From NCBI RefSeq assembly GCF_001429245.1, contig NZ_LMJE01000001.1, positions 1,421,564-1,485,563 on the forward strand: a stretch of DNA of 64,000 nt. The letters run 5' to 3'. The notes under the pieces were generated by a model. The model did no database searches, was not told the DNA's origin, and saw only the letters and a program-made list of their open reading frames with translations. A program made the translations under genes and the position numbers. Shown here piece by piece: positions 1-64,000 of this stretch. The stretch is from Rhizobium sp. Root274. GTDB lineage: Bacteria; Pseudomonadota; Alphaproteobacteria; Rhizobiales; Rhizobiaceae. Positions within the stretch are counted from its first letter, which is position 1. Each line of letters starts with the position of its first letter.

Positions 1-579
1 CGCGTGAAGATAGAGCCAGGTGGTCGGTTCGCCGTCAAAGGCGCCGCCTGAGACAGTTTCGATGTCGATCTCGGTGAAGCCGGCGGGCCGGCAGAGTGCT
101 TCCAGTTCCTCTTGAGAAGGCCTGTTGTAGTAGCGTCCGAGGCGGTCGAGCCCCTCCGCTCCGCCCGCCTTGAAGCTGGCATAGAAGCGCCCGCCGGGGC
201 GCAGCGCCCTGATGATGCGGCCAAGGACATCCGGAAGATCGTTGCGCGGGACGTGCAGAAGGCAGGCATTGGCCCAGATGCCGTCGAATTCCGCTTCGTA
301 TCCCAGCTGCTGGAATGGCAGGACCAGAACCGGGCGTCCCAACCTTCGCTCGGCTTCGGATGCCATGGCGGCTGATCCATCCGAGGGGGTGACATCGAAA
401 CCGCGCGCGAGCAAGGCCTCGCTGTCGCCGCCTGCGCCGCAACCGAGTTCCAGAATGCGGGCACCCGCTGGCAGACGCTCGATGAAACGGATCATCTGCG
501 GTTCGGGCAGACGCCTGTCACGCGCCGCATAGAGGGCGGCGTTCTCGTCATAGAAGCGAAGGGAAGGATCGCCGGTCAT
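1..579 (-). CDS. Class I SAM-dependent methyltransferase, truncated by the window edge
   Basis: The reading frame starts at an ATG (579-577) and stays open for 193 codons to the edge, so the C-terminus is missing. Residues 45-70 hold a clear SAM-binding motif I (LELGCGAGGDSEALL) followed by an acidic strand end, and a later LRPGGRFYASF strand matches the usual post-motif region of small Rossmann methyltransferases. This resembles stand-alone methyltransferases of the UbiE/Methyltransf_11 type. The substrate cannot be told from the sequence. It lies downstream of dnaA on the same strand, but a strong terminator separates them, so it is probably transcribed on its own. Confidence 0.8.
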   Translation of the reverse strand, partial: MTGDPSLRFYDENAALYAARDRRLPEPQMIRFIERLPAGARILELGCGAGGDSEALLARGFDVTPSDGSAAMASEAERRLGRPVLVLPFQQLGYEAEFDGIWANACLLHVPRNDLPDVLGRIIRALRPGGRFYASFKAGGAEGLDRLGRYYNRPSQEELEALCRPAGFTEIDIETVSGGAFDGEPTTWLYLHA

Positions 580-590
580 GGGATCTGCTC

Positions 591-621
591 AAAAAGAAAG
601 GCCGGCTTGGGAGCCGGCCTT
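591..621 (-). terminator. Rho-independent terminator of dnaA
   Basis: A perfect 10-bp stem (598-607 pairs with 612-621) with a 4-nt loop is followed on the minus strand by a T-rich tract (TTTCTTTTT). It lies 12 bases after the dnaA stop codon and before the next minus-strand gene. Confidence 0.85.
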
Positions 622-632
622 GATATGTCGTC

Positions 633-2189
633 TTATTCGTTGATCAGGCGTCGCAGCAGTTCGATTTCCTGCGACAGCTTCTGATCGGCGGAGATCAGCT
701 CCTCGATCTTGCGCACGGCATGCAGCACCGTGGTGTGATCGCGCCCGCCGAAGCGGCGGCCGATTTCGGGGAAGGAGCGCGGGGTCAGCGTCTTCGACAG
801 ATACATGGCGATCTGGCGCGGCTTGACGATGACGCGGGTGCGGCGGTTAGAGACCAGTTCCTGGCGCGACACATTATAGTGACGGGCGACGACGCGCTGG
901 ATGTCTTCGATGCGGACGCGCTTCTGGTCGCCGGCGCCGACGAGGTGGGCGAGCAGTTCGTCGACGCGTTCGATTGACAGGTTCGGCTCGAAGGAGCGGC
1001 GGAACAGCAGCTGGTTGAAGGCACCTTCCAGATCACGGCCGCTGCTGGTGATGTTGCGGGCAACATGCTCGAGAATATCGGAGGGGATATCGAGCGACGG
1101 ATCGTCCTTGCGGGCGGCCTCCAGACGCGATTTCATCATGTCGAGGCGCATCTCGTAATCAGGCGCTTCCATCTCGATCGCAACGCCACCCTGGAGACGC
1201 GAGCGGACGCGCGGATCAAGCGATTCCAGTTCCCACGGCGCGCGGTCGGCGGCGACGACGACCTGCTTGGCGCTGTCGAGCAGCATGTTGAGGAGATGGC
1301 AGAACTCGTGCTGGATCATCTTGCCCTGCAGGAACTGCATGTCGTCGATGATGAGGAGGTCGATGTTGCGCAGCGAGTCCTTCAACGTCAGGGCATCGTT
1401 GTCGCGGATGGCAGTGGCGAAGCGCCACATGAAATATTCGGCGGTCAGATAGACGACGCGGGGTGCGCGCGGGCTATGAACAGCGGCATTGGCGATTGCC
1501 TGCAGAAGATGGGTCTTGCCGAGGCCAACCGAGGAATGGATGAAAAGCGGGTTGAAGCGCACGGCGCCGGCGCCGGCTTCGGCAATCGTCTTGGCGGCGG
1601 CGAGTGCCACACGGTTCGATGCGCCTTCGACGAAGCCATCAAAGGTATAGCGGCTATCGAGGGGCGAGCCGAAAAGCGGGCTTGCGGTGCTGGCGGCGCG
1701 ACCGGTGACGGAGGACGGACCGGCAGGAGAGGCGATCTGGCCGATGTGCTGCGGACCCGGCTTGCGGCTGGCCGCCTGCTGCGGGGCGGGCTCTGCACCT
1801 GGCTGACGCTCGTCGAGGGCCGGGCCACGGATGTTGCGGCTTGCGCTGCGCACCATGATCTCGACTTTGAGGATCGACGGATCCTCGGCCTGGAAGATCG
1901 TGGTGATGAGATCGAGATAGCGGTTGTTGATCCACGACTTCAGGAAGGTCGTCGGGACTGTCAGGCGCACCACGCTCTTGGAGGCGGAGTGCAGCTTCAG
2001 GCGGCCGAACCAGCTCTGATACACATCAACCCCAACCTGGGCTTTCAATCTTTTGCTGAACCGGTCGAAAAGAGCGTCATGCTTCATTTCGGCATTGTCT
2101 CCCGCGCCCTCGGAGCATGCGGCGCCCAGCGCCGAATGTGCATTGTCCCCGTTCGCCAACGCACCGGCCGTCATAGAATTCGTCTGCAT
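633..2189 (-). CDS. dnaA: Chromosomal replication initiator protein DnaA
   Basis: DnaA is the AAA+ initiator that binds DnaA boxes and melts the origin. The 518-aa product shows the N-terminal domain I ([13 protein letters not shown]...YQSWFGRL, about residues 41-63), a low-complexity Ala/Pro/Gly linker (about 120-170), and an AAA+ module with the phosphate loop VGLGKTHLL near residue 221. It also has Walker [11 protein letters not shown] and a C-terminal helix-turn-helix with the signature [22 protein letters not shown] 15 bases upstream keeps the frame open, but the ATG at 2189 has a well placed GGAAGGCGG ribosome binding site and is preferred. Translation could also start at the MKHDALF methionine near residue 35. 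The gene has its own long leader and a terminator, and rpsT lies upstream as in many alphaproteobacteria. Confidence 0.97.
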
Positions 2190-2371
2190 TTTGCCGCCTT
2201 CCAAATCATTCCAGGTGCCGGGCGCCTCTTAAGCCGTCCGACAGCCGCTTCTCTTATGGCGATCCGTAACCGGATCAACAGTCCCCGAATGGACTGGTTC
2301 CAAGCCTTCAGCCAAAGGCTTCGCATCAGTCCGGCCACCATCCCCCCAAGACGACGACCTGCTCTCATTAT

Positions 2372-2402
2372 AGTGGACTGCATCCTCGACATGCGGTCCA
2401 CT
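2372..2402 (-). promoter_or_regulatory. Stem-loop in the dnaA leader
   Basis: An 11-bp inverted repeat (AGTGGACTGCA at 2372-2382 with TGCGGTCCACT at 2392-2402, one G-T pair) encloses a 9-base loop about 180 bases upstream of the dnaA start. It has no T tract, so it is not a typical terminator. If transcription begins in the GANTC-rich region further upstream, it lies in the untranslated leader. Protein operator and RNA element are both possible; function unknown. Confidence 0.5.
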
Positions 2403-2669
2403 CTTGCTCGATCCGGCAGCAAGCCCGATCGAGGCGCAAAACCGCCACCACGCGGAAACCACAGGGGTTGCCGATGCAATGCCGGTTACTTTTAGAGAAA
2501 ACGGAATGGAAACACTCCGCTCCGGCAAAGGCTTGCGTGTCGGATCGGTATTTCTACCTTCCAGACCGTCTTTGCAGACCAGTCCCGCGCCCTTTGCTGG
2601 AGATCATTAATGCAGGATCAAAAGGCAAGATCAACACTGATTTTTACGCGAATTCGGCGCATGGCCATT

Positions 2670-2795
2670 GACTCTTGGTACTTCATTTTTGCGTCACATT
2701 CGGCTGAAAAAGAATCGCTTTTGAATCAAGGAGATTCACAATCAGTCCCGAATTGGACTTTCCTGGACGCGAAAAAATAAAAATTCTCTTGACTC
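2670..2795. promoter_or_regulatory. Cluster of five GANTC (CcrM methylation) sites in the dnaA-rpsT gap
   Basis: GANTC sites start at 2670 (GACTC), 2712 (GAATC), 2723 (GAATC), 2733 (GATTC) and 2791 (GACTC): five in 126 bases, against about one per 256 expected by chance. No others were seen between 2190 and 3009. The surroundings are AT-rich (2774-2790). In Caulobacter, dnaA transcription depends on the GANTC methylation state, so this is the probable methylation-sensitive dnaA promoter region. The exact start site is not determined. Confidence 0.6.
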
Positions 2796-2954
2796 GCGAA
2801 GCGCCCAACCTGCCCCAAGGGGAAGCGAGCCAACACACAGGCACCTCCCCCAAGATATTGAAATATATGTAGATTTTCTGTCACGCCATTGACACGCTGC
2901 GGCGCACAAGCATATCCTAAAACACAATTTTGACGGGAGGCCGGCGGACAACGC

Positions 2955-2979
2955 AAAAAGCCCGGCGAAACGCCAGGCT
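2955..2979 (-). terminator. Rho-independent terminator of rpsT
   Basis: A 9-bp stem (2959-2967 with 2971-2979, one G-U pair) has a 3-base loop and is followed on the minus strand by TTTTT. It lies 30 bases past the rpsT stop and separates rpsT from the dnaA promoter region. Confidence 0.85.
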
Positions 2980-3009
2980 CTTTAGATTTTGTCAGAATGG
3001 TGTCTAAAA

Positions 3010-3276
3010 TTAGACAGCCAGAGCCTTCACACGAGCCGCCAGGCGCGAGATCTTGCGCGATGCGGTGTTGGCGTGAACGACGCCCTTCGTGGCGGCGCGC
3101 TGCAGTTCCGGCTGGGCTGCCTGCAGGGCATCCTTGGCAACCGCTGCGTCACCGGAAGCGATCGCTTCTTCGACCTTGCGGATGAAACCACGAACGCGCG
3201 AGCGACGAGCCTTGTTGACTGCAGTGCGGGCAGCGATCTTGCGGGTCGCCTTTTTCGCCGAAGAAGTATTGGCCAT
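3010..3276 (-). CDS. rpsT: 30S ribosomal protein S20
   Basis: This is an 88-aa, strongly basic, alpha-helical primary 16S rRNA-binding protein of the small subunit. The N-terminus [20 protein letters not shown] and the helical Lys/Arg-rich body are typical of S20, and the length matches the family (about 85-90 aa). It sits immediately upstream of dnaA in the same orientation. A strong terminator and a long gap lie between them, so the two are separate transcription units. A 190-base gap upstream holds its promoter. Confidence 0.96.
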
Positions 3277-3467
3277 AGATGCCTCTCTCGAAATTCAAAC
3301 CAAAGCCCACCATCGCCGCGTCGGGTCGTTGCGACCTGCCATACCAGCACTTGGGGAGCTGTTTCATGGAAAGGCACTAAAGGCTTTTCCAACCGTGGGC
3401 GGGCATATAGCGGGAAAGCGCGAATGCGTCAACGCGGATTCTGCAGATAACGCGCCGTTGCGGGCGC

Positions 3468-4241
3468 TTATCTGTTGCGGAAGGCCGGCTTGCGCTTCTC
3501 GACGAAGGCCGCCATGCCTTCCTTCTGGTCTTCGGTGGCAAAGAGCGAGTGGAATAGGCGGCGTTCAGAGCGCAGGCCCTCCGTCAATGTCTGCTCGAAA
3601 GCGCGGCTCACCGCCTCCTTCGCCATCAAGACGGCGGTCAGAGAAAAGCCAGCGATCTTGGCGGCGGCTTCCAGGGCTTCGTCAAGCAGGCGCTCCGGTT
3701 CGACCACGCGGGCGACGAGACCAGCGCTCTCGGCTTCCGCCGCATCCATCATCCGACCGGTGAGGCACAGATCCATCGCCTTGGCCTTGCCGACGGCGCG
3801 GGTCAGGCGCTGGGAGCCGCCCATGCCGGGAATGATGCCAAGGGTGATTTCGGGCTGGCCGAATTTCGCGGTCTTCGAGGCAATGATGAAATCGCACATC
3901 ATGGCGAGCTCACAACCGCCGCCCAGCGCAAAGCCGGAGACGGCGGCGATGATCGGCTTGCGGAAGCCGGCGATATCGTCCCAGCCGCCGATGAAGCCGC
4001 CGGTATAGGCATCGACAAAGTCGAGCGACTGCATTTCCTTGATGTCGGCTCCGGCGGCAAAGGCCTTTTCCGAGCCGGTGAGAACAACCGCGGCGATGCC
4101 CGCATCGGTCTCCAGCTCGGACAGCAGCTGGCGCAGTTCGCGCATGACCGTGGAATTGAGCGCATTCAGCGCCTGCGGCCGGTTAAGGGTAATAACGGCG
4201 ACGCGGTCGCGACGTTCAGTCAACAACGTTTCGAATGACAT
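3468..4241 (-). CDS. Enoyl-CoA hydratase (crotonase family)
   Basis: The 257-aa protein probably hydrates trans-2-enoyl-CoA to 3-hydroxyacyl-CoA in beta-oxidation. Crotonase hallmarks are present: an oxyanion-hole strand AAGADIKEM (about 62-70), [14 protein letters not shown] with the first catalytic Glu (about 104-117), and [20 protein letters not shown] with the second catalytic Glu. The C-terminal [12 protein letters not shown] is typical of short-chain enoyl-CoA hydratases. mutM lies 28 bases upstream on the same strand, so the two may be co-transcribed. A hairpin at 3444-3474 spans the stop codon but has no T tract. Exact chain-length preference cannot be read from sequence. Confidence 0.93.
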
Positions 4242-4269
4242 GTCTCTCTCCCTGGCTGGCCTTCAAGGC

Positions 4270-5160
4270 TCACTTCTGGCACCGGCGACAATAGAATGTC
4301 GAGCGACCGGATTGAACTATCCTTTCGACGGTACCGCCACAACCCTCCGTCAGGCAGTCGCGGCCCTCGCGGTCATAGGCGCGGAAGAAGTGCTGGAAAT
4401 AGCCCAGCGTACCATCCGTCTGGATATGGTCGCGCAGCGACGAGCCACCGGCCTCGACGGCGTCGGCGATCACCTCGCGGATGGACGAGGCAAGCAGCGT
4501 CAGCTCCGGCTTCGGCTTGCCGGTCTTGGTCACCAGGGTCGAGACTTTGCGGGTGGGCGACAGATGCGACCGCCAGAGCGCTTCGCAGACATAGATATTG
4601 CCGAGCCCGGCGATGACTTTCTGGTCGAGCAGTGCGCTCTTCAGGGGCTGGCTGCGATCGGCAAAACGCGAAGCCAGATAATCGGCTGAGAGCCTATTGC
4701 CGACGGGCTCGGGCCCGAGATCGCGGAAGGCGGGGTAATCGTCGAGCTCGGCGCGGTTGACGAGATCCATGAAGCCAAATCGGCGGGGGTCATTGTAGAT
4801 GACGCGGACCGGGCCTTCTGCGCGCTCCAGATGAAAAAGAACGTGGTCGTGCTTTTCGTCCTTGCTGCGCTCGTGATGGAAGACGCCGGGTGTTTCTGCC
4901 GCCTCCCCCTCTTCGATGCGGAAAGAGCCGGACATGCCGAGATGGGCAATCACGGTTGCGCCGTCATCCAGATCAATGAGGAGATACTTGGCGCGGCGCG
5001 ACAGCGCCTCGATGCGACGGCCTTCCACCCTTGCGGCAAAATCGCGCGGCAGTGGAAAGCGTAGGTCGGGGCGGCGCAGCTCCAGGCGTCGCAGCTGTGC
5101 GCCTTCCATCGTCGGCGCCAGGCCGCGACGGACTGTCTCTACCTCTGGCAATTCCGGCAT
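4270..5160 (-). CDS. mutM: Formamidopyrimidine-DNA glycosylase (Fpg/MutM)
   Basis: This base-excision repair enzyme removes 8-oxoguanine and formamidopyrimidines and nicks the abasic site. The 296-aa product begins [14 protein letters not shown] with the catalytic Pro2 and Glu3, has the conserved Lys in [12 protein letters not shown] (about residue 58), and ends in a four-Cys zinc finger in the last 30 residues (CLTEGCGG...FYCRRCQK). The length is slightly above the usual 270-295 aa, with a short insertion near the [12 protein letters not shown] stretch. It is divergent from ubiE, sharing a 137-base promoter gap, and is probably followed in the same transcript by the enoyl-CoA hydratase gene. 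Confidence 0.97.
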
Positions 5161-5297
5161 TTCAGCCCATCTTTCTGTTTGAAGCGCCTGTTTTACGGTC
5201 TATAGACCAGCCTTGAAGCGGGTGTACTTGCGCAGATAGCGCGTGAGAAGCCTTTTCGCTATGGTCCCCCGACCTGTCCGTACCGTGGAGTGAACCG

Positions 5298-6074
5298 ATG
5301 ACCGAAAGCCGCATTTCCGCCGATGGTGGCATGGAAACCTCCTACGGGTTCCGTCAGGTCGACGAGCAGGAAAAGCAGGGCCTGGTCAACGAGGTCTTCC
5401 ACAAGGTGGCCAAGCGCTACGACATCATGAATGACGTGATGTCGGCCGGGCTGCACCGGGTGTGGAAGGATGCGATGGTCGCCTCGCTCAATCCGCGCAA
5501 GGATCCGAACTATAAAGTGCTGGATGTTGCCGGCGGCACCGGCGACATCGCGTTTCGAATCGTGGAAGCCTCCAACGGGCTGGCCCATGCGACCGTGCTC
5601 GACATCAATGGCTCAATGCTGGGTGTGGGCGCAGAACGCGCGGAAAAGAAGGGGCTTACCCCAAACCTCACCTTTGTCGAGGCAAACGCCGAAAGCCTGC
5701 CCTTCGAGGACAACACCTTCGACGCCTATACGATTGCCTTTGGTATTCGCAATGTGCCGCATATCGATGTGGCGCTGTCGGAGGCCTTCCGGGTGCTGAA
5801 GCGCGGGGGCCGACTGCTGGTGCTGGAATTCTCGGAAGTGGAGCTGCCGCTCTTGGACAAGGTCTATGACGCCTGGTCGTTCAACGCGATCCCGCGTTTT
5901 GGCAAGATGATCACGGGTGATGCGGAGCCCTATCAGTATCTGGTGGAATCGATCCGCAAGTTCCCGAACCAGCCGGACTTTGCGCGGATGATCGAGCGTG
6001 CCGGCTTCGCAAGCGTGCGCTTCACCAATTTCACCGGCGGCATCGCGGCGCTGCATTCCGGCTGGAAGATCTGA
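5298..6074 (+). CDS. ubiE: Ubiquinone/menaquinone biosynthesis C-methyltransferase UbiE
   Basis: UbiE carries out the SAM-dependent C-methylation of the benzoquinol ring in ubiquinone synthesis (and of demethylmenaquinol where present). The 258-aa protein has the family signature [17 protein letters not shown] (about 40-57), motif [14 protein letters not shown] (about 74-86) and the C-terminal [15 protein letters not shown]. ubiB follows after only 5 bases, so the pair is an operon for quinone synthesis. Confidence 0.97.
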
Positions 6075-6079
6075 CCGGC

Positions 6080-7654
6080 ATGAGCATGATCGGTGCATAT
6101 TTCCGCTTGGCGCGGGTCGGCTGGGTGCTGGTGCGGGAGGGCGTTATTGCTGCCCTGCCCTCCGAGGGCTTGCCGCCACTCGTCGGCTTCGCGAAAGCGG
6201 CCGTTGCACCGCTTGCCCGCAGCCGGGCAAAATCCGTCGACCGCGCTGATCGGCTCGCCAATGCGGTGGCACGGCTCGGACCTTCCTATGTGAAGATCGG
6301 CCAGTTCCTGGCAACGAGACCCGATGTCGTGGGTGCGGAATTCGCGGAAGATCTCTCGGGGCTGCAGGACCGGATGGCGTTTTTCCCGACTGAAGCAGCC
6401 CGCACCACGATCCGCGAGTCTCTCGGCCGGACGATCGAAGACCTTTATGCACGCTTCGATGAGCCGATTGCAGCAGCCTCGATCGCGCAGGTTCATCCCG
6501 CCGAGGTCGAGACGCCAGAGGGACGCCGCAAGGTGGCCGTGAAGGTGATCAGGCCCGGCGTGCGCAAGCGTTTTGCCGCCGATCTTGAGGCCATGTATCT
6601 CGTCTCGCATCTGCAGGAACGGTTCATCCCGAACTCGCGGCGGCTGCGGCCCGTCGAGGTAACGAAGACGCTGGAACAGACCACCAAGGTGGAGATGGAT
6701 CTTCGGCTGGAGGCAGCTGCCCTTTCGGAGATCGCTGAGAACACGGCGGATGATCCGGGCTTCCGTGTCCCCCGGGTCGACTGGGAGCGCACCGGTCGTG
6801 ACGTCGTGACGATGGAATGGATCGACGGCATCAAGATGTCGGATGTCGCAGGCCTTGTCGCCGCTGGACATGATCTGAACGCTCTTGCCGATACGCTGAT
6901 CCAGTCCTTCCTGCGCCACACGCTGCGCGATGGCTTCTTCCATGCCGACATGCATCCCGGCAATCTGTTCGTAGATCCCACCGGGACCATTGTTGCCGTC
7001 GACATGGGCATTGCCGGGCGGCTGGGCAAGAAGGAACGTCGCTTCCTCGCCGAGATCCTCTATGGCTTCATCACCCGCGATTACCTGCGGGTGGCGGAAG
7101 TTCATTTCGAAGCCGGTTATGTGCCGTCGCACCACAATGTCGCGAGTTTTGCCCAGGCGATCCGGGCGATCGGCGAGCCGATCCATGGCCAGCCGGCTGA
7201 GACGATTTCCATGGGCAAGCTTTTGACGCTGCTGTTCGAGGTCACCGAGATCTTCGACATGGAGACGCGCCCCGAGCTTGTCATGCTGCAGAAGACAATG
7301 GTCGTGGTCGAGGGCGTTTCGCGCATTCTCAATCCGCGCTTCAACATGTGGAAGGCAGCCGAGCCGGTCGTTTCTGACTGGATCCGCGACAATCTGGGAC
7401 CGAAGCGGATCGTCACCGACCTCAAGGACGGTGCGAAGGCCGCCATGCGACTGGCGGAGGCGCTGCCGGAGATCGCGACCAAGACGGAAAAGCTGCATGG
7501 CGAGATCGTGCGGATGAGCGAGGAAGGGCTTCGCTTCGATGCGGAGACGGCCGAGCGGATCGGGCGGGCGGAGGCACGGCATACACGGTCCGGGCGGGTG
7601 GCGCTCTGGGTCATCGCCCTGTCGCTTGTGACGATTGCCGTACACCTCCTTTAA
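6080..7654 (+). CDS. ubiB: Ubiquinone biosynthesis accessory ATPase/kinase-like UbiB
   Basis: The 524-aa member of the ABC1/ADCK (UbiB) family supports the ubiquinone biosynthetic complex at the inner membrane. Visible hallmarks are the KxGQ motif (VKIGQFLATRPDVV, about 71-84), an Ala-rich nucleotide loop (AAASIAQVHPA), a VAVKVIRPGV lysine strand, HADMHPGN as catalytic loop and VDMGIAGRLG as the metal-binding motif. The C-terminus ends in a hydrophobic helix (VALWVIALSLVTIAVHLL) that probably anchors it in the membrane. It is translated just after ubiE. Confidence 0.95.
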   Translation: MSMIGAYFRLARVGWVLVREGVIAALPSEGLPPLVGFAKAAVAPLARSRAKSVDRADRLANAVARLGPSYVKIGQFLATRPDVVGAEFAEDLSGLQDRMAFFPTEAARTTIRESLGRTIEDLYARFDEPIAAASIAQVHPAEVETPEGRRKVAVKVIRPGVRKRFAADLEAMYLVSHLQERFIPNSRRLRPVEVTKTLEQTTKVEMDLRLEAAALSEIAENTADDPGFRVPRVDWERTGRDVVTMEWIDGIKMSDVAGLVAAGHDLNALADTLIQSFLRHTLRDGFFHADMHPGNLFVDPTGTIVAVDMGIAGRLGKKERRFLAEILYGFITRDYLRVAEVHFEAGYVPSHHNVASFAQAIRAIGEPIHGQPAETISMGKLLTLLFEVTEIFDMETRPELVMLQKTMVVVEGVSRILNPRFNMWKAAEPVVSDWIRDNLGPKRIVTDLKDGAKAAMRLAEALPEIATKTEKLHGEIVRMSEEGLRFDAETAERIGRAEARHTRSGRVALWVIALSLVTIAVHLL

Positions 7655-7693
7655 CGCATTGCATTTGACCGAAATTTATTTCGCGCTCCGGAT

Positions 7694-7718
7694 GGAACAA
7701 TAGGGCGACGATCGCGTT
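7694..7718 (+). promoter_or_regulatory. EcfG-type (general stress response) promoter
   Basis: GGAAC at 7694-7698 and CGTT at 7715-7718 are separated by exactly 16 bases, an exact match to the alphaproteobacterial EcfG/SigT consensus GGAAC-N16/17-CGTT. The CGTT lies 39 bases before the ATG of the downstream kinase, giving a short leader. A second GGAAC begins at 7719 but has no CGTT at the right distance. Confidence 0.7.
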
Positions 7719-7757
7719 GGAACATCGAAACGCGTTCTTTGTTCCGTCTGGAAATCA

Positions 7758-9245
7758 ATGTCTGCCACACAAACCGGCCTGGTCCGATCCGCCCTGCTCT
7801 TTCTTTTGATCGGCACCGGGATCCTTATCATCATCATCGTCGCCAGCTTCGGGCTGGTCGAGCGTACCCGCACGACCTTCGCCGACATCCTCGTTGAGCG
7901 CGATATCCGACGCATGTCGGCCGACCTCATGCAGAAGCTGACAGATGCGGAAACCGGCCAACGGGGCTTCCTGATCACCGGGGACGAGATTTTCCTGCAG
8001 CCTTACGAAGACGCCGTCGGCGAGATCCGCGCCGCCGTCGACAAGCTGGCAGCAGCGGTCGATGGACGGCCGACCAAGGAACGAGACACGCGTGAGCTGA
8101 GCGAACTGGTGAATGCCAAGCTCACCGAACTGGCACGCACTGTGGATCTGGTCCGCAGCGGCGAGCAGGCCCAGGCAATCGCCTTGGTCGAGACGAATGT
8201 CGGCCGCGAGTCCATGGACCGGATCCGTGCCATCCTGGAGGATTTCAAGCAGAAGTCGGATGCCGCCATTGACGGCGGAGCCAACCAGCAGATCGACGCG
8301 ACGCAACAGCTGCAATGGATCACCATCGCCGGCGGGGTGGCGATCATCGTCATCATGGGCGCCGCCCTTTTCGTCGTTGGCCAGCACATTCGGGCGCTGG
8401 CGACGTCGCAGCAAGAGGTTCGGCGATTGAACGAGGGGTTGGAGGCGCGGGTGGCCGAGCGGACCGAAGACCTGATGCAGGCAAATCAGGAAATCCAGCG
8501 CTTCGCTTACATCGTCACGCATGATCTGCGGGCACCGCTGGTCAACATCATGGGCTTTACCGCAGAGCTCGACACCTCCCTCAAGGCTCTGCAAGCCTAC
8601 GTGCTGAACGACGGCAAGCCGCTTACGGAAGACGAGATCCAGTCGGCGCGACTGGCTGCCTCCGAAGACTTGCCAGAAGCGATCGGCTTCATTCGCTCTT
8701 CGACGCGGAAGATGGACGGGCTGATCAACGCGATCCTGAAGATCTCACGCGACGGCCGCCGCCAGCTGAAGCCCGAAGAAATCGAACTCAAGCCGCTGGT
8801 CGAGACGATCACGGCGAGTGTCTATCACCAGATCAGCGAAAGCGACGGGACCATCGATCTCGACATCCGTGCCGACCGTCTGATCACCGACCGGCTTTCC
8901 GTCGAGCAGATCCTTGGCAACCTTGTCGACAACGCCATCAAGTACAAAAAGCCGGAGGTGCCATTGGCGCTATCGATCCGCTCGATGCCCGAGGGCCGGC
9001 ACATGGTTCGCATCGAGGTGCAGGACAATGGCCGCGGCATTGCCGAACAGGACCACGAGCGCGTCTTTGAGCTCTTTCGCCGATCCGGACAACAGGATAA
9101 AGCGGGCGAAGGCATCGGGCTTGCCCATGTTCGTTCCCTGGCAAGGAACCTGGGCGGGGAGATCAGCGTTACCTCTCGTTTGGGAGAGGGATCAACCTTC
9201 GTGCTCAGGCTGCCATACGATCTATCACGCTTGGTACGGAGTTGA
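7758..9245 (+). CDS. CHASE3-domain sensor histidine kinase
   Basis: The 495-aa membrane kinase starts with a transmembrane helix (about 10-32). A CHASE3-like periplasmic domain follows, with the hallmark ETGQRGFLITGDEIFLQPY near residue 72, then a second helix (about 192-215). A HisKA domain has phospho-acceptor His in YIVTHDLRAPLVNI, and an HATPase_c domain shows the N box (NLVDNAIKY), G1 (DNGRGI) and G2 (GEGIGLAHV). The stop TGA at 9243-9245 is 2 bases from the ATG of a receiver gene, so the two are co-translated. An EcfG-type promoter lies just upstream. The signal it senses is unknown. Confidence 0.92.
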   Translation: MSATQTGLVRSALLFLLIGTGILIIIIVASFGLVERTRTTFADILVERDIRRMSADLMQKLTDAETGQRGFLITGDEIFLQPYEDAVGEIRAAVDKLAAAVDGRPTKERDTRELSELVNAKLTELARTVDLVRSGEQAQAIALVETNVGRESMDRIRAILEDFKQKSDAAIDGGANQQIDATQQLQWITIAGGVAIIVIMGAALFVVGQHIRALATSQQEVRRLNEGLEARVAERTEDLMQANQEIQRFAYIVTHDLRAPLVNIMGFTAELDTSLKALQAYVLNDGKPLTEDEIQSARLAASEDLPEAIGFIRSSTRKMDGLINAILKISRDGRRQLKPEEIELKPLVETITASVYHQISESDGTIDLDIRADRLITDRLSVEQILGNLVDNAIKYKKPEVPLALSIRSMPEGRHMVRIEVQDNGRGIAEQDHERVFELFRRSGQQDKAGEGIGLAHVRSLARNLGGEISVTSRLGEGSTFVLRLPYDLSRLVRS

Positions 9246-9247
9246 TT

Positions 9248-9685
9248 ATGAAAGCGGTGGGAAAAGAAGTTACGATCATCATGATCGAAGATGACGAGGG
9301 CCATGCTCGTCTCATTGAAAAGAACGTCCGGCGTGCGGGCGTGAACAACGACATCATTCCGTTCACCAACGGGACCGAGGCGCTTGATTACGTGCTGGGT
9401 CAGGACCGGAGCGGAAAGGTCTCGGAAGACCGCTATCTTCTGATCCTGCTCGACCTCAACCTACCCGACATGTCCGGCACGGATATCCTCGATCAGATCA
9501 AATCCAATCCGTATACGCGGCGAATGCCTGTGGTCATCCTGACGACGACGGACGACGAGCGCGAAATCCAGCGGTGCTACGACCTCGGGGCCAATGTCTA
9601 TATCACCAAACCTGTCGATTACGACAATTTCGCCAATGCCATCCGGCAGCTCGGTCTCTTCTTTTCCGTTATGCAAATCCCATGA
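9248..9685 (+). CDS. Single-domain response regulator (Rcp1-like receiver)
   Basis: The 145-aa protein is a lone REC domain with no output module. The acidic pair is in MIEDDEGHARL, the phospho-acceptor Asp in LLDLNLPDMSG, the Thr in ILTTTDDE and the conserved Lys in YITKPVDYDNF. Such receivers often relay phosphate within a phosphorelay. A TTG at 9242 also fits the frame but overlaps the kinase stop. The ATG at 9248 has a GGAG ribosome binding site 6 bases upstream and is preferred. It lies between the CHASE3 kinase and a receiver-kinase hybrid and is probably the shuttle between them. Confidence 0.92.
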   Translation: MKAVGKEVTIIMIEDDEGHARLIEKNVRRAGVNNDIIPFTNGTEALDYVLGQDRSGKVSEDRYLLILLDLNLPDMSGTDILDQIKSNPYTRRMPVVILTTTDDEREIQRCYDLGANVYITKPVDYDNFANAIRQLGLFFSVMQIP

Positions 9686-9701
9686 CCCCGGACCCGCGCC
9701 G

Positions 9702-10742
9702 ATGAGCTTCCGCGTCCTCTATATCGATGACGACGCAGCCATTGCGCGCCTGGTGCAAAAGCATCTGGTTCGGCTCGGGCACGACATGGCGCATGCGGAA
9801 ACCGCGAATGACGCGCTGGAACTCTTGAAGAGTGGGGAGTTCGACGCGATCGTGCTCGATCACTATCTGCGCCAGACAACGGGTCATGAAGTGCTGGCCC
9901 TGATGCGGGAAACCCGCGTCGACCTACCTGTCGTCTACGTGACAGGTTCGAACGAGGCGCAGATCGCAATCGAAGCGATCAAGGCGGGTGCTGCCGACTA
10001 CGTCATCAAGACGGTCAGCGAGGACTTTCTGTCTCTGCTGACGAGCGCCATCGAGCAGTCGATCGCGAACGCACAGCTGCGCGCCGCCAAGGAGCGGGCG
10101 GACGAGGAAATCCGCCTGGCCAAGGAGCGGGCGGAAGCGTTGCTCGCCGAGGTCAATCACCGTGTCGCCAACTCGTTGGCGCTGGTCGCCAGCCTTTTGC
10201 GCCTGCAGATTTCCAGCGCACGGAGCGAAGAGGTGAAGGCGGAGCTTGCCGAGACGCAGGCCCGCATTACCGCGATTGCCGGCATGCATCGCAGCCTCTA
10301 CACCTCCGACGATGTCAGCCGGGTGGAACTCGACCGATATCTCGGCCGCCTGACGGCAGAGCTCTCCAACTCCTTGAGCAGCGCCGAAAAACCGATGCGG
10401 CTGCTGCTCGATGCCGACCGGATCTCGCTCAGCGCCGACAAGGCCGTTTCCGTCGGCATGATCGTCACCGAACTGGTGACCAACGCGCATAAATACGCCT
10501 ATGCCCCCGGTGAAGGAGGCGATATCCGCGTGCATCTGAAGCGGATATCGGACGACGACGCCCTGCTCAGGGTGGAGGATGACGGGGTGGGCATGAACGC
10601 CGATGACGCACCGAAGGGCACCGGGCTCGGCAGCCGGATCGTCAAATCGATGGCCTCAACACTGGGCGACGGTTTGCGCTATCTCGAAGGCCAAGGTGGA
10701 ACCGTCGCAGAGGTGCCGCTGAAGCTCGACGTGATCTCCTGA
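9702..10742 (+). CDS. Receiver-HisKA_2 hybrid histidine kinase
   Basis: The 346-aa soluble protein has the reverse order of a usual hybrid kinase: an N-terminal receiver (YIDDDAA, phospho-Asp in AIVLDHYLRQTTGHE, Lys in YVIKTVSEDF), then a coiled-coil linker (about 125-155). A HisKA_2 dimerisation domain with the H-box LLAEVNHRVANSLALVASLL follows, and then HATPase_c (ELVTNAHKYAY, DDGVGM, GTGLGSRIV). HisKA_2/HWE kinases often feed PhyR in the alphaproteobacterial general stress response. The frame is open upstream to 9594, overlapping the previous gene; the ATG at 9702 fits the domain start. Phosphate from the upstream kinase could control it through its receiver. Confidence 0.9.
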   Translation: MSFRVLYIDDDAAIARLVQKHLVRLGHDMAHAETANDALELLKSGEFDAIVLDHYLRQTTGHEVLALMRETRVDLPVVYVTGSNEAQIAIEAIKAGAADYVIKTVSEDFLSLLTSAIEQSIANAQLRAAKERADEEIRLAKERAEALLAEVNHRVANSLALVASLLRLQISSARSEEVKAELAETQARITAIAGMHRSLYTSDDVSRVELDRYLGRLTAELSNSLSSAEKPMRLLLDADRISLSADKAVSVGMIVTELVTNAHKYAYAPGEGGDIRVHLKRISDDDALLRVEDDGVGMNADDAPKGTGLGSRIVKSMASTLGDGLRYLEGQGGTVAEVPLKLDVIS

Positions 10743-10843
10743 TCCTTTCCCAATGGCTCCCGGCGTTTACCAGCCCTTGCGACAGCGTTTGCCTCAGCGC
10801 CGATTTGCGCTAGGGTCACGCCGACAAAAGGGGCCCTACTTTC

Positions 10844-12058
10844 ATGACCTTGGCCGGCAAGCGTATTGTTCTGATCATCGCCGGCGGCATTGCCGCCTAT
10901 AAGAGCCTCGACCTCATCCGGCGCCTGCGGGAACGGGGCGCGGGCGTGACGCCGATCATGACGCGGGCGGCCCAGGAATTCGTCACCCCGCTTGCCGTTG
11001 GCGCGCTTTCTGCGGCCCATGTCTATCTCGACCTGTTTTCCCGTGAGGATGAACAGGATGTCGGCCATATCCGGTTGGCGCGGGACTGCGATCTCGTACT
11101 GGTGGCGCCGGCGACAGCGGATCTCATGGCGAAGATGGCGCATGGGCTCGCCGACGATCTCGCCTCCGCCGTGCTTCTTGCCAGCGATCGGCCGATCCTG
11201 ATCGCGCCGGCGATGAACCCGAAGATGTGGGACAATGCTGCAACCCGACGCAATGTCGCGACATTGAAGGCGGACGGCATCAGGATGATCGGCCCGATGG
11301 CGGGCGAGATGGCCGAAAGCGGCGAGCGCGGCCTTGGCCGGATGGCCGAGCCGCTGGAGATTGTCGTTGCGGTGGAAGAGCTCTTGTCCGGGCCGAAGCC
11401 GCTCGCCGGCTTGAAAGCCGTCGTGACTTCAGGCCCAACCCAGGAGCCGATCGATCCCGTGCGCTATATCGCCAACCGCTCCTCCGGCAAGCAGGGGCAT
11501 GCGATTGCCGCAGCTCTGGCCCGGTTAGGGGCAGAGGTCACACTGGTCTCCGGACCTGTGACCATTCCCGATCCTTCCGGTGTGCGTGTTCTGCATGTGG
11601 AGCGGGCCGAAGAGATGCGGGATGCTGTGCTCGCCAACCTGCCGGCCGATATCGCGGTCATGGTTGCGGCCGTTGCCGACTGGCGGGTGGCTTCCGGTTC
11701 AGACCAGAAAATCAAGAAACAGCCGGGAGAAGCGCCGCCGCCTCTGATGCTGACCGAGAACCCGGACATCCTGAAGACCGTGGGGCATCGCGCGCAGCGA
11801 CCGCGCCTCGTTGTCGGCTTTGCCGCCGAAACGCAAAATGTCGAGGCCAACGGACGGTCGAAGCTGGAGCGCAAAGGCGCCGACCTGATCGTTGCCAATG
11901 ACGTCTCGCCGGCGACGGGGATCATGGGCGGCGACCGCAATCGCGTGCGACTGATCACCAAGGACGGCGTAGAGGACTGGCCGGAGCTCTCGAAAGAGGA
12001 AGTTGCGCAGCGGCTGGCCGGCTGGATCGCCTCCCATTTTGCGAGTGCTTCCGCGTGA
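10844..12058 (+). CDS. coaBC: Bifunctional phosphopantothenoylcysteine decarboxylase/phosphopantothenate-cysteine ligase
   Basis: CoaBC carries out two consecutive steps of coenzyme A synthesis. In the 404-aa protein the N-terminal flavoprotein CoaC domain shows GGIAAYKSLDLIRRL, SAAHVYLD and the PAMNPKMW substrate clamp (about 123-130). The C-terminal CoaB domain begins near residue 188 and has SGPTQEPIDPVRYIANRSSGK and the KxKK motif (KIKKQPG). Its stop overlaps the GTG start of the next gene (GTGA), so the two are translationally coupled. A 101-base gap upstream holds the promoter. Confidence 0.97.
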   Translation: MTLAGKRIVLIIAGGIAAYKSLDLIRRLRERGAGVTPIMTRAAQEFVTPLAVGALSAAHVYLDLFSREDEQDVGHIRLARDCDLVLVAPATADLMAKMAHGLADDLASAVLLASDRPILIAPAMNPKMWDNAATRRNVATLKADGIRMIGPMAGEMAESGERGLGRMAEPLEIVVAVEELLSGPKPLAGLKAVVTSGPTQEPIDPVRYIANRSSGKQGHAIAAALARLGAEVTLVSGPVTIPDPSGVRVLHVERAEEMRDAVLANLPADIAVMVAAVADWRVASGSDQKIKKQPGEAPPPLMLTENPDILKTVGHRAQRPRLVVGFAAETQNVEANGRSKLERKGADLIVANDVSPATGIMGGDRNRVRLITKDGVEDWPELSKEEVAQRLAGWIASHFASASA

Positions 12059-12408
12059 GCCTGTTCGACCGTGCAGATTTCGTATGCTTCGTGGAAGGAC
12101 TTGCTGGCACAAGCCTCGTCGACCAGTGGGACGGTTGCGTCGCCAAGGTCGGGGACAAGGTCTTCGCTCTTTTGACCGACAGTGAGCGGCATCTCGCATT
12201 CAAGGTGAGCGAGGAGAGTTTCGAGATCCTGACATCGCTCGAAGGCGTGGCGCAGGCGCCCTATTTCGCCAAGCGCAAATGGGTGAGCGTGAGCCCGAGC
12301 ACGGAGCTGACGGCAACGGATCTTGAGGAATACCTTGTTCGCTCCTACCGGACCGTCAGCGGCGGCCTGACACGCAAGCTCAGGCGTGAACTCGGCATCG
12401 AAGACTGA
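12055..12408 (+). CDS. MmcQ/YjbR-like protein
   Basis: The 117-aa product matches the YjbR (CyaY-like fold) family pattern: WDGCVAKVGDKVFALL near 25-40, LAFKVSEESFEILTSL and a closing region with KWVSVSPSTELTATDLEEYLVRSYRTV. Molecular function of the family is not settled; a DNA-binding-like double-wing fold has been proposed. It starts with GTG overlapping the coaBC stop by 4 bases, and the frame and family end both fit this start. The overlap implies coupling, but a role in CoA synthesis is only a guess. Confidence 0.75.
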   Translation: MSLFDRADFVCFVEGLAGTSLVDQWDGCVAKVGDKVFALLTDSERHLAFKVSEESFEILTSLEGVAQAPYFAKRKWVSVSPSTELTATDLEEYLVRSYRTVSGGLTRKLRRELGIED

Positions 12409-12418
12409 GGCCGGAGCG

Positions 12419-13243
12419 TCAGCCGGCGAGCGCGATCGGCCGATCCGGCGCCATTTCGATTCGCGCGGAGACCGGCTTGAATTCGGCAGCCTGCAAACCC
12501 TTATCGTTGAGGATGACGGCACTTGAGGCGGGAATTTCTACCCAGGTGTCGGCCTCGTCGTTGAGCGGTTCGGAAACGAGGCAGTAGCTGCCCTTCGGCC
12601 CCATGGGCGCTGCATAAAGGGTCGGCGCGAACTCATCAGTCGAGTAGCGCACGGCATAAAGCGTGTCTCCGTCCGAGAAGGCAGCCGTCAGGCGGATGCC
12701 GGCAGCGCCTGCCAGATGCAGGCTGATCTGCTCGACGAAGCCGACGGCCTCGGCCATCGCCGCGAGCGGGCGTTCCTTCAGGCCGAATTGCAAAGCAAGC
12801 AGGAAAAGCAGTTCGCTATCCGTCGTGCCGACGCGGGCGTGGAAATGCGCGTCATCGAGCATCGCTTCCATCGGGCGGCGGATGCGGTCGAAATGGTCTA
12901 TCTGGCCATTGTGCATGAAGGACCAGGTGTCATGCACAAAGGGATGACAATTGTCACGGCGGGTCGAGCCATGGGTCGCGGCACGGACATGGGCGAGGAA
13001 GAGCGGCGAGCGGATCTGGCGAGCGAGGCTTTTCAGATTGCAGTCGGACCAGGCTGGCAGCACGTCACGAAAACGGCCCGGCTCGGGTCTGTCGCCATAC
13101 CAGGCGATGCCGAAACCATCGGCATTCGTGGCGGTCTTGGCGCGGGTGGCGCAATGGGACTGTTCGATGAGCGAGTGGGCAGGCGAGGTGACAAGTTCCT
13201 CGAGGAAGATCGCTTCTCCGCGATAGGCTGCCCAACGACACAT
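12419..13243 (-). CDS. Class II glutamine amidotransferase
   Basis: The 274-aa protein has an Ntn-hydrolase glutaminase fold. The true start must be the ATG at 13243, because it exposes Cys2 (MCRWAAYRGE) as the N-terminal nucleophile; the upstream open frame would bury it. Other family motifs are NADGFGIAWYG, AHVRAATHG and HPFVHDTWSFMHNGQI, which form the glutamine site. It resembles stand-alone YafJ/EgtC-type amidotransferases. No ergothioneine genes (egtB/D) are nearby, so the acceptor is unknown. It converges on the YjbR-like gene and diverges from the pirin gene. Confidence 0.88.
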   Translation of the reverse strand: MCRWAAYRGEAIFLEELVTSPAHSLIEQSHCATRAKTATNADGFGIAWYGDRPEPGRFRDVLPAWSDCNLKSLARQIRSPLFLAHVRAATHGSTRRDNCHPFVHDTWSFMHNGQIDHFDRIRRPMEAMLDDAHFHARVGTTDSELLFLLALQFGLKERPLAAMAEAVGFVEQISLHLAGAAGIRLTAAFSDGDTLYAVRYSTDEFAPTLYAAPMGPKGSYCLVSEPLNDEADTWVEIPASSAVILNDKGLQAAEFKPVSARIEMAPDRPIALAG

Positions 13244-13487
13244 GCGTTTCACAACTCCGGAAGGCGCCGACACAAGGGCTGCCCGACAACAGTGTTCGCC
13301 TTATAGGCTAACGATTTGCAAACATCCGCACTTTCATGACAGAATTTTGTCAGGGGTCGCAATCTTTTTCTGCGCTGCAGCATAGGCAAATGTGAACACT
13401 GCGTTCCGCTGGGCCCTACTGCAGGGGGAGCCGGGAGCGGCTATATTGGGCCCTTGAAACCATCACTTGGCAGAGGAGCCCCGCCCC

Positions 13488-14399
13488 ATGTCCATTCGTC
13501 CCGTCAAGCATGAGAGCCGCGCCACACCGACCCTGGAAGGGGCCGGCGTCAAGCTGCACCGCGTCTTTGGCTTCGGCGATCCTTCGATGACCGATCCCTT
13601 TTTGATGATGGATGATTTCCGCAACGACGATCCTGGCGATTACATTCGCGGCTTTCCCTGGCATCCGCATCGCGGCATCGAGACGATCACCTATGTGCTG
13701 GCCGGCACCGTTGAACACGGCGACAGCCTCGGCAATCAGGGCATGCTGGGCGCCGGCGACCTGCAATGGATGACGGCCGGCAGCGGCATCATGCATCAGG
13801 AGATGCCGAAGGGCGATTTCGCTGGCCGCATGCACGGCTTCCAGCTCTGGGCCAACCTGCCCTCATCACTGAAGATGACGAAGCCGCGCTATCAGGACAT
13901 CAAGTCCGCCGATATCCCCGTGGTGGTCGATGACGACGGTACATCCGTGCGGGTCATCTGCGGCGACTTCTGGGGCAAAGCGGGTCCCGTCGACGGCATT
14001 GCCGCCGAACCCGTCTATCTCGACATCTCCGTCCCGCCGGGCAAGCGCAAGACCTTCCCGGTCGATACCTATCGCTCGGCCTTTGCCTACATCTTCGCCG
14101 GCTCCGGCTCGTTCCGCGATGCCTCCAAGCCGTTCGGGGTGAAGGTCGAGAAGGAATATATGGGTGAGGAGCTGAACATCCGTGACCTCTCCGGCAATCG
14201 TACGCTGGTCGTTTTCGACACCGGCGATGAAATCACCGTGCAGGCCGGCGAGAAGGGCATCCGCTTCCTGCTCGTCACCGGCAAACCGATCAAGGAGCCG
14301 GTCGCCTGGCACGGTCCGATCGTGATGAACAGCCGGGAAGAACTGATGCAGGCGATGAAAGAGCTGCAGAACGGAACTTTTATCAAGGCCGATCATTAA
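13488..14399 (+). CDS. Pirin family protein
   Basis: The 303-aa bicupin protein has the pirin metal-site signature in FPWHPHRGIETITYVLAG (His57/His59 region) with the later HGD and GSGIMHQE residues that complete the metal site. Bacterial pirins bind Fe or act as quercetinases and redox-responsive regulators; the substrate here is unknown. The frame is open to a TTG at 13467, but the ATG at 13488 preceded by GAGGAG is preferred. A strong terminator follows the gene. Confidence 0.92.
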   Translation: MSIRPVKHESRATPTLEGAGVKLHRVFGFGDPSMTDPFLMMDDFRNDDPGDYIRGFPWHPHRGIETITYVLAGTVEHGDSLGNQGMLGAGDLQWMTAGSGIMHQEMPKGDFAGRMHGFQLWANLPSSLKMTKPRYQDIKSADIPVVVDDDGTSVRVICGDFWGKAGPVDGIAAEPVYLDISVPPGKRKTFPVDTYRSAFAYIFAGSGSFRDASKPFGVKVEKEYMGEELNIRDLSGNRTLVVFDTGDEITVQAGEKGIRFLLVTGKPIKEPVAWHGPIVMNSREELMQAMKELQNGTFIKADH

Positions 14400-14421
14400 T
14401 AGGGTGCAGTCAAGTTCATCT

Positions 14422-14455
14422 CGCCCGGCGGCCCTCCAGCGCCGGGCGTTTCTTT
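14422..14455 (+). terminator. Rho-independent terminator after the pirin gene
   Basis: A perfect 9-bp GC-rich stem (CGCCCGGCG at 14422-14430, CGCCGGGCG at 14440-14448) with a 9-base loop is followed by TTTCTTT. It is 22 bases after the pirin stop and 15 bases before the next start. Confidence 0.85.
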
Positions 14456-14470
14456 GTCCGGAGGTTGCCC

Positions 14471-14866
14471 ATGCAGATCACCGGTGCATGCCAGTGCGGC
14501 GCTGTTCGTTACGAGGCGGAAATCAACCCTGAGCGGATCGGGATCTGCCATTGTACCGATTGCCAGCGCCTGACCGGATCGGCCTATCGCGTGACGGCCG
14601 CAGCCCTGCCCGACAGTCTCCGTCTTCTCTCCGGCGAACCTCGACGCTACCGAAAGCTCGGTGACAGCGGAAAGCCGAGCGATCAGTTCTTCTGTGGCGA
14701 CTGTGGCTCGCCGCTTTGGCGTGAAAGCGCTGACGGGGCGATCGGCATCCGGCTTGGCACCATTGACCAGCGGCGCGAACTTAAACCTCACCACCAATCA
14801 TGGCTGGGTTCCGCCCTGCCCTTCGTCTTCGACATCCGTGATCTCGAGCGGCACGCCGACAGCTGA
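14471..14866 (+). CDS. GFA-fold (glutathione-dependent formaldehyde-activating-like) zinc protein
   Basis: The 131-aa protein has the zinc-ligand Cys pattern of the GFA/CENP-V family: CQC near residue 7, CHCTDC near 32 and CGDCGSP near 78. These proteins bind structural and catalytic zinc; some react glutathione with formaldehyde, but most have no known reaction. The start ATG at 14471 has GGAGG 6 bases upstream, better than the in-frame TTG at 14465. It lies between the pirin terminator and the convergent thiD gene. Confidence 0.88.
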   Translation: MQITGACQCGAVRYEAEINPERIGICHCTDCQRLTGSAYRVTAAALPDSLRLLSGEPRRYRKLGDSGKPSDQFFCGDCGSPLWRESADGAIGIRLGTIDQRRELKPHHQSWLGSALPFVFDIRDLERHADS

Positions 14867-14892
14867 AATCTTCAACGCCTCTGGTCGGCCGA

Positions 14893-15696
14893 CTACAGAG
14901 CATGGAAATGGTGCACAGGGCCGTGGCCGCTGCCCACCTCAAGCCGGTCCGCCATGGCAATGGCCTGCTGAAGCCAGTCCTTGGCCGAGCCAACGGCTTT
15001 AGCAAGCGGACGGCCCTTTGCCAGCTCGGCGGCAATCGCGCTCGACAGGGAGCAGCCGGTGCCATGGGTGTTGCCACTCGCAATTCTTGTCGCCTCGAAC
15101 CAGGTGACGTCGTCCCCACTTAGCAGGCAGTCCGGGCTGTCTCGACCTGCGAGATGCCCGCCTTTCATCAGAACGGCGGTGGGGCCGAGGATTGCCAGTC
15201 GCTGGGCTTGTGCAGCCATGGTCTCGCGGTCGCGAGCTTCCGCTTCGTTCAACAGGGCTGCCGCCTCCGGCAGGTTGGGCGTGAGCAGGGTCGCGAGCGG
15301 CAGCAAGCGCCGCTTCAGGACGGTGACGGCGGTGGGGTCGAGTAGTGCCGCACCGCCCTTGGCGATCATAACAGGGTCGAGCACGATCGGGACACCGCGA
15401 TGGGGTTCGAGCGCGCGGGCGACAGCCTCCGCAATCCCGGCATTGGCGATCATGCCGATCTTCACCGCATCAACCTGTATGTCCGCGAAGACCATACGGA
15501 TCTGCTCCTCAACGAAATCGGGATCGAGCGGGCGGACAGCCGAGACACCTTGCGTGTTCTGGGCAGTGAGCGCGGTCAAGGCAGCCATGGCGTAGCAGCC
15601 GCGCGCGGAGATTGCCTTAAGATCGGCCTGGATGCCCGCACCTCCGGAGGGATCGGAGCCGGCGATAGACAGGACATTGCGGATTTGGGTGGTCAT
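14893..15696 (-). CDS. thiD: Hydroxymethylpyrimidine/phosphomethylpyrimidine kinase
   Basis: ThiD phosphorylates HMP and then HMP-P to give HMP-PP, the pyrimidine half of thiamine. The 267-aa ribokinase-fold protein shows the N-terminal IAGSDPSGGAGIQADLKA, the MKGGH strand and the anion-hole motif GTGCSLSSAIAAELAKG. The ATG at 15696 is chosen because GGGAG lies 8 bases upstream and because the region further upstream (15762-15837) is a TPP riboswitch rather than coding sequence. No other thi gene is adjacent, so this is a lone riboswitch-controlled kinase that may serve both synthesis and salvage. Confidence 0.96.
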   Translation of the reverse strand: MTTQIRNVLSIAGSDPSGGAGIQADLKAISARGCYAMAALTALTAQNTQGVSAVRPLDPDFVEEQIRMVFADIQVDAVKIGMIANAGIAEAVARALEPHRGVPIVLDPVMIAKGGAALLDPTAVTVLKRRLLPLATLLTPNLPEAAALLNEAEARDRETMAAQAQRLAILGPTAVLMKGGHLAGRDSPDCLLSGDDVTWFEATRIASGNTHGTGCSLSSAIAAELAKGRPLAKAVGSAKDWLQQAIAMADRLEVGSGHGPVHHFHAL

Positions 15697-15761
15697 CGGC
15701 GCGCTCCCTTCAAAAGGCGGAGCGGTGACGATCTTACGCAGCAAGGCTGCCGAAAGGACCG

Positions 15762-15837
15762 AACGACTCCCTCCGCCAGCATGATCTGGTTCAGGTTCAA
15801 AGGGTGCTTCTCAGCCCGGCTCTCGCCAGACGCCCCT
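15762..15837 (-). promoter_or_regulatory. TPP riboswitch (THI box) controlling thiD
   Basis: Read on the minus strand, the region shows GGGGCG, then GGGCTGAGA and ACCCTTTGAACCTGA, and finally ATGCTGGCGGAGGGAGTCG. These are the conserved core elements of the thiamine pyrophosphate riboswitch in the right order and spacing. It ends about 65 bases before the thiD start. The expression platform may act by covering the ribosome binding site, since no T-tailed terminator is evident. Confidence 0.93.
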
Positions 15838-15964
15838 GTCTTCTTTCTGTCTAGACCAGTCCGCCGCTCCTGTCACCGGTGGAGCGGCTGCCAATCAATT
15901 CATTTGCCGCCAGCCGCCAAATTGGCTACCTGCCTGTCATCCCCCAAGCATCAGGTGCACGCTC

Positions 15965-16636
15965 TTGACCCTTACCGCCTCGCTTCTTCCTGCCAGATCC
16001 TATCATGGCTTTCTGTTCGACATGGACGGCACGTTGCTCAACTCCATCGCCGCCGCCGAGCGGGTCTGGGGTCGCTGGGCCGCAAAACACGGGCTTGATG
16101 TCGAAGCCTTCCTGCCCACCATGCATGGCAAGCGCGGCATCGACACGATCCGGGGGCTGAACCTGCCGGGTGTGGATGTCGAAGCGGAGGCGCTGGAAAT
16201 CGAGCGCGGCGAGATCGCGGATGTCGAAGGAATTGTGCCGATTGCAGGTGCGATCGATTTTCTGAACGCCCTGCCCGCCCATCGTTGGGCGATCGTGACT
16301 TCGGCGCCTTCGGCGCTTGCGCGTGCCCGCATCGCAGCCGCGGGCCTGCCGCAGCCGCTGAAGATCGTGACCGCGGAAGACGTCAAGATCGGCAAACCCG
16401 ACCCGGCTGGCTACAGGCTGGGCGCTGAAAAGCTCGGCGTCGATCCCGCACATTGTCTGGTGTTCGAGGATGTGATGGCCGGTGTTCTGGCCGGCGAAGG
16501 CGCTGGCGCCGATGTCATGGTGATCACCGCGACCCATGCGCATCTGCTTGAGACGGATTATCCGAAGCTGCACGGCTATGAGGGCGTGACGGTGGATGTC
16601 GATGGTGAAGGGCTGATGCGGCTGCGTCACCGCTGA
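15965..16636 (+). CDS. HAD-superfamily sugar-phosphatase-like hydrolase
   Basis: The 223-aa protein has all four HAD motifs: FLFDMDGTLLNS with the nucleophile Asp (about 17-28), VTSAPSA (motif II), the KPDPAGYRLG lysine (motif III) and VFEDVMAGVLAG (motif IV). The cap is helical (subclass I), as in sugar or sugar-phosphate phosphatases of the DOG/YfbT group. The start appears to be TTG at 15965: the first in-frame ATG falls inside the catalytic motif and cannot be used. The substrate is not predictable from sequence. Confidence 0.88.
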   Translation: MTLTASLLPARSYHGFLFDMDGTLLNSIAAAERVWGRWAAKHGLDVEAFLPTMHGKRGIDTIRGLNLPGVDVEAEALEIERGEIADVEGIVPIAGAIDFLNALPAHRWAIVTSAPSALARARIAAAGLPQPLKIVTAEDVKIGKPDPAGYRLGAEKLGVDPAHCLVFEDVMAGVLAGEGAGADVMVITATHAHLLETDYPKLHGYEGVTVDVDGEGLMRLRHR

Positions 16637-16671
16637 GGCGGTGACCAGATTGCCTCCCCATTGAGGCTTCG

Positions 16672-16699
16672 CGGCATGCGCCCTATGGAGCGCATGCCG
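16672..16699. terminator. Palindromic hairpin between convergent HAD and prfC genes
   Basis: A perfect 10-bp stem (CGGCATGCGC at 16672-16681, GCGCATGCCG at 16690-16699) has an 8-base loop and lies between two gene ends 75 bases apart. There is no T run on either strand, so it may be a weak bidirectional terminator or a 3'-end stabiliser. Confidence 0.45.
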
Positions 16700-16711
16700 A
16701 AGCATTTGACG

Positions 16712-18295
16712 TCACGCTGCCTTGGCGACGTGATACTCCTTGATGGCGACCATCTTGATCGCCGGATAACGCTCGGCCTCGTAACGCAGCGAGAACTGAT
16801 CCTGCGCCATGAAGACCGGGTCGCCGTCGAGGTCCCGGCAGATATCGCCGCGACGCTGGGTCATGAATTTTTCCAGATCGTCCTTGCTTTCGGCCGAAAT
16901 CCAGCGGCAGACGGAGAAGCGCGACATCTCGAAGGAGACCGGCAGGGTGTATTCCGCCGACAGACGTTCCTTCAACACGTCGAGCTGCAGCGCACCGACG
17001 ACACCGACGATGGCCGGCGAGCCATCTTCCGGCGAGAAGAGCTGCACGACGCCTTCTTCGGCCATCTGCTGCAGCGCTTCCTTCAGCTTCTTTGCCTTCA
17101 TCGCATCTTCCAGCCGCACGCGGCGGAGGATTTCCGGCGAGAAGTTCGGCACGCCCTGGAAGACGAGGTTTTCACCTTCGGTCAGCGTATCGCCGATGCG
17201 CAGTGTGCCGTGGTTCGGGATACCGACCACGTCGCCGGCAAAGGCGGTGTCGGCCAGCTGGCGTTGCGAGGCGAAGAAGAATTGCGGGGCCGTCAGCCCC
17301 ATCAGCTTGCCGGTACGGGCGAGCTTGGCCTTCATGCCGCGCTCCAGCTTGCCGGAGCAGATGCGGGCAAAGGCGATGCGGTCGCGGTGGTTCGGGTCCA
17401 TGTTGGCCTGGATCTTGAAAACGAAGGCCGTCATTTTTTCTTCCGAGGCATGCACGGTTCTGACGTCAGCAACCTGGTCGCGTGGCGGCGGCGCGAAGTC
17501 ACCCAGCGCATTGATCAGATCGCGCACACCGAAATTGCGCAGCGCCGAACCGAAGAAGACCGGCGTCATGTGGCCTTCGAGGAAAGCTTTATGATCGAAG
17601 GGGCGGCAAGCCTCGACAGCGAGTTCCAGTTCGTCGACGAAAGCGGTCCGTTCGTTTTCCGGCAGGTGCTCGGCCACGCTCTGCGGTCCATTGACCTTGG
17701 TCGCCTCGGCCTGGGTGTCACTGCCTCGATAGCTGCTGTTGGCCAGATTGTAGGAGCCGCAAAAGCTCTTCGAACGGCCGACAGGCCAGGTGATCGGGGC
17801 TGTATCGAGCGCCAGCTTCTCTTCGACCTCGTCGAGGATCTCGAAGATGTCGCGGCTTTCGCGGTCCATCTTGTTGACGAAGGTGATGATCGGGATGTCC
17901 CGCATGCGGCAGACTTCGAAGAGTTTGAGTGTGCGCGGCTCGATACCCTTGGCGGCGTCGATGACCATGACGGCAGCATCGACCGCGGTCAGCGTACGGT
18001 AGGTGTCGTCCGCAAAGTCTTCGTGGCCGGGCGTATCGAGAATGTTGAAGACATTGCCTTCATATTCGAAGGTCATCACGGAGGTGACGACCGAAATGCC
18101 GCGCTCGCGCTCGATCTTCATCCAGTCCGAACGGGTCTGGATGCGATCCTTCTTCGCCTTCACTTCACCGGCGAGCTGAATGGCGCCGCCGAACAGCAGC
18201 AGCTTTTCGGTGAGCGTCGTCTTGCCGGCATCCGGGTGGGCGATAATAGCAAAGGTGCGGCGGCGGGAGACCGCCTCTGCGAGGGTTTCAGCCAT
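16712..18295 (-). CDS. prfC: Peptide chain release factor 3
   Basis: RF3 is a translational GTPase that recycles RF1/RF2 after peptide release. The 527-aa length is that of the family. The GTPase motifs are AHPDAGKTTLTEK (G1, about 20-32), a switch region with RGISVVTSVMTFEY, DTPGHEDF (G3) and FVNKMDRE (G4). The C-terminal domain includes VGALQLDVLKERL. The gene is single and converges on the HAD gene; dut lies on the opposite strand upstream. Confidence 0.96.
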   Translation of the reverse strand: MAETLAEAVSRRRTFAIIAHPDAGKTTLTEKLLLFGGAIQLAGEVKAKKDRIQTRSDWMKIERERGISVVTSVMTFEYEGNVFNILDTPGHEDFADDTYRTLTAVDAAVMVIDAAKGIEPRTLKLFEVCRMRDIPIITFVNKMDRESRDIFEILDEVEEKLALDTAPITWPVGRSKSFCGSYNLANSSYRGSDTQAEATKVNGPQSVAEHLPENERTAFVDELELAVEACRPFDHKAFLEGHMTPVFFGSALRNFGVRDLINALGDFAPPPRDQVADVRTVHASEEKMTAFVFKIQANMDPNHRDRIAFARICSGKLERGMKAKLARTGKLMGLTAPQFFFASQRQLADTAFAGDVVGIPNHGTLRIGDTLTEGENLVFQGVPNFSPEILRRVRLEDAMKAKKLKEALQQMAEEGVVQLFSPEDGSPAIVGVVGALQLDVLKERLSAEYTLPVSFEMSRFSVCRWISAESKDDLEKFMTQRRGDICRDLDGDPVFMAQDQFSLRYEAERYPAIKMVAIKEYHVAKAA

Positions 18296-18380
18296 GTCTC
18301 AGGAATTCCTTTTGGTCGGCGGTTATCTAGCGTTTCGACGGCCAATATGCAATTGAGCGCGCAAAACAAAGGAATGCGCC

Positions 18381-18857
18381 ATGTCCCCGATCCCGACCGA
18401 CGTCCTCGCACCCGTGCTTAATCTCAAGCGCCTGCCGCATGGTGAAGGGCTCGACCTGCCGGCTTATGAGACGCGCGGCGCGGCTGGCATGGATCTCAGG
18501 GCTGCCGTGGTGGCCGACGAGCCGATGGTGCTTGCACCGGGACAGCGTGCGCTGGTGCCGACCGGTTTCATCTTCGAGATTCCCGAGGGTTTCGAGGCGC
18601 AGATCCGGCCCCGTTCCGGCCTTGCCTTCAAGAACGGTGTGACGTGCCTCAACACGCCCGGGACCATCGACAGCGATTATCGCGGCGAGGTGAAGGTGCT
18701 GCTGATCAATCTCGGGGACGAAGATTTTGTCATCGAGCGCGGCATGCGGATCGCCCAGATGGTGATTGCGCCGGTGACGCAGGCGCGTGTGGCCGAGGTG
18801 ACCGAGACATCAGACACGGCGCGGGGTGCCGGCGGGTTCGGCTCGACGGGGGTGTGA
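18381..18857 (+). CDS. dut: dUTP diphosphatase
   Basis: Dut hydrolyses dUTP to dUMP and PPi, keeping uracil out of DNA and supplying dTMP synthesis. The 158-aa trimeric-type enzyme shows all five motifs: AAGMDLRA (1), [10 protein letters not shown] (2), [14 protein letters not shown] (3), [10 protein letters not shown] (4) and the P-loop-like [12 protein letters not shown] (5) at the C-terminus. An acetyltransferase gene starts 10 bases after it and may be co-transcribed. Confidence 0.97.
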
Positions 18858-18867
18858 GGGCCCGGGC

Positions 18868-19749
18868 ATGTCGGAGAGACTAACCCTACGGCAAGGTTAT
18901 TTCGCCAATCCGGACGCCTTTCAGGCGCTCGCGGATCTGCTGCAAGACGTCTTCGGCATCGACATCACTCTGCAAAACCGCCTCGGCGGGCCAGACCCGT
19001 CGTCGATGCCGTTCGGGTACTTTGACGAAACCGGCCGCTGCATTGCCAATTTCTCGGCGTTTGCCATGCCGCTTGTTATCGAGGGTCGTGTCGTCAGGGC
19101 GGCGGGTTTTCAATCCGGTGCCGTTCGCCCTGACTATCGTGGCCGGGGACTTTATCGCGACCTGATGCAGCGCGCCTTTGCCTGGGCCGACGCAGAGGGT
19201 TTCGAGGTGGGCATCCTTTTGACCGACAAGCCCGATCTCTATCGCGCTTTTGGTTTTCAAGTTCTGCCGCAGTTCCGGTTTTGCGGGAAGGTGCCGCCGA
19301 CGACTTCCACCGGCATTCATTCTCGGGATCTCGATCTGGCGAACTCCGATGATGTCGCGCTGGTCTCACATATTCTGGCCAACCGCCAACCGGTTTCCGC
19401 GGTGTTTTCCGTTCAGCGCCAGTCCGAAATGTTCCTGCTGAACTCATTCTTCGATCCGGAGATCCGGCTGAGCTACCTGCACACGTTTGATGCCGTCATT
19501 GCCTGGAAGCTTGAGGGCGAGAGCTTGCACATGCTGGATATTGCGGCGCCTCGCATCCCCTTGATGGCGGACATCTGCTCCGCCTTAGGCGTTGTGGTTG
19601 ATCGGGTCGAGGTGTGTTTTCCGACAGACCGTCTCGGATGGGTTGGCGAAGCCCGCCCCTATGCCGGGTCCTGCGCCCTGATGATCAGAGGTCTTGAGCC
19701 ATCTGCCATCAAGGTCCCCCTCATGCTGTCGCCGCTGGCGGATTTCTGA
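18868..19749 (+). CDS. GNAT-family N-acetyltransferase
   Basis: The 293-aa protein has a GNAT acetyl-CoA site in the N-terminal half: GAVRPDYRGRGLYRDLMQRA (about 80-99) matches the Q/RxxGxG/A pyrophosphate loop, followed by the LLTDKPDLYRAFGF strand typical of Eis-like acetyltransferases. The C-terminal half (about 150-293) is a less conserved extension. The ATG at 18868 is chosen because the upstream open frame overlaps dut. It probably shares the dut transcript. The acceptor substrate is unknown. Confidence 0.8.
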   Translation: MSERLTLRQGYFANPDAFQALADLLQDVFGIDITLQNRLGGPDPSSMPFGYFDETGRCIANFSAFAMPLVIEGRVVRAAGFQSGAVRPDYRGRGLYRDLMQRAFAWADAEGFEVGILLTDKPDLYRAFGFQVLPQFRFCGKVPPTTSTGIHSRDLDLANSDDVALVSHILANRQPVSAVFSVQRQSEMFLLNSFFDPEIRLSYLHTFDAVIAWKLEGESLHMLDIAAPRIPLMADICSALGVVVDRVEVCFPTDRLGWVGEARPYAGSCALMIRGLEPSAIKVPLMLSPLADF

Positions 19750-19840
19750 AGGGTGTCGGCAGCCTTTTGCGGCTCTTGAGCAAGACTTAAGCCGACCGAC
19801 GAAGGCCGCCTGCCGACGTCGCCACGCGCGCTTCGCGTGG

Positions 19841-20473
19841 TCAGCGCTGCGCTTCCGTGACCATGCGGATGGCGAGGGCTGCAAGCACGGTGCCCATCAG
19901 CCAGCGCTGCACCACCATCCAGACCGGCCGTCCGGCGAGGAAGAGGGCTATGGTGCCGGCCGACAGGGCGATCAGACCATTGCCGGTGACGGCGATCGCG
20001 ATCTGCGCAAAGCCCAAGATCAGCGACTGGGTGAAGACGCTGCCAATCGTGGGGTCCACGAACTGCGGCAGGAGCGACATGTAGAGGATGGCGACCTTCG
20101 GATTGAGCAGGCTGGTGACGAAGCCCATGACGAAGAGTTTCCGCGGGCTATCGACCGGCAGGTCCCGCACCTGGAAGGGCGAACGGCCGCCGGGGCGGAG
20201 CGCCTGCCAGGCGATCCAGCCGAGATAAAGTGCGCCGCAGAATTTCAGCATGTCATAGGCAAGCGGCACAGCGAGCAAAAGCACGGTGATGCCGCAGGCG
20301 GTCAAGAGCATGTAGACAAAGAAGCCAAGCGCCACCCCGCCCAGCGAGACAAGCCCGGCCATAGGCCCCTGGCAGATCGAGCGCGACACGAGATAGATCA
20401 TGTTCGGCCCCGGCGTCAGCACCATGCCGAGACAGATAAGTGCAAAAGCGACGAAGGCGGGAAGGCTTGGCAT
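19841..20473 (-). CDS. LysE/RhtB-family amino-acid exporter
   Basis: The 210-aa inner-membrane protein is predicted to have five or six helices and probably exports an amino acid or homoserine-lactone-like compound. The N-terminal GMVLTPGPNMIYLVSRSI is the family signature (PGPN), and SLLNPKVAILYMSLLPQFV is the conserved second half-repeat motif. A hairpin (CCACGCG at 19822-19828, CGCGTGG at 19834-19840) directly follows its stop. It is transcribed away from a second LysE-family gene across a 127-base gap. Confidence 0.9.
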   Translation of the reverse strand: MPSLPAFVAFALICLGMVLTPGPNMIYLVSRSICQGPMAGLVSLGGVALGFFVYMLLTACGITVLLLAVPLAYDMLKFCGALYLGWIAWQALRPGGRSPFQVRDLPVDSPRKLFVMGFVTSLLNPKVAILYMSLLPQFVDPTIGSVFTQSLILGFAQIAIAVTGNGLIALSAGTIALFLAGRPVWMVVQRWLMGTVLAALAIRMVTEAQR

Positions 20474-20600
20474 GCGGAAGGCTCCGGGCTATGGCCGCGC
20501 CACTTAAGAGCGGAGGCTTTCACGCTGCAAGGCCGATCGTGTCACCGTTGCAAGTCGGCTCGGGCGGACTTATGCAAAGGGTGCGGAAGAGGACACCACC

Positions 20601-21218
20601 ATGACACTGGCCACGATTATCGCCTATTGCGGCGCGCTGTTCATTGCAGCGGCTATTCCCGGACCCGGTATGACGGCCATCGTCGCGCGGGCGCTTGGGT
20701 CCGGATTTCGGCCGACGCTCTTCATGGGCTTTGGGCTGATCCTTGGCGATATCGTCTACCTGACCGCCGTGATCCTCGGGCTGGCACTCGTGGCAAAGAC
20801 ATTCACCACGGTGTTCCTCGTGATCAAGTTTATTGGGGCGGCCTATCTCGTTTATATCGCCTACAAACTGTGGACATCGGGCCTGCTGGCGCAGTCCGTG
20901 GCAGCAGAAACCGAGAACCGGGCTTGGCGCTCTTTCCTTTCGGGCCTGTTGGTCACACTCGGCAACCCGAAAACCATGCTGTTTTATATCGCGCTGGTGC
21001 CGAGCCTTTTGCCGCTCGGCGCCATCGGTCTCGTCGATTATCTTCTCTTGATCGGGCTGACATTTGCCGTGCTGATGTCGGTGCTCATTCCCTATATCCT
21101 GCTCGCGGCCCAGGCGCGGCACCTGATGAAGAGACCGTCGGCCTTGAAGCTGCTCAATCGCGGAGCGGCGGGGATCCTTGCCGGCACCGCCGCCTATATC
21201 GCGACGCGGCCCGTCTGA
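20601..21218 (+). CDS. LysE-family translocator
   Basis: This 205-aa, very hydrophobic protein of the LysE/RhtB superfamily has the [13 protein letters not shown] signature near residue 20 and the [20 protein letters not shown] motif near 119. Its PGPG in place of PGPN differs from the divergent neighbour, so the two are related but not recent duplicates. Substrate specificity is unknown. cysK lies 175 bases downstream in the same direction, which would fit export of cysteine-pathway metabolites but is not evidence for it. Confidence 0.88.
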
Positions 21219-21393
21219 TCCGCGAGGGCAATCGCGGTGGCGCGATGTCACAGACGAGTTTTGCGACCGGCTTTGCGATCAGGCGCGGAGGAATATTTCC
21301 CTTTTCAATCAAGGCGCAGACAAAGGGTTCTGGCGGGACGAGGGCAATGCGCCTATCTTCGGTGTCAGCAAAAAATCTGCAGGGAGACCAGAC

Positions 21394-22362
21394 ATGACGG
21401 ATGCCAAGAAGCCCGGACGCGGTCGCGTCTATGGATCGATCACCGAGACGATCGGCGATACACCGATCGTCAGGCTGGACAAGCTGGCCAAAGAAAAGGG
21501 CGTGAAGGCGCATCTGCTGGCCAAGCTTGAATTCTTCAATCCGATTGCCTCGGTCAAGGATCGTATCGGGGTGGCGATGATTGAAAGCCTGGAAGCGCAG
21601 GGCAAGATAGCGCCCGGCAAAACGACCCTGATCGAACCGACCTCGGGCAATACCGGCATTGCGCTTGCGTTTGCCGCCGCGGCCAAAGGCTATCGCCTGA
21701 TCCTGACCATGCCGGAGACCATGTCGGTCGAGCGCCGCAAGATGCTGGCGCTGCTCGGGGCGGAACTGGTTCTCACCGAAGGCGCCAAGGGCATGAAGGG
21801 CGCGATTGCCAAGGCGCAGGAGCTGGCAGAAACGACGCCGGATTCCATCATACCCCAGCAATTCGAGAACCCGGCCAATCCGGAGATCCACCGCAAGACG
21901 ACAGCCGAGGAAATCTGGAACGACACGGAGGGCGGCATAGACATCTTCGTGTCCGGCATCGGCACCGGCGGCACGATTACCGGGACGGGCCAGGTGCTGA
22001 AGGCGAAGAAGCCTTCGGTCCAGGTGGTGGCGGTCGAGCCCGCCGACAGCCCGGTTCTCTCCGGCGGCAATCCCGGACCCCACAAGATCCAGGGCATCGG
22101 CGCGGGCTTTGCCCCGGCCATTCTCGACACCTCCATCTATGACGAGGTCGTCACCGTCACCAATGACGAGGCATTCGAGAATGCCCGGCTGGTTGCGCGG
22201 CTGGAAGGCGTGCCGGTCGGGATTTCCTCGGGTGCTGCGCTGACGGCCGCGATCAAGGTCGGCCAGCGCGCGGAGAATGCCGGCAAGACGATCGTCGTCA
22301 TCATCCCGTCCTTCGCCGAACGTTATCTCTCGACTGCGCTGTTTGCCGGGCTCGGGGAATAA
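21394..22362 (+). CDS. cysK: Cysteine synthase A (O-acetylserine sulfhydrylase)
   Basis: CysK joins sulfide to O-acetylserine to make cysteine, using PLP. The 322-aa enzyme has the PLP lysine in [11 protein letters not shown] (about residue 52), the substrate loop [11 protein letters not shown], the phosphate-binding [11 protein letters not shown] and the Ser in SSGAALTAA. The frame is open far upstream, overlapping the LysE gene, but the ATG at 21394 with AGGGAG upstream gives the normal family N-terminus. A stem-loop follows the stop. Confidence 0.96.
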
Positions 22363-22381
22363 ACAGTCCGTCCGCAATCGG

Positions 22382-22409
22382 CAGATGCGGCCCTCCCGGG
22401 CTGCATCTG
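22382..22409 (+). terminator. Stem-loop after cysK
   Basis: A 12-bp stem (22382-22393 with 22398-22409, one G-U pair) with loop TCCC begins 20 bases after the cysK stop. The T content after it is poor, so termination efficiency is uncertain. Confidence 0.55.
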
Positions 22410-22778
22410 TCTAGTTCAGCCCCAGCGCATGCTGGCCACCAATCCCGGTGACTGCGCTTCGATACTATGAGGGCGGCTGTCGCAAGGCGCAGATGATAGA
22501 TGGTGGCGATCGTTCTGAGCCTAAAAGGAGGGCCGGAGCGACGAGGTCTGATGATTTTTCTTCTTCTCTCCCCGGTGAAAAACTGCTCCTTTCACGCGCG
22601 TCGCGCATGCGTCGACATCCTCTCCAGCGCCGCGGGAAAGACCGTTGAGCTTGTGAAAATCAGGAGGGACCACTAAGTGTCGTGATGGGTTGCAGCCGTC
22701 ATTCGCGTCAGCTAGCATTTCTTTAACACCTTTCCGTAATTTCTGATTATTCGTAAGTTCTGCGAGACGAATGGGGCC
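22410..22778. other. 369-base non-coding gap before the HWE kinase gene
   Basis: No convincing gene is visible. The stretch 22500-22600 contains AAAGGAG near 22515 and CTCCTTT near 22586, which could pair across about 60 bases, and a T/C-rich run near 22550. The last 100 bases are AT-richer and probably carry the kinase promoter. No EcfG-type GGAAC element was found. A small regulatory RNA is possible but unproven. Confidence 0.35.
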
Positions 22779-23828
22779 ATGCGCGCATATTTCGATACCT
22801 TGCCGGCCTTTGCCGCGGTTCAGAAAACGCTGTCCAGCAAGGACAAGATCGTCACCTATGGGTTGAGCCTCGTCGTCTTCCTGGTTGCGCTGGTTCTGCG
22901 GGCTTGGCTCGACCCGCTGATGCCGGCTGGCTTTCCGTTTCTCACCTTCTTTCCCGCCGTCGTCATCTGTGGCTTCGTCTTTGGTGTGCGTCAGGGCATC
23001 CTCGTCTCCATTCTGTCTGGCCTGGCCGCCTGGTTCTTCTTCATCACGCCCTATCGCTTCGATGTCTCAGCCGGCACGCTGGTTGCCATGGGCCTCTATG
23101 TCTTCGTTATCGTCACCGATCTCACCCTGATCCATCTGATGATGGCCGCCTACCGGGCCGAGATCGCTGCGCGGCAGGAAACCCAGCGGCTGGCGGACGG
23201 CCAGGAGGTCATGGCGCAGGAACTCGACCACCGGCTGAAGAACATCTTCGCCACCATCAATGCCATTATCAGCCTGTCGCTGAAGAACGCCTCCAGCGCG
23301 GAGGAACTGGCGGCGCGCCTGCGCGACCGCCTGACAGCACTCGGCCGGTCCAATCTTCTGCTGCGGGGCCTGCGCGAAGGCGAGGATGCCTCGCTGCAGG
23401 CCGTTATCTTCCAGGCGCTTGAGCCCTTTGCGGTCGTCGGCACCCCCCGCTTTTCCGCCTCCGGTCCCAGGGTTCCGATCGGCGGCCAGACGGTGGTGGT
23501 GCTCAGCCTGATCCTGCACGAGCTCGGCACCAACGCTGCCAAATATGGTGCGCTCAGTGTCGGTTCCGGCCAGATCGATCTCACCTGGCGGCTGGAGCAA
23601 GCCGAAGGCGAAGAGGGCCGGCTGGTCATCGAGTGGCGCGAGAGCGGCGGTCCGGTGCCGACGGCGCCCCAGGCGGGTGCCGGCGGCTTCGGCTCCACGC
23701 TGATGAAGCGCGTCATCTCCGGCGTGCGTGGCCAGGCCGAGATGAGCTATCCCGAAAGCGGCGCCATCATCCGCATGTCATTGCCAACCGATATGCTGCG
23801 CCCAGCCGAGATGGGACAGCCGGCCTGA
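22779..23828 (+). CDS. HWE-family histidine kinase with DUF4118 membrane domain
   Basis: The 349-aa protein has four closely packed transmembrane helices (about 28-125) with the KdpD/DUF4118 pattern FLTFFPAVVICGFVFG and a SGLAAWFFFITPYRF turn. A cytoplasmic HWE kinase core follows: ELDHRLKNIFATINAII holds the phospho-His, HELGTNAAKYGALS is the N box, and the WRESGGP stretch supplies the Trp-Glu of the HWE name. No receiver is fused. HWE kinases commonly act in the alphaproteobacterial general stress response. No partner regulator is adjacent. Confidence 0.9.
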   Translation: MRAYFDTLPAFAAVQKTLSSKDKIVTYGLSLVVFLVALVLRAWLDPLMPAGFPFLTFFPAVVICGFVFGVRQGILVSILSGLAAWFFFITPYRFDVSAGTLVAMGLYVFVIVTDLTLIHLMMAAYRAEIAARQETQRLADGQEVMAQELDHRLKNIFATINAIISLSLKNASSAEELAARLRDRLTALGRSNLLLRGLREGEDASLQAVIFQALEPFAVVGTPRFSASGPRVPIGGQTVVVLSLILHELGTNAAKYGALSVGSGQIDLTWRLEQAEGEEGRLVIEWRESGGPVPTAPQAGAGGFGSTLMKRVISGVRGQAEMSYPESGAIIRMSLPTDMLRPAEMGQPA

Positions 23829-23965
23829 TCTTCGCCTCAACCACCGAGGCCGAAGCGCCCCGGCCTAACAAGATCGCCCCGTCTAGTCGCAGTCCGCACT
23901 CGCAGCCTTCCGTTCCCCCCAGCTTCGGGATCTCGGCGCGCCAAACTTACCCCTTCTCCAGCCGA

Positions 23966-25495
23966 TCACGCCGCCGCCGCCAGACGTTCCGAGGCGATGC
24001 GGTAAGAGATCGCTTCGGCAAGATGGATGCGGCCCAAGGTTTCCACCCCATCCAGATCGGCGAGCGTGCGAGCCACCTTCAGCACGCGGTGATAACCGCG
24101 GGCCGAAAAGCGGAACTTGTCGGCCGCGTCGCGCAGAAGCTGCAGACCCGCAGGGTCGGGTTCGGCAAGCGTCTCGATCAACGCTGTCGAGCAGCGGGCA
24201 TTGGTCGAAAACGGCAGCTCGAGGCGCGCGAAGCGTTCGCGCTGACGCTGACGGGCGGCCGCCACGCGCCGGGCAACGTCGGCGCTGCTTTCAGCCGTTC
24301 CGGGCCGGATGAGATCGGAGGCCGAGACCGCCGGCACGTCGATGCGGATGTCGATGCGATCCATCAGGGGGCCAGAGATGCGGCCCTGATATTCCGTCTG
24401 GCAGCGGATGCCGCGGGCGCAGACATGACCCGGCTCTCCGGCCATGCCGCAGCGACACGGGTTCATCGCCGCCACCAACTGGAAGTCGGAGGGATAGGAA
24501 ACACGATGATTGGCGCGGGCGATGATGCATTCACCGGTTTCGAGCGGCTGGCGGAGCGCATCAAGAACCGGCGGGGCAAATTCCGGCAATTCGTCAAGGA
24601 AGAGAATGCCGTGATGCGCCAGCGACGCTTCGCCCGGGCGGGCTTTCAACCCGCCACCGACCAGGGCCGCCATGGTGGCGGAATGGTGCGGGGTGCGGAA
24701 GGGTCGCCGATCGGAGAGCTTGCCGCCCGAAAGCTGACCCGCGATCGAATGGATCATCGAGACTTCCAACAGTTCCGGCGCCGACAACGGCGGCAGGATC
24801 GAGGGGAGCCGCGCGGCCAGCATGGACTTGCCAGATCCGGGAGGGCCAACCATCAAGAGATTATGTCCGCCGGCAGCTGCCACTTCCAGCGCGCGCTTGG
24901 CGCCTTCCTGGCCCTTGATGTCGGCGAGATCGGGCAGGTTGGCCGGTAGCGCGCGCACCGAAGGCTCCGGTCGTGACAGGACCTGCGTGCCACGAAAGTG
25001 GTTAGCGAGGCCGATCAGGCTGCGGGGGGCCAGAATATCAAGCTCGGCGCCGGCCCAGGCGGCCTCAGCGCCACTTTCCGCCGGGCAGATAAGGCCCTTG
25101 TCGACGGCATTGGCGCTGATCGCCGCTGGAAGTGCGCCGGCGATCGGGGCGATCGTGCCATCAAGATTGAGTTCGCCGATGACAAGATAACCCGAGAGAG
25201 CATCACCGGGAATGGCGCCGAGTGCCGCCATCAAGCCGAGCGCGATCGGGAGATCGAAATGACTGCCTTCCTTCGGCAAATCTGCCGGCGCCAGATTGAC
25301 GGTGATCTTCTTCGGCGGCAGGGAGAGGCCCGAGGCATGAAGCGCCGCCTGCACCCGCTCGCGGCTTTCGGCCACGGCCTTGTCGGGCAGGCCGACGATC
25401 TGCATCCCCGCCTTGCCGGGCGCCACCATGACCTGGACATCGACGGGCACACCCTCGATCCCCTGGAATGCAACCGTACTGACACGCGCTACCAT
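23966..25495 (-). CDS. comM: YifB/ComM family Mg-chelatase-like AAA+ helicase
   Basis: ComM promotes branch migration when transformed DNA is integrated; many non-competent species also keep the gene. The 509-aa protein has an N-terminal Lon-like domain (STVAFQGIEGVPVDVQVMV), Walker A GPPGSGKSMLA, the HHSATMAALVGGG loop, Walker B ILFLDELPEF and a C-terminal Mg-chelatase domain with the CxCG segment NPCRCGMAGEPGHVC. The open frame runs 85 codons further upstream, but the ATG at 25495 gives the usual family start. gshB lies upstream on the same strand with a 199-base gap. Confidence 0.94.
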   Translation of the reverse strand: MVARVSTVAFQGIEGVPVDVQVMVAPGKAGMQIVGLPDKAVAESRERVQAALHASGLSLPPKKITVNLAPADLPKEGSHFDLPIALGLMAALGAIPGDALSGYLVIGELNLDGTIAPIAGALPAAISANAVDKGLICPAESGAEAAWAGAELDILAPRSLIGLANHFRGTQVLSRPEPSVRALPANLPDLADIKGQEGAKRALEVAAAGGHNLLMVGPPGSGKSMLAARLPSILPPLSAPELLEVSMIHSIAGQLSGGKLSDRRPFRTPHHSATMAALVGGGLKARPGEASLAHHGILFLDELPEFAPPVLDALRQPLETGECIIARANHRVSYPSDFQLVAAMNPCRCGMAGEPGHVCARGIRCQTEYQGRISGPLMDRIDIRIDVPAVSASDLIRPGTAESSADVARRVAAARQRQRERFARLELPFSTNARCSTALIETLAEPDPAGLQLLRDAADKFRFSARGYHRVLKVARTLADLDGVETLGRIHLAEAISYRIASERLAAAA

Positions 25496-25694
25496 TGCCC
25501 GCCCTCGCCGATCGACGTGAAGCGCCCAACGCAACTTCATATTGCGTGTGACGACGGGAACAATCTCGCATAAGGAGCAGTGAATGGCAAGAACATTTGC
25601 GGAACATCCGCATCTGCAGGTAAGTGTCGGGTTGCATCGGGTTGCAGAGGCAGAACGCCTCAAGAACTTTTGCAGCCGATTCAGGCAGTTGGTA

Positions 25695-26642
25695 TCAGCC
25701 GCGCTTGCTTTCGATGGCATCCCAGAGAAGCGAGGCGATATCCGCGCCACCGAACTTCTTCACTTCGCGGATGCCGGTCGGCGAGGTCACATTGATCTCG
25801 GTCATGTAATCGCCGATGACATCAATGCCGACCAGAAGGAAGCCGCGTTCGCGCAGAGCAGGACCAATGCGGGCGCAGATTTCGCGCTCGCGGGCTGTCA
25901 GTTCCGTGGGTTCCGGCCTGCCGCCGGCATGCATGTTGGAGCGTGCATCATGTTCCGCCGGCACGCGGTTGATCGCCCCAACCGGCTCGCCATCGACGAG
26001 AATGATGCGCTTGTCGCCCTTGCGCACGGCCGGCAGATAACCTTGCGCGATGAAAGGCTCGCGGAACATCTGGTTGAACATCTCCATCAGCGAGGAGAAG
26101 TTGCGGTCGTCGCGCGTGGAATGGAAGACGCCGGCGCCTCCATTGCCGTAGAGCGGTTTCAGGATGATATCGCCCTGCTCTTTGCGGAAACGGGCAATCT
26201 CTGCCGGATCCTTGGTGATCAGGGTCGGTGGCATCAGGTCGGCAAATTCGGTGACAAAGATCTTTTCCGGCGAGTTGCGCACCCAGGCCGGATCGTTGAC
26301 CACCAACGTCTCCGGGTGAATGCGCTCCAGAAGATGGGTCGAGGTGATGTAGCTCATGTCAAAGGGCGGGTCCTGGCGCAGCAGAACGACATCCATGGTC
26401 GACAGGTCGATACGCTCCGGGGCGCCGAGGGTGAAATGGTCGCCCTTGACGTCGCGCAGTTCCATCGGCTCGACGGTCGCATAGACCTTGCCGTCGCGCA
26501 TCGACAGGCGGTCAGGCGTATAGTGGAAGAGCTTGTAGCCGCGCGCTTGCGCCTCCAGGCTCATGGCGAAGGTCGAGTCGCCAGCGATGTTGATCGTGGA
26601 GACGTGGTCCATCTGGACCGCGACATTGGTGATTTTCGCCAT
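25695..26642 (-). CDS. gshB: Glutathione synthetase
   Basis: GshB ligates glycine to gamma-glutamylcysteine with ATP. The 315-aa product matches the bacterial family length and shows [21 protein letters not shown], an ATP-grasp Lys strand ([14 protein letters not shown], about 140-153), [17 protein letters not shown] and the C-terminal [13 protein letters not shown] that binds metal and substrate. The start is the only reasonable ATG. It precedes comM on the minus strand. Confidence 0.96.
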
Positions 26643-26738
26643 AAGCTCTGTCCTCGTTCGAAAGCAAGGCAGATTTAGGCTGCGCCAGTGGTGATGGCAA
26701 CGGCGACAGCCTTGAATTTTCCTGATGCTGCTCTCTGT

Positions 26739-27230
26739 TCAGAGGGCAGAGAACTTTCCCTGGCGAAGGGCGTTGCGCAGGCGATAGAGCATGGCAATGG
26801 GCCCGGGGAAGGGTTTGCGCAGGAATGCCACTTTGCGCACATAGTTGTCGATGCGCCAGGTTGCCCAGGTGCCGCCACGGAAATAGGCGATGTCGCCGGC
26901 CCGTAGCAGGCGCTCTTCGCCGTCTGCGTCGGTCACATGCACTTCGCCTTCCTGGATGACGACCGTTTCATCCCAGCCGAAGTACCAGCGGAATTCGCCG
27001 GCCGTGCAATCCCAGACGGCAGTAGAGCTTGCTTCATCAGCGCTGGTGGAGTGCTCGCCGATGCGGGCGAGCGGCGTGCCGCGGATGATCCATTCCGGAT
27101 TGATCGGGGCAGCCTTCAGCGCGAGGTGATCACCATGCGCGGCGACCATGGCAGCCGGGCTTTCGCTCCGGCGGCGTGGCGTTGCGAGCATCAGACCGGC
27201 CATGCCGGCCAGGAGCAGTTTCACAGGCAT
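26739..27230 (-). CDS. Cupin-domain protein (DUF861-like)
   Basis: The 163-aa protein carries a single small cupin near residues 65-125 with WDCTAGEFRWYFGWDETVVIQEGEV and DIAYFRGGTWATWRI, the Cupin_3 pattern found in ureidoglycine or sugar-modifying proteins and in many uncharacterised ones. The ATG at 27230 with GGGGAA upstream is preferred to the one 15 bases earlier. The first 20 residues are mildly hydrophobic but not a clean signal peptide. Function unknown. It is upstream of gshB with a 96-base gap. Confidence 0.75.
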   Translation of the reverse strand: MPVKLLLAGMAGLMLATPRRRSESPAAMVAAHGDHLALKAAPINPEWIIRGTPLARIGEHSTSADEASSTAVWDCTAGEFRWYFGWDETVVIQEGEVHVTDADGEERLLRAGDIAYFRGGTWATWRIDNYVRKVAFLRKPFPGPIAMLYRLRNALRQGKFSAL

Positions 27231-27325
27231 AAGGTTCCCCCACACAGCAAATCGGGGAGAAGCTTATCCAGAAGCCGCTAAAACCCGGTTTGTCAGATTG
27301 CTCAAATGCAATCTATCGGGAGCGC

Positions 27326-28438
<1,113 letters not shown>

Positions 28439-28452
28439 GTTGCGCTCCTCTC

Positions 28453-29295
28453 TCACTTGTCGGTTTCGGTGAGGCCCTTGATGAACCAGCTCTGGAACAC
28501 GACCACCACGATAACGGGGGGCAGCATGGCGAGCACGGCCATGGCAAAGGCTTCGTTGTAATCGGGGATCTGCGCGCCGACCCAGACCTGGAGGATCTGC
28601 TTGATGCCGCGCATCAGGGTGTAGAAGCTCTCGTCTGTCGTCATCAGCATGGGCCAGAGATACTGGTTCCAACCATAGACGAACATGATGATGAACACTG
28701 CGGCGATCATCGTGCGCGAGAGCGGCAGCAAGATATCGACGAAGAACTTGAAGGGGCCAGCATTGTCGATGCGGGCGGCCTCCAGCAGTTCGTCGGGCAC
28801 GGACTTGAAGAACTGCCGGAAAAAGAAGGTGCCGGTGGCCGAGGCCAGGAGCGGCAGGATTAGGCCCTGGTAGCTATTCAAGAGACCCAGATCGCTCATT
28901 ACCTTGTAAGACGGCATGATGCGCACTTCGAGCGGCAACAACAGCGTGGTGAAGATCAGCCAGAAGGCGAGCGTTGCAAAACGGAAGCGGAAATAGACGA
29001 TGGCATAGGCCGCCAGCATCGACAGCACGATCTTGCCGATGGCAAAGCCTAAGCCGAGGATCAGCGAGTTCATCGCCATGGTCAGGCCCGTGACCTGGCC
29101 GGTGAAACCACCGGACTTGAATAGAACCTTGTCATAGGTCGACGTGAAGTCATCACCGATCGACAGCATCAGACCATGGGTGTGGATTTCGGCAGCGGAG
29201 TGGGTCGAGGTGGTGAAGGCGACGACCAGCGGTCCAAGCATGAAGATCACGCCCGCGATCAGGATCAGATGGTCGAAGAATTTGGTGCGGTACAT
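28453..29295 (-). CDS. ugpE: ABC transporter permease UgpE
   Basis: The 280-aa membrane permease has six predicted helices. The EAA loop that docks the ATPase is visible as [24 protein letters not shown], in slightly extended form (about 174-197). The N-terminal periplasmic loop with [10 protein letters not shown] is as in UgpE relatives. It begins 10 bases after ugpA and is followed 14 bases later by ugpC, all in one operon. Confidence 0.9.
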
Positions 29296-29305
29296 GGCGC
29301 TCTCC

Positions 29306-30187
29306 TCAACCGTAATGGACGCGGCGTTCGATGAAACGGAACTGGATCATGGTAAGGACCAGGACGACCAACATCAGGATGACCGACTGGGCCGAAGACG
29401 AGCCGAGATCGTTGCCGCGGAAGCCATCGAGATAGACCTTGTAGACCAGCGTGATCGGGTTGTTGGCCGGCTTGTCCTTCACGATGACGTCGATGACGGC
29501 AAAGGTATCGAACAACGAATAGGTCATGTTGATGACCAGCAGGAAGAAGGCGGTCGGGGTGAGGAGCGGCAGGATCACCGTCCAGAAGCGCCGCGTGCCG
29601 GACTTGCAGTCGATGGCGGCTGCCTCGCGGATCGAGGCCGGGATGCCCTGCAGACCGGAGAGGAAGAAGATGAAGTTGTAGGGGATCTGGTTCCAGACCG
29701 CGACCGCGACCATGGCAAAGGCCGTGTCGAAATAGTTGAGGCCGACCTTCATGTCCCAGCCGAACAGGGCGGCGAATTTGACGAAGGGGCCGATATGCTG
29801 GTCGAAGAACATCATGCCGATCAGGCCGGCGACCGGCGGGGCGATGGCATAGACGACAATCAGCAGCGTCTTGTAGGCCGACTTGCCTCTGATCACCGCA
29901 TCAGCCTTTAGAGCGAGCAGGAGACCGAGCGACAAAGCGAGCGTGGTGACGATCAGGCTGTAGGCGACCGTGAAACCGGCAATCTTGCGGTACTCCGGCG
30001 AGGCGAGCGCATCCGAGTAATTGGCGAAACCGACAAAGCTCGAGCCGAAGCCGAAGGGATCCTCGATGTAGAAGGACGAGGTGATCGCCTGGGCGGAGGG
30101 CCAGTAGAAGAAGATCGATATGATCACGAACTGCGGCAGCAGGAACAGATAGGGCAGATATCGCGAATTGAACTGGACGCGCTTCAT
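29306..30187 (-). CDS. ugpA: ABC transporter permease UgpA
   Basis: The 293-aa permease has the typical N-terminal LPYLFLLPQFVIISIFFYWP helix and the EAA loop GIPASIREAAAIDCKSGTRR followed by FWTVILPLLTPT. It forms the channel with UgpE. The frame is open upstream through the palindromic element to 30442, but the ATG at 30187 starts the conserved protein. A 169-base gap holding a RIME-like element separates it from ugpB. Confidence 0.92.
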   Translation of the reverse strand: MKRVQFNSRYLPYLFLLPQFVIISIFFYWPSAQAITSSFYIEDPFGFGSSFVGFANYSDALASPEYRKIAGFTVAYSLIVTTLALSLGLLLALKADAVIRGKSAYKTLLIVVYAIAPPVAGLIGMMFFDQHIGPFVKFAALFGWDMKVGLNYFDTAFAMVAVAVWNQIPYNFIFFLSGLQGIPASIREAAAIDCKSGTRRFWTVILPLLTPTAFFLLVINMTYSLFDTFAVIDVIVKDKPANNPITLVYKVYLDGFRGNDLGSSSAQSVILMLVVLVLTMIQFRFIERRVHYG

Positions 30188-30231
30188 GGTGGTGTCTTTC
30201 GAGAAGAAGGGGCCTCCCGCATGGAACGGGA

Positions 30232-30340
30232 GCCCCTCATCCGCCTGCCGGCACCTTCTCCCCGCAAGCGGGGAGAAGGGCGATGCCGCAGCGTCTACAC
30301 ACCCTCTCCCGGCCTGCGGGGAGAGGGTGGGGTGAGGGGC
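30232..30340. repeat. RIME-like palindromic mosaic element between ugpB and ugpA
   Basis: This is a 109-base mosaic of nested inverted repeats. The outer arms are GCCCCTCA (30232-30239) and TGAGGGGC (30333-30340). Palindrome 1 is CCTTCTCCCCGC (30254-30265) with GCGGGGAGAAGG (30268-30279), a 12-bp perfect stem. Palindrome 2 is ACCCTCTCCC (30301-30310) with GGGAGAGGGT (30319-30328). Size and sequence style match the Rhizobium-specific intergenic mosaic elements. Its placement after the binding-protein gene would let it stabilise ugpB mRNA and lower downstream expression. Confidence 0.8.
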
Positions 30341-30356
30341 AATCGCCCGGGGATGA

Positions 30357-31655
30357 TCAGCCGGCCGTCTTGGCGAAGCGGGCGAGCAGCTCGTCGGCTT
30401 CCTTCTTGATGGTTTCCATGGCTTCCTTCGGGGTGGTTTCACCGGCGAAGATGCGGTTGTATTCCCGTTCCATCACCGAGCGGATCTGCGGGTAGAAGCC
30501 GAGGCGATAGCCCTTATCCCACTCGGCGCCCGGCAGCTGCAGCTGCTTGATGCCGATTTCAGCGGCGGGCTTCTCATTGTAGTAGCCTTCCGCCTTGGCC
30601 GCTTCATAGGCAGCATTGGTGATGGCGACGTAACCGGTGGCCTGGTGGTAGAACTTCTGGATCTCGGTCGAGGTCAGGAAGTTGAAGAAGGAGGCCGTGC
30701 ACTTGTTTTCTTCAGCCGACTTGCCCGACATGGCGAAGAGAGCAGCGCCGCCGATGAAGGAGTGGACGCCAGCACCTTCGATCGAGCCCCAATATGGCAG
30801 GAAGGTTGCCGAGAAGGGCATGGTCGCGGTCTTCTGCAGGCCGCCGAAGGAGCCGGACGAGCCGATCCAGAGAGCAGCCTTGCCTTCTTCGAAGACCTTC
30901 TGGTTGTCGTTCCAGGCCGCGCCGTAATAGCCGAACAGGCCCTGGTCGTACCAGGCCTTGAGCTTGTCATACATCATGACGTGGCGCTCGTCGGTGACGT
31001 TGATCGTGGTGTCGACGACGCTGTCATAACCGTTGTTGTTCGAGGCGAACTGGATGTTGTTGCGCGAGAAGAAATTCTCGGTGAACTGCCAGGTCAGCTG
31101 CGACTGGACGAGCGGGATGAAGCCGGCCTCTTTCAGCTTCGGGGCGATGGCTTCGAACTCTTCCCAGGTCTTGGGGGCTTCGACGCCGGCCTTCTTCAGG
31201 GCTTCGTCGTTGATGTACATGATCGGGGCCGAGGAGTTGAACGGCATGCCGACGAACTTGCCGTCCGAGTCGGCGTAGAAGTAGCGAACGCCTTCGATGA
31301 AGGCATTGCGGTCGAAGGCAAAGCCGTTGTCCTTGAGGAGGTCTTCAGCCGGAATGGTCGCGCCCTTGGAATTGATGATGGTCGCGGCACCTGCGTCGAA
31401 GACCTGCAGGATGTTCGGCTGCTCGCCAGAGCGGAAGGCGGCGATGCCGGCCGACAAGGCTTCTTCATAAGAGCCCTTGGAAACGGGCGTGATGGCGCAT
31501 TCGCTCTGGGCGGCGTTGAACTTCTGGGCGAGCTCGTTGATGACTTCGCCGTTGCGTCCACCCATGCCGTGCCACCAGGTGATGTTGGTCGCGGCAAGCG
31601 TCGTCGATGCGGTCATGGTCAGGGCCAGAGCGGCCAGGGAAATCTTCTTGATCAT
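30357..31655 (-). CDS. ugpB: Periplasmic sn-glycerol-3-phosphate-binding protein UgpB
   Basis: The 432-aa substrate-binding protein has a cleavable signal peptide (MIKKISLAALALTMTASTTLA, about 21 residues) and a UgpB-type mature start ATNITWWHGMGGRNGEVINEL. The segment YEEALSAGIAAFRSGEQPNI followed by LQVFDAGAAT matches the UgpB pattern rather than maltose-binding proteins. It is first in the operon, behind a PHO-box-like array. Identity as a glycerol-3-phosphate binder is inferred from these motifs and the array. Confidence 0.9.
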   Translation of the reverse strand: MIKKISLAALALTMTASTTLAATNITWWHGMGGRNGEVINELAQKFNAAQSECAITPVSKGSYEEALSAGIAAFRSGEQPNILQVFDAGAATIINSKGATIPAEDLLKDNGFAFDRNAFIEGVRYFYADSDGKFVGMPFNSSAPIMYINDEALKKAGVEAPKTWEEFEAIAPKLKEAGFIPLVQSQLTWQFTENFFSRNNIQFASNNNGYDSVVDTTINVTDERHVMMYDKLKAWYDQGLFGYYGAAWNDNQKVFEEGKAALWIGSSGSFGGLQKTATMPFSATFLPYWGSIEGAGVHSFIGGAALFAMSGKSAEENKCTASFFNFLTSTEIQKFYHQATGYVAITNAAYEAAKAEGYYNEKPAAEIGIKQLQLPGAEWDKGYRLGFYPQIRSVMEREYNRIFAGETTPKEAMETIKKEADELLARFAKTAG

Positions 31656-31709
31656 GGGACAGATCCTCTCCACCGGTTGTTGCGGTGAGGCCTGCATTAG
31701 GGCTGATCG

Positions 31710-31749
31710 ATGACAGCCACTTGAATGTTTCGTGACAGACCTGTCACAA
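31710..31749 (-). promoter_or_regulatory. PHO-box-like phased heptamer array upstream of ugpB
   Basis: On the minus strand, four heptamers start exactly 11 bases apart: TTGTGAC, CTGTCAC, CATTCAA and CTGTCAT (plus-strand positions 31743-31749, 31732-31738, 31721-31727, 31710-31716). Two closely match the PhoB half-site CTGTCAT and two are degenerate. The 11-base phase is that of PhoB direct repeats. The array ends 55 bases before the ugpB start and implies induction on phosphate starvation. Confidence 0.7.
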
Positions 31750-31790
31750 AAGACGGGTTTCGAGTTTTCCACAACGAAGCCGAAACGAAG

Positions 31791-32159
31791 CTAGAACGCA
31801 CCCGGCAGGTGCGTCGGCCAGCGCCATGGCCGCACCACGATGATATCATGGCGAAGTGACAGTTTTGTCGCGTCGGACTGCCTGGAAATCCAGTGATCTG
31901 CGGCATTGTGGATGCGCCGCTGGGCCTCCCAGCCGACGGCATCGACGCCGGATGAGACGGTCTTTCGCGCTTTCACTTCGACGAAAACGACGAGATCGCC
32001 ACGGCGGGCGATGATGTCGACTTCGCCTGCCCGGGTGCGGTAGCGGAAGGCGAGGATGCGATATCCCTTGAGAAGGAGCGCGACCGCTGCGCGATATTCC
32101 GACCAGCGGCCCAGCCTTTCGGCGCGGATGCGTTTTCGATCCGCGCCTTGCCGCTTCAT
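31791..32159 (-). CDS. yraN: YraN family (UPF0102) endonuclease-like protein
   Basis: The 122-aa protein has the restriction-endonuclease-like core GEVDIIARRGDLVVFVEVKAR (about 46-66), with the Glu/Asp/Lys pattern of the YraN family. Function is not established, though a role in nucleic-acid processing is suspected. Its ATG overlaps the rsmI stop by 3 bases, the standard rsmI-yraN coupling seen in many bacteria. Confidence 0.93.
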   Translation of the reverse strand: MKRQGADRKRIRAERLGRWSEYRAAVALLLKGYRILAFRYRTRAGEVDIIARRGDLVVFVEVKARKTVSSGVDAVGWEAQRRIHNAADHWISRQSDATKLSLRHDIIVVRPWRWPTHLPGAF

Positions 32160-33073
32160 GCGGCCCCCTTGAGTTCCAGCAGGCGCTGATAGAGGTCCTT
32201 GCGCGGCAGACCTGTCAGTTTGGCTGCTTCGGTAGCCGCCTTGGCGGTCGGCATGGTGCCGGCGAGTTCGGCGAGCAGACTGTCGACGTCGGCCGCATCT
32301 GGAGCGGCATCCGCCATCGGCGGGCCGATCACCAGCACCACCTCGCCCTTCACGGCTTTGTCAGCATAGATCGCCGCGAGGTCACCCAGCGTGCCCCGGC
32401 GGAATTCCTCGAAGGTCTTGGTCAGTTCGCGGCAGACGGCGGCCGGGCGGCTGGCATCGAGTTCCTCGGCGGCAGCGTTAAGCGTATCGCCGATACGGTG
32501 CGGGGATTCGAAGAAGATCAGCGTGGCCGGCACCTTGGCGAGTTCCTTCATACGTTCGCGTTTGGCCTTGTCCTTGGTCGGCAGGAAGCCGGCGAAGAGG
32601 AAGGCATCATTGGGCAGGCCGGAGCCGACAAGGGCGGCGAGCGGCGCAGACGCACCCGGGATCGGCACGACACGATGGCCGGCCTCGATCGCCAACTGAC
32701 CGAGACGATAACCGGGATCGGAGACGAGCGGTGTGCCGGCATCGGAGACCAGGGCCACCGATTTGCCGGCGTCCAGCGCGGCGAGAAGCCGGGCTCCCGC
32801 CTCGTCGGCATTGTATTCGTGATAGGCGTAAGGGCGATTTTCGATGCCGTAGCGATCGAGCAAAACGCGGGTGACGCGGGTGTCCTCGCAGGCGACCACG
32901 TCGGCGCCGGCCAGCGTCTCCAAAGCCCTCAGCGTGATGTCGCTCAGGTTGCCGATGGGGGTCGCGACCAAGTAAAGCGCCGGCTCCAGCGGGCGGGCGG
33001 GCACCAGTGTGTCGTTGAGGCGGTAGCGCTTGGCGGACGGCGCCTGCGCTTCGGATTTGTCATGATCTGTCAT
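32156..33073 (-). CDS. rsmI: 16S rRNA (cytidine(1402)-2'-O)-methyltransferase
   Basis: RsmI methylates the ribose of C1402 in the decoding centre. The 305-aa tetrapyrrole-methylase-fold enzyme has VATPIGNLSDITLRALE (about 37-53), the SAM motif SDAGTPLVSDPG, the catalytic region FFESPHRIGDT and CRELTKTFEE. A GTG at 33091 also fits the frame; the ATG at 33073 has GGAGG 11 bases upstream and is preferred. It is divergent from dnaN across a 222-base gap. Confidence 0.95.
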   Translation of the reverse strand: MTDHDKSEAQAPSAKRYRLNDTLVPARPLEPALYLVATPIGNLSDITLRALETLAGADVVACEDTRVTRVLLDRYGIENRPYAYHEYNADEAGARLLAALDAGKSVALVSDAGTPLVSDPGYRLGQLAIEAGHRVVPIPGASAPLAALVGSGLPNDAFLFAGFLPTKDKAKRERMKELAKVPATLIFFESPHRIGDTLNAAAEELDASRPAAVCRELTKTFEEFRRGTLGDLAAIYADKAVKGEVVLVIGPPMADAAPDAADVDSLLAELAGTMPTAKAATEAAKLTGLPRKDLYQRLLELKGAA

Positions 33074-33295
33074 GGCGTCTTTATCCTCCACGCCCCGATC
33101 TTCTACAAGGGCGCCCGGCCATAAACCATTCTGTCAGGCTCAGGTGTGCATGGGCGTGGAAAACCTTGGAGGCTCTTGCTTTTCCGGTTCGTTTCCTGCC
33201 ATTTTGCCCGTCCACATCGTCCGGCCCGGGCTTAAGGCCGGCCCTTCTTCCATCCGGGCCTCCGGATGACGACACGTCGAAAGCGGTAGCGTCTC

Positions 33296-34414
33296 ATGCG
33301 TATAACTCTTGAACGGTCCAATCTCCTCAAGTCGCTGAACCATGTGCATCGCGTGGTCGAGCGTCGCAACACGATCCCGATCCTGTCGAACGTCCTGTTG
33401 AAGGCCGAAGGGGCAGCGCTCGACATGAAGGCGACCGACCTCGATCTTGAGATCACCGAAAGCACGCCGGCGATGGTGGAGCAGGCCGGAGCCACGACAG
33501 TTCCCGCGCATCTGCTCTATGAAATCGTGCGCAAGCTGCCGGATGGATCGGAAGTCCTGCTCGCCACCACGCCTGACGGTGGCAGCATGACGGTCGCTTC
33601 GGGAAGGTCGAAATTCTCGCTGCAGTGCCTACCGCAGTCCGATTTCCCGGATCTCACCGCCGGAAGCTTCAGCCACAGCTTCAAGATGAAGGCGGCCGAC
33701 TTCAAGATGCTGATCGATCGCACCCAGTTCGCGATCTCGACTGAAGAGACCCGCTACTACCTGAACGGTATCTTCCTGCACACGATCGAAGCCTCCGGCG
33801 CCCTTAAGCTGCGCGCGGTTGCGACCGACGGTCACCGTTTGGCGCGCGCCGATGTCGATGCGCCCTCGGGGTCCGAGGGCATGCCGGGCATCATCATTCC
33901 GCGCAAGACGGTCGGCGAATTGCAGAAGCTGATCGACAATCCGGATCTGATCATCGGTATCGAGATCTCGGACTCGAAGATCCGCCTCTCCATCGGCTCG
34001 GTCGTTTTGACCTCCAAGCTGATCGACGGCACCTTCCCCGACTATCAGCGCGTCATTCCGCAGGCGAACGACAAGGAAATGCGCGTCGATTGCCAGACCT
34101 TCGCCCGTGCCGTCGACCGAGTCTCGACCATTTCGTCCGAGCGTGGCCGCGCCGTGAAGCTGGCGCTCTCCGATGGCCAGCTGCTGCTCACCGTCAACAA
34201 CCCGGATTCGGGAAGTGCGACGGAAGAAGTGGCTGTCGGCTACGAGAACGACGCGATGGAAATCGGCTTCAACGCCAAATATCTGCTGGATATCACCAGC
34301 CAGTTGTCTGGCGACGACGCCATCTTCCTTCTGGCCGATGCAGGCTCCCCGACGCTCATTCGCGACACGGCCGGCGTCGACGCCCTCTACGTCCTGATGC
34401 CGATGCGCGTATAA
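33296..34414 (+). CDS. dnaN: DNA polymerase III beta subunit (sliding clamp)
   Basis: The 372-aa protein is the ring-forming processivity clamp of the replicase. It shows the three-fold clamp architecture: RNTIPILSNVLLKAEG near the N-terminus, CLPQSDFPDL, ATDGHRLARADV (about 178-189), DGTFPDYQRVIP and the C-terminal YVLMPMRV that forms the partner-binding pocket. Here dnaN lies about 31 kb from dnaA, as in other rhizobia where the dnaA-dnaN-recF operon is broken. No strong ribosome binding site is visible before its ATG. Confidence 0.97.
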   Translation: MRITLERSNLLKSLNHVHRVVERRNTIPILSNVLLKAEGAALDMKATDLDLEITESTPAMVEQAGATTVPAHLLYEIVRKLPDGSEVLLATTPDGGSMTVASGRSKFSLQCLPQSDFPDLTAGSFSHSFKMKAADFKMLIDRTQFAISTEETRYYLNGIFLHTIEASGALKLRAVATDGHRLARADVDAPSGSEGMPGIIIPRKTVGELQKLIDNPDLIIGIEISDSKIRLSIGSVVLTSKLIDGTFPDYQRVIPQANDKEMRVDCQTFARAVDRVSTISSERGRAVKLALSDGQLLLTVNNPDSGSATEEVAVGYENDAMEIGFNAKYLLDITSQLSGDDAIFLLADAGSPTLIRDTAGVDALYVLMPMRV

Positions 34415-34519
34415 TTTTTCGCGGATTCTTCTCTCTCGGCGTCATCTGATCTTGTTTTTGCGACAATTCGCGCCAAAGTCGGCTTACGAGTTGAGTCACT
34501 GCGGTCAGGAACGGAGACA

Positions 34520-35116
34520 ATGATGGCACTGCGCTTGAAGGAACGGTTCGAAAAGAAGTTCGACGAAGAAATCCGCTTCTTTCGAGGAATGATGCAGGGG
34601 CCCAAGCAGGTCGGCGCCATCGTGCCGACCTCTTCCGTCACCGCCCGCAAGATGGCGAGCGTCATCGATACGGCCTCTGGCCTCCCCGTTCTTGAGCTCG
34701 GCCCGGGCACCGGCGTCATCACCAAGCAGATCCTCGCGCGCGGCGTGTCGCCGGAGAAGATCGTCTCGGTCGAATATTCGCGCGACTTCTATGAACGGCT
34801 GGTCGAGGATTATGTCGGGGTGAATTTCATTCATGGCGACGCCTTCGATCTGAAGACCTCGCTGGGTGCCTTAGCCGACCAGACCTTCGATTGCGTGATC
34901 TCTGCCGTTCCGATGCTGAGCTTCCCGATGGAAGCGCGCATCCAGCTGCTCGAAGACCTTCTGTCGCGCATTCCCGAAGGTCGCCCGGTGGTACAGATCA
35001 CCTATGGCCCGGTCTCACCCATCATCGCCAAGCCGGATCGTTACCACATCCAGCATTTCGACTTCATCGTGCGCAACATCCCGCCGGCGCAGCTGTGGAT
35101 CTACCGCCAGGCGTGA
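34520..35116 (+). CDS. pmtA: Phosphatidylethanolamine N-methyltransferase PmtA (Agrobacterium/Sinorhizobium type)
   Basis: PmtA methylates phosphatidylethanolamine three times with SAM to give phosphatidylcholine in the inner membrane. The 198-aa length and the N-terminal amphipathic region MMALRLKERFEKKFDEEIRF with GPKQVGAIVPTSSVTARKMA are those of rhizobial PmtA. The SAM motif is LELGPGTGVITKQIL (about 59-73), followed by the acidic VEYSRDF. The second ATG (34523) has better spacing to GGAG and is an equally good start. The gene is single, 105 bases after dnaN. Confidence 0.9.
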   Translation: MMALRLKERFEKKFDEEIRFFRGMMQGPKQVGAIVPTSSVTARKMASVIDTASGLPVLELGPGTGVITKQILARGVSPEKIVSVEYSRDFYERLVEDYVGVNFIHGDAFDLKTSLGALADQTFDCVISAVPMLSFPMEARIQLLEDLLSRIPEGRPVVQITYGPVSPIIAKPDRYHIQHFDFIVRNIPPAQLWIYRQA

Positions 35117-35232
35117 GCGACATTCTTCATATATGAACAGGGGATCACGGTCCGCCCTCCCTTGGTCGTGCTTGCGATTCAGTGCGTGTCGTGCGAGTTG
35201 ACGTCGGTCTCGATCTGGCAGGAGTCTTTGTC

Positions 35233-35937
35233 TTGAGCGCACGTCACCGTCTCATCGTCGGACTGGATGTTCCGACCGTCGCCGATGCGGAGGGCGTGGT
35301 CACCACGCTCGGAGACAGCATCTCCTTCTACAAGATCGGCTATCAGCTCGCCTTTGCCGGCGGGCTGGAATTTGCCCGCGACCTCGCCAAGGACGGCAAG
35401 CAGGTCTTTCTCGACATGAAATTGCTCGACATCGACAATACGGTTGCCTCGGCCGTCGAGAACATCGCCCGTATGGGCATGACGATGCTGACACTGCATG
35501 CCTATCCAAAGGCGATGAAGGCTGCCGTGGAAGCAGCCAAGGGCTCCGGTCTCTGCCTGCTCGGCGTCACGGTGCTCACTTCGATGGACGAGCAGGACCT
35601 AACCGATGCCGGTTATGAATATGATCCGCACACGCTGGTTTTGAAGCGCGCCGAACAGGCGCGCATCGCTGGCATGGGCGGGGTCGTCTGCTCGGCGGAG
35701 GAGGCAAGCGCCGTGCGCCAGATCCTTGGGCCGAAGATGGCGATCGTGACGCCTGGCATCCGCCCTGCCGGCGCCGATCATGGCGACCAGAAGAGGGTGA
35801 TGACGCCGGCGGACGCGATTGCGGCCGGCTCGAGCCACCTTGTCGTCGCTCGCCCGATCGTCAAGGCTGCCGATCCGAAGGCGGCCGCACTCGCCATTCT
35901 GGCCGAGATGGATGCAGCACTCGGCACGGCACACTAA
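35233..35937 (+). CDS. pyrF: Orotidine 5'-phosphate decarboxylase
   Basis: PyrF makes UMP from OMP in pyrimidine synthesis. The 234-aa TIM-barrel enzyme shows LIVGLDVPT (first strand), the catalytic Asp-Lys-Asp cluster in [11 protein letters not shown] (about 55-65) and the C-terminal phosphate site VVARPIVKA. The start is TTG at 35233 with AGGAG 9 bases upstream; the open frame upstream lacks a good site. A DUF1330 gene follows after 26 bases, probably in the same transcript. Confidence 0.94.
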
Positions 35938-35963
35938 ACAAAAAGCATTTCAGGGAGGACAGC

Positions 35964-36251
35964 ATGTCTAAGGGATATTGGATCGCACGCGTCGATATTC
36001 GCGATGCGGAGCGCTACAAGGATTATGTCGCAGCGGCAAAGCCGGCCTTCGAGAAATATGGTGCGACTTTCCTCGCCCGAGGCGGCGCCTATACCCAGCT
36101 GGAAGGCCAGGTGCGCGCCCGCAACGTGGTGATCGAGTTCCCGTCGCATCAGGCAGCGGTCGATTGCTACAACTCGCCCGAATACCAGATTGCCGCCAAG
36201 ATCCGCCAGGAAGTGGCCGATGCCGAGATGGTGGTCGTCGAGGGCGTCTGA
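35964..36251 (+). CDS. DUF1330 family protein
   Basis: The 95-aa protein has the compact dimeric ferredoxin-like fold expected of DUF1330: KGYWIARVDIRDAERYKDYV at the N-terminus, FLARGGAYTQLEG in the middle and ARNVVIEFPSHQAAVDCYNS near the C-terminus. Reaction unknown; related folds include antibiotic-biosynthesis monooxygenases. A good GGAGG site precedes the ATG, and it is probably co-transcribed with pyrF. Confidence 0.9.
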   Translation: MSKGYWIARVDIRDAERYKDYVAAAKPAFEKYGATFLARGGAYTQLEGQVRARNVVIEFPSHQAAVDCYNSPEYQIAAKIRQEVADAEMVVVEGV

Positions 36252-36383
36252 GCTCTTGCGCCTGAGGCTCTTTGTCCTGCCGGAACAGGCTGATCTGCCC
36301 TTTCCCCGGCCAAGCGATTCGGCTAAGAGGGGCGCTGATATCATATGCGCCGCGTGCGCCGCACCGTTCAGGGGAGCCCGTCC

Positions 36384-37364
36384 ATGACCTTGTCCAACCA
36401 ACCGCCGCTTGTCACCGTCTTCGGGGGCTCGGGTTTCGTCGGGCGGCATGTTGTCAGGGCGCTCGCCAAGCGCGGCTATCGGATCCGCGTCGCGGTGCGC
36501 CGTCCTGATCTCGCAGGTTTCCTGCAGCCGCTCGGCAATGTCGGCCAGATTTCCTTCGTCCAGGCCAATCTGCGCTACCGCGCCTCGGTCGACAAGGCCG
36601 TCCAGGGTGCAGACCATGTCGTCAACTGCGTCGGAATCCTGTTCGAGAGCGGCCGCAACGGCTTTGACGCCGTCCAGGATTTTGGCGCACGCGCGGTGGC
36701 GGAAGCCGCCCGTTCGGTCGGCGCGACCCTCACCCATATCTCCGCGATCGGCGCCGATGCGAAGTCAGAGTCGTCCTACGCCGCGACCAAGGGTCGGGCG
36801 GAAGCCGCGATCCAGTCGATCCTGCCGGATGCCACGATCCTGCGCCCGTCGATCGTCTTTGGACCCGAAGACGGCTTCTTCAACAAGTTCGCCGCGATGG
36901 CGCAGCTGTCTCCCGTCCTGCCGCTGGTCGGCGGCGGCAAGACGAAGTTCCAGCCCGTCTATGTCGAGGATGTCGCCGAGGTCGTTGCACGCTGCGTGGA
37001 CGGTACGATCGCCCGCGGCAAGATTTACGAACTCGGCGGTCGTGACGTCATGAGCTTCAAGCAATGTCTGGAGACCATGCTTGAGGTTGTCGGTCGCAAG
37101 CGCTCGCTCATCACCCTGCCCTTCGGCCTTGCATCACTGATCGGCAGCATCGCCTCGGCGATCCCGCTGATTTCACCACCGCTCACGTCGGACCAAGTCA
37201 CGCTGCTGAAGAAGGACAATGTTGTCTCGGCAGCCGCCAAGGCCGAAGGTCGCACGCTCGAAGGCCTCGGCATCGAGCCTGTCACGGTTGCCTCGATCCT
37301 GCCGACCTATCTCGTCCAGTACAGGCCGCACGGCCAGTATGCCGGCTCCGGCAAGGCGGCCTGA
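36384..37364 (+). CDS. Complex I NDUFA9-like NAD(P)-binding protein
   Basis: The 326-aa atypical short-chain dehydrogenase has the Rossmann motif VTVFGGSGFVGRHVVRAL (about 9-26), an IRVAVRRPD strand end, and VDKAVQGADHVVNCVGIL, as in NDUFA9-type proteins of alphaproteobacteria. The catalytic Tyr-x3-Lys appears as YAATKGRAE. Bacterial members are thought to help complex I assembly or quinone/lipid handling; their exact role is open. The ATG at 36384 follows GGGGAG. It is not next to a nuo operon here. Confidence 0.85.
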   Translation: MTLSNQPPLVTVFGGSGFVGRHVVRALAKRGYRIRVAVRRPDLAGFLQPLGNVGQISFVQANLRYRASVDKAVQGADHVVNCVGILFESGRNGFDAVQDFGARAVAEAARSVGATLTHISAIGADAKSESSYAATKGRAEAAIQSILPDATILRPSIVFGPEDGFFNKFAAMAQLSPVLPLVGGGKTKFQPVYVEDVAEVVARCVDGTIARGKIYELGGRDVMSFKQCLETMLEVVGRKRSLITLPFGLASLIGSIASAIPLISPPLTSDQVTLLKKDNVVSAAAKAEGRTLEGLGIEPVTVASILPTYLVQYRPHGQYAGSGKAA

Positions 37365-37558
37365 CAGGCACGCTCCCGCACGACCCTCTGTGCCGGAGTT
37401 GCACAAAAGACGCAGCTAAAGAAAGACGCGTGTTAACCGCGGATAAAGCAAGATCGCCTATTGATGGCGATCATAGCAATGCGTAAAGACTCGCCCGCAG
37501 CACCGGGCGAGATTGATCCGCCGGCCATTCATTTTTCGACAGTCTCAAGAGGCATTTC

Positions 37559-37717
37559 ATGGGCAAGTCCATCGCACTGTTTTTTGCATGTGCGGCATTG
37601 GTGATCATCGCCGGTTCCTTCGTGGCCCCAACCACCGTGGCTGCCCGCAAGGGCAATTGCACCCCGGCTTATGGGATCGACCCGTGCAGCACGGCGTCCA
37701 TTCCAGCGACGAACTGA
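37559..37717 (+). CDS. 52-aa exported peptide with two cysteines
   Basis: The ORF is 52 codons with an N-terminal signal-like segment (MGKSIALFFACAALVIIAGS) ending in an Ala-rich site VAPTTVAA. That leaves a mature peptide of about 23 residues containing two Cys (positions 34 and 43). It is preceded by two tandem hairpins (37452-37472, 37490-37511) and followed 13 bases later by a strong terminator, which supports a real transcript. The ribosome binding site (AAGAGG) is acceptable. No family is recognised; a disulfide-bonded small secreted protein is the simplest reading. Confidence 0.6.
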   Translation: MGKSIALFFACAALVIIAGSFVAPTTVAARKGNCTPAYGIDPCSTASIPATN

Positions 37718-37730
37718 ACATTCTTCCATA

Positions 37731-37757
37731 AAAAGGGCCGCATCGAACGGCCCTTTT
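37731..37757. terminator. Bidirectional terminator between the small peptide gene and uppP
   Basis: AAAAGGGCCG (37731-37740) and CGGCCCTTTT (37748-37757) form a perfect 10-bp stem with a 7-base loop and T runs on both strands. It ends both convergent genes. Confidence 0.9.
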
Positions 37758-37778
37758 CTTTGCGCGGTGCCTGTGGGC

Positions 37779-38585
37779 TCAACCCACCAGGATCAGCGCC
37801 ACCAGTCCGATCGCACCGACGGCGATCCGCCAATAGGCGAAGGGCGCATAGCCGCGCCGCGAGACGAAATCCAGAAGCGACCGGACGACAAAGATCGCCG
37901 AAACGAAGGCGGCGATGAAGCCGACTGCGATCAGCGCGCCATCGTTGAAGCTCAAGGCATCGCGGTTCTTGTAGAGATCGAGCGCGAAGGCGCCGACCAT
38001 GGTGGGCATGGCGAGGAAGAAGGAGAATTCGGCAGCCGAGCGCTTATCCGCGCCGAGCAGGAGCGCGCCGACGATCGTGGCTCCAGAACGCGATGTGCCG
38101 GGGATCATGGCCAGGCACTGGAAGAAGCCGATCTTCAGCGCCAGCGACAGCGGATATTCGGTGACATCGTGATAGCGAGGCGTGAGCGGCTTGCGATCGA
38201 TCCAGAGCAGCACGAAGCCGCCGAGGATGAGGACCACGCAGATCAGCATCGGCGTTTCGAACAAAACGGTCTTGATGAAATCATGGGCGAGCGCGCCGAT
38301 GACGGCGGCCGGCAGGAAGCCGACGAGCACGGCGCCGACGAAGCGGCGGCTGGCAGCACTCGTGGGCAGCGACAGGGCGATCTGCAGAAGCTTGGTGAAA
38401 TAGACGCTGAGGATCGCGAGGATCGCGCCCAGCTGGATCAGTACGGCAAAGGTGTTGCCCGGCGACTTGAAGCCGAGAAAATGGCCGGCGAGCAGGACAT
38501 GCGCCGTCGACGACACCGGGATGAACTCGGTCAGGCCCTCGATGAGGCCGAGCACCAGCGCGCTGATAATTGATTGATCTTCCAT
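37779..38585 (-). CDS. uppP: Undecaprenyl-diphosphatase UppP (BacA)
   Basis: UppP dephosphorylates undecaprenyl pyrophosphate to recycle the peptidoglycan and polysaccharide carrier lipid, and its overproduction gives bacitracin resistance. The 268-aa polytopic protein carries the two family motifs: [20 protein letters not shown] (about 13-32) with the catalytic Glu pair, and [18 protein letters not shown] (about 163-180) with the key Arg. It is a single gene converging on the small peptide gene. This is not the unrelated SbmA-type transporter also called BacA in rhizobia. Confidence 0.96.
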
Positions 38586-38730
38586 GAGGTCTCCGTCAGG
38601 GGGAAGGCGGTCAGTGATTTGCTTGTATTGCTTTAACCAAGCACCTATAGCTTGGAAGCCGAGATCATGACCAGTCGCCTCGAATCGCGCGGTCAGGCGC
38701 CTTTACAAAAATCCGAGAATCCGAGTCACA

Positions 38731-39423
38731 ATGCCGACCCTGTATCATCATTCGATGTCAACCGCGTCTCGTTTCATCCGTCTGGTGCTGGCCGAGTACG
38801 GCTTCCAGGTGGACCTGGTGGAAGAACAGACCTGGGAGAAGCGCAAGGAATTCCTCGCCTTCAATCCGGCCGGCACGCTGCCCGTCTATGTCGACGACAA
38901 TATGCGGGCGCTCTGTGGCCCGGTGGTGATCTCCGAATTCATCGACGAAACGCATGGCGTGCTGAAGCGCGATCGCCGGCTGTTTGCCGAAGATCCGTTC
39001 CAGCGGGCGGAAATCCGCCGGCTGGTCGAGTGGTTCCTGCAGAAAATGGAACAGGACGTGACGAAGCCCTTGGTGCGCGAGCGGGTGCACAAGCTGCTGA
39101 TCCCCAATGGTCTCGGCGGCGGCGCGCCGGACTCCAAGGTGCTGCGCACGGCACGCGGCAATATCCGCCATCACATGAAATACCTCACTTGGCTTTCGGG
39201 TTCGCGCCAATGGGTCGCCGGTGAGCGGTTAAGCTATGGCGACCTGTCGGCTGCAGCCGCCGTCTCGGTGCTCGATTATCTCGGCGAGATCGACTGGAAC
39301 GAGTTTACTGTTGCGAAAGAATGGTACCAGCGGATCAAGTCGCGGCCGTCCTTCCGACCGCTGCTCACAGAACGCGTGCGCGGCATCACGCCGGTTTCGC
39401 ATTACGCCGACCTCGACTTCTGA
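38731..39423 (+). CDS. Glutathione S-transferase family protein
   Basis: The 230-aa protein has an N-terminal thioredoxin-like domain (MPTLYHHSMSTASRFIRLVL with the S/Y active-site region, and NPAGTLPVYVDD as the cis-Pro strand, about 45-56) and an all-helical C-terminal domain. The latter contains LSYGDLSAAAAVSVLDYL, the hydrophobic staple motif of GSTs. Substrate is unknown. queG begins 12 bases after its stop, so the two are likely co-transcribed. Three GANTC sites lie within 50 bases upstream of its ATG. Confidence 0.9.
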   Translation: MPTLYHHSMSTASRFIRLVLAEYGFQVDLVEEQTWEKRKEFLAFNPAGTLPVYVDDNMRALCGPVVISEFIDETHGVLKRDRRLFAEDPFQRAEIRRLVEWFLQKMEQDVTKPLVRERVHKLLIPNGLGGGAPDSKVLRTARGNIRHHMKYLTWLSGSRQWVAGERLSYGDLSAAAAVSVLDYLGEIDWNEFTVAKEWYQRIKSRPSFRPLLTERVRGITPVSHYADLDF

Positions 39424-39434
39424 CGGATCTTGCG

Positions 39435-40589
39435 ATGGACGAGCCGCAGAGCGATCTGAAGATCAGGAAGCGGCGGGAAGACCTCACGCGCTTCCTGCGC
39501 GCGGAAGCGCTCGCGCAAGGCTTCGACGTCTGCCGCATCACCCTGCCCGACAGCATTCCGGAAGCGCCGGGACGGCTCTCTGAGTTTGTAGCAGCCGGTC
39601 GGCACGGTACCATGGGCTGGATGGAAGAGACCAAGGAGAGACGCGGCGATCCGCGCGTTCTGTGGTCGGATGTGTGCTCCATCGTGATGTTCGGGATGAA
39701 TTACGGCCCCGACGAAGATCCGCGCCTTTTGCAAAGCGAGCCCACCAAGGCCGCCATCTCCGTCTATGCCCGCAACCGCGACTACCACGACGTGATCAAG
39801 GGCCGGCTGAAGGAGATCGCCACGCGCTTTGCCGCAAAGGCGGGCGCCGACGTGAAGGTCTTCGTCGACACCGCGCCCGTGATGGAAAAGCCGCTTGCGG
39901 CCGCAGCCGGGCTCGGCTGGCAGGGAAAACACACCAATCTGGTCAGCCGCGACTTCGGCTCCTGGCTGTTTCTCGGCAGCCTGTTCACCACTGAAGATCT
40001 GGAGATCGACACGCCCGAGCGTGATCATTGCGGCTCCTGTCGGGCCTGTCTCGACGCCTGCCCCACGGATGCCTTCCCGGCGCCTTACCAGATCGATGCA
40101 CGGCGCTGCATTTCCTATCTTACCATCGAACACAAGGGCCGGATCGACCCCGCGCTTCGCCCCACCTTCGGCAATCGCATCTATGGCTGCGACGACTGTC
40201 TCGCCGCCTGTCCCTGGAACAAGTTCGCGGCGAGCGCCCGCGAGATGAAGCTCCAGGCGCGCGATGATCTAAAAGCCCCCGAAATCGCCTTCTTCCTGAC
40301 GCTGGACGATGCCGGTTTCCGCACCTACTTTAGCGGCTCGCCGGTGAAGCGCATCGGACGCGACCGGTTTGTGCGCAACGTGCTGATAGCGGCGGGCAAT
40401 TCCGGGTCTGCCGATCTGGTGCCCGCCTGCGAAACGCTGATCGGCGATGCCTCTGCCGATGTGCGCGGCATGGCCGTTTGGGCGTTGTCGCGGCTGTTGC
40501 CCGAACAAGGCTTCGCGGCTTTGCGAACGGCGCGCATGGAGCAAGAACCGGACGAGACAGTCCGGCTGGAATGGATGATGGAGAACTGA
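39435..40589 (+). CDS. queG: Epoxyqueuosine reductase
   Basis: QueG reduces epoxyqueuosine to queuosine in tRNA, using cobalamin and two [4Fe-4S] clusters. The 384-aa enzyme has both ferredoxin-type clusters, CGSCRACLDACPTDAF (about 198-213) and YGCDDCLAACPWN (about 250-262), the cobalamin-proximal region TAPVMEKPLAA, and a C-terminal HEAT-like segment. The frame is open upstream; the ATG at 39435 fits the family N-terminus. An epimerase-like gene follows after 3 bases. Confidence 0.95.
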   Translation: MDEPQSDLKIRKRREDLTRFLRAEALAQGFDVCRITLPDSIPEAPGRLSEFVAAGRHGTMGWMEETKERRGDPRVLWSDVCSIVMFGMNYGPDEDPRLLQSEPTKAAISVYARNRDYHDVIKGRLKEIATRFAAKAGADVKVFVDTAPVMEKPLAAAAGLGWQGKHTNLVSRDFGSWLFLGSLFTTEDLEIDTPERDHCGSCRACLDACPTDAFPAPYQIDARRCISYLTIEHKGRIDPALRPTFGNRIYGCDDCLAACPWNKFAASAREMKLQARDDLKAPEIAFFLTLDDAGFRTYFSGSPVKRIGRDRFVRNVLIAAGNSGSADLVPACETLIGDASADVRGMAVWALSRLLPEQGFAALRTARMEQEPDETVRLEWMMEN

Positions 40590-40592
40590 CGC

Positions 40593-41474
40593 ATGCGTGT
40601 GATGATTTTCGGGGCGGGCTATTCTGGTAAGGCGATCGGCCGGCTGTTGAGCGGACAGGGCGCCTCGGTGGCGGGAACCACGCGCAGCGCCGAAAAAGGG
40701 GCAGCTCTTGAGGCAGCCGGGATCAAGCCTTTCGTCTTCGATGGTTTCAGCCTTTCGCCAGACCTCCAAGCCGCCCTGAAGGACGTCACACATCTCGTCC
40801 AGTCGATCGCGCCGGGCGCGGATGGCGATCCGCTGGTGCGGCTGTTCGGTGCTCGCGGCCTGAAGGCTGCGATGCCGAAGCTGGAATGGGTGTGTTATCT
40901 TTCGACCGTCGGCGTTTATGGCGATCATCAGGGCGCCTGGGTCGACGAGACGTCGGAGCTGAAGCCGGTTTCGGTGCGCTCGGTGGAGCGCGTGGAGGCG
41001 GAAGAGGCCTGGCAGAGGCTCGCCACAGCCGAAGACATCCCACTCGCGATCCTCCGGCTCTCGGGCATCTATGGCCCGGGGCGGAACACCTTCATGAACC
41101 TTGCCAATGGCACCGCTCGGCGACTGGTGAAGAAGGACCAGGTGTTCAACCGCATCCGGGTCGAGGACATCGCCGGGGCAACGGCGTTCCTGGCCGGGCC
41201 GAAGACCGGCGGCGTGTTCAACGTCACCGACGACGAACCCTCGCCGCCGCAGGACGTGGTGACCGAAGCTGCCCGACTGATGGGGATGGAAGCACCACCC
41301 GAGCAAGCCTTCGAGACCGCCGAACTAACCCCCATGGCGCGCTCGTTCTACGGTGAGAACAAGCGCGTTTCGAATGCCAAGATCAAGGCTCTCGGATTCA
41401 ACTTCAAGTTCCAGAACTACCATGTGTCGCTGGAGGAGTTACTTGCCTCCGGCCGGTGGAACCACAGGGCCTGA
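40593..41474 (+). CDS. NAD(P)-dependent epimerase/reductase (YeeZ-like)
   Basis: The 293-aa Rossmann protein has VMIFGAGYSGKAIGRLL at the N-terminus (nucleotide-binding GxGxxG variant), STVGVYGDHQGAWVDE and ILRLSGIYGPGRNTF, which match extended short-chain dehydrogenases of the YeeZ type. The substrate-site Tyr is in GVYGDHQ. It is placed 3 bases after queG and is likely translated from the same mRNA. Reaction unknown. Confidence 0.85.
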   Translation: MRVMIFGAGYSGKAIGRLLSGQGASVAGTTRSAEKGAALEAAGIKPFVFDGFSLSPDLQAALKDVTHLVQSIAPGADGDPLVRLFGARGLKAAMPKLEWVCYLSTVGVYGDHQGAWVDETSELKPVSVRSVERVEAEEAWQRLATAEDIPLAILRLSGIYGPGRNTFMNLANGTARRLVKKDQVFNRIRVEDIAGATAFLAGPKTGGVFNVTDDEPSPPQDVVTEAARLMGMEAPPEQAFETAELTPMARSFYGENKRVSNAKIKALGFNFKFQNYHVSLEELLASGRWNHRA

Positions 41475-41600
41475 AAACCGTTTTCCCAAGTCAAACTTTG
41501 CGTGGCAAGAGGTCAAAATGGCTGAAATAGAGGGCCTTCGCCTCTTCCGCACCACAATTTAGGCAGCGAATATGGCCGTTGTGGAAAATTTTTCTTTCGG

Positions 41601-41664
41601 GATTCCGTGATCCTGATGTTTCCGAGTCGCCTCGGATTTTCATTCCAGGAATCCGACTGGAATC
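41601..41664. promoter_or_regulatory. GANTC cluster in the 370-base gap before the RlpA-like gene
   Basis: GANTC sites start at 41601 (GATTC), 41624 (GAGTC), 41649 (GAATC) and 41660 (GAATC): four in 64 bases. The stretch to about 41720 is AT-rich compared with the genome average and contains TTAAGG near 41694. The rest of the gap (41475-41843) shows no convincing gene. This looks like a CcrM-sensitive promoter for the downstream gene, though no start site can be fixed. Confidence 0.5.
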
Positions 41665-41843
41665 AAACAATTTTTCCGAATTACTTACCATTTGTTAAGG
41701 TAAAGACATCGTCTTGCGCCATCACGAATATTACAGACTGAGATAGTTCGTGATCGTTGGTTGGCACGTTTTTGCCACTTTTGACCCTGCCTAGCCGTCA
41801 GCACGCAACAAAATGCTCGTGTCAAAGACTAGGGAAATGAAAC

Positions 41844-42206
41844 TTGACGATCAACCGACGCTCTATTTTCACCGTTGCAACTATTGCTGCACTCTGTGCT
41901 TTCGCGCCTCACAGTGCAGATGCCAAGTCTTCCTGCGGTGGTGCCTCCTGGTACGCGCTGCATTCGAAGACCGCTTCCGGTGAACGTATGAACCCGGCAA
42001 CGATGACCGCCGCTCATAAGACCCTGCCGTTTGGAACCAAGGTCAAGGTCACCAATTCCCGCAGCGGCAAGAGCGTCGTGGTGCGCATCAATGACCGCGG
42101 CCCCTTCATCCGTGGCCGTGTGCTCGATCTCTCTAAGGCTGCCGCCCAGAACATCGGCATGGTTCGCTCGGGTCACGCAAAGGTCTGTTACGAGATCATC
42201 GGCTGA
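41844..42206 (+). CDS. RlpA-like double-psi beta-barrel exported protein
   Basis: The 120-aa protein has a signal peptide (about 1-27, ending HSADA), then a double-psi beta-barrel of the RlpA family. [18 protein letters not shown] is the entry strand, and [19 protein letters not shown] is the catalytic-type motif containing the conserved Asp. RlpA proteins bind or cleave denuded peptidoglycan at the septum. There is no SPOR domain here, so septal targeting by that route is absent. The start is TTG at 41844 after AGGGA; no in-frame ATG precedes the signal peptide. Confidence 0.88.
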
Positions 42207-42248
42207 TCTTGCGTCTGGCTCGTTACGGTGTGCGGATGATTACGCTTG

Positions 42249-42519
42249 GAGCCGTTCATTTCTAAATGGAATCAGTTCTGTTGGCTCAAACGGAGTCGCA
42301 TGGTCGACCGGCCGGCGCGTGTCGTAGCCACAGCCTACGGCCAAGCCGGCCGGTCGATCAGGCGGCCCGTTTCAGCTAACCCGAGGGGCCGGGCATCTTT
42401 CCGCCGGGATCAGCGGCGATCGGCTCGCGCATACATCCGGGTATGCACCTCGCCGATCGCCACTGCCCCGACGAAAACCTGCTCCGGCAGAACTGCTTCC
42501 ATTTAAAAATGAACGGCTC
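42249..42519. mobile_element. 271-base terminal-inverted-repeat element with internal hairpins (MITE-like)
   Basis: 32-base terminal inverted repeats at 42249-42280 and 42488-42519 match at 30 of 32 positions. Inside are a 15-bp stem (42302-42316 with 42345-42359, one G-T pair) and a 10-bp perfect stem (42415-42424 with 42452-42461) that itself encloses a 6-bp stem (42429-42434 with 42441-42446). No ORF is credible. CGCTTG occurs just outside the left repeat and 4 bases outside the right one, so a target duplication is not clear. It sits in the gap between the RlpA-like gene and rsmB. Confidence 0.7.
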
Positions 42520-42582
42520 TAGGCGCTTGCCCTCGACCCTGACAGCCGTTACCACGCTCTCTTCTTTCAGAGGAGAATGATC

Positions 42583-43869
42583 ATGCGTCTCGGCGGCCGT
42601 CTTGCCGGTGCGATCGAAGTCTTGGACGATATCGAGACCCGTCGCCGTCCCGTTGCCGATGCCCTCAAGGATTGGGGCCTCGCGCATCGCTTCGCCGGAT
42701 CCGGCGACCGCGCCGCGATTGGGAATATCGTCTATGACGCGCTTCGCATGAAGCTGTCCCACGCCTGGCTGATGGATGACGACAGCGCGCAGGCCCTGGG
42801 CTGGGCCGTGCTGCTGCGGCAATGGGGCATGACACTCGATGCCCTCACGGCGAGTTTCGAAGGCGACAACTTCGCCCCTGCCCCGCTTTCTCCCGAGCAA
42901 ATCGCGGCCTTCTCCTCCCGCGATCTTTCGACTGCCCCACTTCATATCCAGGGCGATATCCCGGATTGGGTGCAGCCGTCTTTCGAGGAAGCCTTCGGAG
43001 ACGACTGGCTTGCAGAAGCCCAGGCGCTTGCCACACGCCCGACCCTTGACCTGCGCGTCAACACGCTGAAGGCCAATAGAGACAAGGTGCTGAAGGCGCT
43101 TGACCGCTCAGGCGCGAAAGCTTCGCCGATCGCCCGTTTCGGGATGCGCGTGCCCGCTGGCGAAGGCCCGTCGCGGCTGCCCAATGTCACCGCCGAACTG
43201 AGCTTTCAGAAGGGATGGTTCGAGGTTCAGGACGAGGGATCGCAGATCGTTGCCGATCTCGTCGATCCCCACGAGGGCCAGCAAGTTCTTGACTTCTGCG
43301 CCGGCGGTGGCGGCAAGACTTTGGCCATGGCAGCGGCCATGAACAACAAGGGCCAGGTGCATGCCTATGACGCCGACCGCAAGCGGCTGGCGCCGATCAT
43401 CGAGCGGCTGAAGCGCGCGGGCACCCATAACGTGCAGGTACATGACAGCGCCAAGGCGCTGGAGAGCCTGAAGGAACGCTTTGACCACGTGCTGGTCGAC
43501 GCCCCGTGCACCGGCACCGGAACCTGGCGGCGGCGCCCCGACACCAAGTGGCGGCTGACCGATCGCAATCTGCAGGAGCGCGTGACCCAGCAGGACGAAG
43601 CCCTGACGGCGGCATCTGCCTTCGTCAAGCCGGGCGGCTCGCTGGTCTATGTCACCTGCTCGGTGCTGCCGGACGAAAACGACCGGCAAGTGCGCGCCTT
43701 CTGTGAGAAAAACCCGGGTTTTGAAATCGTGCCCGTGCTCGACGACTGGAAGCGACTTTTTGGCGCCGCTGCACCGGCGCCGCGCTCGGCCGATGGCAAG
43801 ACGCTGACGCTGAGCCCCGCCAGCATGGATACCGACGGCTTCTTCTTCTGTCGCATGCGGCGCAAGTAA
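42583..43869 (+). CDS. rsmB: RsmB-type RNA (cytosine-C5)-methyltransferase
   Basis: The 428-aa SAM enzyme belongs to the NOL1/NOP2/Sun family that methylates cytosine 967 of 16S rRNA or related sites. It has an N-terminal NusB-like helical part and the SAM-binding motif VLDFCAGGGGKTLAMAAAM (about 245-263). The two catalytic cysteines are in VDAPCTGTGTWRRRPD and VTCSVLPDEN. The ATG at 42583 is preferred over the one 6 bases earlier because AGGAG is then 7 bases away. A TIR element lies upstream and an iron-related operon downstream. Exact rRNA target is inferred from family only. Confidence 0.87.
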   Translation: MRLGGRLAGAIEVLDDIETRRRPVADALKDWGLAHRFAGSGDRAAIGNIVYDALRMKLSHAWLMDDDSAQALGWAVLLRQWGMTLDALTASFEGDNFAPAPLSPEQIAAFSSRDLSTAPLHIQGDIPDWVQPSFEEAFGDDWLAEAQALATRPTLDLRVNTLKANRDKVLKALDRSGAKASPIARFGMRVPAGEGPSRLPNVTAELSFQKGWFEVQDEGSQIVADLVDPHEGQQVLDFCAGGGGKTLAMAAAMNNKGQVHAYDADRKRLAPIIERLKRAGTHNVQVHDSAKALESLKERFDHVLVDAPCTGTGTWRRRPDTKWRLTDRNLQERVTQQDEALTAASAFVKPGGSLVYVTCSVLPDENDRQVRAFCEKNPGFEIVPVLDDWKRLFGAAAPAPRSADGKTLTLSPASMDTDGFFFCRMRRK

Positions 43870-43995
43870 GGCCACGTACGGCTTCGAAGATTGCGTTCTT
43901 CTTATACTCGACTGTTTGACACCAGTTTGATTTTCGGCCAAGACATGGCGTCCGTTTTAAAGCGTGGCGCCAGGTCGGCGCCGAAGGGAGACACC

Positions 43996-45276
43996 ATGTT
44001 CCGCAAATCCGTCCTCGGCGCGTCTTTCGCGCTGCTCGCCACGTCCGCTGCGATCTTCGCCGGCCCGGCCTTTGCCGCTCCCTCCGCCAAGGAGGTCTTG
44101 ACGCATTACACCGACCTCGCGGAGGCAAAATTCCAGGACGCGCTGACCACGGCCAAGGCGCTGGATGCCGCGATCGACGCCCTGATCGCCAAGCCGAGCG
44201 ACGAGACTCTGAAGGCCGCCCGCGCCGCCTGGATTGCGGCTCGCCCGTCCTATCAGCAGACGGAAGTCTACCGCTTCGGCAACCCGATCGTCGACGAATG
44301 GGAAGGCAAGGTGAATGCCTGGCCGCTGGATGAAGGCCTGATCGACTATGTCGACGCCGGTTACGGCACCGAAAGCGACGGGAATTCGCTTTATGTCGCG
44401 AACGTCATCGCCAACCCGAAGATCAAGATCAACGGCGAAGAAGTCGATGCCTCGAAGATCACGCCCGACTTCCTTGCGAACACGCTGCATGAAGCCGGCG
44501 AAGTCGAAGCAAACGTGGCAACCGGCTATCACGCCATTGAATTCCTGCTCTGGGGCCAGGATCTGAACGGCACCGGCCCGGGTGCCGGCAATCGCGCCTA
44601 TACCGATTACGACAAGGCCAATTGCACCAACGGCAATTGCGACCGCCGCGCCGATTATCTGAAGTCTGCCTCGACGCTGCTCGTGCAGGACCTGCAGGAA
44701 ATGGTCGATGCCTGGGCGCCGGAAGGCGACGCCACGAAGAATGTGCTGGCTGACGAGAAGAAGGGGTTGTCGATCATCCTGACCGGCATGGGCTCGCTCT
44801 CCTATGGCGAACTGGCCGGCGAGCGCATGAAGCTCGGCGTGCTCTTGCATGACCCGGAAGAGGAGCACGACTGCTTCTCCGACAACACGCACAACTCGCA
44901 CCTGAACGACGCCATCGGCATCGCGTCCGCCTATCTCGGCGATTACACCCGCACCGACGGCACGAAGCTCACCGGCCCGTCGCTCTCCGAACTCGTGGCC
45001 GCCAAGGATCCGGCACTTGACGCCGAGATGAAGGCCAAGCTGACCAAGACGCTGGACGCGATGCATGCCATGGCCAAGCGTGCCGAAACCGTCGAAGCCT
45101 ATGACCAGATGATCGGCGAAGGCAATGCCGAGGGCAATGCCACCGTGCAGGCCGCGATCGACGGGCTGATCGACCAGACCCAGACCATCCAGCGCGTCAT
45201 TGCGTCGCTGGATCTCGGCACGATCGAGCTTGAAGGTTCCGACAGCCTTGATAATCCTGGCGCCGTGTTCCAGTAA
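43996..45276 (+). CDS. Imelysin-family (EfeO/IrpA-like) periplasmic protein
   Basis: The 426-aa exported protein has a signal peptide (MFRKSVLGASFALLATSAAI, cleaved near AFA at 26-28) and the imelysin fold. The GxHxxE motif is intact as GYHAIEFLLWGQD (about 178-190). The family includes the so-called insulin-cleaving metalloprotease and iron-regulated IrpA; members bind iron and are generally induced by iron starvation. The open frame extends upstream, but the ATG at 43996 has AAGGGAG and starts the signal peptide. It is first in a four-gene exported operon. Confidence 0.88.
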   Translation: MFRKSVLGASFALLATSAAIFAGPAFAAPSAKEVLTHYTDLAEAKFQDALTTAKALDAAIDALIAKPSDETLKAARAAWIAARPSYQQTEVYRFGNPIVDEWEGKVNAWPLDEGLIDYVDAGYGTESDGNSLYVANVIANPKIKINGEEVDASKITPDFLANTLHEAGEVEANVATGYHAIEFLLWGQDLNGTGPGAGNRAYTDYDKANCTNGNCDRRADYLKSASTLLVQDLQEMVDAWAPEGDATKNVLADEKKGLSIILTGMGSLSYGELAGERMKLGVLLHDPEEEHDCFSDNTHNSHLNDAIGIASAYLGDYTRTDGTKLTGPSLSELVAAKDPALDAEMKAKLTKTLDAMHAMAKRAETVEAYDQMIGEGNAEGNATVQAAIDGLIDQTQTIQRVIASLDLGTIELEGSDSLDNPGAVFQ

Positions 45277-45287
45277 GAAGCAAAGGC

Positions 45288-45311
45288 GGGCCGTTCCGTT
45301 CAGAACGGCCC
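45288..45311 (+). other. Intercistronic stem-loop between imelysin and DUF1111 genes
   Basis: GGGCCGTTC (45288-45296) and GAACGGCCC (45303-45311) form a perfect 9-bp stem with a 6-base loop and end 10 bases before the next start codon. There is no T tract. It could stabilise the upstream message or affect initiation of the downstream gene. Confidence 0.6.
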
Positions 45312-45321
45312 GATCCCCCCG

Positions 45322-46839
45322 ATGAAAGCTCCGATCGCTCTCGCTGCCGGCCTCGCGCTGCTGATATCGACAGCGATCCCATCGGGCGCCGGGGACGTGG
45401 CCACACGCAGCGACCTCTCGGCAATAGACCTCGCCCGTGTGCTGGCCGTGACCCAGCCGACGAGCGACTTTTCCAGAGCAGAACCCTTCGAGATCAAACA
45501 AGGCGGCGCCGGGACCTCTCAGCATGGCGTCTCCCGCGATGCCTTTTCGCAGTTTGCTCCGAACATCACCTTTGCCGAAGAGCAGGATTTCAAGCTCGGC
45601 AACGCGCTCTTCACCAAGCTCTGGGTCTCCTCCCCCTCCTCCACCCAGGCTTCTGATGGCCTCGGGCCGCTGTTCAACGCACGGTCCTGCCAGAGCTGTC
45701 ATGTGAAGGACGGACGCGGCCATCCGCCGGAGGGCGGTCGCGATGCGACCTCGATGTTTTTGCGGCTCGCCCGCAATCCCGCGACGCCGGAAGAGCGGGC
45801 AAGGTTGGAGACGCTGGAGGTGATGAGCCTGCCGGACCCGGTTTATGGCGGGCAGTTGCAAGACCAGGCGGTGCCGGGCTTAAGCGCCGAAGGGCGGATG
45901 CAGATCCGCTATGACGAACAGGCCGTGACGCTTGCCGGCGGCGAGACCGAGATGCTACGCAACCCAACCTATTCGGTCTCCGACCTCGCCTATGGCCCGC
46001 TTGACCCGACAACGACGCTATCGCCGCGCATTGCCAATCCGATGATCGGTCTCGGCCTGATCGAGGCGATCGCCGAGGAGGATATCCTGGCCCTGGCAGA
46101 CCCGGAGGATGCCAACGGCGACGGGATCTCGGGCAAGGCGGCTCGCGCCCGCGATCACAGGACCGGAGAGATCAAGCTCGGGCGTTTCGGCTGGAAGGCG
46201 CAAAACGCATCCGTGCGTGACCAGAGTGCAAACGCCTTTGCCGGTGATATCGGCATTTCGACGCCTGATGATCCGCGTTCTTTCGGCGACTGCACGCCAG
46301 CGCAGGTTCAGTGTCTAACCAGCGCCACCGGCGTGCAAACGCGGCTGGGCGATACGGAGGCGCCTGACCCGGTGCTCGACCTCGTGATCTTCTACGCCAA
46401 AAATCTCGCACCTCCGGCCCGACGCGATGTCGGGGATGCCGAGGTGCTGCGCGGCAAGCAGCTGTTCTACGACAGCGGCTGTACCGCTTGCCATACGCCA
46501 AAATTCGTCACCAGCCGCAAGGCCGATAACAAGGCGCAGGCCTTCCAGCTGATCTGGCCCTATTCCGATTTTCTGCTGCATGACATGGGCGAGGGCCTCT
46601 CCGACGGGCAGACCGTGGGCGATGCCACCGGAACCGAGTGGCGCACACCGCCGCTCTGGGGTATCGGTCTTACAAAAGCCGTCAACGGACACACTTTCTT
46701 CCTGCATGACGGGCGCGCCCGCTCTCTCACCGAAGCCATCCTCTGGCACGGCGGAGAAGCGACGGCGGCCCGGGATCTCTTTGCTGCTTCCGCCCCAAAG
46801 GACCGAAAGGCCCTTATCACTTTCCTGGAGTCTCTCTGA
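45322..46839 (+). CDS. Di-heme DUF1111 cytochrome (thiol oxidoreductase-like)
   Basis: The 505-aa exported protein has a signal peptide (about 1-24) and two c-type heme motifs, CQSCH (about 129-133) and CTACH (about 393-397), in the layout of the DUF1111 family, related to MauG/cytochrome c peroxidase. It is expected in the periplasm as an electron-transfer or oxidase partner of the imelysin neighbours. It has no clear ribosome binding site (CCCCCCG directly precedes the ATG), and a hairpin lies just upstream. Its TGA overlaps the start of the next gene by one base. Confidence 0.88.
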   Translation: MKAPIALAAGLALLISTAIPSGAGDVATRSDLSAIDLARVLAVTQPTSDFSRAEPFEIKQGGAGTSQHGVSRDAFSQFAPNITFAEEQDFKLGNALFTKLWVSSPSSTQASDGLGPLFNARSCQSCHVKDGRGHPPEGGRDATSMFLRLARNPATPEERARLETLEVMSLPDPVYGGQLQDQAVPGLSAEGRMQIRYDEQAVTLAGGETEMLRNPTYSVSDLAYGPLDPTTTLSPRIANPMIGLGLIEAIAEEDILALADPEDANGDGISGKAARARDHRTGEIKLGRFGWKAQNASVRDQSANAFAGDIGISTPDDPRSFGDCTPAQVQCLTSATGVQTRLGDTEAPDPVLDLVIFYAKNLAPPARRDVGDAEVLRGKQLFYDSGCTACHTPKFVTSRKADNKAQAFQLIWPYSDFLLHDMGEGLSDGQTVGDATGTEWRTPPLWGIGLTKAVNGHTFFLHDGRARSLTEAILWHGGEATAARDLFAASAPKDRKALITFLESL

Positions 46840-47957
46840 TGCGGACTATTCTTGCTCGGATCGCCCTCACTTCGTTTCTGACGCTGCCGCTCGGCTTGGG
46901 CCCGGCGATGGCGCAGGAAAGCCCGATCACCCCCGGCGTGCTCGACACTGCGAAGGTGCCAGGCGTCATGGCCAAGGCCGTGGATGGCTTCATTCGTCCC
47001 GGCTATCACCATTTCACCGAGGAAGCGGATACCATGGAGAAAACCATGGCCGCGCTCTGCGCTTCGCCCTCGTCCGAGAGCCTGCTGAATGCGCAATCGA
47101 CATTCGGCGACCTGATCGAAGCCTGGTCGCGGGTCGAGATCGTCCGGGCCGGCCCCGTGCTCGACGACAACCGTTTCGAGCGGATCCTGTTCTTCCCCGA
47201 CCGCAAGGGCACAGGTTTGAAACAGGTGCAGGCCGCACTCGCAAAGCCCGATCCGAGTGTGACCTCCGTCGATACGCTGAAAGGCAAGAGTGTCGCCATG
47301 CAGGGACTGGGCGCGCTGGAATTCGTGCTCTTCGGCACGGACGCGGAGACGCTGAAGGCTGCCGATGGCACCTATCGTTGCCAGTATGGTCAGGCGATCG
47401 CCGCCAATCTCAAGCGTCTCGGGACCGAATTGACGGCAGCCTGGGACGCGCCGGACGGCATCGCAGCCGCCTGGAAGACGCCCGGCCCGAAGAACCCGGT
47501 TTATCGCGACGAAGCGGAGGCGGCGAAGGAACTGCTCGGGGTCCTCGTTCACGCTGCCGAGACAGTTCGCGACCAGCGGATCGAGCATTTCTACAAGGGC
47601 GATGCCGCCAAAGGCCTTCCGCGCCAGGCGATCTACTGGCGCTCGGGCTACACCTTCCGCTCGATCACAGCCAATATCGAGGCAATTCGTGATCTGATGG
47701 CCCAGTCCGGCATGGTCGACCTCTTGGCCGAAGACAACCGGTCCGTCGTCAGCTCCGTCGACTTCGTCGCGCATTCGCTGTCGCGGGTATCCGGCGATAT
47801 CGAGCCCGATGTCGCCAAGGCGCTGGCGACGCCGAAAGAGGTTGCCAAGCTCGACTTCCTGCTGCTCAACAGCCGCGACCTGATCCTGCGGCTGAACAAT
47901 GATCTCGGCGGCGGGATCGGGCTAGCCGCCGGTTTCTCCTTCTCCGACGGGGACTGA
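46839..47957 (+). CDS. Second imelysin-family exported protein
   Basis: The 372-aa protein has a signal peptide (about 1-25, ending AMA) and the imelysin fold, with SFRS-type helical repeats in the C-terminal half. Where the first imelysin has GYHAIEFLLWG, this one has GLGALEFVLFG (about 153-163), so the motif His is Gly and metal binding may differ. Its start overlaps the DUF1111 stop by one base (TGATG), so translation is coupled. DUF1513 follows one base after its stop. Confidence 0.84.
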   Translation: MRTILARIALTSFLTLPLGLGPAMAQESPITPGVLDTAKVPGVMAKAVDGFIRPGYHHFTEEADTMEKTMAALCASPSSESLLNAQSTFGDLIEAWSRVEIVRAGPVLDDNRFERILFFPDRKGTGLKQVQAALAKPDPSVTSVDTLKGKSVAMQGLGALEFVLFGTDAETLKAADGTYRCQYGQAIAANLKRLGTELTAAWDAPDGIAAAWKTPGPKNPVYRDEAEAAKELLGVLVHAAETVRDQRIEHFYKGDAAKGLPRQAIYWRSGYTFRSITANIEAIRDLMAQSGMVDLLAEDNRSVVSSVDFVAHSLSRVSGDIEPDVAKALATPKEVAKLDFLLLNSRDLILRLNNDLGGGIGLAAGFSFSDGD

Positions 47958-47958
47958 G

Positions 47959-49035
47959 ATGCCCACCCTTCCGCTTATCGATCGCCGCGTCTTTCTGAGG
48001 GGCGCAGGCCTCGCTTTCGTCGCCAGCCTTGCGCCACGCGCCGCCTTTGCGCTGGAGCGTGCGGATGCGGTCTATGCCTCGGGGCTGATGCAGCCGGATG
48101 GCCGCTTTGCGATTGGCCTTGTAAGCGAGAGCGGCGAGCTCATCGAGGAGATCGCCCTGCCCGGCCGGATCCATGGGCTTTGCCACAGCAAGGCAAACGG
48201 TCTCTCCGTCGCCTTCGCCCGGCGTCCCGGAACCTTCGCCGTCGTCTTCGACACCACCCGCCGGGCCGAGCCGCAGATCATTTCGGCGCCGGAGGGGCGG
48301 CATTATTTCGGTCACGGCGCCTTTTCGCCCGATGGACAGCTGTTCTACGCGAGCGAGAATGATTTCGACGCCAATGCCGGCGTCATCGGGATCTATGACT
48401 GTCTGTCCGGCTTCGAGCGTATTGGGGAAGTGCCGGCTTACGGCATCGGCACGCATGACATCACGGTCACATCCGAGGGCATCCTCGTCATCGCCAATGG
48501 CGGGATCGAGACCCATCCGGATTTCGGCCGCACCAAGCTCAATCTCGACCACATGGAGCCTTCTCTGGCGCTCGTTGATGCAAAGAGCGGCGACCAGATC
48601 CAGAAGCACACGCTGCCCGCCGAGTTGCGCCAGCTCTCCACCCGCCATCTCGATATCGCCGAGGACGGCAAGATCTGGTTCGCCTGCCAGTATGAGGGGT
48701 CGCGCACCGACCGGCCGCCACTGGTCGGGCATTTCTCCAAGGGCGAGGCCCTTTCCTTCGTCTCCCTTCCCGATGCGACGACAGACCGTCTCGGCAATTA
48801 TGTCGGCGCGATCGCCGTCAATCGCAAACGGGGTCTTGTCGGCATCGCCTCGCCAAAAAACGGGCTCTGGGCCGTGCTCGACGGCAAGGACGGGCGTCTC
48901 ATTTCAGAAACCGTTCTCGTCGATGCGGCAGGCATTGCGCCCTCGCCGGAGAGTTTCGCCGTGTCGTCCTATCGCGGGGAATTCCTCGACCGGATGCACC
49001 GGGTCGCCTGGGATCAGCATATCGTGCGCATCTGA
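47959..49035 (+). CDS. DUF1513 family exported beta-propeller-like protein
   Basis: The 358-aa protein begins with a twin-arginine-type signal (IDRRVFLRGAGLAFVASLAP, RRxFL) ending near AAFA. The body has repeated propeller-like segments (GRFAIGLVSESGELI, GHGAFSPDGQLFYASEND, LDIAEDGKIWFACQ, GIASPKNGLWAVLDG). DUF1513 proteins are linked to imelysin/DUF1111 operons; their function is unknown, with roles in iron or heme handling proposed from context. It closes the four-gene operon. Export in folded form by Tat would fit cofactor insertion in the cytoplasm. Confidence 0.84.
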   Translation: MPTLPLIDRRVFLRGAGLAFVASLAPRAAFALERADAVYASGLMQPDGRFAIGLVSESGELIEEIALPGRIHGLCHSKANGLSVAFARRPGTFAVVFDTTRRAEPQIISAPEGRHYFGHGAFSPDGQLFYASENDFDANAGVIGIYDCLSGFERIGEVPAYGIGTHDITVTSEGILVIANGGIETHPDFGRTKLNLDHMEPSLALVDAKSGDQIQKHTLPAELRQLSTRHLDIAEDGKIWFACQYEGSRTDRPPLVGHFSKGEALSFVSLPDATTDRLGNYVGAIAVNRKRGLVGIASPKNGLWAVLDGKDGRLISETVLVDAAGIAPSPESFAVSSYRGEFLDRMHRVAWDQHIVRI

Positions 49036-49065
49036 CCACTGGCCGTGGCACGAAACGCGCCCTAG

Positions 49066-49545
49066 ATGACGCGCATGTCAAAGATCGTTCGCTACATCCT
49101 CTTCATCGGTTTGGTCGTCGGGGCCGGCACCCTCTCCGGTCTTTCGTCCGGCCCGGGCACCAGCAACGGCCCGATCAACTGGTACCTCTCGCTTGAGAAG
49201 CCCTTCTTCAATCCGCCGGCCTGGATCTTCGGCCCGGTCTGGACGGTGCTCTACATCCTGATCGGGATCGCAGGCGCGCGGATCTGGGAGCGCGCGCGAA
49301 AGTCCGCAGCGATGAAGCTGTGGTTTGCCCAACTGGTGCTCAACCTTCTCTGGTCACCGGCCTTTTTCGGCCTGCACAATCCGGAACTCGGGCTCGTGGT
49401 CATCGCCGGCATGCTGGTGACGATCATCGGCTTCATGATCAAGGCCCGCCCGATCGACCGCGTTTCCATGCTGCTCTTCATCCCGTATCTGGCCTGGGTC
49501 GCTTTCGCGAGCCTGCTCAATCTCAGCATTGCGCTGATGAACTGA
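49066..49545 (+). CDS. tspO: TspO/MBR family protein
   Basis: The 159-aa inner-membrane protein has five predicted helices and the tryptophan-rich pattern of TspO: WYLSLEKPFFNPPAWIFGPVW (about 39-59, allowing for one break), LWFAQLVLNLLWSPAFFGLHN and a final helix YLAWVAFASLLNLSIALMN. TspO binds porphyrins and cholesterol-like ligands and acts in tetrapyrrole/oxygen-stress regulation in alphaproteobacteria. Two ATGs (49066 and 49075) are possible and neither has a clear ribosome binding site. Confidence 0.93.
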   Translation: MTRMSKIVRYILFIGLVVGAGTLSGLSSGPGTSNGPINWYLSLEKPFFNPPAWIFGPVWTVLYILIGIAGARIWERARKSAAMKLWFAQLVLNLLWSPAFFGLHNPELGLVVIAGMLVTIIGFMIKARPIDRVSMLLFIPYLAWVAFASLLNLSIALMN

Positions 49546-49549
49546 TTTG

Positions 49550-49603
49550 CCCTTCTGGCCGCTTGCATGCCCCTTTGGGGCGTGCCACTTTCCGGCCGAA
49601 GGG
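49550..49603 (+). promoter_or_regulatory. Nested hairpin covering the ribosome binding site of the thioesterase gene
   Basis: The outer arms 49550-49561 and 49593-49603 pair over 11 bp with a single bulged T. Within, GCATGCCCC (49565-49573) and GGGGCGTGC (49577-49585) form a 9-bp stem with loop TTT. The right outer arm contains AAGGGG, the likely Shine-Dalgarno of the ATG at 49613. The structure could therefore restrict translation, or end the tspO transcript. Confidence 0.6.
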
Positions 49604-49612
49604 GCTTGAGGC

Positions 49613-50062
49613 ATGACTGAAATCGATCCGGATACCGTCGAGGCGCGCATTCGCCGCAGTTTCGCGCGCCAGGGCGCCATGGAAACGCTTGGCGCAAAGC
49701 TCTCTCACATCAGCCAGGGCGTGGTGGAAATCGACCTCCGGTTCGATGCCAAGCTGACCCAGCAGCACGGCTTCCTGCATGCCGGCGTGATCTCGGCGGC
49801 GCTCGACACCGCCTGCAGCTATGCGGCCTATACGGTGATCGAGCCGGAAGCCTCGCTGCTCACCATCGAATTCAAGGTCAACCTGATGTCGCCCGGCCGT
49901 GGCGAACGTTTCCTGTTTCGCGGCGAGATCACCAAGCCGGGCTCCAACATCATCGTCGCCGACGGTCGTGGCTATGCCCTGACCGATGGACCGGCCAAGC
50001 TCATTGCCTCCATGACCAGCACGATGATGGTCATTCGCGGACGGGAGGGCATTTCCGAATGA
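49613..50062 (+). CDS. PaaI-family (hotdog) thioesterase
   Basis: The 149-aa hotdog protein has the PaaI/DUF4442-type active site: QQHGFLHAGVISAALDTACSYAA (read in pieces, about 50-72) with the HGG-like HGFLHAG turn, then LLTIEFKVNLMSPGRGERF. Such enzymes hydrolyse small acyl-CoA thioesters. The ATG follows a hairpin that may hide its ribosome site. Its stop overlaps the start of the next gene (ATGA), so they are coupled. Confidence 0.88.
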   Translation: MTEIDPDTVEARIRRSFARQGAMETLGAKLSHISQGVVEIDLRFDAKLTQQHGFLHAGVISAALDTACSYAAYTVIEPEASLLTIEFKVNLMSPGRGERFLFRGEITKPGSNIIVADGRGYALTDGPAKLIASMTSTMMVIRGREGISE

Positions 50063-50697
50063 GTTTCGAGATGAAGTCGGTCGCCGGGCGCAACGTGCTG
50101 TTCGTCATGGCGGCAGATCCCGAATACGGCGTTTTCCTGCGCACACGCATTTCGCCCCTGATGACCGGGATAGGCCCGGTCGAAGCGGCCGTCGTTCTCA
50201 CCCGCGAGCTGACGCGCCTTGCGGTGCAGGACGATCTTCCCGATCTTGTCGTTTCACTTGGATCGGCCGGCTCGGCAAAACTCGAACAGACGGAAGTCTA
50301 TCAGGTTTCGGCCGTCTCCTACCGCGATATGGATGCGTCTGCCTTCGGCTTCGAAAAAGGCAGGACACCGCTGCTCGATCTTCCCGCCGTCGTGGAACTT
50401 CCGCTGCGCATCCCCGGCATTCCCGTGGCGACGCTATCGACCGGCGCCAATGTGGTGTCCGGTGCTGCCTATCAGGCGGTTGAGGCGGACATGGTCGATA
50501 TGGAAACCTTTGCCGTCCTCAGGGCGTGCCACGCCTTCGACCTGCCGCTCATCGGCTTGCGCGGCATTTCCGATGGCCGCCATGACGTCAACCATATCGA
50601 CGACTGGACGCAGTATCTGCACGTCATCGACAAGAAGCTGGCGCTCGCCGTCGACGGCCTGCAGACGGCGCTGGAAGACGGCGTCTTCTGGTTCTGA
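50059..50697 (+). CDS. 5'-methylthioadenosine/S-adenosylhomocysteine nucleosidase-like phosphorylase-fold protein
   Basis: The 212-aa protein has the PNP/UDP phosphorylase fold: TGIGPVEAAVVLTREL (about 36-51) and the MTAN-type ADMVDMETFAVLRAC (about 140-154) with the Glu that contacts the ribose, followed by the catalytic Asp in LRGISDGRHD. It probably recycles MTA or SAH. Length is a little under the usual 230 aa. It overlaps the thioesterase gene by 4 bases. Confidence 0.85.
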   Translation: MSFEMKSVAGRNVLFVMAADPEYGVFLRTRISPLMTGIGPVEAAVVLTRELTRLAVQDDLPDLVVSLGSAGSAKLEQTEVYQVSAVSYRDMDASAFGFEKGRTPLLDLPAVVELPLRIPGIPVATLSTGANVVSGAAYQAVEADMVDMETFAVLRACHAFDLPLIGLRGISDGRHDVNHIDDWTQYLHVIDKKLALAVDGLQTALEDGVFWF

Positions 50698-50773
50698 GCG
50701 GCTGCACAAAAAATCGAGGCGCTGCGGGCATTCTGCCATTGAAACAGGGGCCCTTTTTCTTTAAAGGCTCGCC

Positions 50774-52336
<1,563 letters not shown>

Positions 52337-52342
52337 TCCGAT

Positions 52343-52375
52343 AAAAAGGGGCTGTCCAGAGGACGGTCCCTTTTT
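52343..52375. terminator. Bidirectional terminator after guaA
   Basis: A 15-bp stem (52343-52357 with 52361-52375, two G-U pairs) has loop AGA. It has five terminal A on the left and five terminal T on the right, so it ends guaA and also the convergent mscS-type gene, whose stop is at 52388. Confidence 0.9.
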
Positions 52376-52387
52376 CGTTTGGACGCC

Positions 52388-53902
52388 TTAGACCTTTTCT
52401 GCCGGCTCCTGCCGGCGGAGCCAGGCCGACAGGATATCGGAACCGAGTTCGGAGAGAAGCGGCGAAGAGGCCAAGATCTTGCGACGCAGTTCCTCTGCAT
52501 CCGGCTGGGTGGCAAGAGCGGACTGCGCGACCTCGTCAAACACCAGGAGATCCGCCGAATAGACCACTGTGCGCTTGCGGGTCGCCATGGGCTCCATCTT
52601 CAACCGGTCGGCCCAGCCGAAGGCATCGCCGGATGTCAGATGGCGAAGCGGGCGATCAGGGGCGTTGGAGAGGAAGCGCTGGCGGTCGAGCGGGTCGGGA
52701 ATGCGCGTGGCGAGCGCCTGGTAGAGCAGATAGGGATCGGTGGTCAGGCTGCCATAATGCTCGGCCAGCGTGAAGGCGACGGGACCGAGGAAGAGCGCGG
52801 CCTGGCGGGCGACCTGACGGATGGTGTTTGGCGGGATCAGCGGCAATCGATTGGGACCGAAGACCGCCCCCAGGATCGGCGCCAGTTCTGCCTGAAGATC
52901 GATCTCGTGGCTCAGAACCTCTTCGTGCAGGCCCCCGTCGACGACAAAGCCGGCGACTTCCGGCGGTACGGTTTCGCCTGGGCCGAAGCGCAACATCCGC
53001 CCGCGATCAGCGACAGAATTGGGGAAGGCCGCCGTCTGTGGCACAGCGGGCGGGATTGCATCCCTGCCCTCGCCGGTCATCGGGATGTTGTCCCGGTCAA
53101 AGGCGTACCAGAGCGCGGTCAGTACCCGCGAGGCGAGCGAGGTCGTGTCGATCGGTTTTGTCGTGTAGCAACGCAAAGCGTAGCGCATGACGCCCGTCTC
53201 AGGCTGCGGACCGATGAGGACGGCAGAGGGCAGCGGATCTTCTGCGACACCCGGAATGCCCCGGTCGAGGACTTCCTCAACCACCTTGAAGACGCGCATG
53301 GGCGGCACCTGGTCCGGCACGAGAAAGGGTACGGCGGTGCGCACCGGCTGGCCGCGCCTGACCACTTCCACCGCATCCGTGGCGAGCGTGCTGTTGGGCA
53401 GGACGACCGAACTGCCATCGGGCGTGCGCAGGAAGATCGAGCGCCATTTCAAGGCCACCACCTCGCCTTCGACGCTGCCCTTGCGGATGAAGTCACCCAC
53501 CCTGAGCGGACGCTCCAACTCGATCGAGAGGCCGGAGAAGAGATTGCCCAGGGTGTTCTGCAGGGCAAAGCCGAGCACCAGCGAGACGATCGCGGAGGTG
53601 GCGAGCAGGCTGGTGATGTCGAACGCCGTGCCGTAATGCAGCCAGATGAGCATGGCGGCAATGTAGATGACGATCGAACTCATGACCTTGACGAGATCGG
53701 TGGTCCGGCTGTTGCCGTCGGAATCGTCGACGAAGGTGCCGACCGCCACTTCGACGAAACGTGCGACGCTGAGTGCCGTCAGGAATAAAGCCGTGTCGCG
53801 CAGCACCGGCGCCCAATCAGCGCTGTCAGGCGCCAGGGTGACGAAGAGCAGCCAGGTGAGGGCGGTCGAGGCGACAAGCAGTGCAGACAGCAGGTAACTC
53901 AT
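52388..53902 (-). CDS. MscS-family mechanosensitive channel with C-terminal cNMP-like region
   Basis: The 504-aa inner-membrane protein has about four N-terminal helices. The MscS pore and beta domain (VSLVLGFALQNTLGNLFSGL, about 125-144, then RPLRVGDFIRK, EGEVVALKWRSIFLRTPDGS, VVLPNS) is standard. After about residue 300 there is a long cytosolic extension. FGPGETVPPEVAGFVVDGGL resembles the first half of a cyclic-nucleotide-binding roll, and HLTSGDAFGWADRL with ATRKRTVVYS about 110 residues later resembles its phosphate cassette, with Trp where Glu is usual. Its start overlaps the upstream DUF3365 stop by 4 bases, so the two are coupled. Confidence 0.83.
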   Translation of the reverse strand: MSYLLSALLVASTALTWLLFVTLAPDSADWAPVLRDTALFLTALSVARFVEVAVGTFVDDSDGNSRTTDLVKVMSSIVIYIAAMLIWLHYGTAFDITSLLATSAIVSLVLGFALQNTLGNLFSGLSIELERPLRVGDFIRKGSVEGEVVALKWRSIFLRTPDGSSVVLPNSTLATDAVEVVRRGQPVRTAVPFLVPDQVPPMRVFKVVEEVLDRGIPGVAEDPLPSAVLIGPQPETGVMRYALRCYTTKPIDTTSLASRVLTALWYAFDRDNIPMTGEGRDAIPPAVPQTAAFPNSVADRGRMLRFGPGETVPPEVAGFVVDGGLHEEVLSHEIDLQAELAPILGAVFGPNRLPLIPPNTIRQVARQAALFLGPVAFTLAEHYGSLTTDPYLLYQALATRIPDPLDRQRFLSNAPDRPLRHLTSGDAFGWADRLKMEPMATRKRTVVYSADLLVFDEVAQSALATQPDAEELRRKILASSPLLSELGSDILSAWLRRQEPAEKV

Positions 53903-54795
53903 CGGTCGTTCTTCCTGCCGCCAAGATCCGGAAAGAGCCGCAGTGCCTCGTTGAGACTGGTGCGCAGTCGCGAGATCGATTGCTCAAGGTCGTAGAACTG
54001 GCCGTTCATGCGCACCCGCGGTTCGGCCCCCTGCCATTCCGCTCCAAGGCTGGTCTCGATGGTCTGGCGGGTGATGGTTTCCAGGGGATGTGTCACATAG
54101 CGGCGCAAAAGCAGAAGGAAGATCGCGAGCGAGAGGACAAAGACGCAGGTGAGTGCGCCGAGTGTGACGGCAAGACTTTTGGCCGCCTGGCGATTGGGCC
54201 CGGCCACCGGCACCTCGATGAGCTGCATGCCGATCACGTCGCCCATTTTCCAGCCGAAACCGTTGTTGCCATATTTCGCCACCATCGAAGCCGGCGCCAC
54301 CTCCGGCGTCGAGTGACATTGCAGACAGGCTTCGCTCGGCATGCGGAGCGGCCTTGCGAGATAGAAGCGGCGTTCGGCCCCCGTACCCACCTCGCCCGAT
54401 TGCTCCTTCAGCTCCGCATCGTCCTGGAAGTTCTGCAACAGCGTCACTTCCCAGTCATTGGCGCGGTCATCGATATTGGTAGGGTTCAGGGATGCTTCTC
54501 GGTAGCGATAGTCGGGAAATTTCTCCCGAAGGATGCCGAGCGTGGTCTGGGCGCCGTAAGAGGGGACCATCTGCGGATGGAACTCTTCGTATCCCAGCGC
54601 CTTCACCAGCGGCGCCACCTGGCTGCTGGTGTAGTTGCGCATGGCCAATCCCATTTCCAGGAGGACGCGGGATTTTTCGTTCACCTCGCTGCGGGCCTGA
54701 CGAAATTCGAGTGTGTAGGAAATATAGCCGGCGATGAGCAGGCCGAAGACAAAACAGACGGCCAAAATCAAGCCGAGACGAAACTCTATCCGCAT
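53899..54795 (-). CDS. DUF3365 (Tll0287-like) membrane protein with c-type heme motif
   Basis: The 298-aa protein has an N-terminal helix (about 6-28) and a periplasmic domain with a single c-type heme site, CLQCHST (about 156-162), preceded by RRFYLARPLRMP. A second helix (about 205-228) and a short HAMP-like cytoplasmic tail follow. The DUF3365/Tll0287 domain is a heme-binding sensor-like module. It is translated immediately before the MscS-type gene (TCAT overlap). The ATG at 54795 has GGAGG 5 bases upstream and is better than the earlier open start. A heme redox or gas sensor coupled to the channel is a reasonable hypothesis, not shown. Confidence 0.8.
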   Translation of the reverse strand: MRIEFRLGLILAVCFVFGLLIAGYISYTLEFRQARSEVNEKSRVLLEMGLAMRNYTSSQVAPLVKALGYEEFHPQMVPSYGAQTTLGILREKFPDYRYREASLNPTNIDDRANDWEVTLLQNFQDDAELKEQSGEVGTGAERRFYLARPLRMPSEACLQCHSTPEVAPASMVAKYGNNGFGWKMGDVIGMQLIEVPVAGPNRQAAKSLAVTLGALTCVFVLSLAIFLLLLRRYVTHPLETITRQTIETSLGAEWQGAEPRVRMNGQFYDLEQSISRLRTSLNEALRLFPDLGGRKNDR

Positions 54796-54998
54796 GGAGC
54801 CTCCAAGCGCTGCGGGTCCGACGGGCATGCGATGGAAAAGATGCTAATGCGATGCAGCATATCGCTTAACTATGCCGTGGCAATTGGCCACGCCGTCCAA
54901 AAGTGACCTATTTTTTCGGCAGGCGGAAACGGTGTCCGACGCTTTGAATTTGCCGCCCTGCTTGCTATCTCTCGGCAGATATTTGAAGGACGCCCTCC

Positions 54999-55346
54999 AT
55001 GACGACGATCTACGGCATCAAGAACTGCGACACGATGAAGAAGGCGCGCACCTGGCTCGAGAGCCATGGCGTGGCGCATGACTTCCACGACTACAAGGCC
55101 AAGGGAATAGATGCGGCAGTGCTCGACGGCTGGATCGGCAAGGTCGGGTGGGAGGTGCTGCTCAACAAGGCCGGCACCACCTTCAAGAAGCTCGACGACA
55201 CGCAGAAGCAAGGGCTTGATGCAGCAAAGGCCAAGGCGCTGATGCTGCAGCAGCCCTCCATGATCAAGCGCCCGGTGTTGGACGTGGACGGCACGCTTGT
55301 CGTCGGCTTCAAGCCGGAGACTTACCAGCAGACGTTCAAGGCCTGA
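54999..55346 (+). CDS. ArsC/Spx-family (YffB-like) reductase
   Basis: The 115-aa thioredoxin-fold protein has the family N-terminus MTTIYGIKNCDTMKKARTWL with Cys10, HDYKAKG and a C-terminal KRPVLDVDGTLVVGFKPE. It belongs to the YffB group of ArsC-like proteins, which lack a proven arsenate role and may be glutathione-linked reductases. ybaK starts 3 bases after it, so the pair is co-transcribed. Confidence 0.88.
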   Translation: MTTIYGIKNCDTMKKARTWLESHGVAHDFHDYKAKGIDAAVLDGWIGKVGWEVLLNKAGTTFKKLDDTQKQGLDAAKAKALMLQQPSMIKRPVLDVDGTLVVGFKPETYQQTFKA

Positions 55347-55349
55347 CCC

Positions 55350-55823
55350 ATGGCGAAAACCACCCGCGCGACGCAGTTTCTCGACAAGGCCGGGGTGGCC
55401 TATACCACCGCGACCTATGACTACGATCCGAATGCCGAGCGCATCGGGCTGCAGGCGGCGGAAGCGATCGGCGAGCATCCGTCGCGGGTGTTGAAGACGC
55501 TGATGGCCGAACTCGACGGCAAGCCGGTCTGCGTCGTCGTGCCCTCCGACAAGGAGGTCTCCATGAAGAAGCTCGCCAGCGCCTTCGGCGGCAAATCGGC
55601 GGCGATGATGAAACCCGCCAATGCGGAAAAACTTACCGGCTTCGTCGTCGGCGGCATCAGCCCTTTCGGCCAGAAGAAGCGGGTGCCGACCGCGATCGAG
55701 ATCTCCGCGATGGACGAGGCTCTGGTCTACATGAATGGCGGCCAGCGCGGTCTGCAGGTTCGGCTTTCGCCGAAGGATGCGCTGCAAGCCCTCGTCGCTA
55801 TTGCGGTACCGCTCACAGCCTGA
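55350..55823 (+). CDS. ybaK: Cys-tRNA(Pro)/Cys-tRNA(Cys) deacylase YbaK
   Basis: The 157-aa YbaK/EbsC enzyme removes cysteine from mischarged tRNA-Pro. Family elements are ATQFLDKAGVAYTTATYDYD, SRVLKTLMAELDGKPVCVVV with the catalytic Lys, GGISPFGQKKRVPTAIE and the C-terminal NGGQRGLQVRLSPKDAL. The start overlaps nothing but sits 3 bases after the arsC-like stop. Confidence 0.95.
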   Translation: MAKTTRATQFLDKAGVAYTTATYDYDPNAERIGLQAAEAIGEHPSRVLKTLMAELDGKPVCVVVPSDKEVSMKKLASAFGGKSAAMMKPANAEKLTGFVVGGISPFGQKKRVPTAIEISAMDEALVYMNGGQRGLQVRLSPKDALQALVAIAVPLTA

Positions 55824-55912
55824 AAGGCTCACATCCTGGAAGACCACCCGTCTAGACTTCGCCACCTTTGCGCTTAAGTCTGCAGCACCCGAACATGAAA
55901 CAGGAATGCCCG

Positions 55913-57163
55913 ATGACCCTGCCCGATTATTCCGCCTCCATCGATCCGACCAAGCTCGACAAGCTCGCCGAGGTAGCGATTAAGGTCGGCTTGCAGCTGC
56001 AAAAGGGGCAGGACCTGGTGCTGACCGCGCCGCTCGTGGCCGTGCCGCTGGTGCGTCTGATCACGGCGCATGCCTATAAGGCTGGGGCCGCGACCATCAC
56101 CACCTTCTATTCGGACGAGGAGACGACGCTCGCGCGCTATCGCCACGGCCATGACGAGAGCTTCGATCGTGCGCCGAACTGGCTCTATGACGGCATGGCA
56201 AAGGCTTACGAAAATGGGGCAGCGCGCCTGGCGATCGCCGGAGACAATCCGATGCTGCTTTCGCAGGAAGACCCTGCCAAGGTCGGCCGCGCCAACAAGG
56301 CGACCTCGATCGCCTACAAGCCGGCGCTGGAGCATATCTCGAACTTCGATATCAACTGGAACATCTGCTCCTATCCCAACCCGTCCTGGGCGAAGCTCGT
56401 CTTCCCTGACATGCGGATCGAGGAGGCCGTGCGCAAGCTGGCCGACGCCATCTTCGCCGCCTCGCGCGTCGATCGTGAGGATCCGATTGCAGCCTGGGCC
56501 GAGCATAACGCTGAACTGAAGAAGCGCTCGACCTGGCTGAATGGTGAGCGTTTTGCCGCCCTGCACTTTACCGGCCCCGGCACGGACCTCACCGTCGGTC
56601 TCGCCGACGGCCATGAGTGGCATGGTGGCGCCTCCACCGCGAAGAACGGCGTTACCTGCAATCCCAACATTCCGACGGAAGAAGTCTTCACCACGCCGCA
56701 TGCGCTGAAGGTGGAGGGCCATGTGTCCTCAACCAAGCCGCTTTCGCATCAGGGCACGCTGATCGACGATATCCAGGTACGCTTCGAAGGCGGCCGGATC
56801 GTCGAGGCGAAGGCCTCAAAGGGCGAGGCAGTGCTCAACAAGGTGCTCGACACCGACGAAGGTGCCCGGCGTCTCGGCGAAGTGGCGCTGGTGCCGCATT
56901 CCTCGCCAATCTCGGCATCGGGCGTGCTCTTCTACAACACGCTGTTCGACGAGAATGCCTCCTGCCATATCGCACTCGGCCAGTGCTATTCGAAGTGCTT
57001 CCTCGACGGCGCCTCGCTCAGCCAGGATCAGATCAAGGCGCAAGGCGGCAATTCCTCGCTGATCCACATCGACTGGATGATCGGCTCCGACAAGGTCGAC
57101 ATCGACGGCATTCGCGCAGACGGTTCAAAGGTGCCGGTCATGCGCAAGGGTGAATGGGCCTGA
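55913..57163 (+). CDS. M29-family aminopeptidase
   Basis: The 416-aa cytosolic metallo-aminopeptidase is similar to AmpS and aminopeptidase T. Visible motifs are GLQLQKGQDLVLTAPL near the N-terminus, FTGPGTDLTVGLADGHEWHG (about 221-240), NIPTEEVFTTPHALKVEG (metal Glu), EVALVPHSSPIS and HIALGQCYS with the C-terminal HIDWMIGSDKVDIDGI. The ATG at 55913 has AGGA 7 bases upstream and the usual family start; an upstream ATG (55895) also fits. A bidirectional terminator follows. Confidence 0.93.
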   Translation: MTLPDYSASIDPTKLDKLAEVAIKVGLQLQKGQDLVLTAPLVAVPLVRLITAHAYKAGAATITTFYSDEETTLARYRHGHDESFDRAPNWLYDGMAKAYENGAARLAIAGDNPMLLSQEDPAKVGRANKATSIAYKPALEHISNFDINWNICSYPNPSWAKLVFPDMRIEEAVRKLADAIFAASRVDREDPIAAWAEHNAELKKRSTWLNGERFAALHFTGPGTDLTVGLADGHEWHGGASTAKNGVTCNPNIPTEEVFTTPHALKVEGHVSSTKPLSHQGTLIDDIQVRFEGGRIVEAKASKGEAVLNKVLDTDEGARRLGEVALVPHSSPISASGVLFYNTLFDENASCHIALGQCYSKCFLDGASLSQDQIKAQGGNSSLIHIDWMIGSDKVDIDGIRADGSKVPVMRKGEWA

Positions 57164-57191
57164 GGGCGGCTGCAGTCTTACGCACAAACTA

Positions 57192-57223
57192 AAAACCCCG
57201 TCCTGTCGCCAGGGCGGGGTTTT
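57192..57223. terminator. Bidirectional terminator between the aminopeptidase and hypothetical genes
   Basis: A 12-bp stem (57192-57203 with 57212-57223, one G-U pair) with an 8-base loop has T runs on both sides, fitting termination of the plus-strand peptidase and of the minus-strand gene that ends at 57241. Confidence 0.88.
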
Positions 57224-57240
57224 GAATTCGGGCCTCAGTA

Positions 57241-57606
57241 TCAGCGGTAATAGACGATCTTGCCGCCATTCATCGCCGTTTCGACCCACAGCACGTTACG
57301 GGTGGCAATCTTGCGGGTCTTCAGCGCGGCCGAAAGGTTCGCGTCGTCGGCAACCCGGGCCTGAGCCATGCGCAGGCTGTTGCCAGTCGGGAAGGTCACC
57401 TGCAAGGGCAGGTCGTCGCGATCGTCGCGGTCGCCGCGACCACCGCTACCGACCACCCGGATGGCGGTGACATTGTCATCGTAATGCTTGCCAAAGAGGA
57501 CCTCTTGCGGGGTCAGCTTCTGAACTTCGACATAATTTCCAGCCTGAGCCGACGCAGCGCCCAGGGTGACGGCCATGGCGAGGGCCAATGCAGCTTTCCT
57601 GATCAT
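57241..57606 (-). CDS. Small exported protein of unknown function
   Basis: The 121-aa protein begins with a signal peptide (MIRKAALALAMAVTLGAASAQA, about 22 residues). The mature part has an acidic/basic cluster (GRGDRDDRDDLP, about 55-66) and an otherwise beta-rich pattern ending NVLWVETAMNGGKIVYYR. No known domain is recognised. It is probably periplasmic. It stands alone between a bidirectional terminator and a 238-base gap. Confidence 0.65.
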   Translation of the reverse strand: MIRKAALALAMAVTLGAASAQAGNYVEVQKLTPQEVLFGKHYDDNVTAIRVVGSGGRGDRDDRDDLPLQVTFPTGNSLRMAQARVADDANLSAALKTRKIATRNVLWVETAMNGGKIVYYR

Positions 57607-57844
57607 GATATTCTCCTTTGAAGGCCGGATGCTTGGGAGGCCATCCGGGGTGTCGAGTATCATGTGGTCACTCCCCCGGCGGATTTCCAGCGTCGTCACG
57701 TCAAGGTGATCAATTGCGCGCAATTAAACTGCCGCCCAGCGGCAGCCATAGCCGGAATGCGCCGGGCCACTTGATCCGGCCAGTGCGGCTGGCGATCCCT
57801 GGGGTCGATCGGGATTCTCCCGGATCCAAGATGCCTGCCGTTTC

Positions 57845-58225
57845 TCAGCCCTGGCGTGCCTTGCGGGCAGCGTAGCGTCGGTCTCGTTCGGCCTTGCGGG
57901 CCGCTTCGTCTTCGACGACGCGGGAGATGCGGTTCTTTTCGGCGGCCTCGCGGGCCTCCGTTTCAGCACGGGCGGCAGCTTCGGTAGCGGCCTGGCGTTC
58001 TTCGGCTTCGGCCTTCAGACGCGCCTGTTCCTCCGCCTTCAGGCGGTCGCGTTCGGCGTGGCGCTGTTCGCGGGCAGCTGCCACGGCGAGGCGCTCGGCC
58101 TGGCGGGCAGCGTTCATCGGCTCGGCGGCTTCCTTGGCAGCCTTGTAGGCCTGCAATTGTGCGGCCTTGGCTTCAGCGGCGGTGCTGCGGCGCTCGGAAA
58201 GTCCGTTGTCTCGGGTAAACTTCAA
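57845..58225 (-). CDS. DUF6481-like coiled-coil protein
   Basis: The 126-aa protein is dominated by Ala/Arg/Glu/Lys and predicted to be one long charged coiled coil (about 15-120), with no Cys and no signal peptide. It matches the style of the DUF6481 family seen in Rhizobiales. Function unknown; nucleic-acid or ribosome binding is possible given its charge. A similar but smaller protein is encoded 30 bases upstream, and cspA follows in the same direction further up, suggesting a stress-related set. Confidence 0.65.
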   Translation of the reverse strand: MKFTRDNGLSERRSTAAEAKAAQLQAYKAAKEAAEPMNAARQAERLAVAAAREQRHAERDRLKAEEQARLKAEAEERQAATEAAARAETEAREAAEKNRISRVVEDEAARKAERDRRYAARKARQG

Positions 58226-58255
58226 GTTCTGCTCCAGTCGTTCTCTCAGGAAAAT

Positions 58256-58480
58256 TCAAGGTTTTTGCGCGCGCTTGGCCAGAAGCGCGGCTGTGACGTT
58301 TTCACGGTCCTGGCGCTCCTTGGCGAGACGGGCCTCGCGCAGGCGGAGGGTCTTTTCGTCGCGGGCTGCCGTGATCGAATCCAGTTCGTCGATGGCGCGG
58401 CCACGCGCCAGGAACTGCGATTGCGTCTTGGCGAAGGCGGCTTCCGCCGTCTGACGCGACTTGGTGAGATTATCGGTCAT
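58256..58480 (-). CDS. 74-aa charged helical protein
   Basis: The small ORF (MTDNLTKSRQTAEAAFAKTQ...) is rich in Ala, Arg, Lys and Glu and predicted helical throughout, resembling the first part of the DUF6481-like neighbour. An appropriate GGAGA ribosome site and a hairpin (ATTACCC at 58499-58505 with GGGTAAT at 58512-58518) precede its start. No known family is recognised. The short gap to the downstream gene suggests an operon. Confidence 0.6.
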   Translation of the reverse strand: MTDNLTKSRQTAEAAFAKTQSQFLARGRAIDELDSITAARDEKTLRLREARLAKERQDRENVTAALLAKRAQKP

Positions 58481-58515
58481 GTTGGTCTCCTTCGGAGGAT
58501 TACCCGCAAGGGGGT

Positions 58516-58547
58516 AATAAAAAAGGCCAGGCGCATTGCCTGACCTT
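58516..58547 (-). terminator. Rho-independent terminator of cspA
   Basis: A 10-bp stem (58523-58532 with 58538-58547, one G-U pair) has a 5-base loop and a minus-strand T-rich tail (TTTTTTATT). It lies about 65 bases past the cspA stop. Confidence 0.85.
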
Positions 58548-58613
58548 CCGTGGGATCGCGCTTTCGACAGTGCCAGTACATCCGTGGTCAAGGGAAAGCA
58601 GATCCCGGATCTA

Positions 58614-58823
58614 TCAGGCTGCCTGCAGGTTGCAGGCCGACATCTTGCCCGACTTGTTGTCGCGCTCCATGTCATAGGCGATCTTCTGGCCTTCGACGAT
58701 TTCGCGCATTCCGGCGCGTTCGACAGCCGAGATGTGGACGAATGCGTCCGGGCCGCCGTTGTCAGGCTGAATGAAGCCGAAGCCCTTGGTGGAATTGAAC
58801 CATTTTACTGTGCCAGTGGTCAT
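58614..58823 (-). CDS. cspA: Cold-shock protein (CspA family)
   Basis: The 69-aa single-domain RNA chaperone has the RNP1 motif KGFGFIQP (about 13-20) and RNP2 DAFVHIS (about 26-32). It is slightly longer than E. coli CspA and has the alphaproteobacterial insert GGPDAFVHISAVERAGM. A long AT-rich region upstream (58824-59067) may provide a cold-responsive leader. The frame is open upstream, but the ATG at 58823 gives the standard protein. Confidence 0.95.
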   Translation of the reverse strand: MTTGTVKWFNSTKGFGFIQPDNGGPDAFVHISAVERAGMREIVEGQKIAYDMERDNKSGKMSACNLQAA

Positions 58824-59067
58824 GATGAACCCTTTCGTAGCGCATAGATTTTCCCCAGCGCGACTGCGCTGCGGACAGGATAACGATTTTTGAAAGGAAG
58901 GTTCGTCAGGGCGCATCGAATGCGCGGTAACCAAAGCTTAGCAAGCAAATATCGATGACCCCTAGATAGAGACTTTGCTTGTGAAAGTCAACCATCGGTT
59001 CTGATTCAGGTCTCTTTTCAATCAAAAGTGTAATTTTTGGCGCTACAACCCGAACCCGTTTTATCCG

Positions 59068-59667
59068 TCACAAGTGCATGAAAACGGCTCTGATCCGGGC
59101 CAGAAACCTCTTTCGCTTTTCCTCGGTTGCCCGATCCATATCGTGGATCGCCAACATGCGGAAATCGACGCCCTTGGCGCAAAATGCCGCCACTCCGCGC
59201 TTCAGGATGCGCTTCAGCGGATTGCCCATGTAGAGGTGAACTACCCACCAGGGGGACCCCGTGGAGGTAACCACCCACAAGGTGCGGATGTGGGTCAGAA
59301 GCGGCACGATACGCCCGCCCGCCTTGTCGTGCTCGAAGGCGACGCCAGGGACCAGAATGCGATCGATGAAGCCTTTCATGATCGCCGGAAGGTTGAACCA
59401 CCACTGCGGAAAGACCAGAACCAGGCCATCGGCCGCCTGCAGCTGCTCAACCATGCCGGAAACCTCCGTGGGCTGGTAGCCCGGTTCCATATAGGCGGCA
59501 CGCTCTGCGGCCGAGAGGCGCGGATCGAAGTCCTCGGCATAAAGATCAAGTAGATCCACGACATGACCCTGCGCTTCCAGAGCCTCGACCACCGTGCGGG
59601 CGGCAGAGGCGGCAAAGCTCTCCGGCAAGGGATGGGCGAGCACGACGAGGAAACGCCGCGCGGCCAT
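59068..59667 (-). CDS. NAD(P)H-dependent quinone reductase (MdaB/WrbA-like flavodoxin fold)
   Basis: The 199-aa flavodoxin-fold enzyme has LVVLAHPLPESFAASAARTV at the N-terminus, DGLVLVFPQWWFNLPAIMKG (about 84-103) as the FMN/quinone site, and a C-terminal WVVTSTGSPWW. It probably reduces quinones by two electrons to avoid redox cycling. It shares one base with the xseA stop (TGATG), so it is translated from the xseA transcript. Confidence 0.87.
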   Translation of the reverse strand: MAARRFLVVLAHPLPESFAASAARTVVEALEAQGHVVDLLDLYAEDFDPRLSAAERAAYMEPGYQPTEVSGMVEQLQAADGLVLVFPQWWFNLPAIMKGFIDRILVPGVAFEHDKAGGRIVPLLTHIRTLWVVTSTGSPWWVVHLYMGNPLKRILKRGVAAFCAKGVDFRMLAIHDMDRATEEKRKRFLARIRAVFMHL

Positions 59668-61277
59668 CAGAAGAGGCTGCCCTGCCCTGCCGGCGGCTCG
59701 CTTTTGCGCGGTTGTTTCTGCGCCGGCGCCGAGCGGGACGGCTGCGCAACCAAGGGTTCCCGGGGCGCTACGCCTTCGCCGGCGACTGCGGCGACACGTC
59801 CATCGGCGAGCTCGATTGCGATCGCCTGGCCATGCGCCAGGGCCGCCGCCCGCGAAACCGGGCGATCGTCTGCATCGCGAATGACGGCATAGCCGCGCTG
59901 AAGCACGTTCTTGTAGGACAGCGATTGCAGCACGCGGTCCTGCGCGATCAGCGCCTGGCGGGCACGGCGGAGATCGCCGACCACAGCCGTGTCTGCGCGC
60001 CGTCCGAAACCTTCAATCCGGTCGCGTGCCCGCTCCGTCATCGCCTTCAGCCGGGACGGCATAGCGTTCAAGGTGGCGTCGAACCTGTCGAGACGAGCCT
60101 TGTTGCGGTCGAGCAGCCGCTCGATGATGCGCTCGGCGAGCGCCGTGCGCTCTGCCAGGCGCTGCCTGCGCTCCACCAGCCGCCGGGCCAGCATGTCCGG
60201 TGAAAGCTTTGCTGCGGCCCGTTCAAAAGTCCGGCGCTTGTTCATCGTATTGAGTTCGAGACTACGCCCCAGACCGGCTGCGGCCTCATCGAAGCGGCGG
60301 CGCGGAAGCGCGAGCAGCTGATCAAGCGACGGCAAGGCCCGAACCAGAGCGCGCAGGTTCTGGCGGCGGCTGTCCATCTGGCGGTTCATAGCGCCCGAAA
60401 GACGGGCCGAGAGCGTTGCGACCTGGGCCTCCAGATCGGCCTTTACCGGTACTGCCATTTCGGCCGCACCCGTCGGCGTCGGGGCGCGCACGTCGGCTGC
60501 GTAGTCGATCAGTGTCCAGTCGGTTTCATGGCCGACGGCGGAGATGAGCGGAATATCGCTCGCTGCCGCCGCGCGCACCACGGCCTCGTCGTTGAAGCTC
60601 CAGAGGTCTTCCAGGCTGCCGCCACCGCGCGCGACGATCAGCACATCGGGGCGCGGCAGGTCACCGCCGGGCGAAAACGCGTTGAAGCCCCGGACGGCAT
60701 TCGCCACCTCGTCGCCCGACCCTTCGCCCTGAACCTTGACCGGCCAGACCAGCACATGCACCGGGAAGCGATCAGAGATGCGGTGCAGGATATCGCGGAT
60801 GACGGCACCGGTCGGCGAGGTCACGACGCCGATCACCTTCGGCAGGAAGGGCAGCAATTGCTTTGCGGCCGGATCGAACAGGCCTTCTGCCGTAAACCGG
60901 CGCTTGCGCTCCTCGATCAGCGCCATCAGGGCACCAGCACCCGCCGGCTCCATCTGCTCGATGACGATCTGGTATTTCGACGAACCGGGAAAGGTGGTGA
61001 TGCGGCCCGTCGCAATCACTTCCATGCCCTCTTCCGGGCGATATTTCAGCTTCGAGAACGACCCTTTCCAGACGACCGCATCGATGCGAGCCTTGTCGTC
61101 CTTCAAGGAGAAATAGGCGTGGCCGGAGGAATGCGGGCCGCGATAGCCGGAGATCTCGCCCCGCACCCTTACATGATCGAAGGCCGTTTCGATGGTACGC
61201 TTGATCGAGCCTGAGAGTTCCGAAACGGAAAACTCGGTGAGGTTCGTCGGCGAATCGCTGTCGAAGAAATTGCTCAT
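59667..61277 (-). CDS. xseA: Exodeoxyribonuclease VII large subunit
   Basis: XseA forms the catalytic subunit of exonuclease VII, which degrades single-stranded DNA in repair. The 536-aa protein has an N-terminal OB fold ([16 protein letters not shown]...[23 protein letters not shown], in pieces) and the Exonuc_VII_L core with [29 protein letters not shown] and [13 protein letters not shown]. The coiled-coil C-terminal half is long and Arg/Ala-rich. No xseB is in the window. Confidence 0.95.
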
Positions 61278-61351
61278 TTCCCCTTGCTAGCCGAAATTTC
61301 CGGCGAGATCAGCCCATGCCGGCTTCGCCGCGCAGGTTTCCCCGGCAATGA

Positions 61352-63187
61352 TCAGGGCAGATTGACGGTGAAAATCTTCAGGCCTGACGGGCCCTCGATC
61401 GCAACCGGCGTCAGATAGGCGGGCACGTTGCCCTTGGCCAATTGCGCATAAAGCCCGTCCGGCTTCATCGTCGCAATCTTCTCGCTCTGGATGAAATCCG
61501 GGCAAAAGGCGAGAATGCCAACGTTAGCACCGCGCAGAAAAGCGGCGGCTTCTTCCGGTTCGGCAAGGCCGATATGGAGCTCGGTCAGCATGCCGCCCTG
61601 GTTGCGATGATAAGGGCCAGTCAGCACCCTGTGCTTGGTGAAGCGCAGGATTTCCGGGCCGATGTCAGAGGGAGCAGCAACCGTGGTTGGCGGCAACTTG
61701 GCAAGCGCCGCGTAGGAAGCCGGCATGTCGCAGTCCTTTGTGCTCGCCGCCTGCCCCGATGCGGGCGCCTCCACCAGCGACTTCATCCGGTTGGTGACGC
61801 CGGCCGTGCCCTCGACGAAAAGGACCCCACCGATGACCCAGGCGCTGGGCACCGACAGGATTGCGGTCAATGCAAAGACCAGGCCGGCACCCAGTAGCTC
61901 CGGCTCGTCTCTGGCTTTGCGGCGCAGATCCGAGATCAGCAGGGAGAGCGGCAGGATGGCGTAGAGGTTGGAGAAGGTCGCGCCCCGCACCTGCACGAGC
62001 GCCACGAGAAAGCTGATGCCAAGAAGCGCCAGCAGGATGACATGGCTGCGGACACGGTCACGCCCGAGAATGCGGAAGATGCAGACGCAAAGGCCGAAGA
62101 AGCCGACGGCATAGAAGCCGCCGAAACTTTCCGCATCGAGCGCCAATTGCTGGCGGAAGGACTGGGCTTCGACCACGCCATCCAGCCAGAGCGTTTTCAG
62201 CAGGGGATCAAGCTCGTTGAGCGGGTTTTGCAGGCATTGCGGCGCAATCACCACGGCGGTCGCCAGAACCAGTGCACCGGTGATCAGGATGGCAGCGATG
62301 CGCGGGCGCAAGCCGGTGTTACCGGTAAGGTAAGTCGCGCAGAAGAGGGCGGCCGCGCCGATGCCGACAATGGCGTAGAAGCCGATCGACAGACTATCGC
62401 AGGTGACGGCCGCATAACGGGCCGGTGGCACGGTGGCGAAGAACAGGGCCGAGAGCGATAGCGCGAGCGTCAGCGAAAAGGACCGGGCGGCGCTCGCATA
62501 GGCTGGCCCTTCCACGATCCAGACGAGGCCGACGATGGCGCAGACGACAGCCACCAGCGGCGTCGTCTCGGCACCGATGGCGATGGCCACTGCTGCCGCA
62601 AGGCCGGCGATCGCATGGCTGACCCTGCCCCGCAATGGGTCGAGAAGTCCAGCCGCCATGATGGCAGCAAGCACCATCTGGACATTGTGGTGATCGATGG
62701 AGCCGGGCAGGAAGCGGTTGCCGGTGATGCAGAAGACCGCGGTCAGCATCAGCGTGATATGCAGCGTCGCCTCATTGCCGATCCTTCGGGCAGCACATGC
62801 CATGGCCGTCATCAAGGGCACGACCAGCGACAGCGGCCAGACCAGCAGCGCCAGCGCTTCGGCCTGTTCGCCGGGCACAACATGGGAGAAGAGGCGGATG
62901 AGAAACGCGATCGGCAGGTCGATCAGCCGCGACCAATGCATCAGCGTGCCGCCGGCCAAGCCTAAGCGATACTGCATTAGGTCGAACCATGACTGTCCGG
63001 AGAGCAGATCGCGCACCTCGACAAGGCGCATGACGTCGTCGTTGTCGCCGCCGACATAATCACGCGCGCCCGGCAGGTTGAGAAGAGCGATCAGGAGGAT
63101 GGCGGACAGGCTGTAGAAACCGACCCACAGGGGGAGAGATCCCCGCCATGAGTGTCGCTCGGACGCCGGTAAGGATACGTCAACCAT
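61352..63187 (-). CDS. GT-C-fold-like integral membrane protein (STT3/PMT-like)
   Basis: The 611-aa protein has about 12 predicted helices and a large C-terminal soluble part. The first luminal loop contains the acidic GGDNDDVMRLVEVRDLLSG (about 44-62), as in GT-C glycosyltransferases that use polyprenyl-phosphate sugars, followed by LMHWSRLIDLPIAF. No single family assignment is certain. The start at 63187 is chosen for its GGGGGA site. It is divergent from a GT2 gene, a common donor-synthase partner. Confidence 0.7.
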   Translation of the reverse strand: MVDVSLPASERHSWRGSLPLWVGFYSLSAILLIALLNLPGARDYVGGDNDDVMRLVEVRDLLSGQSWFDLMQYRLGLAGGTLMHWSRLIDLPIAFLIRLFSHVVPGEQAEALALLVWPLSLVVPLMTAMACAARRIGNEATLHITLMLTAVFCITGNRFLPGSIDHHNVQMVLAAIMAAGLLDPLRGRVSHAIAGLAAAVAIAIGAETTPLVAVVCAIVGLVWIVEGPAYASAARSFSLTLALSLSALFFATVPPARYAAVTCDSLSIGFYAIVGIGAAALFCATYLTGNTGLRPRIAAILITGALVLATAVVIAPQCLQNPLNELDPLLKTLWLDGVVEAQSFRQQLALDAESFGGFYAVGFFGLCVCIFRILGRDRVRSHVILLALLGISFLVALVQVRGATFSNLYAILPLSLLISDLRRKARDEPELLGAGLVFALTAILSVPSAWVIGGVLFVEGTAGVTNRMKSLVEAPASGQAASTKDCDMPASYAALAKLPPTTVAAPSDIGPEILRFTKHRVLTGPYHRNQGGMLTELHIGLAEPEEAAAFLRGANVGILAFCPDFIQSEKIATMKPDGLYAQLAKGNVPAYLTPVAIEGPSGLKIFTVNLP

Positions 63188-63337
63188 CAATCCCCCGTTC
63201 TCCGAAGTTGCGCGCATGGACTGGCTCTTTGCAATCCTTCGAAGATGATACTCCGGCGAAACCTAGCCTTAACCTTCTCAAGAAATAGTAAAGCAACAGA
63301 GGACCATAGGGGCCTCCACAGCTTCGACAGGTTTCCC

Positions 63338-64000
63338 ATGAGTGGTTCGGCCTCCAATGCTCCCGACATCGCCGTTCTCTTGCCCTGCTACAACGAAGCA
63401 GCGACGATCGGCCAGGTCGTGCGCGATTTCCGCGTCGCCCTGCCGGATGCGCGGATCTACGTCTACGACAACAATTCCACTGACGGGACAGCGCTCACCG
63501 CCATGCTCGCCGGTGCAACCGTCGTGCGCGAACGGCGCCAGGGCAAGGGCCATGTGGTGCGCCGGATGTTCTGCGACATCGACGCCGACATCTACATCAT
63601 GGCCGATGGCGACGGCACCTATGGCCCTGGAGATGCGGAAGAACTCATCCGCACATTGATCACCGAGCGGGTCGACATGGTGGTCGGCACGCGGCGTGGG
63701 GTGCATGACGATGCGGGGCGCAACGGCCATGCCTTCGGCAACCGGCTGTTCAACGGGCTTTACCGCCTGCTGTTCGGCAATGATTTCACCGACATCCTCT
63801 CCGGCTACCGGGCCTTCTCGCGCCGCTATGTGAAAAGCTTCCCCGCCGTTTCCGCCGGTTTCGAGATCGAGACGGAAATGTCCGTGCATGCCTCGCGCCT
63901 GAAACTGCCGGTCTGCGAAATCGAACTCGATTACGGCCGCCGGCCGGAAGGCTCGCATTCCAAGCTCTCGACCTTCAAGGATGGCTTCAAGATCCTCTGG
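63338..64000 (+). CDS. GT2 family (dolichol-/polyprenyl-phosphate sugar) glycosyltransferase, truncated by the window edge
   Basis: 221 codons are visible to the end of the window with no stop. The N-terminus has the GT2 nucleotide-binding ALLPCYNEAATIGQVV-like strand (IAVLLPCYNEAATIG, about 11-25), then VYDNNSTDGT and the metal-binding ADGDGTYGPGDAEEL (about 89-103). The FTDILSGYRAFSRRY region follows, typical of DPM1-like enzymes that charge polyprenyl phosphate. The C-terminus (possibly membrane helices) is outside the window. Confidence 0.85.
   Translation, partial: MSGSASNAPDIAVLLPCYNEAATIGQVVRDFRVALPDARIYVYDNNSTDGTALTAMLAGATVVRERRQGKGHVVRRMFCDIDADIYIMADGDGTYGPGDAEELIRTLITERVDMVVGTRRGVHDDAGRNGHAFGNRLFNGLYRLLFGNDFTDILSGYRAFSRRYVKSFPAVSAGFEIETEMSVHASRLKLPVCEIELDYGRRPEGSHSKLSTFKDGFKILW

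Follow-up and report, generated by a model that had tools for sequence, protein, structure and literature searches.

A family of miniature inverted-repeat elements in rhizobia with IS630-like ends and an excess of copies at stop codons

A 271-bp inverted-repeat element lies at positions 42249–42519 of the 64,000-nucleotide stretch of the Rhizobium sp. Root274 genome that was analysed here (the window). It is flanked by two genes on the + strand, an upstream gene for a PF03330 protein (41844–42206), whose stop codon precedes the element by 42 bp, and a downstream gene for an RsmB/F-type rRNA methyltransferase (PF01189; 42577–43869). A first-pass annotation, made from the sequence alone, had placed the element between two genes and described near-identical 32-base ends and two strong internal stems with a nested 6-bp stem, all of which was borne out. 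Alignment of the left (42249–42280, + strand) and right (42488–42519, − strand) terminal inverted repeats, both with a GAGC tip, gave 2/32 mismatches, with arms extendable to 38 nt at 89%. Inward of these lie a first hairpin arm (42280–42380; alignment columns 32–132) and a second (42388–42488; columns 140–242), with internal stems of 20 nt at 90% (42297–42316/42345–42364) and 14 nt at 93% (42411–42424/42452–42465), and the 6-bp stem is present in the fold. The right copy of the TA target is found at 42520–42521, while the place of the left copy (42247–42248) reads TG in the window. In a list of open reading frames of at least 60 aa, selected by length only, an 86-aa frame (42246–42506) fills most of the element; as 271 bp could not accommodate an IS630-type transposase, the element counts as lacking a transposase gene. 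In its shortness, its lack of such a gene and its inverted terminal repeats (30/32), it has the make-up of a MITE.

The layout, previously judged unlikely to arise by chance, folds far better than shuffled sequence, with z values for the window copy of −13.2 (+ strand) and −15.5 (− strand), and 0/200 shuffles as good on either strand. The consensus fold of an alignment of 31 full copies comprises an outer stem formed by the ends with the two arms on top, so that the whole element is, as modelled, a single three-armed and almost fully paired structure, which the first-pass description undersold. Its 98 pairs are standard in 97.8% of alignment cells, and pairing drops to 27–42% when partner columns are slid. 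Changes on both sides were seen in 22 pairs (17.6 in shuffles; 0/500 as high) and 171 cells (61.1 in shuffles; 0/500 as high), while further pair types (53 against 55.0 in shuffles, 478/500 as high) were not above chance. These shuffles leave relatedness in, and the 31-copy alignment was also the source of the structure; covariation by most measures supports the three-armed model. Among the 87 pairs common to the folds of both strands, G–T and A–C departures were equal (20 and 20 column types), and this lack of strand bias makes symmetry of the DNA a simpler and likelier explanation than RNA, so that the symmetry of the internal arms is probably maintained in the DNA itself. Folding energy averaged −178.8 on the − strand and −167.2 on the + strand, which was the lower of the two in 1/31 copies. 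RNA as the main reading was nevertheless dropped, since the changes carry no strand bias. The suggestion that the element could end transcription found no support for the window copy, as positions 42100–42700 contain one weak terminator-like match (− strand, 5 pairs, against 0.4 expected). In an Rfam search of the window at the gathering score the element was unmatched. The sole Rfam match in the window was a TPP riboswitch at 15751–15847 on the − strand.

The genome contains one full and three shortened copies, and the element was matched in 16/60 genomes of the genus, this one included. At E ≤1e-20, 18/297 genomes of the family matched, spread over 7/109 genera; this survey scored two candidates per genome, and its copy counts are therefore lower bounds. 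The proposed check for other copies with conserved ends thus came out positive in the genome itself, the genus and the family. Matching plasmid records numbered 167 (157 Rhizobium, 9 Sinorhizobium and 1 Agrobacterium), and no match was found among the phage records searched. Copies are dispersed and have unrelated flanks: in one genome (G023) three of six full copies are identical, and within each of seven genomes the best-matching two copies are 94.5–100% identical with flanks only about half alike, other within-genome pairs ranging down to 84.9%. Three subfamilies were distinguished, whose ends are just 64–72% alike and whose interiors are 83–89% alike, both arms nevertheless pairing. The element's description was not recognised among the matches listed in literature searches on RIME, MITE, IS630, IS870 and convergent stops, and among the matches listed for four 10-letter end strings, used as text queries, no title looked relevant.

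Comparison with related genomes revealed empty sites. The 1151-bp stretch comprising the element and its flanks was matched in 59/60 genomes and, among the matches listed, was unbroken in the genome under study only. The locus was aligned for 10 of 19 loci, those with the site on the + strand, and nine of these ten relatives have no insert. The site reads (C/T)TAG(G/A)CGCTTG in seven of them and ATAGACGCTTG in two, and the corresponding arrangement in the window is TG-element-TAGGCGCTTG. A single copy kept here in all relatives, named at the outset as the outcome that would speak against mobility, was not seen. The tenth relative (L095, from genome G051) holds an inverted-repeat element of another kind in this intergenic gap (L095:1857–2121; 36-nt arms at 94%, with about 258 bp separating the flanking TAs), which matched one Agrobacterium plasmid record at 96% and one Rhizobium record weakly; a gap of the same size as that of G051 was seen at this locus in G025. 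Two further loci also have empty sites. By coordinates, the flanks of a copy in G009 lie 263–266 bp closer together in 7/7 genomes searched, and those of a 176-bp shortened copy at C1:935348 of the genome under study lie 178–180 bp closer in 6/7, the seventh giving no match. Of the full copies, 25/31 have TA on both sides, 23 of these 25 at YTAR, and six, including the window copy with its left TG, do not. The target-site duplication and empty sites expected of a MITE are thus found in the family, and the MITE reading of the first-pass annotation is backed by the copies, their conserved ends, the TA flanks and the empty sites. Together with the identical copies at unrelated sites, these sequence comparisons support mobility of the element.

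Shortened copies suggest how the element may decay. Two of those in the genome under study consist of bases 1–162 joined to the right-end tip, and the 148-bp copy consists of the first arm between two ends. In G028 a 28-bp palindrome made of two joined ends (near position 1501 of L048; G028 C2:33794) stands at the site of this 148-bp copy, with the neighbouring sequence alike, so that copies appear able to collapse to joined ends. Similar short palindromes occur in G050 and G037. The copies at C1:935348 (L003) and C1:1489072 (L002) of the genome under study lie at different sites and lack the same internal segment; the deleted form was either mobilised or duplicated through recombination. Near position 1959 of L127 (G040 C128), close to a contig end, an element end is broken by an insertion, presumably an IS30-type element.

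Candidates for the transposase were sought among IS630-type insertion sequences. PF13358 had no match in the genome under study, and 36/60 genomes of the genus matched, 34 above the cut-off. One such element, in G035, measures 1047 bp, ends in CTA|GAGC and carries a pair of overlapping ORFs. Among IS630-type loci from named genomes, 70/80 have TA-flanked ends with at most one mismatch from GAGC, in an end search that itself required TA-flanked GAGC-like ends, and 56 of these 70 measure 1045–1048 bp. The insertion target of the IS630-type elements is YTAR in 49/51 tested sites. The right end of the IS matches the right end of the element at a mean of 20.7/32 positions, against 11.4 after shuffling with GAGC held (0/5000 as high), and in the remaining three end comparisons 0, 1 and 3 of 5000 shuffles were as high. 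A left-to-left and right-to-right polarity of the ends was dropped, the right end of the IS being the best match for 31/31 right and 30/31 left ends. When 62 element ends were compared with IS ends the median best match was 20/26 with none near-identical, and the IS630 loci of the genus have at best 22/32 bases in common with the ends of the element. The end pattern of the element was matched in 13/60 genomes of the genus. The genomes and loci searched yielded no IS bearing the ends of the element itself, and in twelve regions around single ends (two shortened by contig ends) no second end was found at IS distance with up to 5 mismatches allowed. Co-occurrence with PF13358 was not significant (12/16 element-bearing genomes against 24/44 others, p 0.23), PF13358 being absent from 4/16 genomes with the element. 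The element interior had no match in 81 IS loci, which means that the element did not arise from any of those by simple deletion. The TA target and IS630-type ends are those of an IS630-mobilised MITE, and on end similarity and target an IS630-type transposase is the likely motor. IS630 elements of Rhizobiales and relatives (for example L106:1383–2429, 1047 bp) are like the element in their TA-flanked GAGC-like ends and differ from it in having transposase ORFs with PF13358, no match to its interior and no significant excess at stop codons.

The position of copies relative to stop codons was then compared with background. As the ends start with GAG beside TA, a TAA or TAG stop that is entered at its TA is restored as TAG, on either strand. 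Among pooled copies, 27/40 close an open frame at the restored TAG, 9/40 on both strands. A first set comprised 25 of the 31 full copies, with the six lacking TA on both sides, L001 (the window copy) included, left out, and gave 18/25 at one or more stops and 7/25 at the stops of both strands. A second set, from other genera, used 15 of 26 loci (L317 lacked a boundary, three failed the end test, six were without two-sided TA and one had a short flank) and gave 9/15 and 2/15, the latter weak when taken alone (p 0.04). Background, taken from 1188 YTAR sites across 800 kb from three genomes, was 335 (28%) for any stop and 24 (2%) for both, open frames of at least 100 codons, not annotated genes, being counted throughout. 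The pooled excess is p 4.8e-7 (any) and 3.5e-7 (both), with copies that share ancestry treated as independent; YTAR copies alone gave 25/36 and 9/36 (p 5.4e-7 and 1.4e-7, copies again taken as independent). The IS630 copies with the required 500-bp flanks (51 of 70) gave 17/51 and 3/51, neither a significant excess over background (p 0.43 and 0.096), and were exceeded by the pooled MITE copies (p 0.0016 for any, 0.028 for both). The window copy is off-pattern, lying past a stop and not at a stop codon, between genes of the same strand. At the G009 copy, by our reading, the stop of the left gene falls at the same codon as the TGA in its relative (G000, the genome under study), and the right gene terminates a little before its end there. 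We infer that the excess arises because a stop (TAA or TAG) entered at its TA is re-formed as TAG, which would spare the gene on either strand, survival of harmless insertions thus acting on top of target choice.

Known systems offer partial parallels. IS870 of Agrobacterium reportedly (Fournier 1993) requires CTAG and acquires a stop codon when it inserts; compared by description, that stop serves the ORF of the IS itself, whereas the element restores the stops of its neighbours. In the available passages on RUP of Streptococcus pneumoniae, this 107-bp repeat has IS630-like ends that pair with each other when it folds, a TA target and IS630-Spn1 as its proposed partner (PMC3049150, PMC2229807). 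RUP so described resembles the element in its small size, IS630-type ends, TA target and paired ends, and differs in its length and phylum and in that those passages mention no insertion into overlapping stops. The passages also describe pneumococcal repeats as over-represented between convergent genes, and BOX repeats as supplying the stop codon of 36 annotated genes (PMC3049150).

Our preferred explanation, in which we have high confidence, is a rhizobial MITE, with a probable IS630-type motor and with the stop excess as a likely result of survival. A transposase of another element, of IS630 type, would move the gene-less MITE into a TA target, and where the TA belongs to TAA or TAG the rebuilt TAG would spare the gene and allow the copy to survive. 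A motor of a different family whose transposases target TA or a CTAG-like site, IS5 for instance, is quite unlikely. The excerpts describing MITEPsy1 of Pseudomonas syringae do tie a MITE with a CTAG or YTAA target, reported to move, to the IS5-family ISPsy2 (PMC3189936), and no exact partner was found in the genomes and loci searched; MITEPsy1 as described there shares with the element its MITE nature and similar target and differs in length (100 bp), duplication (4 nt) and ends, and TA-flanked, GAGC-like ends in a register matching that of the element are a feature of the IS630-type loci (70/80).

Retention of the element at these loci because it functions as a structured RNA or two-way terminator, with mobility old and incidental, could account for the 97.8% standard pairs, the both-side changes (22 pairs against 17.6, 0/500 shuffles as high) and the excess at convergent stops, but we consider it very unlikely: the equal G–T and A–C departures (20, 20) are as DNA symmetry predicts and not a one-strand RNA, Rfam returned no match for the element at the gathering score, the sole terminator-like site is weak, and 9/10 aligned relatives have no element at the window locus. 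Highly improbable is a mosaic repeat spread by recombination without a transposase, of the kind of the RIME, Sm or ABC repeats of Sinorhizobium, which in the partial descriptions compared are likewise rhizobial and intergenic. RIME1 is a rhizobial intergenic repeat with two large palindromes, and shortened and collapsed versions of the element exist, yet the exact ends and TA flanks common to full copies argue against such an origin, as do the Sinorhizobium plasmid records, of which only 9 match the element against 68 that match a 2-kb pSymB control. It is unlikely that the element is adapted to the overlapping stops of convergent genes, its GAG tips rebuilding both, its symmetric body insulating the genes and the hosts keeping it as a spacer.

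On the preferred MITE reading, the element family is a new family of an already known kind. Rhizobial genomics gains a defined MITE family with ends, a target and a candidate motor, which aids annotation and the tracing of recent movement. The divergence of its ends while the arms stay paired raises the question of how inverted-repeat arms change together. The target rule and the first bases of the element would together make such an insertion at a stop codon silent for the neighbouring genes, and the stop result offers a simple, testable reason for the build-up of TA-targeting elements at gene ends.
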